Source: Chthoniobacteraceae bacterium
Lineage (GTDB): Bacteria > Verrucomicrobiota > Verrucomicrobiia > Chthoniobacterales > Chthoniobacteraceae
Direction of reading: 5' to 3'
NCBI GenBank assembly: GCA_947476045.1
Contig: CANJNZ010000032.1
Location: 1-46,526, forward strand
Length of the DNA: 46,526 nucleotides
Positions 1 through 46,526 of the stretch are shown piece by piece. How positions within the stretch are numbered: position 1 is the first letter of the stretch; every line of letters begins with the position of its first letter. The translations under genes were made by a program, and so were the position numbers. The notes under the pieces are model-generated. The model was not told where the DNA came from and searched no databases. It was given only the letters and a program-made list of their open reading frames with translations.

Positions 1-149
1 AAGATCATCATGTTCGCCCAAAAACAAACAGCCATTTGCCCTATCGCCGCACTTCTTGCATCCAAAAGTCCAGTCGCCGCCCTCGCTCGTCTGACAAAAA
101 CAGCCGCCCAGAAAACTTTCAGACGATCACCTCTTTAATCAGCGTTTCC
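1..149. other. left-edge sequence without a clear gene
   Basis: This stretch lies downstream of the response regulator stop codon. One plus-strand frame is open from the window edge to a TAA at 135-137, but its translation (about 45 residues) resembles no family I know. An inverted repeat (CGTCTGA at 88-94 with TCAGACG at 119-125) has a 24-base loop and no T-run after it, so I do not call it a terminator. Confidence 0.3.
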
Positions 150-578
150 CTAATTCGTCTCGTTGCGTTTGAGCACGAGCGAGATCATCTGCACTAGCTC
201 ATCCGTCGGCACTGGTTTGAAGATGGCCAGTCCGTCTGTTTTGTGCAGGAACTCAATGACGCGGGGATCCTGCCCCTTGCCAGTCACAAAAAGGAAGCGT
301 TTGCAGAGATGCGGCTTCACCTTCTGCACCGCGAGGTAAAACATGTCGCCCGGCATTGTCGGCATCAGCAAGTCGCACACGATCACATCGAAATCCATCT
401 CCATGACTTCACGCAGTCCTGCCACGCCATTTTTCGCCGTCGTCACCACATAGTTGCGCGATTCCAGCAGGAGCTTCAGTGTATCCGCCAGTTCGATATC
501 GTCATCGAGCAGAAGGATGCTTTTGATTTCATGCTCGGTTGCGTTTGGGTTGTTCAGTTCTGTGCTGGATGCCGTCAT
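150..578 (-). CDS. single-domain response regulator (CheY-like receiver)
   Basis: The 142-residue protein is a stand-alone receiver domain after a polar N-terminal extension of about 18 residues. The acidic cluster is D25-D27, the predicted phosphoacceptor is D69 in a VIVCDLLMP context, the switch Thr is T99 (VTGKG), and the conserved Lys is K121 (FKPV). No output domain follows, so it probably acts through protein contacts, as CheY- or Spo0F-type proteins do. The partner kinase is unknown; the nearest one in the window is the hybrid kinase at 37-39 kb, too distant to link to it. The ATG at 578 is the natural start. The gene is divergent from the first glycine-rich surface gene, with about 150 bp of shared upstream DNA. 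Confidence 0.9.
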   Translation of the reverse strand: MTASSTELNNPNATEHEIKSILLLDDDIELADTLKLLLESRNYVVTTAKNGVAGLREVMEMDFDVIVCDLLMPTMPGDMFYLAVQKVKPHLCKRFLFVTGKGQDPRVIEFLHKTDGLAIFKPVPTDELVQMISLVLKRNETN

Positions 579-732
579 GAACGTGATATTAGCAGTTGCT
601 GTGCTTGAATGAGTTTTCTGTGGAAATTTCAGGCCGTTTTTACTGACTTAGCTTAGCCATCAGGAGCATGCGGGTATGAAGTGTCTTGCCAGAAACTTGA
701 GTCAGCATGACATTGAGCTTCCACATTGAGGT

Positions 733-2892
733 ATGAATGCGAAATTTCTTTCACCTGAACCTTTAGAATCCCGCATTGCACCGGCAGTTTTCCTACTGAA
801 TCCGAGCGGGGTCATGCACCTGAAGGACGGCACGCCGGTGCCTTCTGATGCTACCGATGCTATAGAGGCGGGGAGTGCGGCTGCGTATCATTTCAAGGCA
901 GGGGATAATGTGGTGGGGGATTTGAATGACGACGGCATATGGCAGAAGGGCATCGAGCCTGTGCTGCTCGGAGTGACGAGGGGGGTGGCGATTGCGTTTT
1001 TTGCAGCGCCCTCTGGTGATATACCCGTGATGACGGGACTGGCCGTAGGTGATGGATTTTCCGGCGGCGGGCGTGTAGAGGGAACGGTGGCGACGCTGGT
1101 GAATGCGGCGGGTAAATTCACGCCTTCAGAATGGCAGAATGCGCGGATTGCGAAGTTGATACTCCATGGTGATGCAGGGGGTGATTTACTTGCTGCGGGC
1201 GGTATTCAAAATGTGACGGTGCTTCCGGATGATAGGTCGTCCATGGATGTGAGTTTTGCGAGTGTGCGTGCGGGTTCAGCAGTCGATGCGTCGGTATTTT
1301 CACTCAATGGAGGCGGAAAGGTTTTGGATCCGGATTATACGACGCCGACCCGGAAGACGGACGGTGCGGATATTAAAAATCTACGGCTTGCACACGGGGC
1401 GAATGAGGTGCTGGCTGGCGATGGTTTTCTAGGCGGCAGTGGAGGGGATTTGGTGGGGCTGAAATTCGGAGATGTTCTCAGCGCCATGGAAATAAGCGCC
1501 GGGCGTGGTTCCGAAGGGGATGGCGTGGGTGGGCGCGGTGGAAATGTGGCGGATGTGGACGTAAAGTCGTTGTTCTCCGAGTTGACGATTTCTGCCGGGG
1601 ATGGAGCTTCCGGCACTGGTGGTAAAAGCGGTGGCGCTGGCGGGAAAGTTACGTTGATTGACTTGAGGAGTTCAGTGGATGGCGATGCAATAAAACTGAA
1701 TATCACCGGCGGCAAAGGTGGAGACGGCAGCTATGATGACGGGGTGATTATCCGGGGGAAGACGCGAACACTGTGGGGTGGTGGCGGAAATGGCGGGGAT
1801 ATCGGCAAGATATCGATCGATGCCCCGCTAAAATTCTTAAATGTATTACTTGCGGGCGGAATCGGCGGAACGGGTGCTTTTCACGCTGCAGGCGGAGCAG
1901 GCGGAGATGTGCTGGGTGTGAAAGTCGCCAAGGGAAAATTTGTGATAATCGATGCCCCGCAAAGTTCTGTGGACTTATTCTCAATAGCATCCGGGCGGGG
2001 TGGTGATGGGGATGCAGCGGGTGCATTGGAGGGGGTGGCGAGTTCAGGTGGCGATGGTGGCAGGGTAAGCGGGCTGTTTTTGGCTGGCTATGTGGATGCA
2101 CTGAATGTCTCTGCGGGGTCCGGCGGAAGCGGCGAGGGTGATGGCCACGGAGGACGCGGCGGAGGAATTCGAGGAGTGGTGGGAAATGTAGGTCAGGTGC
2201 TGCTTTCCTCGGGTGAGGGCGGTGAAGGCGCTGCGGGTGGAACTGGCGGGGATATTGTTTACGGGCGTTTTGCTTACACGGACAGGCTGTTTTTGCGTGC
2301 GGGCAGCGGAGGTGATGGAGCTGAGTCTGTCGGTGGCAACGGAGGGGACGTTCGAGACATCCGCGGGGATCTTGGTGAAAGTCCTTCAATTTTTGGAGGC
2401 GAAGGCGGCGGAGGTGGCAAGCGCGGCGGCGAAGGCGGTGAAGTATCTCACGCAGTGTTTTCTGTGACGAGCACCAACGGTGGCGGGACTGTGGGAGGAA
2501 TAATTATTGGAGGCAAAGGCGGAGATGCAGGTTCTGGAGGCGTTGCAGGAAGTGGTGGTGCCCTGAGGGATTTGCAGATGAGGCTGAAAGGTTTGATGAT
2601 GCAGTTTTCAGTGATTGCAGGTGCCGGTGGCGACGCAGGGGATGCAGAAGGGCGGGCTGGCGCAGGCGGAGTGATTGCTGGTCTTCATATGGATATTCAA
2701 TTTGGGAAATTGGATGTGATTGCAGGCGATGCAGGCACCATCGGAGCCGGTGCTGTTGGTGGCGGCATTGGCGTCTCGACCTTTAAGAGTGCAGCCAGCG
2801 GCATGGTGAGCCTGATCGCTGGTGCAGGGACGGATGGCACGCCGGGCCCCATCGGCCCCGGAGTATTTGTGAACGGGCAGCCTTATGCTTGA
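733..2892 (+). CDS. glycine-rich repeat surface protein with EPLESR tag (719 aa)
   Basis: The N-terminus has a short polar lead and then EPLESRIAPA at residues 9-18; no ordinary hydrophobic signal peptide is visible. A DLNDDG segment follows at about residue 64. From about residue 225 to the C-terminus the protein is a run of glycine-rich arcs (AGxGGDG...GGxGGxV) separated by short alternating hydrophobic segments, with a period of about 35-45 residues. This suggests a beta-solenoid or polyglycine-type fold. The tag resembles the N-terminal LEPR/EPLEDR-type motifs of large planctomycete and verrucomicrobial surface proteins, so an exported, cell-surface or matrix location is inferred. There is a GAGG one base before the ATG. 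The TGA stop directly abuts the stop codon of the convergent recO, with no base between. No enzymatic motif was seen. The shortest of three paralogs in the window. Confidence 0.85.
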   Translation: MNAKFLSPEPLESRIAPAVFLLNPSGVMHLKDGTPVPSDATDAIEAGSAAAYHFKAGDNVVGDLNDDGIWQKGIEPVLLGVTRGVAIAFFAAPSGDIPVMTGLAVGDGFSGGGRVEGTVATLVNAAGKFTPSEWQNARIAKLILHGDAGGDLLAAGGIQNVTVLPDDRSSMDVSFASVRAGSAVDASVFSLNGGGKVLDPDYTTPTRKTDGADIKNLRLAHGANEVLAGDGFLGGSGGDLVGLKFGDVLSAMEISAGRGSEGDGVGGRGGNVADVDVKSLFSELTISAGDGASGTGGKSGGAGGKVTLIDLRSSVDGDAIKLNITGGKGGDGSYDDGVIIRGKTRTLWGGGGNGGDIGKISIDAPLKFLNVLLAGGIGGTGAFHAAGGAGGDVLGVKVAKGKFVIIDAPQSSVDLFSIASGRGGDGDAAGALEGVASSGGDGGRVSGLFLAGYVDALNVSAGSGGSGEGDGHGGRGGGIRGVVGNVGQVLLSSGEGGEGAAGGTGGDIVYGRFAYTDRLFLRAGSGGDGAESVGGNGGDVRDIRGDLGESPSIFGGEGGGGGKRGGEGGEVSHAVFSVTSTNGGGTVGGIIIGGKGGDAGSGGVAGSGGALRDLQMRLKGLMMQFSVIAGAGGDAGDAEGRAGAGGVIAGLHMDIQFGKLDVIAGDAGTIGAGAVGGGIGVSTFKSAASGMVSLIAGAGTDGTPGPIGPGVFVNGQPYA

Positions 2893-3432
2893 TTAACCGG
2901 TGGCGGGCAGTGTTTTCAGCAATCCCGCACGCGTTGAGGGTATCCGATGATGGACGCGCCCAAATGCGACAATCGGCGAAACCTCCGGTTGCGCGATACC
3001 CAGCATCCGTGTGAGTTCACGCTCAAAGTGAAGGAGCGCGCGCTGTGTGGCGGGTTTTTGATCGAGATGGCTCAGCGCGCGGGATAGGAGGTCGTAGAGT
3101 TCGGGGGAGGGGTGCTCGTGTTCGGTGGCGAGTTCGAGGAGTTCGACGAAATAGGAGCCAAGCCCAAGCCGCGGATAGTCTTTTCGCAGGCCGTCGCGCG
3201 CGTCGTGCAGTTCGGCTTCGCGCAGGGAGTGGAGTTCGCTTTTCGTGCTATGCACGAAGCAGATTTCGCATTCAAAAAAAAGATCAAGCACGCCTGCAAA
3301 ACGGCTCTTTGGGCGGAGTGCACCTTTGGCGACGGTTTTGATTTTGCCGTGATCGAGAGTGAACCAGGTGACGATGAGACTCGTATCGCTGAGTCGCGTT
3401 TTACGCAGGAGAATGGCGCGGGTGGATTCCAA
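2893..3432 (-). CDS. recO: DNA repair protein RecO, short form
   Basis: RecO works with RecF and RecR to load RecA onto SSB-coated single-stranded DNA. The N-terminus matches the RecO OB-fold (ESTRAILLRK, then SLIVTWFTLDHGKIKTVAKG), followed by the helical region ending in HFERELTRMLGI. The protein is only about 179 residues, against about 240 for typical RecO. It stops where the Cys4 zinc-finger segment would normally start, and no cysteine pair is present in the tail. The start appears to be TTG at 3432: no ATG or GTG lies between it and an in-frame TAA at 3478-3480. Its stop codon immediately adjoins that of the 719-aa gene. The family call is firm; whether the short C-terminus is a lineage feature or a truncation is not resolved. 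Confidence 0.88.
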   Translation of the reverse strand: MESTRAILLRKTRLSDTSLIVTWFTLDHGKIKTVAKGALRPKSRFAGVLDLFFECEICFVHSTKSELHSLREAELHDARDGLRKDYPRLGLGSYFVELLELATEHEHPSPELYDLLSRALSHLDQKPATQRALLHFERELTRMLGIAQPEVSPIVAFGRVHHRIPSTRAGLLKTLPATG

Positions 3433-3571
3433 ATTTTGAGCGATGACGAATGAGTGGACGGGCAGAGGGCGGCCAGTTTATTTTTAAAAAACCATTTGCG
3501 CAGGGTGCAAGGCTCGGCTATTGCCACCGCCCCTTTGTGAACCTCACAAAAATTAAACTACAACAAAAACT

Positions 3572-3895
3572 ATGAGCAAAGAAACCAAAAGCGAAGAAAC
3601 ACCAGCACCACAGGCTCAGCAGGCCCAGATCCAAGTGGATACGACCAGCTTGAAGACCTTTTACTCCAATGTTGTCGGCATCGCCGCGAACATCAACGAA
3701 CTGTATCTCACCTTCGGTGTGAACAGCGATCCTTATAACCCTGCGCCAACCGAGCCCGTGAAGCTCGACAGCCGCGTGATCATGACGCCGGACGCCGCAA
3801 AGCGCCTCTGCCTCAATCTCAATGCGACGCTGGCCGCTTTTGAACAGCGCTTCGGCGTGATCGAACTCGATCTCCAAAAGCGCATCAAAGCGTAA
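3572..3895 (+). CDS. DUF3467 family protein
   Basis: A small 107-residue protein with a Glu/Pro/Gln-rich N-terminal tail of about 22 residues, then a conserved core (TFYSNVVGIAANINELYLTFG, ending in LNATLAAFEQRFGVIELD). This pattern matches DUF3467, a widespread small bacterial family of unknown function. It is divergent from recO with 139 bp between them and is followed by a strong terminator, so it is probably monocistronic. No catalytic residues or membrane segment are visible, and the product should be cytoplasmic. Confidence 0.85.
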   Translation: MSKETKSEETPAPQAQQAQIQVDTTSLKTFYSNVVGIAANINELYLTFGVNSDPYNPAPTEPVKLDSRVIMTPDAAKRLCLNLNATLAAFEQRFGVIELDLQKRIKA

Positions 3896-4208
3896 TTCAG
3901 AGCAGTTCAATCTACAAAATTTAACGCTGGAGGCGGAAGTTCTGCCTCCAGCGTTTTTTGTTGACGGGGGTTCTCTAAGAATCGTTGGGGGATGAATTTT
4001 CTGTGCATCGGGGAAAAGTGTGGACTTCGCACAGGCAATTTCGCACTAGGAAGTGCTCGTGTGTGTTCAATTAACCGCACGTGCATTTTTGAAACACCCT
4101 CATTTTTATTTACCAATTTCGACTCCTGCTGAGTTTCAGTTCTGCAGGGGCGTGAATTCTTTTCTAATAACACGAAAACTCCAACCGTCTTCCCGGTAGT
4201 CTGACCCG
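3896..4208 (+). other. 313-bp intergenic region before the 2344-aa gene
   Basis: It contains the terminator of the DUF3467 gene (3923-3959), then relatively A/T-rich DNA leading to the giant gene, where its promoter must lie. A TTGACG hexamer occurs at 3961-3966, but no convincing -10 stands at proper spacing. No clear Shine-Dalgarno precedes the ATG at 4209. Confidence 0.5.
3923..3959 (+). terminator. Rho-independent terminator of the DUF3467 gene
   Basis: A perfect 12-bp stem (AACGCTGGAGGC at 3923-3934 with GCCTCCAGCGTT at 3944-3955) encloses a 9-base loop and runs into a T-tract at 3954-3959, 28 bases after the DUF3467 stop codon. Confidence 0.93.
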
Positions 4209-7200
4209 ATGAATATCAAGTCCAACCGTCCCTCTGTCGAGCCACTCGAAAGCCGCATTGTTCCTGCACGCATCATTGATGTGGGTCTTCCGGGCAACCC
4301 AAACGATACCGATTACAACGAGTCGCCGTTTGTAAATCTGGAGACCGCTCAACCCACAGATTTGATCGCGGCCGCAGTAGGCAAGGGCATTGCCGGAGTC
4401 GCGGATACTTTCTACATCCGCCTGTCTGCGGGTGATACGCTTCAATTATTCCGCTTTGGCGGTGGTGCGTCCACGGAGCCGTTGCTGATTGTCAATTCGG
4501 GAAACATTGTTGCTTTTTTCACGGATAAAAACCTCGATAACGAAGTGCAGGAAGGTGAAATCACCGGCATTTCCATGGGCAAGAACGCGTCGTTTGAACT
4601 GCGTGCCGCTCTGCCTGGTGACGTCGTCGCGAATCTGGATGAAAAGGGGACGAAGGATCAGGCGGATGACACACTCGTGATGGGCGGTCCCGGCCTTGTG
4701 CCTGCGGACTTTGGGATCAAGTCTGTAAAAATCGGCAGCTCTGTTGGTGGTTCTGTGGAAGAAGGCATTCTCTTTCAGACTGCAACTGAAAGCGTCACAG
4801 GCGGGGTAGGCGTGCAGGAGGTGCAGGATTTTAGCATCAGCAATGGACTGTCAGATTTGAGCCAGAGCTTCCGAATCTCTTTTGGTGTTTTTACCACGGC
4901 ATCGCTGGTTCTCGGCTCGTCGGCGCAGGATGTTGAAAATGCTCTCAATGCGTTGAAGTCGGTCAAGGATGCAGGCGAAGTTGCAGTGACCAGTGCCGTG
5001 CCCGGGGAGTTTACGGCCACCTTCAAATTGACTGGCCAGCAACTGGGGCTTTTTGAAGTTCGTGCAGATAACGCGATTGAATTTACGGCTTCGGAAGACA
5101 CGCCCGGCGATCTAGTGACGAGTGAGGTGCAGCTCATGGATATTGGGCTACTGGCTGGGAGGGAGGGGCGATTGACTTTCAGTTTCGGTGCGAGTTCCAC
5201 AGTGCCGCTTGCTTTCGATGCTGAGGCATCGCAAGTGGAGGCGGCTTTGAACCTTCTAAGCGCTGTCAGGGATGTCGGCGGCGTTTCAGTCTCCGGGCCG
5301 GTTGGCGGGCCTTTCACGTTCGCGTTTAATGATTTTGGAGACCAGCAATCCATCGCTGCTCATGCGGAGGAATTCGTTACTGGCACTGTTGGCGGAAGCA
5401 TTCTTGCAAGCGGCAACATCAGCAATATCAGCGTGGCAGGTGGAGTGCAGAAGATTCTCGCGGGAGGCGCTGCGGATGGTGCGGTGTTCGACTTTTTCCC
5501 AAAATATACTGACGCATCGGGAGTGATCGTAAATACACCCGGCGGCGACGGGACATTTTCGTTTCAACCTGCGTCCGGCAAAGCGGGGCCATTGATTTCC
5601 AATATCATCGTGGATCGCCTCGGCATTGGTGATGAAAAGGTAGGGCGTATAGAATCCGGCCAGGGCGGCGACGGAGCCAAGGGCGGTTCCATAAACCAAA
5701 TCGAAATTCGTCGGGACAGCGACGGTTTTAGTCTGATTGCGGGTGACGGCGGCGACTCCAGTGTCCTGAAGAAAAATGGCGGGGCGGGAGGAACCATCAG
5801 CAAAATTTACATTGATGGCGCTGCGGATTCCAGCGGCAATGACCCCGTCAACATCATTGCTGGCGATGGCGGATTCTCGTCCACATCCATTGGCGGCGTA
5901 GGTGGCTTTATTAATAACCTCTACATTGGCTATCGCTTGCCTCTGGTGAAAGGGAAACCCACCTTCACTGATTCACCATTGCGCGATAACGTTATTGTCC
6001 GCGCGGGGGCGGGTGGCGATGGAAAGGTCGGCGCAGCGGGCGGCTTACTGACCAATCTAAACATCACTGTCAGTGCTCCTGACAGCGCGGGCGACGAAGT
6101 GCAGATTTATGCCGGTGACGGCGGCGATGGTCAGGCGGTCAAGGGTGGTAAAGGAGGGCTCGGTGGTTCCATTACCAGTTCGATTATTCAAAACGTGGAT
6201 CTTTCACCACAGCATAGCATGGTCATAGCCGCTGGTAACGCAGGGGCTGCAGGTGCGAACGCCACCGGGGCCATAGGCGGTTCACTTCTTAATCTCACTG
6301 TCACGGGACGGCAGTTTGATTTTGAGGCAGGCGACGGCTCAGACGGGAAAACAGGTGGCAACGGCGGCTCGGTCAAATCACTGCTATTTACCTCGGTAAA
6401 TGGCGTTATCACCGATACCGTCACGCTCAACGCAGGTCGCGGCGGCGATGGACTAGCAGGCAAGGCTGGAAACGGCGGAGTTGTCTCCACTGTCAGCTTG
6501 ATTGATGCGGATTTGTTCAACTTTATCATCAACGACAGTATGCTGGGCAAAGGCGATGGCGGAGATAGCGCCACTGCCAAAGGCGGCACTGGCGGCAGCA
6601 TTACCGATGTGAAAGTTACGGATTCGGATTTTGGTATCGCCCTGAATGCGTCAGAATCAAATCTATACAGCGCTCGTGGGGGCAACGGTGGTGATGGAGC
6701 AAAAGGGGGCGGAGTTGGAGGTTCTCTCACGAACCTGACTTTTGCCGGAACGGGAATTGAGGTGGAGGTGAATGCGGGCAATGGTGGTGACGCGCTGATC
6801 TCCGGTGCTGGCGGTAAAGCCGGCAGTATCACGAAAGGGGAGTTTTCCTCTCAGGCAACTGTGTTCAAGATTGTTTCCGGTGTTCCCACTCAAGTGCCGG
6901 CGAATAATTTCGTCCACGCTGGCACAGGCGGTAATGGAGCGGGCTTGCATGGTGTTGGTGGACTTGGCGGAAGTATTTCCTCATTGGATCTGAATGCTCA
7001 GGGAACGGCTCTTATCGCTGCAGGCGATGGTGGAGACGGCTCTGGAGCAGCGCCGGGCAAGGGTGGTAATATTTATTTTTCAGGTCTCTTTGCTACGACA
7101 GGCGACGGAACCATGACTGCCGGCAATGGAGGTGCGGTCGGCACCAAGCCCGCTGCTGGTGGCAACATTTCCGGAATTTCCGACGATCTCTTATCCGGAG

Positions 7201-10200
7201 TTTTTGCAGCGCAGAATGTCACTGTCCAGGCAGGTAACGGCACCAATGGTGGTGCGGGTGGCACGATCAAGTTTTTCGGTTATGGCAGCACGGCGTCTGC
7301 ACTGCTTCCTACGCCATTTGGTGATATCAGCATCCTCGCCGGCAATGGCTCTCAATCTACCGACGGTCACTATGTCGGGGGCGGTGGCTCGATTATTAAT
7401 GTCAACGGCTCAGTCAGTTTCAACAAAGGAACAACGACACTGATTCAAGCAGGCGCAGGCGGCTTCACACCAAAGAAAGGCGGTGCCGGCGGCAATGTAA
7501 CGAATCTATCGCTCCAGCGCGGCGGCAATCCCGGAGTGGAGGTCGAGATTCTCGCGGGTGACGCGGGCGATTCTCCGTTGGGCAGCACGGGAGCCAAAGG
7601 CGGCAGTGTCAACGGAGTCACGGTTATTGATTTGAGTGGAAGCGCCATCCTCCGCCACATCACAGGCGGCGATGGTGGCGATGCCATCAAAAAAGGCGGT
7701 ATCGGCGGCAGCGTGACCAACGTAAACGTCGTCAATCACGATATCGGCCTGCGCAATGGTTCACCCTTTGGCTATAATTCGATGGGCGGCATTTTTGCCG
7801 GCGACGGCGGCAATGCAGCCACCAAGGGTCTGGCCGGAAACGTCACCAGCATTACTGCGGATGCGATTGGTTCCATTGTCGCGGGGCGCGGTGTGGTGCC
7901 TCATCTCGTCAACAAAGTTGAGAGTATTTACCTCAATGACTCCAATATTCTGGTCGAAAACGAAGGGGCTTTTGAGTCCAACGGCATTCCCGGCATTAAA
8001 GAAGAACAGCGGTTCACGCCTGCGAGCGGGTATCCATTCCAGCTTATTTTTGGTGGTTACAAAACCATCCTTTTAGATGCCGGCAGCACCCCGTTTGAGG
8101 TGGAGTCTGCTCTCAATGACGTAGCATCGATCAATAATATCGGTGGCGTCACAGTAACCCAGGCTGTGGGAAGCAAGAGCTACAAAGTTACATTTAATCA
8201 GACGGGAGATCGCCCTCCGCTTCATATCACGAATCGTCTCGATACTTTCGAACTTGTCCGAGGAGCCTTCTCTCCGCCGATTCAAGAAGTGCAGTCCGTC
8301 CGGATTGATCCGGCGCAGTTTAAGGGTGTTTACGCCAGTTTTGGCTTTGGGTTCAACAGCTACTTCTTCCCAGACGCATCCCTGCTCACAGCCGCTTCGC
8401 TCGAAGCTGGGCTGGATACTTTGACAAGTGGCGTCGCTGTTGTTGCCGAGGTGAACAACACATTCCAGATCACTTTTGACAACCCTCTCAATCAACAACT
8501 GATTCACTTTGATGCCGACAGGCTGCCGGATGGACTGGCCGTCGAGGTTCGTGATGGTGCGGATCCCAGCAAGATTGTTTACATCAACGGAACTGAGCGC
8601 ACAATTCCGCTGCTCAAAGATGCAGCACCGGGCGATGTGGCCAATGCGCTCAACGCCTTGCCCTCGATAATGACCGCAGGTGGCGTCACCGCTACTGCGT
8701 TGCTTCCAAACGGATACCGTTTTGAGTTCAACACACCTGGCAACAATCCGCAGATCACCGCCGAGGAAATCGCGGATGCACCGAGCACGGAGGAATTGGC
8801 AGGCGAGTTTAATACGGAGCTCAAAGTGATCGGACTCGTGCAAGGCGATGCAGCAAAGCACGTGCAGGAAGTTCAAACGGTGCAAATTGATTCCCGCGTG
8901 CTTGGAAGTGTGACTGTGAACTTCGGCGACAGCGCCACATCGTTCACCAATAAGTCGGAGATCACCGCGGCGTCCCTTGAGACACGTTTGAATCTCCTGA
9001 CCAATATTGCAGCGGTTGGCGGTGTGACGGTAGCCCCGCTGCCTGACAACACTTACCAAATTACCTTTAATCTGCCGGGCGATCAAATTGCGCTCAATTT
9101 CGAAGGGAATGATCTGCCGCTTGGCTATGCAGCGCAGACTCAGGATGGAACCGCAATTACGCCTGAAATTCAGAAATTCAGCACTAACCCGAGCGCGAAG
9201 ATTACCTCGGGCTTCCAGATCACGTTCGGGGCGAACAAGACCAATTTCCTTGTTGCGACCAGCACCGATGTGCAGGTGGAAACTGCGCTGAACAGTCTGC
9301 AATCTGTCATTGATGCGGGCGGTGTTACTGTCGTCCAGGATCCGGGAACCAAGAGCTTCACGGTCACCTTCAATCTAAATGGAGATCAACAGCCGCTCTA
9401 CGTATTGAATAAAGACAGTTTGGATAACAATGTGGCGCTGCCACTTTTCAGCACCTCAGTCAGAGAGGTTGTAGGGTTTTTTGATCCGCAAGATCCCAAC
9501 GGGCCAAAAGCCAAAGAGGTTCAATTTATCACGGTGGATCCTGTCACAAGCGGATTCTTTTACCTGACTTTTGCTGGCTTTGGAACGACAGGCATACCCG
9601 TTCCTGAGGCTACAAATTTGATACCGTTAGCAACCGCTTATCAAATCTCAGCACTTGCGGTTCAGGACTCACTGAACGCGCTCCCGTCTATTGATGCTGC
9701 GGGAGGTGTAGATGTCGAAGTTCCCGCTGGTGAAACTTATTTCAAAGTCACCTTCAGAGTGGAGGGAGCCCAGCCTCTCTTTGTGAATACGGCCATTGAG
9801 GTCCCGCAGGAATTGACCGAAACAATCCATGGAGTGGATCGTGCGGATGCCAAGGAGGTTCAGTCCATCGATTTCAATCCCGATGGCAGGCTTACCGTTA
9901 CCTTCCCTGTGAATCTTTCTGCAACGGAAGATATTCAAGGATCTATCGCCAGCAGCGAGGTGCAAGTGCTCGATCTGAAGTCGGTCGAGGCCATTCCTAC
10001 CGCTGCGTTTACTCTCACGTTTGGCGCTGACACCACCACTCCTCTCGCATATAATGCGACGGACTCTGATATAAAAGCGGCACTCAATTTGTTGCCAAGC
10101 GTCATGGCTGCTGGAAACGTCACAGTTGCGCTCGATAGCCCCGGCATCTTTAAAGTGACTTTTGGTGATCTAGCGGATCAGACCGACGTCATCACAGGCA

Positions 10201-11243
10201 CAGTCATTGGGGCCGAACAGACGGTGGCTGTGAATGGCAATGACACGCCTGCGAACGTCGCTCTGGCATTGCAGACGGCGCTGAACAATCTGCCGTCTAT
10301 TGCTGCAGAAGGCGGTGTGACCGTATCCGCAGCGGACGCGGACACGCTGAATGTAGTTTTCAACACCCTCGGCAAAAAACCGTCTCTGACAGCGGTGAGC
10401 AATGTGAATGAAATCCAAAGCATCACTCTGTATAATGGAGGTGAATACGCATTTACTTACGGAGCCGACACAACACCGCGTATGCCTGCGGGATCGACTC
10501 CTGCCGATGTCCAGACTGCGCTCAATAATCTCCCCGGATTCCCGGTGGGTGGTGTGACCGTGACCAATGGCTTGAATAACGATTTCACGTTTACCTTCAA
10601 CGATCCCGACAATTTCGCGCCCATCAAAGCTCAGCAATTCCTGTCCGTAAATGTCAGCACATTACAGGACGGAACGCCGAATCCTGCCGGCATCCGGGAA
10701 AAACAGGAAATCACGCAGCCTCAGCGGTATCTCTTTGTGCAGACAAAGGTGGCGGTCGCCAACAACGCGGGTGGCTTCAGTGATGCCACCGATTTCGATC
10801 CACAAAAGTTCAGGTGGACGGATAGCAACAGCAACGGAATTTTCGATTTCGGCGAAGTCCCGATTGACGGCATCATCCTCGCCAAAAACTACAATTCAGC
10901 CCTCACCAGTTTCATACCCGAGGCACTGTATTCCGGGGGCGAGTTCACCTATACCGAAACCACTGCTGGTAGCATCGGCACGGCAGAGGTGGAGACGTTC
11001 ACCATCAAGGCTGATAAATACACACTCTTCTTCGACGGCGATCAAACCGCAGTTCTCTCCGGTAAATCGAATGCAACCAGTGTGGCAAAGGCATTGAACG
11101 CGCTGCCCTCCATCATCAGCGCGGGAGGAGTCAACGTTACCTCATCAGTGGCCAATACCTTTACCGTCTCCTTCAATTTACCAGGCGCGCGCGATCCGAT
11201 TCTCGCTCCGTTCTTCTACGACTTTAACAACATTCTTCACTAA
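4209..11243 (+). CDS. giant repeat surface protein with EPLESR tag (2344 aa)
   Basis: EPLESRIVPA lies at residues 11-20, and a canonical EF-hand-like loop (DKNLDNEVQEGE, residues 106-117) follows. Two copies of a roughly 100-residue beta module occur at about 202-395. A glycine-rich arc region spans about 395-1227, and ten more modules occupy about 1236 to the C-terminus. Each module has the plan E-V-Q-x-[IV], an aromatic TFGA-type strand, a helix ending in ALNxLPSIxxAGGVTV, then a FxVTFNxPGDQ strand. Similar repeated modules occur in large planctomycete and verrucomicrobial surface proteins. The tail carries DSNSNGIFDFGE, another Ca-binding-type loop, and DGIILAKNY, also echoed in the next gene. 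Role inferred: exported, calcium-stabilised adhesin or matrix fibre. The next paralog starts 27 bp downstream, so the two are probably co-transcribed. Confidence 0.85.
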   Translation: MNIKSNRPSVEPLESRIVPARIIDVGLPGNPNDTDYNESPFVNLETAQPTDLIAAAVGKGIAGVADTFYIRLSAGDTLQLFRFGGGASTEPLLIVNSGNIVAFFTDKNLDNEVQEGEITGISMGKNASFELRAALPGDVVANLDEKGTKDQADDTLVMGGPGLVPADFGIKSVKIGSSVGGSVEEGILFQTATESVTGGVGVQEVQDFSISNGLSDLSQSFRISFGVFTTASLVLGSSAQDVENALNALKSVKDAGEVAVTSAVPGEFTATFKLTGQQLGLFEVRADNAIEFTASEDTPGDLVTSEVQLMDIGLLAGREGRLTFSFGASSTVPLAFDAEASQVEAALNLLSAVRDVGGVSVSGPVGGPFTFAFNDFGDQQSIAAHAEEFVTGTVGGSILASGNISNISVAGGVQKILAGGAADGAVFDFFPKYTDASGVIVNTPGGDGTFSFQPASGKAGPLISNIIVDRLGIGDEKVGRIESGQGGDGAKGGSINQIEIRRDSDGFSLIAGDGGDSSVLKKNGGAGGTISKIYIDGAADSSGNDPVNIIAGDGGFSSTSIGGVGGFINNLYIGYRLPLVKGKPTFTDSPLRDNVIVRAGAGGDGKVGAAGGLLTNLNITVSAPDSAGDEVQIYAGDGGDGQAVKGGKGGLGGSITSSIIQNVDLSPQHSMVIAAGNAGAAGANATGAIGGSLLNLTVTGRQFDFEAGDGSDGKTGGNGGSVKSLLFTSVNGVITDTVTLNAGRGGDGLAGKAGNGGVVSTVSLIDADLFNFIINDSMLGKGDGGDSATAKGGTGGSITDVKVTDSDFGIALNASESNLYSARGGNGGDGAKGGGVGGSLTNLTFAGTGIEVEVNAGNGGDALISGAGGKAGSITKGEFSSQATVFKIVSGVPTQVPANNFVHAGTGGNGAGLHGVGGLGGSISSLDLNAQGTALIAAGDGGDGSGAAPGKGGNIYFSGLFATTGDGTMTAGNGGAVGTKPAAGGNISGISDDLLSGVFAAQNVTVQAGNGTNGGAGGTIKFFGYGSTASALLPTPFGDISILAGNGSQSTDGHYVGGGGSIINVNGSVSFNKGTTTLIQAGAGGFTPKKGGAGGNVTNLSLQRGGNPGVEVEILAGDAGDSPLGSTGAKGGSVNGVTVIDLSGSAILRHITGGDGGDAIKKGGIGGSVTNVNVVNHDIGLRNGSPFGYNSMGGIFAGDGGNAATKGLAGNVTSITADAIGSIVAGRGVVPHLVNKVESIYLNDSNILVENEGAFESNGIPGIKEEQRFTPASGYPFQLIFGGYKTILLDAGSTPFEVESALNDVASINNIGGVTVTQAVGSKSYKVTFNQTGDRPPLHITNRLDTFELVRGAFSPPIQEVQSVRIDPAQFKGVYASFGFGFNSYFFPDASLLTAASLEAGLDTLTSGVAVVAEVNNTFQITFDNPLNQQLIHFDADRLPDGLAVEVRDGADPSKIVYINGTERTIPLLKDAAPGDVANALNALPSIMTAGGVTATALLPNGYRFEFNTPGNNPQITAEEIADAPSTEELAGEFNTELKVIGLVQGDAAKHVQEVQTVQIDSRVLGSVTVNFGDSATSFTNKSEITAASLETRLNLLTNIAAVGGVTVAPLPDNTYQITFNLPGDQIALNFEGNDLPLGYAAQTQDGTAITPEIQKFSTNPSAKITSGFQITFGANKTNFLVATSTDVQVETALNSLQSVIDAGGVTVVQDPGTKSFTVTFNLNGDQQPLYVLNKDSLDNNVALPLFSTSVREVVGFFDPQDPNGPKAKEVQFITVDPVTSGFFYLTFAGFGTTGIPVPEATNLIPLATAYQISALAVQDSLNALPSIDAAGGVDVEVPAGETYFKVTFRVEGAQPLFVNTAIEVPQELTETIHGVDRADAKEVQSIDFNPDGRLTVTFPVNLSATEDIQGSIASSEVQVLDLKSVEAIPTAAFTLTFGADTTTPLAYNATDSDIKAALNLLPSVMAAGNVTVALDSPGIFKVTFGDLADQTDVITGTVIGAEQTVAVNGNDTPANVALALQTALNNLPSIAAEGGVTVSAADADTLNVVFNTLGKKPSLTAVSNVNEIQSITLYNGGEYAFTYGADTTPRMPAGSTPADVQTALNNLPGFPVGGVTVTNGLNNDFTFTFNDPDNFAPIKAQQFLSVNVSTLQDGTPNPAGIREKQEITQPQRYLFVQTKVAVANNAGGFSDATDFDPQKFRWTDSNSNGIFDFGEVPIDGIILAKNYNSALTSFIPEALYSGGEFTYTETTAGSIGTAEVETFTIKADKYTLFFDGDQTAVLSGKSNATSVAKALNALPSIISAGGVNVTSSVANTFTVSFNLPGARDPILAPFFYDFNNILH

Positions 11244-11270
11244 GCATCGAAGTCGAACACTCTCCATTTT

Positions 11271-14200
11271 ATGTCCCGGACTAAAACTAAAACTTCCTGC
11301 ATCGAACCTCTTGAAGCGCGTATTGCTCCAGCAGCAGTCATCGCTCTTCCCAGCCTTGTAGATGCCAAATGGCGCGCCGCCACTGTGGGCTCGCCCATCG
11401 AACTTCACGCGGGTGAAGGTCTCAGCACGCTTGGCGACAAGGCGGGCAGCTATCTTCTTTTCGTCGAGAAGGGCAACGCGCTTGTTTTCACCACCGATCT
11501 CAACAACAACAACCGGATCGATACGAATGAAATCACGGGCATAGCCGCCGGTGATGGACTACGTTTGATTTCGTTTGTGGATATCCATGGTGACATCGTC
11601 ACAAACCTTGTGGAGCGGACTGTCGGCAGCACTACATTTCTCTCTCTCACGGACTCGGATCGCAATCCCTCCAACGATGATCCAAGGCTTCAAGGCGACG
11701 GGCGCATAGTCCTGCCAAATACCATCGAGAAAGTCGAATTTCGCCCCCTTGCGATCGGGGATATCCCTGATCAAGACAATATTGGTCCCGATGCTGATGG
11801 CGACGGCAAGATTGACTCTGCCGATGCGACCGACCTTGCTTTACGGACGGTAAGTTGGAGTTCCTACTCGCTCTTTGGCAGTATCATCGCCGGTGGTGGG
11901 TTTGGCGCTGCGGACGGTGGTCTACTGTTTAACGCTCCGGCAGACGCTCGCTATCTTTCCACAGCGGATGCGGTTTATGTCGGCAGCGCGGTTTCCGGAA
12001 AATATTTCAGCTTCGGAGCGTCCAGCGAATACGTCGCTGCAGGCGTTCGATTTGGCAACGACACGAACGGCGTGACGGTGCCCTTCGTCCCGGCTCGTGG
12101 TCAGGCTGGTGCCAGCATCAACACCGTGAAGGGCAGCGGCCCGTTCAATATCGGTGTGCTACAAGCAGGCAACGGCGGCATTGGGGCTCACGGCGGCAGT
12201 GTTTTGAATGTCGCCATGAACCATGACGACACCGGTGGTTACAGCATCATCGCAGGCGATGGCGGTAATGGGCCCAGCGGCGGAGACGGTGGATCGATCT
12301 TTAATTTCAGCGATACCGGCTCGACCACCGGCTACGTTTTTGTCAGTTCGGGCACCGGTGGATACGGTGCGACCGGGCGTGGTGGCAGCGGTGGCGACGG
12401 TGATTTTGGTGCCATCGATTTGCGAGGCGATGTGCACATTCTTCTTGGGGATGGCGGCACCGGCTTTACCGCAGGTGGCAATGGAGCCAGTCTTGCCAAG
12501 GCTGTGCTTACTGAACCGAGGGGGACTATTACTGTGGATCCGCTCACAGGGGTTGAGACTGAGACGTTTATTGATGTCAAAGGCACCAACGGTTTTGGAA
12601 CGACCCACTACCCGGATTCCTCGGTCCCCGGTGCCTATAATGCGAACTACATCGGCACCCATCTCACACTGGACTTCGACAATGATGGTGTCGGCGATTT
12701 TGTTTATATCACTGGCGCAGACTCAACCAGTGATGGTGTTGGTTCAAACTCACAACTCGTAGTCCTTCTCGGAGCGCCAACGACAGATCCGGCCTTCCCG
12801 GGTTACCGCACTGTCACTGCACCCGATGGGACACAGGCAGACGGGCTCTATCTCAACGGGCCGCGTAATCCCAAAGCACTGGCTACAGGCGACGTGAACG
12901 GAGATGGTCACCCGGATATCGTTACTGGATCCGGCGACACGGGTGGCAGCGGAGATGTGATGGTATTCCTCGCCAAGTTTGAAGATACCAATAACGACGG
13001 CGTGCTGACAGCCACTGAAGATATCAATCGCAATGGCGTGGATGATTTCCTCGGTTTCTGGGAACCGCGTCATAGCACTTTGCCGATTATTCCCCACGGT
13101 GGGCCCATCGCGGATGAATTGATGAATATTGAAGACATCACCATCGGCGATTTCGACGGTAATGGTCGCCCGGAGATTGTTGTTGCGGTCAATACTGACG
13201 GCAACAGAGACAGCCGCGCAGTGTTCCTAACTGCGGACATGGAGCGTGATCCCGTGAGCCAGCAGTTTGAATACACGGGGCAGTTTTTCGCCGATTTTGG
13301 CACCAAGGCGGTTCTCGCTTCCGTTGGTGGCTTGAACGTCAGCGTGCCAGCGGTGCCTTTCGTGCCCTATTATCCTGAATTTTCGCCGAACCCTCCATAC
13401 AAAGGATTGGTTTTGGAGGCCAGTTCACTGGATACCGCAGGCTCAACCAATGATGTCCTCTTTTTCGGATGGCAGGGCACCCGCTTTGTTGACGTGATTG
13501 AGTGGACATCTCACAGCGAGGCAAATTCGCAGCCTCTTTCCTACGGTATTTATGACATGGGGTTGGATTTTATTCCGCCTGCTACTGTTATCCCTTTTGC
13601 CTTACACGACTTCACCGCTGCAGATTTGAACAACGATGGCATAGCTGACCTCGCGGGTATTAGCGTGCCATACCCGCCAAAAAACCAACTCTATTTCCTC
13701 AATTGGTCCATCGGTGATAACTTCGGTGGTGGCACCGGAAGTATCTTTGGCACCACCTTCCAATATGCCCTTCATACCATTCGAAGTCTGGATGCGGACG
13801 CTGATGGCAACCCGAACGAAATCGTGATGTTGCATGCTCCTGGTCCGGGACAAACCGAACTGGTTTACGGAATCTTCGCGAACGGATTCACTCTCTTTTC
13901 AATTTCCGGCTTACCACTCATGGGAACCGTTGGGACTCAGGATAAGGCTGGTTTTGTGGATTCCCGCCCGATCTTTGTCGGTAGTTATACGCCGACGGTT
14001 ACAGAGTCTGATTCCGTATCCCAAGCTAGAGAATCTTTCTATCTGGATGGAACCCGCACGGAGCCAAAGCACGGGCTTATTAACTTCAGTCTCTCGCTCG
14101 AAGCCGGCTCAGGTGGAAGCTCCCTTCAGGGTCGCGGCGGCGTGGGAGGCTTTTTGGGTGGGAGGAGTTCGCTTTCCAATATCATTAATCCCGATACAGG

Positions 14201-16076
14201 CGAGCCGGTCATAGATATTGCCACGGGCAGACCGTTGCAGGATATCATAGGTGCGATCGATGTAGAAACCACCACGCATTATACCGCGCTTGGCGGAAAA
14301 GGCGGCGACGGTTTCTCAAGCGGAGGAGCCGGCGGTTTCGTTTCTGGCGTTGTCGTCCGGGGTGGCTCTGGTCACCAGCTTCTCGCTGGAGATGGCGGGC
14401 GCGGGGTTTCCGGTGTTGGCGGGGCAGGCGGCAGCCTCGTTTCCAATTCAGTCGAGTCCATCAGTGTTGATGTGATTTTCGGAACCATTACTCCTCCAAC
14501 TTTGATTGCAGGCGATGGTGGCCTAGGCCGCATCGGTGGCACTGGCGGATCGGTGATTGGAAATGGCACCGCCTTTTACGACGTCCAGGCTTCAGCGGTG
14601 GATGTCTATGCTGGCGCCGGCGGCCTCGGTATCCGGGGCGGCGGCAACGCAGGAAACATCAGCGGTCTTTTAACGTCCATCGTGAACCCGACGCTCCTAC
14701 TGGCCAGTTATATCAATTTTGTCGGTGGCAAAGGCGGCGACACCGTTTTTGGCAAGGCTGGCAATGGCGGCAGCATCATCAACAGCAGTCCGGCAGCCGG
14801 CACCCAACTCGATGGTGACATTAATGTTCAGGGAGGTCAGGGAGGCAAAGGGTTCACGGGTGGTGATGGCGGTTCCATCGTAAACTTTGTCAACCAGCCT
14901 GATGGCAGCAACATCGCCTTTAACCCCGCATTCACCAGCTTCCTTGCTGGTAATGGCGGCAAGGGCACCTTCGGCGGTGGCGGCAAAGGAGGGAGCATCA
15001 ATGGCATTCAGACACCAACCCTTGGCGACACCACAGCCATTCCAGATTACTACCGTTTCGTCTTCTCCCGTGCCATTGCAGGTGCCGGTGGCTCCAGTTC
15101 GAGTTCAAAGGGTGGCGACGGAGGCAGTGTTGCCAATATCATCACCAACTCACAGCAGGGTGGATGGGTGTTCGTAGGCGGTGCCGGCGGCAAGGGCCTC
15201 CACCTCGGCGGCAAAGGTGGAGCCGTCAATAACGTGAGTATCGCACTCGGCGCTTCCACCTTCTCCAAGGCCCTATTCATTGGCGGCGCGGGTGGCAATG
15301 CCGGGGCGTTCATCCCAAACATCGAAGACCCTGAACCAAACCAACAACGCAATCAATTTGGCGGACGAGTGGGACGTGGCGGTGACGGCGGCGGCATCTC
15401 CGGCATCACACAGACCAACGCAATTGCCACCCACATCGACCTCATTGCAGGAGATGGTGGCGATACCATCCACTATGGAACTCCGCTGGATAAACCGAAA
15501 ACCACCTACGTCGGAAAAGGTGGCTCCATCAGCAATATCTCCCTCGCTGGCGAGGCAGGTAATATGGATGCATCCATAGGTATCAAGAGTTACAACAACA
15601 TCCTTGCGGGTGAAACGGTAGCGGACTTCGTGAAGACCAGACTGGTGGCACCGCTCGGATTGCCCGAGTTTTTGACGGATGGAATCGGCAACGTCGGTGT
15701 GGTCGTCGGTGCTGCGGGGCGCAACAAGGGAGTCATCCTCGATCCGTTCGGAGGGCCAATTACCTATCGCAGCCTCTCGGCACGTTACGGCGTCAATGGA
15801 TCGCTCGAAAACTTCACCGCCCGCAACCTCATGTCCGCCGTGGCAGGCAGCGTGGATCGCATCGCCTCCATCCAATTAGTCAAAGGCCTCAACATCGCTC
15901 AAAATGTCGGCGTGGATAAATTAGGTGGCGATTATTTGGATCAAAACGGAGCGCCTACAGTCAGCCACGAACCGGTTCTCGATGGTCGCAACGTCGACGG
16001 CGGTATCGTCGCCAAGAAGTATGTGAATGCGCTCGGCTTTTCAGTCCCGCCACCACAGAACGGCTTCATCCGGTAA
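11271..16076 (+). CDS. giant glycine-rich surface protein with FG-GAP-like propeller (1601 aa)
   Basis: EPLEARIAPA lies at residues 12-21. A textbook EF-hand loop (DLNNNNRIDTNE, residues 76-87) is followed by a DADGDGKIDSAD loop near 174-185. Glycine-rich arcs fill about 290-410 and about 945-1440. Between them (about 465-860) are FG-GAP/VCBS-like repeats with Ca-binding signatures: DFDNDGVGDF, GDVNGDGHPDI, GDFDGNGRPEI, ADLNNDGIADL. This implies a beta-propeller carried between two glycine-rich segments. The tail has DGGIVAKKY, parallel to DGIILAKNY of the preceding protein. There is no hydrophobic signal peptide and no enzymatic motif. It follows the 2344-aa gene after 27 bp and ends 4 bp before the convergent permease gene. 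Predicted exported adhesion or matrix protein. Confidence 0.85.
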   Translation: MSRTKTKTSCIEPLEARIAPAAVIALPSLVDAKWRAATVGSPIELHAGEGLSTLGDKAGSYLLFVEKGNALVFTTDLNNNNRIDTNEITGIAAGDGLRLISFVDIHGDIVTNLVERTVGSTTFLSLTDSDRNPSNDDPRLQGDGRIVLPNTIEKVEFRPLAIGDIPDQDNIGPDADGDGKIDSADATDLALRTVSWSSYSLFGSIIAGGGFGAADGGLLFNAPADARYLSTADAVYVGSAVSGKYFSFGASSEYVAAGVRFGNDTNGVTVPFVPARGQAGASINTVKGSGPFNIGVLQAGNGGIGAHGGSVLNVAMNHDDTGGYSIIAGDGGNGPSGGDGGSIFNFSDTGSTTGYVFVSSGTGGYGATGRGGSGGDGDFGAIDLRGDVHILLGDGGTGFTAGGNGASLAKAVLTEPRGTITVDPLTGVETETFIDVKGTNGFGTTHYPDSSVPGAYNANYIGTHLTLDFDNDGVGDFVYITGADSTSDGVGSNSQLVVLLGAPTTDPAFPGYRTVTAPDGTQADGLYLNGPRNPKALATGDVNGDGHPDIVTGSGDTGGSGDVMVFLAKFEDTNNDGVLTATEDINRNGVDDFLGFWEPRHSTLPIIPHGGPIADELMNIEDITIGDFDGNGRPEIVVAVNTDGNRDSRAVFLTADMERDPVSQQFEYTGQFFADFGTKAVLASVGGLNVSVPAVPFVPYYPEFSPNPPYKGLVLEASSLDTAGSTNDVLFFGWQGTRFVDVIEWTSHSEANSQPLSYGIYDMGLDFIPPATVIPFALHDFTAADLNNDGIADLAGISVPYPPKNQLYFLNWSIGDNFGGGTGSIFGTTFQYALHTIRSLDADADGNPNEIVMLHAPGPGQTELVYGIFANGFTLFSISGLPLMGTVGTQDKAGFVDSRPIFVGSYTPTVTESDSVSQARESFYLDGTRTEPKHGLINFSLSLEAGSGGSSLQGRGGVGGFLGGRSSLSNIINPDTGEPVIDIATGRPLQDIIGAIDVETTTHYTALGGKGGDGFSSGGAGGFVSGVVVRGGSGHQLLAGDGGRGVSGVGGAGGSLVSNSVESISVDVIFGTITPPTLIAGDGGLGRIGGTGGSVIGNGTAFYDVQASAVDVYAGAGGLGIRGGGNAGNISGLLTSIVNPTLLLASYINFVGGKGGDTVFGKAGNGGSIINSSPAAGTQLDGDINVQGGQGGKGFTGGDGGSIVNFVNQPDGSNIAFNPAFTSFLAGNGGKGTFGGGGKGGSINGIQTPTLGDTTAIPDYYRFVFSRAIAGAGGSSSSSKGGDGGSVANIITNSQQGGWVFVGGAGGKGLHLGGKGGAVNNVSIALGASTFSKALFIGGAGGNAGAFIPNIEDPEPNQQRNQFGGRVGRGGDGGGISGITQTNAIATHIDLIAGDGGDTIHYGTPLDKPKTTYVGKGGSISNISLAGEAGNMDASIGIKSYNNILAGETVADFVKTRLVAPLGLPEFLTDGIGNVGVVVGAAGRNKGVILDPFGGPITYRSLSARYGVNGSLENFTARNLMSAVAGSVDRIASIQLVKGLNIAQNVGVDKLGGDYLDQNGAPTVSHEPVLDGRNVDGGIVAKKYVNALGFSVPPPQNGFIR

Positions 16077-16080
16077 TCCA

Positions 16081-17472
16081 CTACCCGTAACGCAGAGCCT
16101 CGATGGGCTCCACGCGACTTGCGCTCCAAGCCGGGTAGATGCCGCTGACGACGCCGATGACTACAGCGAAGCTGAAGCTGGCTAGGACGGCTTGCGTGTG
16201 CACGATGGCCATGCTTTCACTATCAGTGGCGAATTCGATGAGTCTCATCAGCGAGAAGGATGCGACGAGACCGAGCAGCCCGCCGAGCACGGCGATGGCT
16301 GAGCCTTCGACGATGATCTGAGTGAAAATGTGGCCGGCCTTTGCGCCTACAGCGCGTCGCACTCCGATTTCACGGATGCGCTCGGTGATGCTGGCGAGCA
16401 TGATGTTTGTGATGCCGATGCCGCCGACAACGAGCGCGATGCTCGCGATGAGGACGCCGACAAATCGGGTTTGCTTCGTCTGTTGCTCAATGGTGTCGCT
16501 CCAGTCCTGTCGGGTATCGAAAGTAAAATCCTCAATCCCGCGGTGCGTGCCGAGGAGGATGCGGCGCACTTCGTCGAGGGCCGGTTTCATGTTGGATGGG
16601 TCAGCGACTTGCAGCGCGAGTTCGTCAATTTTGTAGTTCGGGCCCGGATCGTCTTTGAGCAGTCCGCTTGGTTTTGGCGAGCCGGCTGTGCTGCTAGAGG
16701 ATGTGGCACTTGTGCTTGTGCTGCTGGAACTGCTGGAGCCGCCCGCGCTTTTGAAGTCATAGAACATCGTCGTGAACGGGACGAGAAAGGTGAGGTTCTT
16801 TTTGTCGTAGGGGTTCCAGTATTTTCCGTATCTCGTTTTCGGAATCGGACGTCCTTCGAGTCGTGCACGCTTGGCCTCATCGCTCTCGTAGTTTTCCAGC
16901 ACGCCGATGACTTTAAAGGGCCGATTGTTCACCATGATGATTTCGCCGAGTGGCTTGCATGTGGGCCGATCGGGCCAGAGGACCTCGACGATTTTCGTGC
17001 CGATGATGCAGACGTGCGCGGCCTCATCGAGGTCGAGCTGGGAGATGTTGCGTCCTGCTTGTAGGTGGTGGTTTTGAATGGTGAGATGATCCGGCCAAAC
17101 GCCGCGAAAGACGTAGCGATAATCGTGACCTTCGCGGCGAAATAGCGCCGATTGATCATAAACTGGCTCAACGGCGGAGATGAGCTTCGATTGTTTGCGA
17201 ATCGCCTCTGCGTCGGCAAGCGTCCGGCCAGGTGAAAGTTCGGCACTTGCCACTTGTTCCGCAGGCACCTCCTGCGGGACGACGAGCACGCGCTCAATGC
17301 CCCCGAGCATATTCAGGATTTCACGGTTCTTTTTCGCAAGGCCTTCGATGAGCGCAAATGTGGTGAGCAGGCTGGCGACGCCGAGGATGATGCCGAACAT
17401 CGTGAGAATGCTCCGGAATTTGTGCGAAAGGATTTCGCGGATTCCGATGGTGAGGCTGTTCCAAAAATTCAT
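16081..17472 (-). CDS. MacB-like ABC transporter permease
   Basis: 463 residues with the MacB/FtsX layout: one N-terminal membrane helix (about 22-43), a large periplasmic domain (about 50-335), then three helices near 337-361, 386-412 and 430-450. The cytoplasmic coupling region ERIREIGVRRAVGA and the terminal SRVEPIEALRYG are family hallmarks. It should couple ATP hydrolysis by its partner to mechanical export of substrates across the envelope. A Ser/Thr-only stretch at about 245-263 in the periplasmic domain is unusual low-complexity sequence. Its ATG overlaps the ATPase stop as ATGA, so the two are translationally coupled. The substrate is unknown; siderophores, lipopeptides, antibiotics and surface proteins are all possible for this family. 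Confidence 0.92.
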   Translation of the reverse strand: MNFWNSLTIGIREILSHKFRSILTMFGIILGVASLLTTFALIEGLAKKNREILNMLGGIERVLVVPQEVPAEQVASAELSPGRTLADAEAIRKQSKLISAVEPVYDQSALFRREGHDYRYVFRGVWPDHLTIQNHHLQAGRNISQLDLDEAAHVCIIGTKIVEVLWPDRPTCKPLGEIIMVNNRPFKVIGVLENYESDEAKRARLEGRPIPKTRYGKYWNPYDKKNLTFLVPFTTMFYDFKSAGGSSSSSSTSTSATSSSSTAGSPKPSGLLKDDPGPNYKIDELALQVADPSNMKPALDEVRRILLGTHRGIEDFTFDTRQDWSDTIEQQTKQTRFVGVLIASIALVVGGIGITNIMLASITERIREIGVRRAVGAKAGHIFTQIIVEGSAIAVLGGLLGLVASFSLMRLIEFATDSESMAIVHTQAVLASFSFAVVIGVVSGIYPAWSASRVEPIEALRYG

Positions 17473-18170
17473 GGCGCAATTTCGGCGGTGGAATGCGCCG
17501 GGCTGTTCACGATTTTTCCATCGCGCATGACGATGCGACGCGGCGCGTTTGCTGCGATTTCGTTGTCGTGAGTGACGAGCACGATGGTGCGTCCCTGCTC
17601 GCTGAGTTCGCGGAAGAGCGCGAGAATGCTCTTGCCAGTTGCGGAATCGAGGTTGCCGGTGGGTTCGTCGGCGAAAACGATTTTCGGATTGTTTACGAGC
17701 GCGCGCGCGATCGCCACACGCTGCATTTGTCCGCCAGAAAGTTGAAGCGGTGTATTTTTTGCACGGTCGCCGAGTCCGACGCGCTCGATGGCTTCGAGTG
17801 CATGAATGCGGCGCTCCATTTTACCGACGCCCGAGTAGATCATCGGCAACTCGACGTTTTCGAGCACGCTCATTTTGGAGAGCAGATTGAACGCTTGGAA
17901 CACGAAGCCGATTTTTTTGTTTCGCATTTCGGCCAGCATTCCATCGCTCGCGCGCGAGACATCGATGCCGTCTATTACGACGCGCCCTGTCGTCGGGATG
18001 TCGAGGCAGCCAAGCAGGTGCATCAGTGTGCTTTTGCCGCTGCCGCTCGGTCCGACGATGGCGCAGTATTCGCCTTGCTCGATGCAGAGATCCACGCCGT
18101 CGAGAGCGTGGATTTCCTGTTCGCCCACGCGGTAATGTTTGGTCACATCAGTAAGTTCAATCAGCGGCAT
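17469..18170 (-). CDS. MacB/LolD-type ABC transporter ATPase
   Basis: 233 residues with a complete nucleotide-binding domain: Walker [10 protein letters not shown] (40-48), Q-loop FQAFN near 91-95, signature LSGGQ (144-148), Walker B IVFADEP with catalytic E169, and H-loop H201. The sequence type is that of the MacB/LolD/FtsE-like group that pairs with permeases of the four-helix MacB fold. It is encoded separately from its permease, unlike E. coli MacB where both are fused. It lies between the adaptor gene (53 bp gap) and the permease gene (4-bp overlap), consistent with one operon for a tripartite exporter. Confidence 0.95.
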
Positions 18171-18223
18171 GATCCAATGTGGCGAGTGTGCGTGGACGCA
18201 TGGTAGCGCGTCGGATTGATGCG

Positions 18224-19321
18224 TTACGAGCGCTTCCTCGGCACACGTTCCGGTTCGTTGAGCAGTATTTTTTCGCCTTCGGACAAGCCCTGTAAAATCT
18301 GCGCGTGCTCCGTGTTGGAGACGCCGACTTTCACTGCGCGCCTCTCGGTCTTTTCTCCCGCGAGGACATAGACGACGCGCGAATTTCCTTCGCCGCGAAA
18401 CACGGCGCCAATTGGAACTGCGACGACATCAGCGGCCCTGGCGATGGGGATGTTCATCTGCACCGTCATGCCGGGGCGCAGGCGCGAGCTGGGTTTGTCG
18501 ATGAGCGCCTGAACGGTGAAGCCCTTCACGTTGTTTTTCAACGTGGCGACCGGCGCGATGAAAAATATCTCCGCGTCCATCTCCTCGTCCTTGATGGATT
18601 CGGCGCTGAGTTTCACGTCCTGCTTGAGGGCGAGTTTTCCTACGTCGGCTTGATTTATATGAGTTTCTACGAGCAATCTGGAGAGGTTGGCTATGGTCAT
18701 CAGTGTGGTGCCGTTGTTCACGCTCGCTGCGGGGATGACGACCTGCCCCTCGACGACCGGCACGGTGAGCACAGTGCCGTTTCCAGGTGCGATGACTTTT
18801 GTTTTCGAGAGCTTGTCCTCCACGATTTGCTTCTTTCGCTCCGCCCGTGCGAGTGCGTTTTGCGCGATGAGGAATTCAGACTCCAAATTATCAAACGCTT
18901 CCTTGCTCAGGAGTTTTTGCCCAAAGAGATCCTTGGCCCGCTCAAAGTTCTTTTGAGCTTTGTCCATGGATAACTTCATCCCTTCGATTTCCGTCACCGC
19001 GCTGTCCTGCTCGGTGAGGATGTCGCGGTCATCAATCTGCACGAGCACCTCCCCGGCCTTCACCTGCACGCCGGGGATCACATTGAGTTTCAAAATGCGC
19101 CCGCCCACTTCGGGTTTCACGTCGAGCTGCGAGGCCGGCTGCACATCGCCGCTGACCAAAACGGAGGATTCGATATCATGTTTCTCCACAACAGCAGTCG
19201 TGGTGCTCGTTGCCGGTGTAGCAGTTTCTTTGGCCGCAAAATCGAACCAGCGCTGGCTGTTTGCATACCAGCCCCCCGCGCCAAGAGCAGCGATAAAAAG
19301 CAGTTGTAAAAGTTTCTTCAT
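18224..19321 (-). CDS. MacA/HlyD-type periplasmic adaptor protein
   Basis: 365 residues with an N-terminal membrane anchor (about 5-21). A split lipoyl/barrel-sandwich region begins with LDVKPEVGGRILKLNVIPGVQVKAGEVLVQIDD and is completed near TKVIAPGNGTV. Between the halves is an alpha-helical hairpin (about 100-170), followed by a beta-barrel and membrane-proximal domain. This is the RND/ABC membrane-fusion family that links an inner-membrane pump to an outer-membrane channel. It is first in a minus-strand operon with the ATPase and permease. No TolC-like outer-membrane gene is in the window, so the channel must be encoded elsewhere. Confidence 0.92.
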   Translation of the reverse strand: MKKLLQLLFIAALGAGGWYANSQRWFDFAAKETATPATSTTTAVVEKHDIESSVLVSGDVQPASQLDVKPEVGGRILKLNVIPGVQVKAGEVLVQIDDRDILTEQDSAVTEIEGMKLSMDKAQKNFERAKDLFGQKLLSKEAFDNLESEFLIAQNALARAERKKQIVEDKLSKTKVIAPGNGTVLTVPVVEGQVVIPAASVNNGTTLMTIANLSRLLVETHINQADVGKLALKQDVKLSAESIKDEEMDAEIFFIAPVATLKNNVKGFTVQALIDKPSSRLRPGMTVQMNIPIARAADVVAVPIGAVFRGEGNSRVVYVLAGEKTERRAVKVGVSNTEHAQILQGLSEGEKILLNEPERVPRKRS

Positions 19322-19421
19322 GTAAAAGTGAAAGGTCTGTCTTTATACAGCGCCCATCAATCTAGAGTGCCTTGTATTATTTTCCACCCTAGACAATCCA
19401 ACGCACGCTTGCTGTTTAGCG

Positions 19422-19450
19422 GAAAAATGCGCCTTTCTAAAAGGAAGGCG
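19422..19450 (-). terminator. Rho-independent terminator of the parA gene
   Basis: On the minus strand, 28 bases after the parA stop, an 8-bp stem (19443-19450 with 19430-19437, including one G-T pair) with a 5-base loop is followed by a T-tract (complement of 19423-19427). It separates parA from the exporter operon. Confidence 0.8.
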
Positions 19451-19478
19451 GGCCCGGCCTGCGATATGCGCAAAGGCG

Positions 19479-20255
19479 TTAGACTGCGACGGGTGTTTCG
19501 CGGGTGAGAAATTCCTTTGCGAGTGCGCGGTAGGCGGCGGCTCCCAGGCCGCTGGATTCGTAGGCGATGATGGGCTGGCCGTGGCTGGGGGCTTCGGCGA
19601 GGCGGATGGTGCGGGGGATGACGCTTTTAAAGATTACTTCGCCGTAGTGTTTCTGGATTTCGGCGATGACCTGGTTTGCGTGATTGGTGCGGAGATACAT
19701 CGTCATCACGATTCCGCAGAGTTGGAGGTCGGGGTTTGCGCCAGCGTCACGGAGCTGCTCGCAGATGCCGATGATTTTGGCGAGACCCTCCATCGAGTAA
19801 TACTCGCATTGGAGCGGAACTAGCACCTCGTCGGCGGCGCTCAGTGCATTCGTCATCAGCACGCCGAGCGAAGGCGGGCAGTCGAGGAAGATGTAGTCAA
19901 ACGCAGCCTCGGCGCGGAGCGGCTCAAATGCCTTGCGAAGTCGCGTGAGGTGGTCGCCGAGGCGGATGAGTTCCACTTCGACGCCGGCGAGATCGAGGTT
20001 CGCGGGGATGATGAAAAGATTCTCGCGCGTCGTGGGGAGAATCATATCGGCGAGATTAGCTTCACCGAGCATCGGGCCATAGGCGCTCACGTTTTCGACA
20101 GGCTCGATGCCGAGTCCGCTGGTCGCGTTTGCTTGAGGGTCGAGATCCACAAGCAGCACCTTTTTTCCCAGCTCTGCGATGCAGGTGCTGAGGTTCATCG
20201 AAGTCGTCGTCTTGCCGACTCCGCCTTTTTGGTTCGCCACGGCGATGATTTTCAT
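19479..20255 (-). CDS. ParA/Soj-family ATPase
   Basis: 258 residues. The deviant Walker A motif KGGVGKTT (10-17) with the signature lysine K10, the DLDPQANAT motif (37-45) and FDYIFLDCPPSLG identify a ParA/Soj-type ATPase, which in the family drives chromosome or plasmid partition through DNA-bound dimers. The full length matches chromosomal Soj proteins. No parB lies directly downstream, where an exporter operon follows a terminator, and none upstream, where a divergent macroglobulin gene lies. It is therefore an orphan in this window, either a chromosomal Soj with ParB elsewhere or a positioning ATPase for another cargo. Confidence 0.9.
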   Translation of the reverse strand: MKIIAVANQKGGVGKTTTSMNLSTCIAELGKKVLLVDLDPQANATSGLGIEPVENVSAYGPMLGEANLADMILPTTRENLFIIPANLDLAGVEVELIRLGDHLTRLRKAFEPLRAEAAFDYIFLDCPPSLGVLMTNALSAADEVLVPLQCEYYSMEGLAKIIGICEQLRDAGANPDLQLCGIVMTMYLRTNHANQVIAEIQKHYGEVIFKSVIPRTIRLAEAPSHGQPIIAYESSGLGAAAYRALAKEFLTRETPVAV

Positions 20256-20617
20256 CCACGCGCTTTGTAGAAAGACGGGGCGGCGGCGGGAAGGCGGAAG
20301 TGTGAAATTCGCAAGCGGGCGAAAATGGCGCTGAGTTGATGGCTCAATTTAATACGGTAGAAGCAGGAAGCCATGAATCCAGGAAGGGGAATTCCTGCTT
20401 TCCTGGTTTCCTGCTTCAAATGAGCCGCAATCTGCACTGACATTTCTTTTACAAAACACTCACGCGGCTGTGACACGCCGGGGGGGGGATTTTGGCGAAG
20501 ATGCGTGCCCCGGGTGCGGCGGGATAACTGAAAATTGCAGTTCAATCTGCAGTGAGACGTGATTTCATCCTGCCGCTTCCTCATTCAACAAGACGCAATC
20601 ATCCAATCGAACTCCCT
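20256..20617. other. 362-bp divergent intergenic region between parA and the macroglobulin gene
   Basis: It should hold the promoters of both divergent genes, but I cannot place convincing -35/-10 pairs. It contains a long inverted repeat (20360-20417) and a G-run near 20480. Short open frames here have no recognisable product. Confidence 0.5.
20360..20417. repeat. 58-bp interrupted inverted repeat
   Basis: The outer arms GAAGCAGGAA (20360-20369) and TTCCTGCTTC (20408-20417) are perfect complements. Inside them CCAGGAA (20379-20385) pairs with TTCCTGG (20400-20406). No long T-run follows, so a simple terminator is unlikely. The look is that of a REP-type intergenic repeat or a regulator-binding palindrome. 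Confidence 0.6.
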
Positions 20618-23600
20618 ATGAAAATCCTGATCCATCTCGCGGCGACCGTTCTTCTTTTTCCGATCACGCTCTTCGCAGCAGGCGGGCGTGATGCGATGTG
20701 GAAGGAGGTCGAAGAGGCGGCAAACAAGGGCCTGCCGAAAACAGCCATCGAAAAACTCACGCCGATTGTGGACGCGGCGATGAAGGAAAAGGCGTGGCCC
20801 GAGGCGATCAAGGCGATCGCAACGCGCATCAACTACGAGGGCATGGTGCAGGGCGGGAAGCCGGAGGAAAAAATCTTCCGCATGGAGGCGGAGATGGCGA
20901 AAGCAACGAAGGAAATGTTGCCGGTGATGGAGGCGATTCTCGCCGACTGGTATTGGCAGTATTTTCAACAGAACCGCCACCGCTTCATGCAGCGCACGCA
21001 GACGGCGGCGGCACCGGGAAAGGACATCACGACTTGGGATCTGCCGCGACTGTTTGCGGAGATAGACAAGCATTTTACGAAGGCGCTCGCCGCAGATGCG
21101 GAGTTGAAGAAGATCGCGGTGGGGACTTTCGACGCGCTGCTGGAGAAGGGCACGGTGCCGGATGCGTATCGGCCCACGCTCTATGATTTCCTCGCGCACG
21201 AGGCGCTGGCTTTTTACGCATCGGGCGAGCAGGCGGCAGCGAAGGCGGAGGATGAATTTGAACTCGATGCGGACGGGCCGGTCTTTGGGACGACGGAGGA
21301 ATTTTTGAAGTGGGAAGCGAAGGGCGACTCGAACAAGGTGAAGGCGCTTCTGCTTTACCAATCGCTGCTGCGTTTCCATGCGGAGGATGCGGACAAGTCG
21401 GCGCTGCTCCACTGCGACCTTGAGCGGATTCGGTTCGGTAAAAATCATGCGGCAGGCGAGGAGAAAAGTGCGCGGCACAAGGCGGCGTTGAAGCGTTTCG
21501 CGGAGCAGTGGGCGGACCACGAACTGTCGGCGTGGGCGCGTGCGGAGTGGGCGCAGGTGCTCGTAGGAGAGGATGAATCGGCGGAGGCGCACAAGATTGC
21601 AAAACAGGGCGCGGGGGCTTTTCCCGCCAGTATCGGTGGAAGGCTCTGCTTCAATCTCATCCAGGAGATCGAGGCGAAGGCGTCGCAGGTGAGCATCGAG
21701 CGTGTGTGGAATGCGCCGCACAGCCCGATCTCGGTGCGCTATCGCAATGTTACGGAGATTCATTTCCGCGTCGTGGGAACGGAGTGGACGGAGCGTTTGA
21801 AACGGAACGGGAATTTTCAATGGCTCGAAGATAATGAGCGCAGGGCGCTGCTCGCTGCGAAGCCTGACAAAGCGTGGTCGGCGAAGTTGCCGCCGACGCC
21901 GGATTTCCGCGAGCGCGTGGAGGAAGTGGAGGTGCCGAAGGATTTGAAACCGGGGTTCTACTATCTCATCGCGAGCCACGATCCGGCATTTCGTGATGAA
22001 AACAACGTCGTCACTTTCACTGACTTTTTGGTGAGCGATCTCGCAATCGTGGTGCGCTCCGCACAGGGGGCCGGGAAAGCCGAGGGTTTTGTGTTGGATG
22101 CAAACTCCGGCCAGCCCGTCGAGGGTGCGGATGTGCAACTGTGGATATCGAGGGACAATGGTTCGTTCAGTCCCGGGCAGACGGTGAAGACGGATACGAA
22201 CGGGCTTTTTTCCGCGGAGGCCGCGCAAAATCGTTCGGTTCTCGCGTTGGTGTCATTCAAGAACCAGCGCCTGGCGACAAGTGACGGGTTTCAACTATGG
22301 CGCCAAAACAGGGGGCGTGACGTGCTGGCGCAGACGGTCTTTTTCACCGACCGCACTCTCTACCGTCCGGGGCAGACGATTCGATATAAGGGCATCTGCA
22401 TTTCCGCCGACCGCGACAATGACAACTACAAGGTGCTCGGCGGGCAGGCTGTGACGGTGGTTTTCAGCGATGCAAACGGAAAGGAAATCGCGAAGGCTGA
22501 GCACAAGACAAATGACTACGGATCGTTCAACGGCAGCTTCACCGCGCCGCGCGACCGGCTCATGGGGCAGATGATGATTCGCACGACGGGCGCGCCGCAT
22601 GGCATGGCGGGCGTGAGCGTGGAGGAATACAAGCGCCCGAAATTTCAAGTGGCGGTGGAAGCGCCAAAGTTGCCCGGCAAGCTGGGCGAGAAGGTAAGCG
22701 TCGAGGGCAAGGCAACGGCTTACACGGGCGCGGCCATCGGCGGTGCCAAGGTGCGCTACCGCGTGGTGCGACAGGTGCGGTTTCCGGATTGGTGGGGTCG
22801 CTGTTTCTGGTGGCGTCCGATGCCGTCGCAAGCTGCACAGGAAATCGCACACGGCACGACAGAGACGAAGGACGACGGGACTTTTGCCGTGGAGTTTCCA
22901 GCGAAGCCGGATCGCTCGGTTTTGGAAAAGGACGAGCCGACTTTTTCATTCACCGTCCACGCCGACGTGACAGACACGACCGGCGAGACGCGCACTGCAC
23001 AGCGCGGCGTGAACATCGGCTACACCGCACTGAAGGCATCGCTCTCAGCGGACGAATGGCAGACGACGACGAAGCCTGTGGACATTGCGATAGTCACCCA
23101 GACCAACGATGGCGAGGGGCAGGCGGCGGAGGGCGTGGTGAAAGTCCACCGGCTAAAGCAGCCCGAACAAGTCGTGCGTCCGAATCTCACCGAGCGCCGC
23201 AGCAGGCCGTGGCGTGGAGCAAAGCCGCTCGTGCCGAAGGAGCCGGAGCCTGATCCGGGCAATCCGAATTCGTGGGAATTGGGCGATGTCGCGGCGGAGG
23301 GCGCTTTCAAAACTGACGGCTCTGGCAAGGCGACGCTCCCATTCAAACTCGGCGTTGGGCCGTATCGCGCGATGCTCGAAACGAAGGATCGCTTCGGTAA
23401 GAAAGTCACCGCGCAGTTGCAGTTCAACGTGCTCAATCTCGACAACAAGCCGCTCGCCGTGCGCGTGCCGAACATCGTCGCTGCGCCGAAGTGGACGATG
23501 GAGCCTGGCGCGGAGTTCATGGCGCTGTGGGGCACGGGCTACGCGCAGGCGCGTGCTTTCATCGAGGTCGAGCATCGCGGGAAAATGCTGCAAAGTTTCT

Positions 23601-26600
23601 GGACGGAAAACGGACTGCCGCAGCAGCAGGTGAAACAGGCGGTGACCGAGGCGATGCGCGGCGGCTTCACGCTGCATGTCACGATGGTGCGGGAAAACCG
23701 CGCCTATCTCACTTCGCGACGCGTGGACGTGCCGTGGAGCAACAAGCAACTCACGGTGAAGTGGGAGCATTTCACATCGAAGCTGGAGCCTGCGCAGAAG
23801 GAGACATGGACCACTGTCGTCACCGGGCCGGATGCGAAGAAGGCCGTCGCGGAGATGGTGTGCGCTCTCTACGACCAGTCGCTCGACGCATTCAAGCCGC
23901 ACAACTGGCAGCAGGCTTTCAATGTATTCCGGCAGGATTACTCACGGATGGGCATGCAGTTTCAAAATGTGCTGAAGCCGCTCAATCATCTGCACGGGCA
24001 GTGGATGTATGAGACAAAGGATACATCGTTTTCCTACCGCAGATTTCCGAATGCGATTGTTGGAGGCAACTGGGGCTATGATGACGGAATTCCGGGACTC
24101 ATGATGGGCAGAGCCGGAGGAGGAAGAGCGATGCCGATGGCCGCAATGTCAGCCGCGCCGATGCCGAAACAGGAAATGGAAGGAAATGCAGTGACGCAAG
24201 AAGCCGCAGGTTTCGCAGCAGACGCTCCAGCCGGGCCGCCTGCCGATTATGCGAGAAAAAAGAATGGGGGCGATGCGGGCGCTCCTGCTCCTGCTCCCGT
24301 GCCACCGCCAGCGATTGACCTCGGCACCGTCACTGCGCGGAAAAACTTGAACGAAACCGCGTTCTTTTTTCCGCAACTCATCGCGCGGGAGGATGGCTCG
24401 GTGGCGATGGAGTTCACGATGCCCGAGGCGCTGACGACTTGGCGTTTCATGGGCTTCGCGCACGACCGCGATCTGCTCTCGGGCTACATCGAGGACAAGG
24501 TTGTCACGGCGAAGGACATTATGGTGCAGCCGAATCCGCCGCGCTTCTTGCGCGAGGGCGACGTGCTGGAATTTACCGTGAAAGTCTCGAACCAATCCGC
24601 CACGCGACAAGCGGGCAAGGTGCGCCTCACGCTTGCGAACGCACGCACGGGCAAGACAGTGGATGCCGACTTTGCGAACGCCGTGACGGATCAGGAGTTC
24701 GATTTGCCTTCGCACGAATCGCGCAGTTTTTCGTGGAAGCTCAAGGTGCCCGACGGCGCGGAGCCGCTCAGCTACAAGGCCGTCGGCTCGACGGAAAAAC
24801 TTTCCGACGGCGAGGAGGACCTGCTGCCCGTGCTCTCTCGCCGCACGCTCGTGACGGAGTCGCTGCCGCTGCCGATTCGGGGCGCGCAGACGAAGAAGTT
24901 CGAGTTCACGAAACTCATCGAGTCGGGAAAATCCGACACGTTGAAATCGCAGAGTCTCACGGTGCAGATGGTGTCGAACCCTTCGTGGTATGCGGTGATG
25001 GCGCTGCCGTATCTCATGGAGTTCCCGCACGAGTGCAGCGAGCAGACGTTCAACCGCCTCTATGCAAATGCACTCGCGCGCCACATCTCGGCGTCTGATC
25101 CGAAAATCCGCGCGGTGTTTGATCAATGGAAGGGCACGCCCGCGCTCGACAGCCCGCTGGAGAAAAATCAGGACATTAAGTCCGTGCTGCTCGACGAAAC
25201 GCCGTGGGTGCAGCAGGCGAAATCCGAGAGCCAGGCGCGGCGGAATGTCGGAATCCTTTTCGACGACAACCGCCTCAACGACGAAACCGCGCGCCTGTTG
25301 CGCAAGCTCGCGGAGATGCAGCTCGGCGATGGTGCGTGGCCGTGGTTCCCCGGTGATCGAGGGGACGACTACATCACGCTCTACATCACCACGGGCTTCG
25401 GGCGGCTGCGGCATCTCGGCGTGAAAATTGACACGGCCCCGGCAATCAAATCACTCGCACGGCTCGATGGATGGATCGACCGCATCTACCGCGACATCCC
25501 GGTGAATCAACGCGACGGCAATCACCTCAACCCCACGATTGCGTTCTATCTCTACGGACGCAGTTTTTTCCTCGCGGAAAAACCCATCGCGCCCGCGCAC
25601 AAGGAGGCTGTGGATTATTTCCTCGCGCAGGCGCGCAAGCACTGGCTCGCGCTCGGCGACCGCCAGCCGCAGGGCCATCTCGCCATCGCGCTGAAACGCT
25701 TTGGCGACAAGGACGCCGCCGTGGGAATCATGAAGTCGCTGAACGAGCGCTCGGTGAGCAACGAGGAGATGGGGATGTTCTGGCGCGACACGGAGCACTC
25801 GTGGTCGTGGTTCCGCGCGCCCATCGAGACGCAGGCGCTGATGATTGAGGCGTTCGACGAAGTGATGAACGACGCAAAGGCCGTCGAGGACTGCAAAGTG
25901 TGGCTCTTAAAACAAAAGCAAACGCAGGATTGGAAGACGACTAAGGCGACCGCAGACGCCATCTACGCACTGCTGCTGCGCGGCGACAATCTGCTCGCAT
26001 CGGACGCGCTCGTGGAAGTATCGCTCGCCGGCACCGCCATCAAGCCGGAGAAAGTCGAGGCTGGCACCGGCTTTTACGAAGAGCGATTCGCGCGCGGCGA
26101 AGTGAAGCCGGAGCAGGGGCACATCACTTTGAAGAAAACCGACAAGGGCGTTTCGTGGGGGAGCGTCCACTGGCAGTATCTCGAAGACATGGCAAAGGTC
26201 ACCGCCTACGACGGCACGCCGCTCAAACTGACGAAGGCGCTTTTCATCAAACAACTCACGAAGAAAGGCCCGGTGCTCGAAGCGGTGAAGGGCGCGGTGA
26301 AAGTCGGCGACGAACTCGTCGTCCGCATCACCCTGCACACCGACCGCGACATGGAATACGTGCATTTGAAAGATCACCGTGGCAGCGGCACCGAGCCGGT
26401 GAACGTGCTCTCGCAATTCAAATTCCAGGACGGACTCGGCTACTACGAGAGCACCCGCGACACCGCGAGCCACTTCTTCATCTCGTATCTACCAAAGGGA
26501 AACTACGTCTTTGAATACACCACGCGCGTCGTGCATCGCGGCCGCTACCAGACGGGCTTCGCGAGCATCGAGTGTATGTATGCGCCGGAATTTGGCGGGC

Positions 26601-26632
26601 ACTCGGAAAGCTTGTGGGTGGAGGCAGAGTAG
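20618..26632 (+). CDS. alpha-2-macroglobulin family protein with thioester (2004 aa)
   Basis: The ATG at 20618 gives a clean signal peptide (MKILIHLAATVLLFPITLFA); a longer reading from 20552 would bury it. Domains in order: helical, TPR-like N-terminal region (about 22-370); MG-type beta domains including an MG2 segment (FFTDRTLYRPGQTIRYKG, about 575); a Met/Ala/Gly/Pro-rich linker (about 1160-1233); the A2M core (about 1245-1330, with EFTMPEALTTWRFMGFAHD); the thioester motif CSEQ with Cys1473 in an alpha/alpha toroid; and a C-terminal receptor-like domain ending near ECMYAPEFGGHSESLW. Such proteins trap attacking proteases covalently after bait cleavage. No lipobox cysteine follows the signal peptide, so it is predicted periplasmic or released, unlike E. 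coli YfhM. The usual partner pbpC is not adjacent. A YdjM-like gene follows after 48 bp. Confidence 0.92.
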   Translation: MKILIHLAATVLLFPITLFAAGGRDAMWKEVEEAANKGLPKTAIEKLTPIVDAAMKEKAWPEAIKAIATRINYEGMVQGGKPEEKIFRMEAEMAKATKEMLPVMEAILADWYWQYFQQNRHRFMQRTQTAAAPGKDITTWDLPRLFAEIDKHFTKALAADAELKKIAVGTFDALLEKGTVPDAYRPTLYDFLAHEALAFYASGEQAAAKAEDEFELDADGPVFGTTEEFLKWEAKGDSNKVKALLLYQSLLRFHAEDADKSALLHCDLERIRFGKNHAAGEEKSARHKAALKRFAEQWADHELSAWARAEWAQVLVGEDESAEAHKIAKQGAGAFPASIGGRLCFNLIQEIEAKASQVSIERVWNAPHSPISVRYRNVTEIHFRVVGTEWTERLKRNGNFQWLEDNERRALLAAKPDKAWSAKLPPTPDFRERVEEVEVPKDLKPGFYYLIASHDPAFRDENNVVTFTDFLVSDLAIVVRSAQGAGKAEGFVLDANSGQPVEGADVQLWISRDNGSFSPGQTVKTDTNGLFSAEAAQNRSVLALVSFKNQRLATSDGFQLWRQNRGRDVLAQTVFFTDRTLYRPGQTIRYKGICISADRDNDNYKVLGGQAVTVVFSDANGKEIAKAEHKTNDYGSFNGSFTAPRDRLMGQMMIRTTGAPHGMAGVSVEEYKRPKFQVAVEAPKLPGKLGEKVSVEGKATAYTGAAIGGAKVRYRVVRQVRFPDWWGRCFWWRPMPSQAAQEIAHGTTETKDDGTFAVEFPAKPDRSVLEKDEPTFSFTVHADVTDTTGETRTAQRGVNIGYTALKASLSADEWQTTTKPVDIAIVTQTNDGEGQAAEGVVKVHRLKQPEQVVRPNLTERRSRPWRGAKPLVPKEPEPDPGNPNSWELGDVAAEGAFKTDGSGKATLPFKLGVGPYRAMLETKDRFGKKVTAQLQFNVLNLDNKPLAVRVPNIVAAPKWTMEPGAEFMALWGTGYAQARAFIEVEHRGKMLQSFWTENGLPQQQVKQAVTEAMRGGFTLHVTMVRENRAYLTSRRVDVPWSNKQLTVKWEHFTSKLEPAQKETWTTVVTGPDAKKAVAEMVCALYDQSLDAFKPHNWQQAFNVFRQDYSRMGMQFQNVLKPLNHLHGQWMYETKDTSFSYRRFPNAIVGGNWGYDDGIPGLMMGRAGGGRAMPMAAMSAAPMPKQEMEGNAVTQEAAGFAADAPAGPPADYARKKNGGDAGAPAPAPVPPPAIDLGTVTARKNLNETAFFFPQLIAREDGSVAMEFTMPEALTTWRFMGFAHDRDLLSGYIEDKVVTAKDIMVQPNPPRFLREGDVLEFTVKVSNQSATRQAGKVRLTLANARTGKTVDADFANAVTDQEFDLPSHESRSFSWKLKVPDGAEPLSYKAVGSTEKLSDGEEDLLPVLSRRTLVTESLPLPIRGAQTKKFEFTKLIESGKSDTLKSQSLTVQMVSNPSWYAVMALPYLMEFPHECSEQTFNRLYANALARHISASDPKIRAVFDQWKGTPALDSPLEKNQDIKSVLLDETPWVQQAKSESQARRNVGILFDDNRLNDETARLLRKLAEMQLGDGAWPWFPGDRGDDYITLYITTGFGRLRHLGVKIDTAPAIKSLARLDGWIDRIYRDIPVNQRDGNHLNPTIAFYLYGRSFFLAEKPIAPAHKEAVDYFLAQARKHWLALGDRQPQGHLAIALKRFGDKDAAVGIMKSLNERSVSNEEMGMFWRDTEHSWSWFRAPIETQALMIEAFDEVMNDAKAVEDCKVWLLKQKQTQDWKTTKATADAIYALLLRGDNLLASDALVEVSLAGTAIKPEKVEAGTGFYEERFARGEVKPEQGHITLKKTDKGVSWGSVHWQYLEDMAKVTAYDGTPLKLTKALFIKQLTKKGPVLEAVKGAVKVGDELVVRITLHTDRDMEYVHLKDHRGSGTEPVNVLSQFKFQDGLGYYESTRDTASHFFISYLPKGNYVFEYTTRVVHRGRYQTGFASIECMYAPEFGGHSESLWVEAE

Positions 26633-26680
26633 GGGAGTAAGCTCTCGCTTCGCCGTTGCGGGCTCTGCTAGTGGAGCAGC

Positions 26681-27241
26681 GTGGCTACGATCCTCACACA
26701 TCCCGCTGTTCCGCTGACTGTCAGCGTCGTGCTCGGGCGCGGGATAATACCATCGCGCCTGCTGGAGTTCGGAGTGCTCTGCGCGATTCTGCCGGATGTG
26801 GATGTGGCGATGTTCAAACTGGGCGTTCCTTACGAATCCATCTTCGGCCATCGCGGTTTTACGCACTCGATCCTTTTCGCGCTGCTGATCGCGATGGCAT
26901 TCCGCTACGGATCGAAAATCGGACGCGAACGTCCGTGGACGACTTTTCTTTTTCTCCTCTTCGCCACCATCTCGCACGGCCTGCTGGATGCGCTGACGAA
27001 CGGCGGGCTCGGCGTCGGGTTCTTCGCTCCATTTTCCGGCCAGCGCTATTTCTTCCCCGCGCAGTGGATCGAAGTCTCTCCCATTGGTGCCGGATTTTTC
27101 TCAGCGCGCGGCATGGCTGTGCTGAGATCGGAGCTACTTGCCGTGTGGCTCCCGTGTGTGTTCGTGGCTTTGCTGGGGATAGCACTGCGCGTGAATGCCA
27201 AGAACGTGCGTGGAAAAAGTGTGAATGATAGTGAGAAGTGA
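26681..27241 (+). CDS. YdjM-type membrane-bound metal-dependent hydrolase family protein
   Basis: 186 residues starting at a GTG with a GTGGAG ribosome-binding candidate five bases upstream. The N-terminal THPAVPLTV, the ILPDVD motif and the GHRGFTHSILFA motif with spaced His and Asp residues are typical of the YdjM/DUF457 integral-membrane family, annotated as metal-dependent hydrolases. At least three hydrophobic helices are visible (SILFALLIAMAF, FLFLLFATISHGLLDAL, LLAVWLPCVFVALLGIAL). Substrate unknown. It lies 48 bp after the macroglobulin gene on the same strand and may be co-transcribed with it. Confidence 0.85.
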   Translation: MATILTHPAVPLTVSVVLGRGIIPSRLLEFGVLCAILPDVDVAMFKLGVPYESIFGHRGFTHSILFALLIAMAFRYGSKIGRERPWTTFLFLLFATISHGLLDALTNGGLGVGFFAPFSGQRYFFPAQWIEVSPIGAGFFSARGMAVLRSELLAVWLPCVFVALLGIALRVNAKNVRGKSVNDSEK

Positions 27242-27269
27242 TAGACTCGCTGTCTGTGCTGTGGGGAAG

Positions 27270-27351
27270 TGCCGAGGAGGGGACTCGAACCCCTACTCCT
27301 TGCGGAACCAGATCCTAAGTCTGGCGCGTCTGCCAATTTCGCCACCTCGGC
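27270..27351 (-). tRNA. tRNA-Leu (anticodon UAG)
   Basis: The minus strand folds as a class II tRNA. Acceptor GCCGAGG pairs with CCTCGGC, the discriminator is A (complement of 27270), the anticodon stem-loop is CCAGA-CTTAGGA-TCTGG with anticodon UAG (complement of 27315-27317), and there is a long variable arm and a T-arm GGGGTTCGAGTCCCC. No CCA is encoded after the discriminator, so the 3' end must be added by tRNA nucleotidyltransferase. Confidence 0.97.
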
Positions 27352-27520
27352 GCAGTGGCACGCAACTTCATGGAAAACTTACTGCGTGTCGAGCGTGTTG
27401 AGTTACAGCCGGGAGAAATGCCTTTTTGGACGAGGAGCCGTAAAGTTCTCGTATTGCAAGCGGGCCGCGCTCAACTGACTTATTCAAGGTCACGCCGATT
27501 GGCGAAAATGGAGAAACATT

Positions 27521-29818
<2,298 letters not shown>

Positions 29819-29839
29819 GCGCGCCTCGTTCGTTGAAGC

Positions 29840-31429
29840 TCACCGTTTCCCACCGACCATCTCCAGCACTTTGCGCGCGGCGTTGTGGCCGGGGATGCCG
29901 CTGACTGCTCCGCCGCGCATCGCGCTGGAGCCGCAGTAAAAGACGTTTTCAAACTCCGTCTCGACGCCCCATGTGCCGGCTTGCTCGCGCTTTTCTGCAA
30001 AGGGAAACGTGAGCGCGTTTTGGAAGATGTTGCCGTGGTAAAGGCCGAGCGCTTCTTCGATGTCCACGGGGCTTTTGCCTTCGATGCACGGGCTGCCGTC
30101 GCGCGCCGTGGCGAGACAATCCTCCAGCGGTTCATCGAGCCATGTGTTCACGCTCTCCACGAATTTCTTTTGGGCGCGAGCGCGCATGGCTTCGTTGTCG
30201 CGCGCGAACAACGTCCACGGCGTATCGAGTCCGAAAAGCGTCATCGTGTGAAAGCCCTGCGCACGAAGTTCCGGCGCGAGGATGCTGTCGTCGGTCAGCG
30301 TGTGGCAGTAAATCTCGCACGGCAGCGGATCGGGGAGCCGTCCCAGCGAAGCCTCGCGGTGGCTGGTCTTCATTTGCTCGTAGCCTTCGTGACTGTGGAA
30401 GGTGCCGCAGAAAGCATCCGCCGCTGTGTGCCGCGCGGCCTTCAGCTTCGGCAGACGGCGGAGCAGCATGTTGATCTTGAAAACCGAGCCTTCGTCCGTG
30501 GCGTCGGGCTGGTGCGAGCAGCGGAGAATCTTCGCCAGCACGTTCGCTCCGAAATTCACGAGCACGAAGCGCGCTTCGACGGCGTGCGCTTTTCCGTCTG
30601 CGACAAACTCCACGCTGCGCTTTTTGCCGCCGACATCCAGTGAGCGGATTTCCACGTTCGTGTGCATCTCCGCGCCGCGCGTGCGAGCTGCGCGTTCGAG
30701 TTCGCCGGCGACCCGCCCCATGCCACCGACGGGCACTTTCCACTCACCGGTTTTGTTGCCGATGAGGTGGTAGAGAAAGCAGCGGTTTTGCAGCAGCGTG
30801 GCGTCGTGCTGATGGGTGGAGATTCCGATTTTTGCGTCGGTGAAAACCACCCCGCGCACCACGTCGTCGCGCAAGTAGCGCTCGACGGCGCATCCGAGCG
30901 GCTCCTCCACGAGACTGCGCCAGGCCTCGCGGTGACGCTCGTCCACATCGAACCGCTTTTGAAATTCCTCCTTCGCGAGGAGCGGCTCCAGCATCGTGTC
31001 CCAGACCTTTTCCGCGAAGATGCGCGAGAGGCCGTAGAAACTTTGCATCTGCTCAAACTCCCGGTCGCTGCCCGTCAGCTCGCGCATCGAGCGGCGGCTC
31101 CGCTCTTCGGAAACATTGCTCAGCAGCAAGCCGTCGTGCGCCCCGTCTTTCACGTAGGGAGTGAAGGAACCCGTGGTGCGCGAACGGAGTTCGATCTCCA
31201 GGCCGAGGTCGCGGATGATTTTTTCCGGGAAAAGGCTCACGAGGTAGGCGTAGCGCGAAAGGCGTGCGTCATAGTCGGGGAACACCTGCTGCGAAGTGCT
31301 CGCGCCGCCGATGTAATCATTCTTCTCCAGCAACAGCACGCTCAGCCCCGCGCGCGCCAGGTAAGCCGCCGCCACGAGCCCGTTGTGCCCCGCACCGAGA
31401 ATCACCACGTCGTAGTTGGACTTTATCAT
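29840..31429 (-). CDS. CrtI/PYROXD2-like FAD-dependent oxidoreductase
   Basis: 529 residues with a Rossmann dinucleotide-binding motif at the N-terminus (VVILGAGHNGLVAAAYLARAG, then LLEKNDYIGG), and the C-terminal FAD-binding segment YCGSSAMRGGAVSGIPGHNAAR. This is the architecture of phytoene-desaturase-related amine oxidase-like flavoproteins. The closest recognisable pattern is the PYROXD2-like subgroup rather than a pathway-specific carotenoid desaturase, and no crt genes are nearby. It probably oxidises or desaturates a small hydrophobic substrate using FAD, but the reaction is unknown. It ends facing the GH2 gene; the next minus-strand gene starts 42 bp upstream. Confidence 0.85.
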   Translation of the reverse strand: MIKSNYDVVILGAGHNGLVAAAYLARAGLSVLLLEKNDYIGGASTSQQVFPDYDARLSRYAYLVSLFPEKIIRDLGLEIELRSRTTGSFTPYVKDGAHDGLLLSNVSEERSRRSMRELTGSDREFEQMQSFYGLSRIFAEKVWDTMLEPLLAKEEFQKRFDVDERHREAWRSLVEEPLGCAVERYLRDDVVRGVVFTDAKIGISTHQHDATLLQNRCFLYHLIGNKTGEWKVPVGGMGRVAGELERAARTRGAEMHTNVEIRSLDVGGKKRSVEFVADGKAHAVEARFVLVNFGANVLAKILRCSHQPDATDEGSVFKINMLLRRLPKLKAARHTAADAFCGTFHSHEGYEQMKTSHREASLGRLPDPLPCEIYCHTLTDDSILAPELRAQGFHTMTLFGLDTPWTLFARDNEAMRARAQKKFVESVNTWLDEPLEDCLATARDGSPCIEGKSPVDIEEALGLYHGNIFQNALTFPFAEKREQAGTWGVETEFENVFYCGSSAMRGGAVSGIPGHNAARKVLEMVGGKR

Positions 31430-31471
31430 TTCTCAGCGCGCAAATTTTAGATGGCGTAGCTTCACGAGAGC

Positions 31472-32473
31472 TTACTTGCCGGGTGCCACGGTTCCCTTGG
31501 CGTTGAGGGCGTAGTTGTTCCAAAGGGTGGCGTAGTCGCGGGTGGGGAGCCACCAGCCTTCGCTGCGTTTTCCGGTGGCGGGGAAAGTGGCGTAGGGGTG
31601 GATAGTTTTAGTGGCTTCGTCCTGAATGAAGCCGCTTTGTTCGGGGATGGTGTTGAGTTTTACGGGGCCTTTGGCGGCGTTGGCGGTGGGCGGGAGACGC
31701 AGGGCGATGGCGGTTTTGAAAAAGGCGAGCATGAGGTCTTGCTGGCCATCAATCATGTGGTGCGTGCCGCGCACGAGGGCGACGTGGACGAGCGCGCCCT
31801 GTTTGCGGGCCTCGGTCATGTTTTTGAGCATGACGGTGCGCTCGTGGTCCTGATCGTAGCCGGGGGATTTGATGCGGTCGTTCATGTCCCAGATGCTGAT
31901 GCCGAAGATTTGCGCAGTGGCCTTGGGGATCATTTTGGCCTCGCCGTCCTTGAGGATGGGCGAGCTGTATCCGTATTCGGCGGTGGTGGTGGCGGGACCG
32001 GTGCCGAGGTCGTTGTTGTGGCCGTAAGCGGATTTGAAAAGGCAGTAGGCGATGATACGCTCGGGGAAATCTTTCAAGCTGCGCTGGATGTAGGCGGCGG
32101 CATTCGAGTGCGACCAAAGTAGGAGCGGCGCGTTGGCGAGTTCGGGGTGTTTCTTTTCGGCGGCAGCCGCTGTGAGGGTCCTAGCGATGGAGGGTGTGAA
32201 GTGGTCTTCCTTGAAGCTCATTTTGTCCTCGCGAGACAGCAGGGTGGCGATGCCGAGTTGCTCGCCGAGGTTCTTTTGAATGATGCCGACCATGTTCGCA
32301 CCATCGCCCCAGCGCGGCGCGACGAAAACGGCGATGACGGGTTTTCCGCTCGGCGGAAGCCAGAGTTCCCACTCGGTGGTCGCGGCGGCTGCGGGCGCGC
32401 GCGAGGGAGGCGCGGCGTTTGTGAAGCCGACGGTGGCGGCGATGAAGCAAAGGAAGCGGAGTGCGGATTTCAT
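31472..32473 (-). CDS. secreted alpha/beta-hydrolase-like protein
   Basis: 333 residues with a signal peptide (about 1-20, ending near TNA). The order of strands is that of an alpha/beta hydrolase: KPVIAVFVAPRWGDG as a first strand and oxyanion region, a nucleophile-elbow-like LLWSHSNAAAYI, and a later HxxxDG segment (GTHHMIDGQQDLM) that could supply the catalytic His. The elbow reads S-H-S-N-A instead of a classical GxSxG, so the serine assignment is tentative. Substrate unknown; esterase or acyl-hydrolase activity is an inference. It is divergent from the polysaccharide synthase gene (141 bp between starts). Confidence 0.6.
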   Translation of the reverse strand: MKSALRFLCFIAATVGFTNAAPPSRAPAAAATTEWELWLPPSGKPVIAVFVAPRWGDGANMVGIIQKNLGEQLGIATLLSREDKMSFKEDHFTPSIARTLTAAAAEKKHPELANAPLLLWSHSNAAAYIQRSLKDFPERIIAYCLFKSAYGHNNDLGTGPATTTAEYGYSSPILKDGEAKMIPKATAQIFGISIWDMNDRIKSPGYDQDHERTVMLKNMTEARKQGALVHVALVRGTHHMIDGQQDLMLAFFKTAIALRLPPTANAAKGPVKLNTIPEQSGFIQDEATKTIHPYATFPATGKRSEGWWLPTRDYATLWNNYALNAKGTVAPGK

Positions 32474-32614
32474 GGGAGAGGAGTAGCCGATGGGAGCTTC
32501 GCATTTCCATCACGGAATGATGGAGGGCGGTTCATTGTGGGCACGGCGTGGTTTTCCTCATTGCACCGGTGCATGGCTTGCTCTTCGTGTTTCGTCTGCG
32601 CATGATGGGGTGAG

Positions 32615-35600
32615 ATGCCTCATTCCAAGTTTGTCTTTCTCGATCTGCATGGCCGCCGCTGGCCGCGGTTTCGACGCGTGGCGGTTTGGTGCGCTTTGCT
32701 TCTGGCGCTGGGGTTGGTGCTTTTTTTGGCTGCGGTGTGGATTCGCCCCGAGGTGCGCTTGCCTGCGGTGGTGCGGGAATTGAAGGGCCGGCTGAAGGCG
32801 GATCGTGCGGAAGCGAAGCCGGATCCAAAGGCGGAGAACTGGCAGCACTATGTGGCGCAGTCGAAGGCGGCGCAGGAGCGTCTGGCGAAGCTGCGTGCGA
32901 AGCTCGGTCATGCAGCACCTGCCGGGCGTGCGGTGCGGCTGGGCTTTTATGTGGACTGGGATGCCAACGCAGTGGTCTCGCTCCATGCGCACGCGGATCA
33001 ACTCACACATCTCGCGCCGGAGTGGCTGACGGTGACCGGTGTGAACAGCACGCTGGTCGCGGAGCCGGATCCTGAGTTGCTGAGTTTCTGTCGAGCGAGC
33101 GGACTCGCTGTGGTGCCGCTGCTTCGGAATCTCTCGGGCGACATCTGGCAACCGGAGGCGGTGGAGGGTCTGGCGCGCGCGAACGCTGCGAGGCAGAAGG
33201 AATGGGCACAGGCGTTGGCGGCCAAACTTGTGGAGTTGGGCGCGGCGGGAGTCTTGCTGGATTTCAATGAACTCGACCCAGCGCTCCAGCCGGAGTTCAC
33301 GGTATTATTTTCCAACATCGCGGAGGCGCTGCACGCGCGGAAGCTGGAGTTGTGGTTCGCGGTTTCGATGGATGATGAATTTGGAACCTATGATCTGGCG
33401 GCGCTGACGGAGGTGGTGGATCGTTTTGTGGCGCTGGTTTTCGACGAGCACACGGGGGGCGATGAGCCGGGCCCTGTGGCTTCGCAAAAGTGGCTGGATG
33501 GATGGCTGGAGGTGGTCGCCGGTCTTGGCGAGCCGGAGCAATGGATCATCGCGCTCGGCACGCACGCCTACGATTGGAACCGCACGCGTGGCGAAGTGGA
33601 AGGGCTGAGCTTTCGCGATGCGATGAGCCGTGCTAGCTACGCGGGCGTGGACGAGCAGGGAACGCTTTTGCTGGATGCTCCGAGCTACAACGGCCACTAC
33701 GCCTACGAGGAGGAGCGCGGGCAGCATGAGGTGTGGTTCCTCGATGCTGTCAGTCTGCACAATCAATTCCGTGCAGCAGCCGCGCAGGGTTTTCGTGATT
33801 TCGCGCTCTACCGCCTGGGCACGGAAGACCCCGCAGTGTGGCCCACGCTGGCTCGCGGCCCGGCGGAAGCAGACGATGCCTTCCTCGCGTCGCTTTCAAA
33901 ATTGCCCACGGATCAGACAGTGACGCACGTCGGCAGAGGGGAAATCGTGAGCGTGGATTTGAGCCGTGATGATGGTGCGCGCACGGTGGAGCGGGAGCCC
34001 AATGGCAAGCTGCATGCACGCTATACGGACGCTCCGACATATCCCGCGCTCTATCATCAGGGCGCGGCGGACAAGTCGAAGGTGGCGATCACTTTTGATG
34101 ATGGACCGGATCCGAAGTGGACGCCGATTGTCCTCGATATTTTGAAGTCGCGGGGACTGAAGGCGGTGTTTTTTCTGGTGGGGCACAATGCCGAGCGCAA
34201 TCAGGGTTTGGTCGAGCGCATCGCTGCCGAGGGGCACGAAATCGGCAACCATACATATTCGCACGGGAATCTCGCAGAGATGTCGGAGTGGCGCTGGCGG
34301 CTGGAACTCGATGCGACTGAGCGACTCATCGAAACCATCACCGGACGCTCCACGACTCTATTCCGTCCGCCCTACAATGCGGATGCGATGCCGAGCGATG
34401 TGGCGGAACTGGCACCGTTGCGTTTTGCTGAACACGAACTCGGATACACAGTGGTGCTTGAGCGCATTGACCCGCAGGACTGGGCGAGGCCGGGGGCGGA
34501 CATGATTTTGCAGCGCGTGAAAGAGCAGCGTAAAGAGGGAAACATCATTCTCCTCCACGATGCGGGCGGTGACCGTTCGCAGACGGTCGCTGCGCTGCCA
34601 CGGATTCTCGACTGGCTCGCCGAGCGCGGGGACCGCGTGGTTTCGCTCAGCGAACTGATCAACATTCCGCGGGATGATCTCATGCCGCCGGTGCGTCCCG
34701 GTGAGCAGACGGCCCTGCGCACGGTCGCGGCGACGGGTTTTCGCGCGTGGCACTGGCTCATCGAAACGATGTGGGCCTTCATGATGTTTGCAACGGTGCT
34801 GGTGGTGTTGCGTTCACTTTTGCTCGCATGGCTGGCGTGGAGGCAGGGGCGTGCCTACAAAAAGCGTGCGCCGGTGGTCGTGGAGAAATGGCCGGCGGTG
34901 AGTGTGCTGATTGCGGCGTTCAACGAAGGGAAAGTGATCTCGCGCACGCTGCACTCGGTGCTCGATACGGACTACGCCGGAGCGATGGAGGTGATCGTGG
35001 TGGACGATGGCTCAAAGGATGACACGGCTGCCGAGGCTGCGCGTGTGGCGGAGGGAGATTCGCGAGTGCGGCTGCTACGACAGGCGAATGCGGGGAAATC
35101 CGCTGCGCTGCATCGTGCGCTGGATGCGGCGCAGCATGAGATCATTGTCTTTCTCGATGCGGATACGTTGTTCGAGAAAAGCACGATTCGGAAACTCGTG
35201 GAGGAACTCGCAGACCCGCACGTGGCTGCCGTTTCTGGAAATGCGCGTGTGGGCAATCGCATGAATTTCGTCACGCACTGTCAGGCGCTGGAATACATCT
35301 GCGGCTACAATCTGGATCGCCGCGCCTACACGCACTGGAATTGCGTGACGGTGGTGCCAGGGGCGATCAGCGCATTTCGCAGTTCGGCCATTGCTGAGGC
35401 GGGTGGTTTTTCGCCTCAGACACTCGCTGAGGATACAGACATGACGCTCACCTTGCACCGGCTCGGCTACCGCATCGCGTATGCGCCGGAAGCGATCGCG
35501 TGGACGGAGGCACCGCAGACATGGCGCACGCTGGCGAAGCAACGGGTGCGATGGGCTTTTGGCACGATGCAATGTCTGTGGAAGCATCGGGACATGACAC

Positions 35601-35962
35601 TGAATCCGCGCTACCGTGCGCTCGGTCTTTTCGCTCTGCCGAGCATCTGGTTTTTTCACGTCCTGCTCGTGGCCATCACACCGATTGCCGATGCGATTCT
35701 CGTATGGTCGCTCCTCGCAGGCTACGCTGCGACGCTGTGGAAATACTTCGCCATTTTCATGCTGCTCGATCTCGCTCTCGCGATGCTCGCCTGCGCGCTG
35801 GAGCGAATACCCCTGAGACGCGCGCTGCTGATTATACCGATGCGCTTCGCCTACCGCTGGCTGCTGGCGTGGGTCGTTTGGAAATCACTCCGCCGCGTGA
35901 TTCGCGGGGCGCTGGTGGGTTGGGGGAAACTCGAACGCACTGGCACAGCATCAGCCACATGA
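32615..35962 (+). CDS. GH18-like / polysaccharide deacetylase / GT2 fusion synthase
   Basis: 1115 residues. A membrane helix (about 23-44) leads into a GH18-like barrel (about 108-430). A NodB deacetylase domain follows (about 480-690), with D495/D496 in FDDGPD, metal-binding H546 and H550 (GNHTYSH), RPPYN and LLHDAGG motifs. Helices near 710-745 precede a family 2 glycosyltransferase (about 765-1010) with VVDDGS, FLDADT (D848, D850), LAEDTDMTL and the KQRVRW processivity motif, then C-terminal helices. The combination fits a processive synthase of a beta-linked N-acetylhexosamine polymer that is exported, partly deacetylated and possibly trimmed outside the membrane. The GH18 site reads LLDFNEL (D216, N218), where related fusions have DFE, so hydrolytic activity may be lost. 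The stop overlaps the GH26-like gene (ATGA). Confidence 0.9.
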   Translation: MPHSKFVFLDLHGRRWPRFRRVAVWCALLLALGLVLFLAAVWIRPEVRLPAVVRELKGRLKADRAEAKPDPKAENWQHYVAQSKAAQERLAKLRAKLGHAAPAGRAVRLGFYVDWDANAVVSLHAHADQLTHLAPEWLTVTGVNSTLVAEPDPELLSFCRASGLAVVPLLRNLSGDIWQPEAVEGLARANAARQKEWAQALAAKLVELGAAGVLLDFNELDPALQPEFTVLFSNIAEALHARKLELWFAVSMDDEFGTYDLAALTEVVDRFVALVFDEHTGGDEPGPVASQKWLDGWLEVVAGLGEPEQWIIALGTHAYDWNRTRGEVEGLSFRDAMSRASYAGVDEQGTLLLDAPSYNGHYAYEEERGQHEVWFLDAVSLHNQFRAAAAQGFRDFALYRLGTEDPAVWPTLARGPAEADDAFLASLSKLPTDQTVTHVGRGEIVSVDLSRDDGARTVEREPNGKLHARYTDAPTYPALYHQGAADKSKVAITFDDGPDPKWTPIVLDILKSRGLKAVFFLVGHNAERNQGLVERIAAEGHEIGNHTYSHGNLAEMSEWRWRLELDATERLIETITGRSTTLFRPPYNADAMPSDVAELAPLRFAEHELGYTVVLERIDPQDWARPGADMILQRVKEQRKEGNIILLHDAGGDRSQTVAALPRILDWLAERGDRVVSLSELINIPRDDLMPPVRPGEQTALRTVAATGFRAWHWLIETMWAFMMFATVLVVLRSLLLAWLAWRQGRAYKKRAPVVVEKWPAVSVLIAAFNEGKVISRTLHSVLDTDYAGAMEVIVVDDGSKDDTAAEAARVAEGDSRVRLLRQANAGKSAALHRALDAAQHEIIVFLDADTLFEKSTIRKLVEELADPHVAAVSGNARVGNRMNFVTHCQALEYICGYNLDRRAYTHWNCVTVVPGAISAFRSSAIAEAGGFSPQTLAEDTDMTLTLHRLGYRIAYAPEAIAWTEAPQTWRTLAKQRVRWAFGTMQCLWKHRDMTLNPRYRALGLFALPSIWFFHVLLVAITPIADAILVWSLLAGYAATLWKYFAIFMLLDLALAMLACALERIPLRRALLIIPMRFAYRWLLAWVVWKSLRRVIRGALVGWGKLERTGTASAT

Positions 35963-37092
35963 AAACGATCCGTCTCGTTTTAATGATGTGTTTCGCATTG
36001 CTCGGCGCGTGCGACCGTTCCACGCAGACGGTCATCACTCCACAGCAGCCGAATGGTGTCCGGAAGAAGCTGGTGACGCCGGAGCATGGTCTTTACACCG
36101 GCGCATACATGGATTTCGGCGAGCGTGAGGACGAGGTGACGCTGGAGAAAATTGAGGCGTTCGAGCAGGTCGTCGGAAAACGTCAGGCGATTGTGGCGTC
36201 GTCTTCTTATTGGGGGGAGCAGACTTTTCCCGATGCAAACGTGCGGATCATTTCGCGGCATGGCGCAGTGCCGCTCGTGTTTTGGTCGCCGTGGGATCGC
36301 CCCTACAAGGAAGGGCGCGGGCCGGATCGCTTTTCGCTCACGAGCATCATCGCCGGGGAGCACGATGCCTACATTGATCGCTGGGCCGACGGTGCACGCG
36401 AACTCGGCTCGCCGATGATCATTTCTTTTGCCAACGAGGTGAATGGCTCGTGGTTCCCGTGGAGCGGCGTTCATTATGGCGGCGGGACGGTGGTGCCCGG
36501 CTCGAATCCGCCGCTTTACCAAGGGCCGGAGACTTTCAAGAAGGCATGGAGGCACATCGTGGATCGCTTCCGCGCACGTGGCGCTAACAACGTGCAGTGG
36601 GTGATGCACCTAATGGATTTCTCGATGCCGAATGAAAAGTGGAACCTCGCTGCGCAATACTATCCCGGCCCCGATTACGTGGATTGGTTCGGCTTCAGTC
36701 TTTACGGCGCGCAGTTCCCTAGCGACGAAGGCTACGCGGATTTTCCTTCGTGTTTCGACTGGCCCTACACGGAATTGGCGCTGCTGGATCCCAAAAAACC
36801 AATCATGCTTTGCGAGTGGGGTGTCGGCGAGTTTCCGCAAAAAGGGGACAAGGGCGCGTGGATTCGCAGTGCGTGGGATATGATGCAAAACACGGCTAAG
36901 TATCCGCGTCTCAAGGCTGCGGTTTACTGGCACGAGCGATGGCAGAACAGCGCGTCCGAGGGCAATGCAGACGACGAAAACGCAGGCAAGGTCAGCGACT
37001 TGCGGGTGAACTCCTCGAACGGCGCGCTGCGCGCCTACCGCTCCGGAGTCGCCTCTCCATTTTATATTTCAGCGCCGATTTTTGTGCGCTGA
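35959..37092 (+). CDS. GH26-like (beta-mannanase type) lipoprotein
   Basis: The start at 35959 overlaps the stop of the synthase gene as ATGA and gives a lipoprotein signal with Cys18 (LLGAC lipobox). An open frame extends upstream inside the synthase gene, but that extension would destroy the signal. The mature part (about 360 residues) matches clan A GH26-like barrels: acid/base candidate E160 in SFANEVNGSWFPW and nucleophile candidate E286 in MLCEWGVGEF. GH26 enzymes usually cut beta-mannans. Coupling to a polysaccharide synthase suggests instead a role in trimming or releasing the polymer made by the neighbour, at the periplasmic face of a membrane. Whether the enzyme is a mannanase cannot be told from sequence. 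Confidence 0.85.
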   Translation: MKTIRLVLMMCFALLGACDRSTQTVITPQQPNGVRKKLVTPEHGLYTGAYMDFGEREDEVTLEKIEAFEQVVGKRQAIVASSSYWGEQTFPDANVRIISRHGAVPLVFWSPWDRPYKEGRGPDRFSLTSIIAGEHDAYIDRWADGARELGSPMIISFANEVNGSWFPWSGVHYGGGTVVPGSNPPLYQGPETFKKAWRHIVDRFRARGANNVQWVMHLMDFSMPNEKWNLAAQYYPGPDYVDWFGFSLYGAQFPSDEGYADFPSCFDWPYTELALLDPKKPIMLCEWGVGEFPQKGDKGAWIRSAWDMMQNTAKYPRLKAAVYWHERWQNSASEGNADDENAGKVSDLRVNSSNGALRAYRSGVASPFYISAPIFVR

Positions 37093-37106
37093 ATGTGGGC
37101 TGACTT

Positions 37107-39137
37107 TCACACAATCACGTTACGCAGCACGGCGCGGAGGGTATCTATGGTGAAAGGTTTTTGCAGAAAACTGGCCAGGCCTTTGGTGTGAAAATTAACG
37201 AGCACATCCTGTTGGTTATATCCGCTCATCAGCACGACCGGCACATCTGGACGTAGCTTCTGCAATTCTTTAAACGTTTCCTCTCCGCCCATGTGCGGCA
37301 TGGTCAAATCGAGCAACACCAGCGAGAAGCGGTCGGGGTCGGCTTTGAAGATATCCAATGCCTCCCGACCATCGCATGCGAGGACGACATCAAGCCCGCT
37401 GAGTGTGAGCATTCGCTCGGAAATTTTACGGACAGGCTCTTCATCATCCACGACGAGAACTGTGCCCCGCCCGGTCCATTTTTCAGCGGCATTCGGGATT
37501 TGGACTGGAGCCTCACTGGTTCCAGTCGCAGTCGGAAAGACCAGCCTGAACGTGGTGCCGTGTCCAAGTTTGGATTCGATACTAATCGCGCCTTTGTGAC
37601 CGCGCACAATGCCGAGCACGGCAGCCAGGCCGAGGCCGCGACCAGTGAATTTGGTGGTAAAAAATGGATCAAAAATCCGGGCCTTGGTTTCATCGCTCAT
37701 GCCGCCGCCGCTATCGGAAACTTCGACATAGACGTATTCTCCCTCCGGCAAATCAGGAGCGAGCAAGGTGCTGTCGAGATAGACGCGATCCACACGCGTG
37801 CGGCCTGTCGAAATAGTGATGAACCCACTTTTTTCGCCGATTGCCTCGGAAGCGTTGATGACAAGGTTCATGATCACCTGTCGGATTTGTGTGGCATCGG
37901 CATTCAGCGGGGGCAGGTCTTTTTCGAGTTGGAAACGAAGCACGGCCTTCTTGCTGATCGAGATTTTCAGCATCTGCGTGGTCTCTTCCACGATTTGGCT
38001 GAGGTCGAGTCGCTGGACGACAAACCGACCACGTCCTGAATAAGCGAGCATCTGTTTGCAGAGGTCCGCGGCGCGCATGGAGCCTTCATTGATCGATTCG
38101 AGGTAGGCGTGCAGCGGCGACTCGGGCGTCAGTTCCATGCTTGCCAGGCTGGCATTGCCGAGGATGCCGGTGAGGAGGTTGTTGAAATCATGTGCAATTC
38201 CCCCGGCGAGCACACCGAGACTTTCCAGCTTCTGTGTCTCCTGCATTTTGCGCTCGATATTCTCGCGCTCAATCTGGGCTTGATGACGCTTAGTGATGTC
38301 CAATGCAAGGGATGCACCCCCGGTGGCTTTTCCTCCGTCATCAATGAGTAGCGTATTATACCATTCGCAGAGGATTGTTCTCCCGTCCTTGCGCACGTTT
38401 TCGTTGGTGCTTTTCAGTCCCCCGGTTTGTTTTAGCAGAGCCTGCCAAATTTCATTCACGTCCCGGATGGAGGACTCCGGGACAATGAAACTGGCATTCT
38501 GGCCAAGGGCTTCTTGTTGAGTATATCCGAAAATTTTCTCTGCAGCGGGATTCCAGCGTGTCACCCGGAAGTCCATATCCCACTCGATGGCTGCCATGAT
38601 TGTTTGGTCGAAGTGGAGCCTCAGTTTTTGGTTCGCATCCTTGAGCGATGCCTCTGCCTGCTTGAGTGCGGTGATGTCCCAATTTGTTCCGAGCATGCGA
38701 ACTGGTGTTCCATGTTCGTCCCGGAAGACCTTGGCGAGAGCCTTGATGTTGTGAATTTCGCCGTTGGGCCAGACCACGCGGAACTCCATGTCTAATGGCT
38801 TTATGCCGGAGATCGCATCATTCACTTCCCGGTTTCCGCGCTCGAAGTCATCCGGGTGCAAAGCAGCGCTCCATGCTTCCTTCGTGCCGCTGAAGTCCTC
38901 GCGCCGGATTCGATAAAGCGAGAACATCGAATCATCCCACACCAATTCCTGTGTGATCAGATTCAAGTCCCAAATTCCTATGCCGTTGTGGAGCGTGGCG
39001 AGCGCCAGACGCTCTTCCTTTTCCCGCAGTTCCAGCAGCATCGCATGGGTGGCCTCGGGCGACAGCGTTCCTAAATATTCAGCCGGTGAAGCAACTGCTT
39101 TTGCCTGTGAGCGTAGGTCTGAGGGGTCTGCTTTCAT
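37107..39137 (-). CDS. hybrid PAS sensor histidine kinase with receiver domain
   Basis: 676 residues from the ATG at 39137; a TTG 21 bases upstream is also in frame. Two PAS/PAC sensor domains (about 45-165 and 170-295) are followed by the HisKA-type phosphorylation site H316 in GGIAHDFNNLL, an HATPase domain with N-box LVINASEAIG and G-box DSGGGMS, and a C-terminal receiver starting at VLVVDDEEPV with phosphoacceptor Asp in LVLLDLTMP and Lys in LQKPF. There is no transmembrane segment, so the kinase should sense a cytoplasmic signal. No DNA-binding output is fused and no obvious partner regulator is adjacent. It converges with the GH26-like gene (14 bp between stops). Confidence 0.93.
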   Translation of the reverse strand: MKADPSDLRSQAKAVASPAEYLGTLSPEATHAMLLELREKEERLALATLHNGIGIWDLNLITQELVWDDSMFSLYRIRREDFSGTKEAWSAALHPDDFERGNREVNDAISGIKPLDMEFRVVWPNGEIHNIKALAKVFRDEHGTPVRMLGTNWDITALKQAEASLKDANQKLRLHFDQTIMAAIEWDMDFRVTRWNPAAEKIFGYTQQEALGQNASFIVPESSIRDVNEIWQALLKQTGGLKSTNENVRKDGRTILCEWYNTLLIDDGGKATGGASLALDITKRHQAQIERENIERKMQETQKLESLGVLAGGIAHDFNNLLTGILGNASLASMELTPESPLHAYLESINEGSMRAADLCKQMLAYSGRGRFVVQRLDLSQIVEETTQMLKISISKKAVLRFQLEKDLPPLNADATQIRQVIMNLVINASEAIGEKSGFITISTGRTRVDRVYLDSTLLAPDLPEGEYVYVEVSDSGGGMSDETKARIFDPFFTTKFTGRGLGLAAVLGIVRGHKGAISIESKLGHGTTFRLVFPTATGTSEAPVQIPNAAEKWTGRGTVLVVDDEEPVRKISERMLTLSGLDVVLACDGREALDIFKADPDRFSLVLLDLTMPHMGGEETFKELQKLRPDVPVVLMSGYNQQDVLVNFHTKGLASFLQKPFTIDTLRAVLRNVIV

Positions 39138-39200
39138 GCTTTGAATATTTATCTCCAAACAGCCGGCCCTGTCCAGTTCACGGTGTGAGCGGCATCTGGC

Positions 39201-39908
39201 TTATGCGGGTTTTGCACCTCCGTTGTTTCGCCGTGCCAATTCTTCCATCAACTCGATCTGGAGTTCCTGCAGCGCAAAGAGCCGCTGCGCTTGCTGCTTG
39301 AGAAGGAAGTCCATCTTCTCGTGAAGGTGCCGGATTTCGAGTTCGGCCTTGAGGTTCACTTTGTAGTCGTGCTCGGCGCGGGCCCGGTCTTTGGATTCCT
39401 GACGATTCTGGCTCATCATGATCACGGGGGCCTGGAGCGCGGCGAGACAGGAGAGGATGAGGTTGAGCAAAATGAACGGATACGGATCGGCGGCGCGGGT
39501 GGCCATGATGGCGTTGATCAAAATCCAGATGCCGATGAAGACGCCGAACATGATGATGAAGCGCCAGCTTCCACCGAACTCGGCGATACGATCCGAGAGG
39601 CGCTCGCCATAGGTGAGCTTGGTTTCAAATGCCTTGTCCACATCCGCTGCGATGACTTCGTGTTCGCGCAGACTTTTCAGCACATCGTGATCGAGTGTGC
39701 TCAGTTGGCCGAGGTCCTCCTCCAACACGCTACGCACATACTCTGCACGGAATGGCGCGAGCGCTGCGGGCGAGATGAGGCTGTCATCCTCCAGTTCCGG
39801 GTGTGCGCGGCGGACGAGTTGCGCGACGCTCGGGCGCACTGCGGAGAGCGGGGTGAGTTCTTCGGCGGGGAATTCCTTCTGCAAAATCGAGCAGGTGGTG
39901 GCGGACAT
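39201..39908 (-). CDS. DUF1003 family membrane protein
   Basis: 235 residues. The central part contains the DUF1003 core: GERLSDRIAEFGGSWRFI, then two membrane helices (about IIMFGVFIGIWILINAIM and YPFILLNLILSCLAALQAP), then VIMMSQNRQESKDR. The charged C-terminal tail is predicted coiled coil (ELEIRHLHEKMDFLLKQQAQ). The N-terminal 90 residues are soluble and less conserved. Function of the family is unknown. The gene is 63 bp from the kinase gene on the same strand and divergent from the sugar kinase gene. Confidence 0.9.
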   Translation of the reverse strand: MSATTCSILQKEFPAEELTPLSAVRPSVAQLVRRAHPELEDDSLISPAALAPFRAEYVRSVLEEDLGQLSTLDHDVLKSLREHEVIAADVDKAFETKLTYGERLSDRIAEFGGSWRFIIMFGVFIGIWILINAIMATRAADPYPFILLNLILSCLAALQAPVIMMSQNRQESKDRARAEHDYKVNLKAELEIRHLHEKMDFLLKQQAQRLFALQELQIELMEELARRNNGGAKPA

Positions 39909-40005
39909 GTCACGAGTATCGCTGCAAAGTCGCGCGCTGCCAATCTTCTACTGTGACATGGGATCGTCACTCGACACAGCGAATGTGATTTTCTACACAA
40001 CAGCC

Positions 40006-41115
40006 ATGTCCGAATCGCTTTCACTTTCCACTGCCAGCCAACTCCGCGCAGCCGCTCCACGCCTTGCAAAAATGAAGACCGTCGTCGGCTTCGACGGCTT
40101 TGTGGATACGATACTGAAGGTCGTGCAGACACGGCAGTCACCTACGAAATACTCGCCTTACACGAAGATGAGTGAGTGGGGGACGAAGGTCGTCGCGGCG
40201 GCGGGCGTGAGTGCGAATTTCGAGTTTGCGCAGCAGATGGTGAAGCTCGGCGGCAACGGCCCGATCATGGCAAACGCGCTCGACGCAGCGGGCCTCGCCG
40301 TGACTTACATCGGCTGTCTTGGAAAGCCTGCGCTGCACCACGTGTTCGATGATTTTGCTCAGCGTGCGAAAGTCATTTCCGTCGCGGAACCGGGCTACAC
40401 AGATGCGCTGGAATTCGACGACGGGAAGCTGATGTTTGGCAAACACGAGACGCTCAAAGAAGTGAACTGGGCGAACATCACCAAGCATCTGCCCGAGTCG
40501 AAAATGATCGCGCTTTTCCGCGAAGCGGGCCTGCTCGCGATGGTGAACTGGACGATGCTCACGCAGCTCACATCCGTCCTGCAAAAGCTCCTTACCCGCG
40601 TGCTGCCGAAGCTCGGCGGCGAAAAGCGCTGGGTATTCTTCGACCTCGCGGACCCGGCAAAGCGCTCGCGCGAGGACTTGCTGGAAGTGCTGAAATTGAT
40701 TGCAAAATTTGAGAAGCACTCGCGTGTCATCCTCGGGCTGAATCTCGGCGAAGCGCGGCAGGTGAGCGAAGTGCTCGGCCTCGGCGATGTCGAGGAAACC
40801 TACGGCACCGTCACCCACGCCGCATCGCGCATCCGCGCCGCGCTGAAAGTGGACACCGTCGTCGTGCACCCCGTGCAATTTGCAGCGGCGGCGGATGCGA
40901 ACGGCTCCACCCATGTAGTCGGCCCGTTCACCGCAAAACCGAAAATCACGACCGGAGCAGGGGATCATTTCAACGCCGGCTTTTGCGTAGGGCGGATGCT
41001 CGGCCTCGGCCTCGCGGAAAGTCTGCAAACAGGCGTGGCTACGAGCGGCTTCTACGTGCGCTGTGCAAAGAGCCCCAGCGCGGCCGACTTGGTGAAATTC
41101 CTCCGCACACTTTAG
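40006..41115 (+). CDS. PfkB-family carbohydrate kinase
   Basis: 369 residues. The C-terminal PfkB signature TTGAGDHFNAGF places the catalytic base at D320. The N-terminal VVGFDGFVDTI and the GGNGPIMANAL glycine motif match the ribokinase fold, which phosphorylates sugars or nucleosides with ATP. The specific substrate is not evident. I chose the ATG at 40006 because it directly precedes the recognisable core; an in-frame ATG at 39958 would add 16 residues. The gene is divergent from the DUF1003 gene and 86 bp before the TerB operon on the same strand. Confidence 0.88.
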   Translation: MSESLSLSTASQLRAAAPRLAKMKTVVGFDGFVDTILKVVQTRQSPTKYSPYTKMSEWGTKVVAAAGVSANFEFAQQMVKLGGNGPIMANALDAAGLAVTYIGCLGKPALHHVFDDFAQRAKVISVAEPGYTDALEFDDGKLMFGKHETLKEVNWANITKHLPESKMIALFREAGLLAMVNWTMLTQLTSVLQKLLTRVLPKLGGEKRWVFFDLADPAKRSREDLLEVLKLIAKFEKHSRVILGLNLGEARQVSEVLGLGDVEETYGTVTHAASRIRAALKVDTVVVHPVQFAAAADANGSTHVVGPFTAKPKITTGAGDHFNAGFCVGRMLGLGLAESLQTGVATSGFYVRCAKSPSAADLVKFLRTL

Positions 41116-41201
41116 CACGCCAACGACGTGTGGATGAGTTCGATGCCTGTTGATTTTCCAGCTTGCTTCATGGAGTTCAGAGAAGCGTTTATTCGCATAA
41201 C

Positions 41202-43529
41202 ATGGCGACCCGAAGTTACTATCAAATTGCGATTCATCATCCCGGCTTGAACAAGCATCGGGTGATTCGTGGAAATGATCGCTATCTCGTTGAAGCGGCG
41301 GCTATGACTCAACAGCGCGCTTGGGCAGAGTTATACACAAGAAAAATTTCAACCGAGGTGCGCCGAAGGGAACGCGAGAATAAGCGGCAAGAGTTGGAGG
41401 ATAACTTGAGGGAGGCTGACGAGCGCACGTTGGAAGCCCAGGCGGCGCTTTCGGAATTGCGCAGCATCCTCGCTGCTACCCTGCGCGTGGATGACCGCGT
41501 TGATTGGGCGAGCATGATGCAGCCGCCTTTTTCACAACCAAAGCCGAAGGAGCGACCCTTCGTCCCGCTGCCGCCTGAGCCAACATTCGATCCGAACGAC
41601 TGGAAGCACCGCCGCAGCTTTGTCACGGCGCTGGTTCCGTTTTTGGCGAAGCGCGCAGAAGCCGCCGCCCGTGCTGAGTTCTATGCCGCGCACGAGAAAT
41701 GGCGAGAGCGCGAGGATGCAGCAAAGGGAACGAACGAAAAAATCTATGCTGAAAATTTGCGCGAATTCGAGGACTGGCAGCGTCGTGCGGCTGCTTACGA
41801 AGAATCTCGAGTGAAGCACAACGCATCCATCGAACAAGCTCGGACCACATATCAGGCTTTAAATCCCGATGCGATTCTCGACTACTGCGATTTGGTGCTC
41901 TCGCGCTCGCAGTATGCGGACTGTTTTCCAAAGGAGTTTGAATTGGACTACCAGCCGGCGGCGAAAACGTTCGTTGTGCAATACCAGTTACCCGCGCCCG
42001 AGGATTTGCCGCGCCTCGAATCGGTGAAGTTTTCGAAAGTCAAGGGTGACTTTATCGAATCGGAACTCACGAAGCGGGAATTTGAGCAGCTTTACAGCGA
42101 TGTGGTTTTCCAAGTCGCCCTTCGCACGGTGCATGAGCTTTTCGAGGCGGATGTCGTGCGGGCGCTCAATGCGGTGATTTTCAACGGCAATGTCACCGCG
42201 CTGAACGCGGGGACGGGACACAAGGAGGAACGCTGCATCCTTTCCGTCTGCGCCGAGCGGACCGCCTTCGATGTCATCAATCTGCGAAACATCGAGCCGC
42301 GCGCGTGCTTTGAATCACTCGGCGGTATCGCGGGTGTAAAGATGCTCGACTGCCGCTCAGTGAAGCCGCTTGGCCTGATTGACCGCAGCGAAGAGAGGTT
42401 TGCCGCCGCACAGGACGTTTCCGCCGCCGCCCCGACAGGGTTGGACGAATGGCACGAACTGGCGAAGGCGATTTCCGACCCGCAGGACATTCGTTTTCTC
42501 CCGCTCGGAACAGTTGCTTCATTGCTCGGATTTCCCGCGCAGGAAAAATTTTCCGCTGCGCTGAGTCGTGAACTTGCGGAGGCAGTTGCGGCGCGTGGTT
42601 GTGCGATTGAGCCGGATGCACGTTTCGGTGCGGCCAGCTACCGCGCGGATGATGAAATCGCGCTGTTTCGCCCGCTGGCAACGCCCGTTACACCGGCATA
42701 TCCGGGCGCGGCGGCGCTGCTTCAACTGTGCGTGATGATTGCGGCGGCGGACGAGCATCCGACGGAAAAGGAATTGGAGGTTGCGCGCGATTTTATCCGT
42801 CGGAACGCTGCGCTTACGTCGCAGGAACAGCAACGGCTTCACGTTTTGGAGCACTACCTTTGCCGCAATCCGGACACGGCGAACCGCTCGCTTGGGCGTC
42901 TCGCGAAACGCCTGCCGCCCGCTCAACGCCAGCTTGTCGGCGAAGTGCTTGTGTGCGTCGCGGGCGCGGATGGCGTTATAAGTTCCGCCGAGTGGCAGGC
43001 ACTTGACCGCGCGTGCAAGGTGCTCGAACTACCGCAAAGCGCGCTTGATGAAATTCTCCGCAAGCTTGGTGCGAATTACGACGAACCGACCGTTCAGGAG
43101 GCGGAGCCTTCCGCGACCGGAGAGCCGATTCCGAAAGCGGTGGCGGCACCGTCTTTCAGGCTCGACATGACACGCGTGGCCGCGATTGCGCACGAGACAG
43201 CGGAAGTCATCGGCCTGCTCTCGGCGGTAATGCACGAGGATGAGCCAAAGCCCGAGCCGAAAGCCGCGCCGCCGCCAGTCGTTGCCGTGGAGGTGCCCGC
43301 GTGGCTCGGAACGCTCGATGTGAAGTATCATGCGGTTGCCGCACGCATCGTCGCGCGCCCGTCGTGGCCGCGCGACGAGTTTCAGCAGCTTGCCGCCGAG
43401 TTCAAAATGATGCCACTAGGCGTAGTGGACGCGCTCAACGAATGGGCAGATGAAACTCTCGGCGACTTCCTGCTCGAAGGCGACGACCCAGTGAGCGTCA
43501 ACGAATCCATCTTACCAAAACAGCCATGA
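41202..43529 (+). CDS. TerB / TerB-C domain protein, first gene of a three-gene operon
   Basis: 775 residues from the ATG at 41202; a TTG at 41163 would add 13. Visible parts: a charged coiled coil (about 50-100); a Pro-rich then helical segment; a domain at about 221-370 (VVQYQLPAPEDLPRL, then ALRTVHELFEADVVRALN and VIFNGNV) that I associate with restriction-endonuclease-like and DUF4236-type proteins; a TerB helical domain (about 500-625) with acidic AAADEHPTEKE and AGADGVISSAE pairs; and a TerB-C-like tail (about 653-775). TerB domains bind metal in tellurite-resistance and phage-defence contexts, so this is not evidence of tellurite resistance. It overlaps the ATPase gene by ATGA. Inferred to be the sensor or scaffold of a defence-type system. 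Confidence 0.8.
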   Translation: MATRSYYQIAIHHPGLNKHRVIRGNDRYLVEAAAMTQQRAWAELYTRKISTEVRRRERENKRQELEDNLREADERTLEAQAALSELRSILAATLRVDDRVDWASMMQPPFSQPKPKERPFVPLPPEPTFDPNDWKHRRSFVTALVPFLAKRAEAAARAEFYAAHEKWREREDAAKGTNEKIYAENLREFEDWQRRAAAYEESRVKHNASIEQARTTYQALNPDAILDYCDLVLSRSQYADCFPKEFELDYQPAAKTFVVQYQLPAPEDLPRLESVKFSKVKGDFIESELTKREFEQLYSDVVFQVALRTVHELFEADVVRALNAVIFNGNVTALNAGTGHKEERCILSVCAERTAFDVINLRNIEPRACFESLGGIAGVKMLDCRSVKPLGLIDRSEERFAAAQDVSAAAPTGLDEWHELAKAISDPQDIRFLPLGTVASLLGFPAQEKFSAALSRELAEAVAARGCAIEPDARFGAASYRADDEIALFRPLATPVTPAYPGAAALLQLCVMIAAADEHPTEKELEVARDFIRRNAALTSQEQQRLHVLEHYLCRNPDTANRSLGRLAKRLPPAQRQLVGEVLVCVAGADGVISSAEWQALDRACKVLELPQSALDEILRKLGANYDEPTVQEAEPSATGEPIPKAVAAPSFRLDMTRVAAIAHETAEVIGLLSAVMHEDEPKPEPKAAPPPVVAVEVPAWLGTLDVKYHAVAARIVARPSWPRDEFQQLAAEFKMMPLGVVDALNEWADETLGDFLLEGDDPVSVNESILPKQP

Positions 43530-44860
43530 GCGAAATCAAACGCCGTGAACGGGACGCCGTTCTTCAATCCCTGCAAGCGGGCCTCGTCCCGCGTCTCGGC
43601 CTACATCTTCTCCAAGTCGGGAGGAAAGATGAAGTCGCCGCGTTGCTCAAGGATTTGGAGCGAATAGAACAAGGCGGCGCGGCGTTTCGCATCGTGGTTG
43701 GCCGCTTCGGCAGCGGGAAAAGTTTCTTCTTGAATCTCATTCGCACCCTCGCGCTGCAAAAACGGCTCGTCGTCGCGCAGGCGGACTTCACGATGGAGCG
43801 GCGCATCCGCTCGACCGGCGGCGAGGCACGCGCGCTTTACTCGGAGCTCATGCGAAACATCGCCACGAAAGCGAAACCCGAAGGGGGCGCGCTGCGCAAT
43901 CTCTGTGAAAGCTGGATTTCCGATGTGCATCATAAGGTCACAAGTGCGGGCGGCAGCGAGGACGAGGTAAAGCAGCGCATCGTCGAGGATTTACGCGGGC
44001 TGCAAGAGCACGTTGGCGGCTTCGCGTTCGCGCAAGTGCTCGGCAAATACTACGAGGGGCACGCCAGCGGTAACGAAGCACTCCAAGGTAACGCGCTCCG
44101 CTGGCTGCGCGGCGAATACGCGACTAAAACGGAAGCGCGCCAAGACCTCGGCGTGCGCGACATCATCGAGGACGAAAACATTTACGACAGCCTCAAACTC
44201 ATGGGCGCGTTTTGCGCGAAAGCCGGATTCGGCGGGCTGCTTGTCGGGCTGGATGAATTGGTAGTGCTTTCGCACCGGCTCCCTAACACCCGCGTTCGTC
44301 AGGCGAATTACGAGGCGCTGCTTTCCATCATCAACGATTGCTACCAAGGCGGCGCGGCGAATGTCGGTTTCGTTCTCGCGGGCACGGATGAATGTCTCGA
44401 AGACAAGCGGCGTGGACTGCACAGCTACGAGGCGCTTCGTTCGCGGCTGGTGGAGAACAGCTATGCTGGCGAAGGCGTGCGCGATTTATCCGGGCCGGTT
44501 GTGCGGCTGCAAAATCTTACGCCGGAAGATTTGTTCGTCCTGCTCCGAAACATCCGTCACGTCCACGCGGGCGGCGACGCGGCGAAGTATCTCGTGCCCG
44601 ACGACGCGCTCGTTGCCATATTGCAACGCGCGAACGAAACGCTCGGAGCAGAGTATTTCAAAACGCCGCGCGATGTGGTGCGCTCGTTCGTCGGGTTGCT
44701 GAATGTTCTCGAACAGAATCCGGGGAAGACATGGCAGGAACTTGTCGGCGCGAACTTCATCAAAAAGGCGGATGTGCCAACCTCAGTGGAAGAAGAGGTC
44801 GCGCTTGGCATCGCGCCGCCCGCCGATGACGACGCCGAACTGCAAACCTTCAAACTCTGA
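43526..44860 (+). CDS. BrxD-like (DUF2791) ATP-binding protein
   Basis: 444 residues with a P-loop GRFGSGKSFF (Walker A about 59-66) and a Walker B-like GLLVGLDELVVL, followed by a sensor-type VGFVLAGTDECLED. The opening RRERDAVLQSLQAGLVPRLGLHLLQVG and the AAA-like layout match the DUF2791 family, which includes BrxD of type 2 BREX. BrxD is known to accompany the helicase BrxHI, and here too a helicase follows with a one-base overlap (TGATG). The ATG is inside the TerB gene stop (ATGA), so all three proteins are translationally coupled. Likely a cytoplasmic AAA-type ATPase that loads or regulates the helicase on foreign DNA; that role is inferred. Confidence 0.88.
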   Translation: MSEIKRRERDAVLQSLQAGLVPRLGLHLLQVGRKDEVAALLKDLERIEQGGAAFRIVVGRFGSGKSFFLNLIRTLALQKRLVVAQADFTMERRIRSTGGEARALYSELMRNIATKAKPEGGALRNLCESWISDVHHKVTSAGGSEDEVKQRIVEDLRGLQEHVGGFAFAQVLGKYYEGHASGNEALQGNALRWLRGEYATKTEARQDLGVRDIIEDENIYDSLKLMGAFCAKAGFGGLLVGLDELVVLSHRLPNTRVRQANYEALLSIINDCYQGGAANVGFVLAGTDECLEDKRRGLHSYEALRSRLVENSYAGEGVRDLSGPVVRLQNLTPEDLFVLLRNIRHVHAGGDAAKYLVPDDALVAILQRANETLGAEYFKTPRDVVRSFVGLLNVLEQNPGKTWQELVGANFIKKADVPTSVEEEVALGIAPPADDDAELQTFKL

Positions 44861-46382
44861 TGAGCGAGGAAGCCTTCTCGTTGCTGCATCCCGGCGTGCA
44901 GAAGGCGATTTTCCGGCGGGGTTGGAATGAACTGCACCCGATTCAGGTTGAGGCAATCCATGCGATGCTCGGCGGATCCGGGCACCTGCTCATTTGCGCG
45001 CAGACTGCGGGCGGGAAAACGGAAGCGGCGTTTCTGCCGGTCATTTCAAAACTAGCCGCTCATCCGCGCCCATCGGTTCAGGCACTTTACATCGGGCCGC
45101 TCATCGCACTTATCAACGACCAGTTTTCACGACTCGAATCGTTGTGCGGGGATGTGGAGGTTCCTGTGCATCGCTGGCACGGTGCGGCTACGGCGACGGA
45201 AAAGCGCAAGCTCCGTGATTCGCCTGGCGGGATTCTGCTCATTACGCCGGAATCGCTAGAATCGAATTTCATCAATTACGGTGTTCATCTTCGACGCATC
45301 TACGCGGATCTGGATTTCGTGGTGATAGACGAACTGCATTCGTTCCTTTCTAGCGTGCGCGGCATTCACCTTCGCAGCCTGCTCGCGCGTCTTTCCGCGG
45401 CGACAGGTCGCAAGCCCCGTGTAGTCGGGCTCTCAGCGACGCTCGGCGACCCTCTGGGCGCGCGTGCTTTCATCGCGCCGGATGCGCCGGAATCCGTAGG
45501 AATCATCAATGGCCAAGGTGGGCAGGCGATAAAGTTCGGAATCAAAGCATATCTGCGCGGCGAGCAAATCTCAGAAAATCGAATCCGCCGGCTCACGCCG
45601 GGTGCTGCGTTTGACATGGCTGTGGGACTGACTACAGAACAGACGCAAGCGTTCCATCCGCTCGAAAAGCTCGGCGCGAGTGATGATGGAATCTCGTCCA
45701 CGATAACGGACGAACTCGACGACATAGCCGCGGACATCCTAGAAAGCTGCGCGGAAGGAACGAATCTCGTGTTCGGTAACGCGAAGCAGGGATTGGAAGT
45801 GCTCGCGGACAGACTCCACAGGGAAGTGAAGAAGCGCGGAATTATTCCCGACCCCTTCCACGTTCACCACGGTTCGCTATCGAAGGATGTCCGGGAGGAG
45901 ACGGAGGCTGCGTTGAAAAGCGGAACGCCCGCGACTGTGCTTTGCTCAAGCACGCTCGAAATGGGGATAGACATCGGCTCCGTAAAGCGTGTTGCGCAAC
46001 TCGACCCGCCTTGGAGCGTCGCTTCGATGCGACAGCGGCTTGGGCGTTCTGGCCGACGGCCCGGCGACGTTGCGGTGATGCGGGTTTATACGCGCGACGA
46101 ATCGCCCCACGCCGACAGCACATTCACCGATTTACTTTTTCCGAAGCTGCTCCGCGCTGTGGCGCTCTCGCGGCTCATGCTCGCGAAGTGGCTCGAACCG
46201 CACGACGACAACCGGCTCGAACTCAGCACGCTCGTTCATCAAATTCTCAGTTGCCTCCGCGAAACCGGCGGGATGCCCGCTGCCATGCTTTTCGGCGTGC
46301 TTGTGAAGGATGGAGCATTTCGCAATGTCGGCGAAGTCATGTTTCGCAACGTGCTGCGTTCCCTCGGCGGCAAACAGCTCAT
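44860..46382 (+). CDS. Lhr/BrxHI-like DEAD/DEAH helicase, apparently interrupted
   Basis: The reading frame starts at the ATG overlapping the ATPase stop and stays open to the window edge. Helicase motifs are complete in the two RecA domains: Q-motif-like LHPIQVEAIHAM, Walker A AQTAGGKT (47-54), motif II VIDELHSF, motif III LSATLGDP, and the motif VI region QRLGRSGRRPGD. This is the Lhr-like superfamily 2 group that includes BrxHI of type 2 BREX. Family-like sequence continues to RSLGGKQLI (about residue 507). After the TA at 46382-46383 it changes to unrelated, more A-rich sequence. A normal protein of this family would be some 200 residues longer. I read this as a gene broken by an insertion, listed up to the break. 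Confidence 0.8.
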
Positions 46383-46526
46383 ACCACATTCCACAAACAA
46401 GCTGACAAAGTATTGGAAAAGAGATAAAAGGGAGGGATGGGAGGAAACACACTTAAACTGGGCAGGCCGGATGCGGCTGCACGAATTGATGAACGCTATG
46501 CGAGGGAGCCGGATGGATGGCGCAAG
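46382..46526 (+). mobile_element. possible left end of an IS630-like insertion sequence
   Basis: The helicase family pattern stops at a TA dinucleotide (46382-46383), the target used by IS630/Tc1-mariner elements. The following 50 bases are A-rich and unlike the flanks, and a new reading frame starts at 46437. Only the left end would be in the window, so neither the second inverted repeat nor the duplicated TA can be checked. Confidence 0.4.
46437..46526 (+). CDS. partial frame, possible IS630-type transposase N-terminus
   Basis: An ATG directly after an AGGGAGGG purine run opens a frame of 30 codons that runs off the window. The translation includes LGRPDAAARIDERYAREPDG and then WRK. This resembles the first residues of IS630-like transposases, which start with a helix of this kind before the winged helix-turn-helix. 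It is a pattern-memory match over 30 residues and could be wrong. It is in a different frame from the helicase. Confidence 0.35.
   Translation, partial: MGGNTLKLGRPDAAARIDERYAREPDGWRK

What the first reader, a model, noticed from the sequence alone, without database searches (positions are those of the whole stretch)
41202..46526. TerB protein + BrxD-like ATPase + BrxHI-like helicase: candidate defence operon outside BREX
Three genes overlap by 4 and 1 bases, so they are made together. The last two match the BrxD/BrxHI pair known from type 2 BREX. Instead of PglX/PglZ/PglW, they follow a 775-aa protein with coiled coil, restriction-type middle domain, TerB and TerB-C. No methyltransferase or PglZ is visible to the left. 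The cassette may be a self-contained anti-phage or anti-plasmid system, or the accessory half of one continuing to the right.
Basis: partly seen in the sequence, partly recalled or inferred. Interest (0 to 1): 0.78.

Follow-up and report, generated by a model that had tools for sequence, protein, structure and literature searches.

The report
Interrupted Shango phage-defence operon, altered SngA
The three genes are a copy of Shango, a known anti-phage system of bacteria, in which the first protein carries a front half of the kind found in a restriction enzyme and the third gene is split by a jumping element.

Summary
The three overlapping genes are real, but they are not an orphan of BREX. They are Shango (sngA-sngB-sngC), a published anti-phage system: PADLOC's SngB and SngC models beat BrxD and BrxHI widely, the gene order recurs, and the assembly holds no PglZ.

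First, the window is a whole contig whose last 146 bases are the end of a multi-copy mobile element. It splits sngC after codon 507; the C-terminal piece starts contig C80, followed by housekeeping genes. This copy is probably disabled; intact relatives exist.

Second, SngA is a chimera. Residues 1 to about 400 are homologous to the N-terminal module of Mrr-type restriction endonucleases, without the Mrr nuclease domain; TerB and TerB_C follow, in place of the usual TerB_N-TerB-TerB_C. 5 of 31 Shango loci compared have this form.

Verdict: known system, new SngA variant. Most likely SngA picks the target and SngB loads the SngC helicase; that mechanism is inferred.

The parts
41202..43529 (+). 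sngA variant, 775 aa: Mrr-enzyme-type N-terminal module (aa 1-~400), SngA linker (~415-500), TerB (505-617), TerB_C (646-772)
   Evidence: Pfam; PADLOC SngA 5.5e-32 on aa 453-772 and mREase_IV 5.8e-32 on aa 35-409; alignment with three Mrr enzymes; linker shared with TerB_N-type SngA; AlphaFold2 model
41202..42401 (+). N-terminal module of SngA (aa 1-~400): beta hairpin, long coiled-coil hairpin, alpha/beta domain; homologous to the N-terminal part of Mrr-type restriction endonucleases
43526..44860 (+). sngB, 444 aa, AAA+ ATPase with Walker A GRFGSGKS at aa 59 and DE at 243
   Evidence: PADLOC SngB 9.3e-163 against BrxD 2.5e-42; motifs
44860..46380 (+). sngC, first 507 codons, with the SF2 helicase motifs (at aa 47, 157, 192, 392); the rest of the gene is on contig G000:C80, where it ends at base 930
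   Evidence: PADLOC SngC 4.3e-163 over model positions 1-475; the C80 piece covers 466-714; compared with the intact homolog L020
46381..46526 (+). one end of a multi-copy mobile element inserted in sngC (family not identified)
   Evidence: 22 places in the own genome for this end and 19 for the other end; junction comparison

Best explanation
This is a Shango anti-phage operon (sngA-sngB-sngC) of a Verrucomicrobiota bacterium, with a variant SngA whose N-terminal module is of the kind found in Mrr-type restriction endonucleases. Proposed working, in an intact copy: (1) SngA, through its coiled-coil N-terminal module, recognises or assembles on invading DNA (inferred); (2) its TerB/TerB_C part, which stands where the Mrr nuclease would be, docks SngB, an AAA+ ATPase of the BrxD kind (inferred); (3) SngB loads or activates the SngC SF2 helicase, which moves on the invading DNA and disrupts it or its replication (inferred, by analogy with the loader role proposed for BrxD and BrxHI). 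Shown here: gene identity, operon order, recurrence, domain make-up, the domain swap and the split of sngC. In this genome sngC is split after codon 507 by a multi-copy mobile element, so the system is probably inactive. The confidence given is for identity, the swap and the interruption; for the three mechanistic steps taken together I would say about 0.4.
For: PADLOC: SngB 540 bits against BrxD 143.5; SngC 543 against BrxHI 304 on the N-terminal piece; the intact homolog L020 scores SngC 746 against BrxHI 378. NCBIfam BREX_BrxD is far under its cut-off, 142 against 350. A-B-C on one strand in 28 of 30 other loci. No PglZ in the 96.8% complete assembly. SngB at E 1e-60 rings in 0 of 14 control genomes. 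N-module: 11 of 12 viral-contig relatives carry a Mrr-like catalytic part after it, and Pfam Mrr_cat in 3 of 3 enzymes scanned; the module shows no similarity to the N-terminal half of TerB_N-type SngA by hhalign, probability 0.3 (percent), E 0.23; the linker from aa ~415 on is SngA's own. TerB fold match 2ou3_A, Z 11.4, rmsd 3.5, 123 aligned. Shango activity against phages was measured in P. aeruginosa (PMC10250203, section 20 read). Loader idea for BrxD/BrxHI: PMC12839542, section 24 read. Split of sngC.
Against: I found no experiment on a Verrucomicrobiota Shango. PADLOC's SngA model matches only the TerB-TerB_C half (aa 453-772), so SngA membership rests on half the protein plus position. 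The SngC model alone is unspecific at low scores: it rings in 13 of 14 control genomes at E 0.001. The functions of TerB and of the N-module are not established; the fold searches gave nothing above noise for the N-module (best Z 6.8), and Z 11.4 for TerB is within what helical bundles can give by chance arrangement, though Pfam finds TerB there independently. The step-by-step mechanism is analogy. The truncated SngC still holds the helicase motifs, so loss of function is not proven. The C32-C80 link is inferred from one split gene, not from reads across the element. The experimentally tested E. coli and P. aeruginosa proteins were not themselves compared.
Confidence: 0.9

Rival explanations
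1. Accessory half of a type 2 BREX locus (BrxD-BrxHI pair) whose pglX/pglZ/pglW lie beyond the edge.
For: SngB and SngC are relatives of BrxD and BrxHI (Pfam BrxC_BrxD 3.5e-142; PADLOC BrxHI 4.5e-91).
Against: Shango models win by a wide margin. No PglZ in the assembly. The 10 ORFs scanned after sngC on C80 are not BREX genes.
Confidence: 0.02
2. The mobile element does not inactivate the system: a C-terminally truncated SngC (507 residues with the helicase motifs) still works, or SngA and SngB act without it.
For: Walker A, DELH, SAT and QRLGRSGR motifs lie before the break. sngA and sngB are open over their length.
Against: About 260 C-terminal residues are cut off. A match to that part, in the same ORF as the helicase part, is found in 24 of the 25 loci (not in L046, where the contig ends). 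In BrxHI the part after the winged helix carries a beta barrel and an Lhr-type DNA-binding domain (PMC12839542).
Confidence: 0.12
3. The N-module of SngA is only a structural or oligomerisation piece with no part in recognition; specificity lies in TerB_C or SngC.
For: Much of the module is a coiled-coil hairpin. TerB_C gives weak winged-helix matches (7dg2_A Z 6.4, rmsd 3.8, 69 aligned, below the noise level named by the tool).
Against: The module is fused to a nuclease in Mrr-type enzymes, where a targeting part is expected (inference), and has a confidently predicted alpha/beta domain at about 222-372.
Confidence: 0.35

Closest known systems
Shango (SngABC)
   Same: Same three gene families in the same order; SngB matches over its length and SngC over the part present, with the rest on C80; same TerB-TerB_C half of SngA.
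   Different: SngA has a Mrr-enzyme-type N-module in place of TerB_N; sngC is interrupted here.
Type 2 BREX BrxD-BrxHI pair
   Same: AAA+ ATPase plus SF2 helicase as a neighbouring pair; may work the same way.
   Different: No PglZ in the genome; the proteins score as Shango, not BREX.
Mrr-type (type IV) restriction endonuclease, PADLOC mREase_IV PDLC03663
   Same: N-terminal ~400 residues are homologous.
   Different: The Mrr catalytic domain is absent; TerB and TerB_C stand in its place.

Membership tests
Shango (SngABC) | SngB ATPase family | tested here: met
   PDLC03959 9.3e-163 over aa 3-443
Shango (SngABC) | SngC helicase family, full length | tested here: inconclusive
   N-terminal part 4.3e-163 and C-terminal part 3.7e-52 on another contig; the gene is split here. 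Intact L020 meets it, 1.8e-224
Shango (SngABC) | SngA with TerB and TerB_C | tested here: met
   PF05099 and PF15615 above cut-off; PADLOC SngA 5.5e-32 on aa 453-772
Shango (SngABC) | TerB_N in SngA (common: 21 of 31 loci by a profile built here; not shown to be required) | tested here: not met
   No PF13208 match; no profile similarity of the N-module to the TerB_N-type half
Shango (SngABC) | Anti-phage activity | not testable with these tools
   Shown for the P. aeruginosa system in PMC10250203, not for this one
Type 2 BREX | PglZ | tested here: not met
   PF08665 absent from the own genome; rings in 2 of 14 controls
Type 2 BREX | PglX, PglW and BrxC | not tested
   Not searched in the whole genome; none among the 10 C80 ORFs scanned
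Type 2 BREX | BrxD equivalog | tested here: not met
   NF033438 142 bits, cut-off 350
Mrr-type restriction endonuclease | Mrr catalytic domain (PF04471) | tested here: not met
   No match in SngA at E 0.01; present in L074, L086 and L087

The most novel reading that the evidence does not exclude
SngA is a plug-in adaptor: the same invader-recognition module is wired either to its own nuclease (Mrr-type enzymes) or, through TerB/TerB_C, to a loadable helicase (Shango). TerB_C would then be the general docking part that hands a marked DNA to the SngB-SngC motor, and changing SngA's front half changes what Shango sees.
Probability: 0.3. Interest if true: 0.6.

Novelty: new variant of a known kind. 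Interest (0 to 1): 0.35.

Why it matters
The papers on Shango that I could search report activity but I saw no mechanism, and the parts of SngA have no assigned roles. A natural swap, in which SngA's N-terminal half is exchanged for the front half of a restriction enzyme while SngB, SngC and the TerB-TerB_C half stay, says that this half is separable and may decide recognition. That gives a direct test. It also shows that Shango occurs in Verrucomicrobiota with an SngA of which PADLOC's model sees only the second half. The locus itself is an interrupted copy and of modest interest.

Tried and rejected
Orphan or partial BREX: rejected by score, by the missing PglZ and by the flank. Homology of the N-module to TerB_N: no similarity. 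A known fold for the N-module: no Foldseek match at E 0.001 or better in PDB or BFVD, and best VIA-align Z 6.8 to a staph-cAM373-type lipoprotein (3ib5), under the noise level named by the tool; this shows neither a new fold nor its absence. A solved relative by sequence of the N-module (E up to 0.1) or of SngB (E up to 0.01): none; L020's SngC finds Lhr-type and other SF2 helicases. Empty site: in the closest species with both flanks held (G316) neither sngA nor sngB lies in the stretches around the flanking genes, but these lie on different contigs there, so no simple empty site was shown. Identity of the mobile element: its interior is not in the contigs found; Pfam gave no family for the left end and only a match under its cut-off for the right end; the stretches held for three related copies in genome G317 stop at the match, and I recognised no transposase among the ORFs listed (by reading only). 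No target duplication was settled. SngB in phage records: none; in viral contigs none, but that search with one protein finds close relatives only. For the right end, an Apo-CII label (E 0.054) was taken as chance.
Full report
What is in the sequence. The window is the whole contig C32 of the assembly G000, which has 4.37 Mb in 123 contigs and is 96.8% complete. Three + strand genes run to its right end, 41202-43529, 43526-44860 and 44860 onward, overlapping by 4 bases and 1 base. Pfam gives TerB and TerB_C in the first, BrxC_BrxD in the second, DEAD and Helicase_C in the third.

What it is. Against PADLOC the second protein scores SngB 540 bits and BrxD 143.5, the third SngC 543 and BrxHI 304; the first matches SngA over aa 453-772 and the mREase_IV model PDLC03663 over aa 35-409. 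NCBIfam's BrxD model reaches 142 of the required 350 bits. The Shango of a Klebsiella grimontii plasmid (L075) shows the same pattern at higher scores: SngA 350 bits, SngB 618, SngC 936, and 146 with NCBIfam's BrxD model. The SngC model alone is not specific at low scores: it rings in 13 of 14 control genomes at E 0.001; SngB at E 1e-60 rings in none of 14. Shango is a published three-gene anti-phage system with TerB-like protein, ATPase and helicase (PMC10250203; passages, section 20); a review table credits Millman et al. 2022 and Johnson et al. 2022 (PMC10952713, one passage). The Millman paper itself was not seen, and the tested E. coli and P. aeruginosa proteins were not compared here. 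The operon is therefore Shango and not a remnant of BREX. PglZ is absent from the assembly.

The right end. The last 146 bases of the window recur at 22 places in the genome, the window included. At the 11 of these whose place in the contig could be read (C32, C77, C114 twice, C90, C91, C73, C15, C80, C112, C68), all lie within a base of a contig end. 8 left and 4 right junctions show a common element with different flanks. The other end recurs at 19 places. The next best SngC match of the genome lies at the start of contig C80 (178 bits; the following one has 83) and covers model positions 466-714, while the window piece covers 1-475. Against the intact SngC of L020 the window piece ends at codon 507, which corresponds to about 509, and the C80 piece begins at 510. 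So sngC is split by the insertion. The helicase motifs lie before the break. On C80, of 10 ORFs scanned after sngC, Pfam names a histidine phosphatase, a short-chain dehydrogenase, a release factor, a BrkB-like protein, a response regulator, a PfkB kinase, two ferredoxin-oxidoreductase-type subunits and a ribonucleotide reductase; the tenth gave a marginal match. Three of them scanned with PADLOC gave nothing at E 1e-10.

Signs of acquisition. In G316, the closest species with both flanks held, homology to the window's left flank stops at 41116 (41121 in G318), and homology to C80 starts at C80:964, 34 bases after the sngC stop; neither sngA nor sngB is found in the stretches held. SngB at E 1e-60 or better occurs in 1 of 10 genomes of the genus and 2 of 40 of the family, 12 of 384 of the class and 12 of 288 of the phylum; each count includes the own genome, and the samples overlap. 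The flanking genes lie on separate contigs in G316, so the empty site was not shown.

Recurrence. I compared 31 loci: the window, 8 from genome contigs (two of them Planctomycetota), 11 from the phylum search, 5 new ones from the class search, and 6 plasmid loci that I picked out of 693 plasmid records with a match. Three fetched loci were dropped as duplicates (L053, L097, L101). An ORF next to sngB, then sngB, then sngC stand on one strand in 28 of the other 30; in L046 no sngC was found, as sngB lies at the contig end, and L098 has no long ORF in the place of sngA. For sngA the test was the longest ORF ending within 250 bases of sngB; not each was scanned with Pfam, and in L055 it is the fragment left by an IS3 insertion. 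The seven loci L040-L046 form a distant branch, and the three of them scanned with Pfam have TerB_N and TerB_C but no TerB match, so they may be a separate kind.

The variant SngA. By two profiles built here, 5 of 31 loci carry the Mrr-type N-module in SngA (window, L020, L047, L049, L102), 21 carry TerB_N and 5 neither. Of the five, L102 was not used to build the profile (2.9e-108). Of the 21, nine were used to build the TerB_N profile, and the six of the L040-L046 branch match only weakly (2e-5 to 5e-4). Of the last five, L042 has TerB_N by Pfam, L055 is split by IS3 with TerB_N annotated upstream, L098 lacks sngA, and L021 and L022 have other N-termini with weak resemblance to the Mrr-type module. 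In a tree of the 31 SngB proteins the five Mrr-type rows lie in one clade of 15 (97/99), as two groups; a single origin is possible but not shown (56% of 200 bootstrap trees).

Where the module comes from. tblastn in plasmids finds the N-module in 19 records, of which 16 are annotated as restriction endonuclease. Pfam finds Mrr_cat after the module in the three enzymes scanned, from a plasmid (L074) and two genomes of the same phylum (L086, L087). In viral contigs 11 of 12 relatives carry a Mrr-like catalytic part; in the twelfth the frame stops inside the match; none matched the TerB queries. Among 387 genomes of the phylum the module occurs in 6, of which 3 are SngA (own, G080, G085), 2 are Mrr enzymes and 1 (G004) was not examined further. 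The alignment shows homology up to about residue 400 of the window protein and a parting there. The stretch 415-500 resembles TerB_N-type SngA proteins such as L050 (4e-8) and L025 (1e-5), so the two halves meet at about 400-415. The module has no similarity to the TerB_N-type N-terminal half by hhalign.

Structure. AlphaFold2 gives the module at pLDDT mostly over 90: a beta hairpin (7-24), a long coiled-coil hairpin (27-93, 146-218) and an alpha/beta domain (222-372). 397-493 is of low confidence. The TerB region matches a TerB crystal structure (2ou3_A, Z 11.4, rmsd 3.5, 123 aligned); for helical folds the tool counts Z under about 13 as possibly a common arrangement, but Pfam finds TerB there too. 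The C-terminal 697-775 gives winged-helix matches at Z 6.4 and lower, under the noise level. The module alone has no match above noise.

How it may work. BrxD is described as an ORC/Cdc6 AAA+ ATPase and a possible loader of BrxHI, which has wHTH, barrel and Lhr-type C-terminal domains after its helicase core (PMC12839542, section 24 read; a term search of its main text finds neither TerB nor Shango). SngC groups with BrxHI, DruE and DpdJ helicases in another study (PMC12278908, passages). By analogy SngB would load SngC, and SngA would choose the target. That its front half is shared with Mrr-type enzymes supports a targeting or assembly role for this half. All of this is inference; I put the whole scheme at about 0.4.

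In print. I searched the held library for Shango with SngA/B/C, with TerB, with helicase, ATPase and mechanism, for Shango alone from 2024 (88 papers, 40 listed, many not about defence), for TerB with Mrr and for Mrr with coiled coil and TerB. In the listings and passages I saw there was no mechanism of Shango and no Mrr-type SngA; subscription papers are mostly not held.

Noticed in passing
window 46381-46526; C80:1-149: A mobile element with about 20 near-identical copies breaks the assembly at many contig ends; it begins ATACCACATTCC and ends AGATGGTAT. Its family was not identified.
   Followed up: partly
L055 2148-6008: In a Yoonia vestfoldensis plasmid sngA is split by an IS3 family transposase gene, a second Shango operon interrupted by a mobile element.
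   Followed up: no
L021 3054-5999, L022 3962-5995: SngA proteins with a third kind of N-terminus, weakly like the Mrr-type module.
   Followed up: partly
L040-L046: A distant Shango-like branch in other classes of the phylum; SngA of the three scanned has TerB_N and TerB_C without a TerB match.
   Followed up: no
plasmids collection: SngB relatives in 693 plasmid records, 451 of them Klebsiella and 144 Salmonella, 544 predicted conjugative.
   Followed up: no
L135 342-5611: A restriction endonuclease with the same N-module stands right after a gene of an AAA-domain protein (3567 bases), near a DNA methyltransferase.
   Followed up: no
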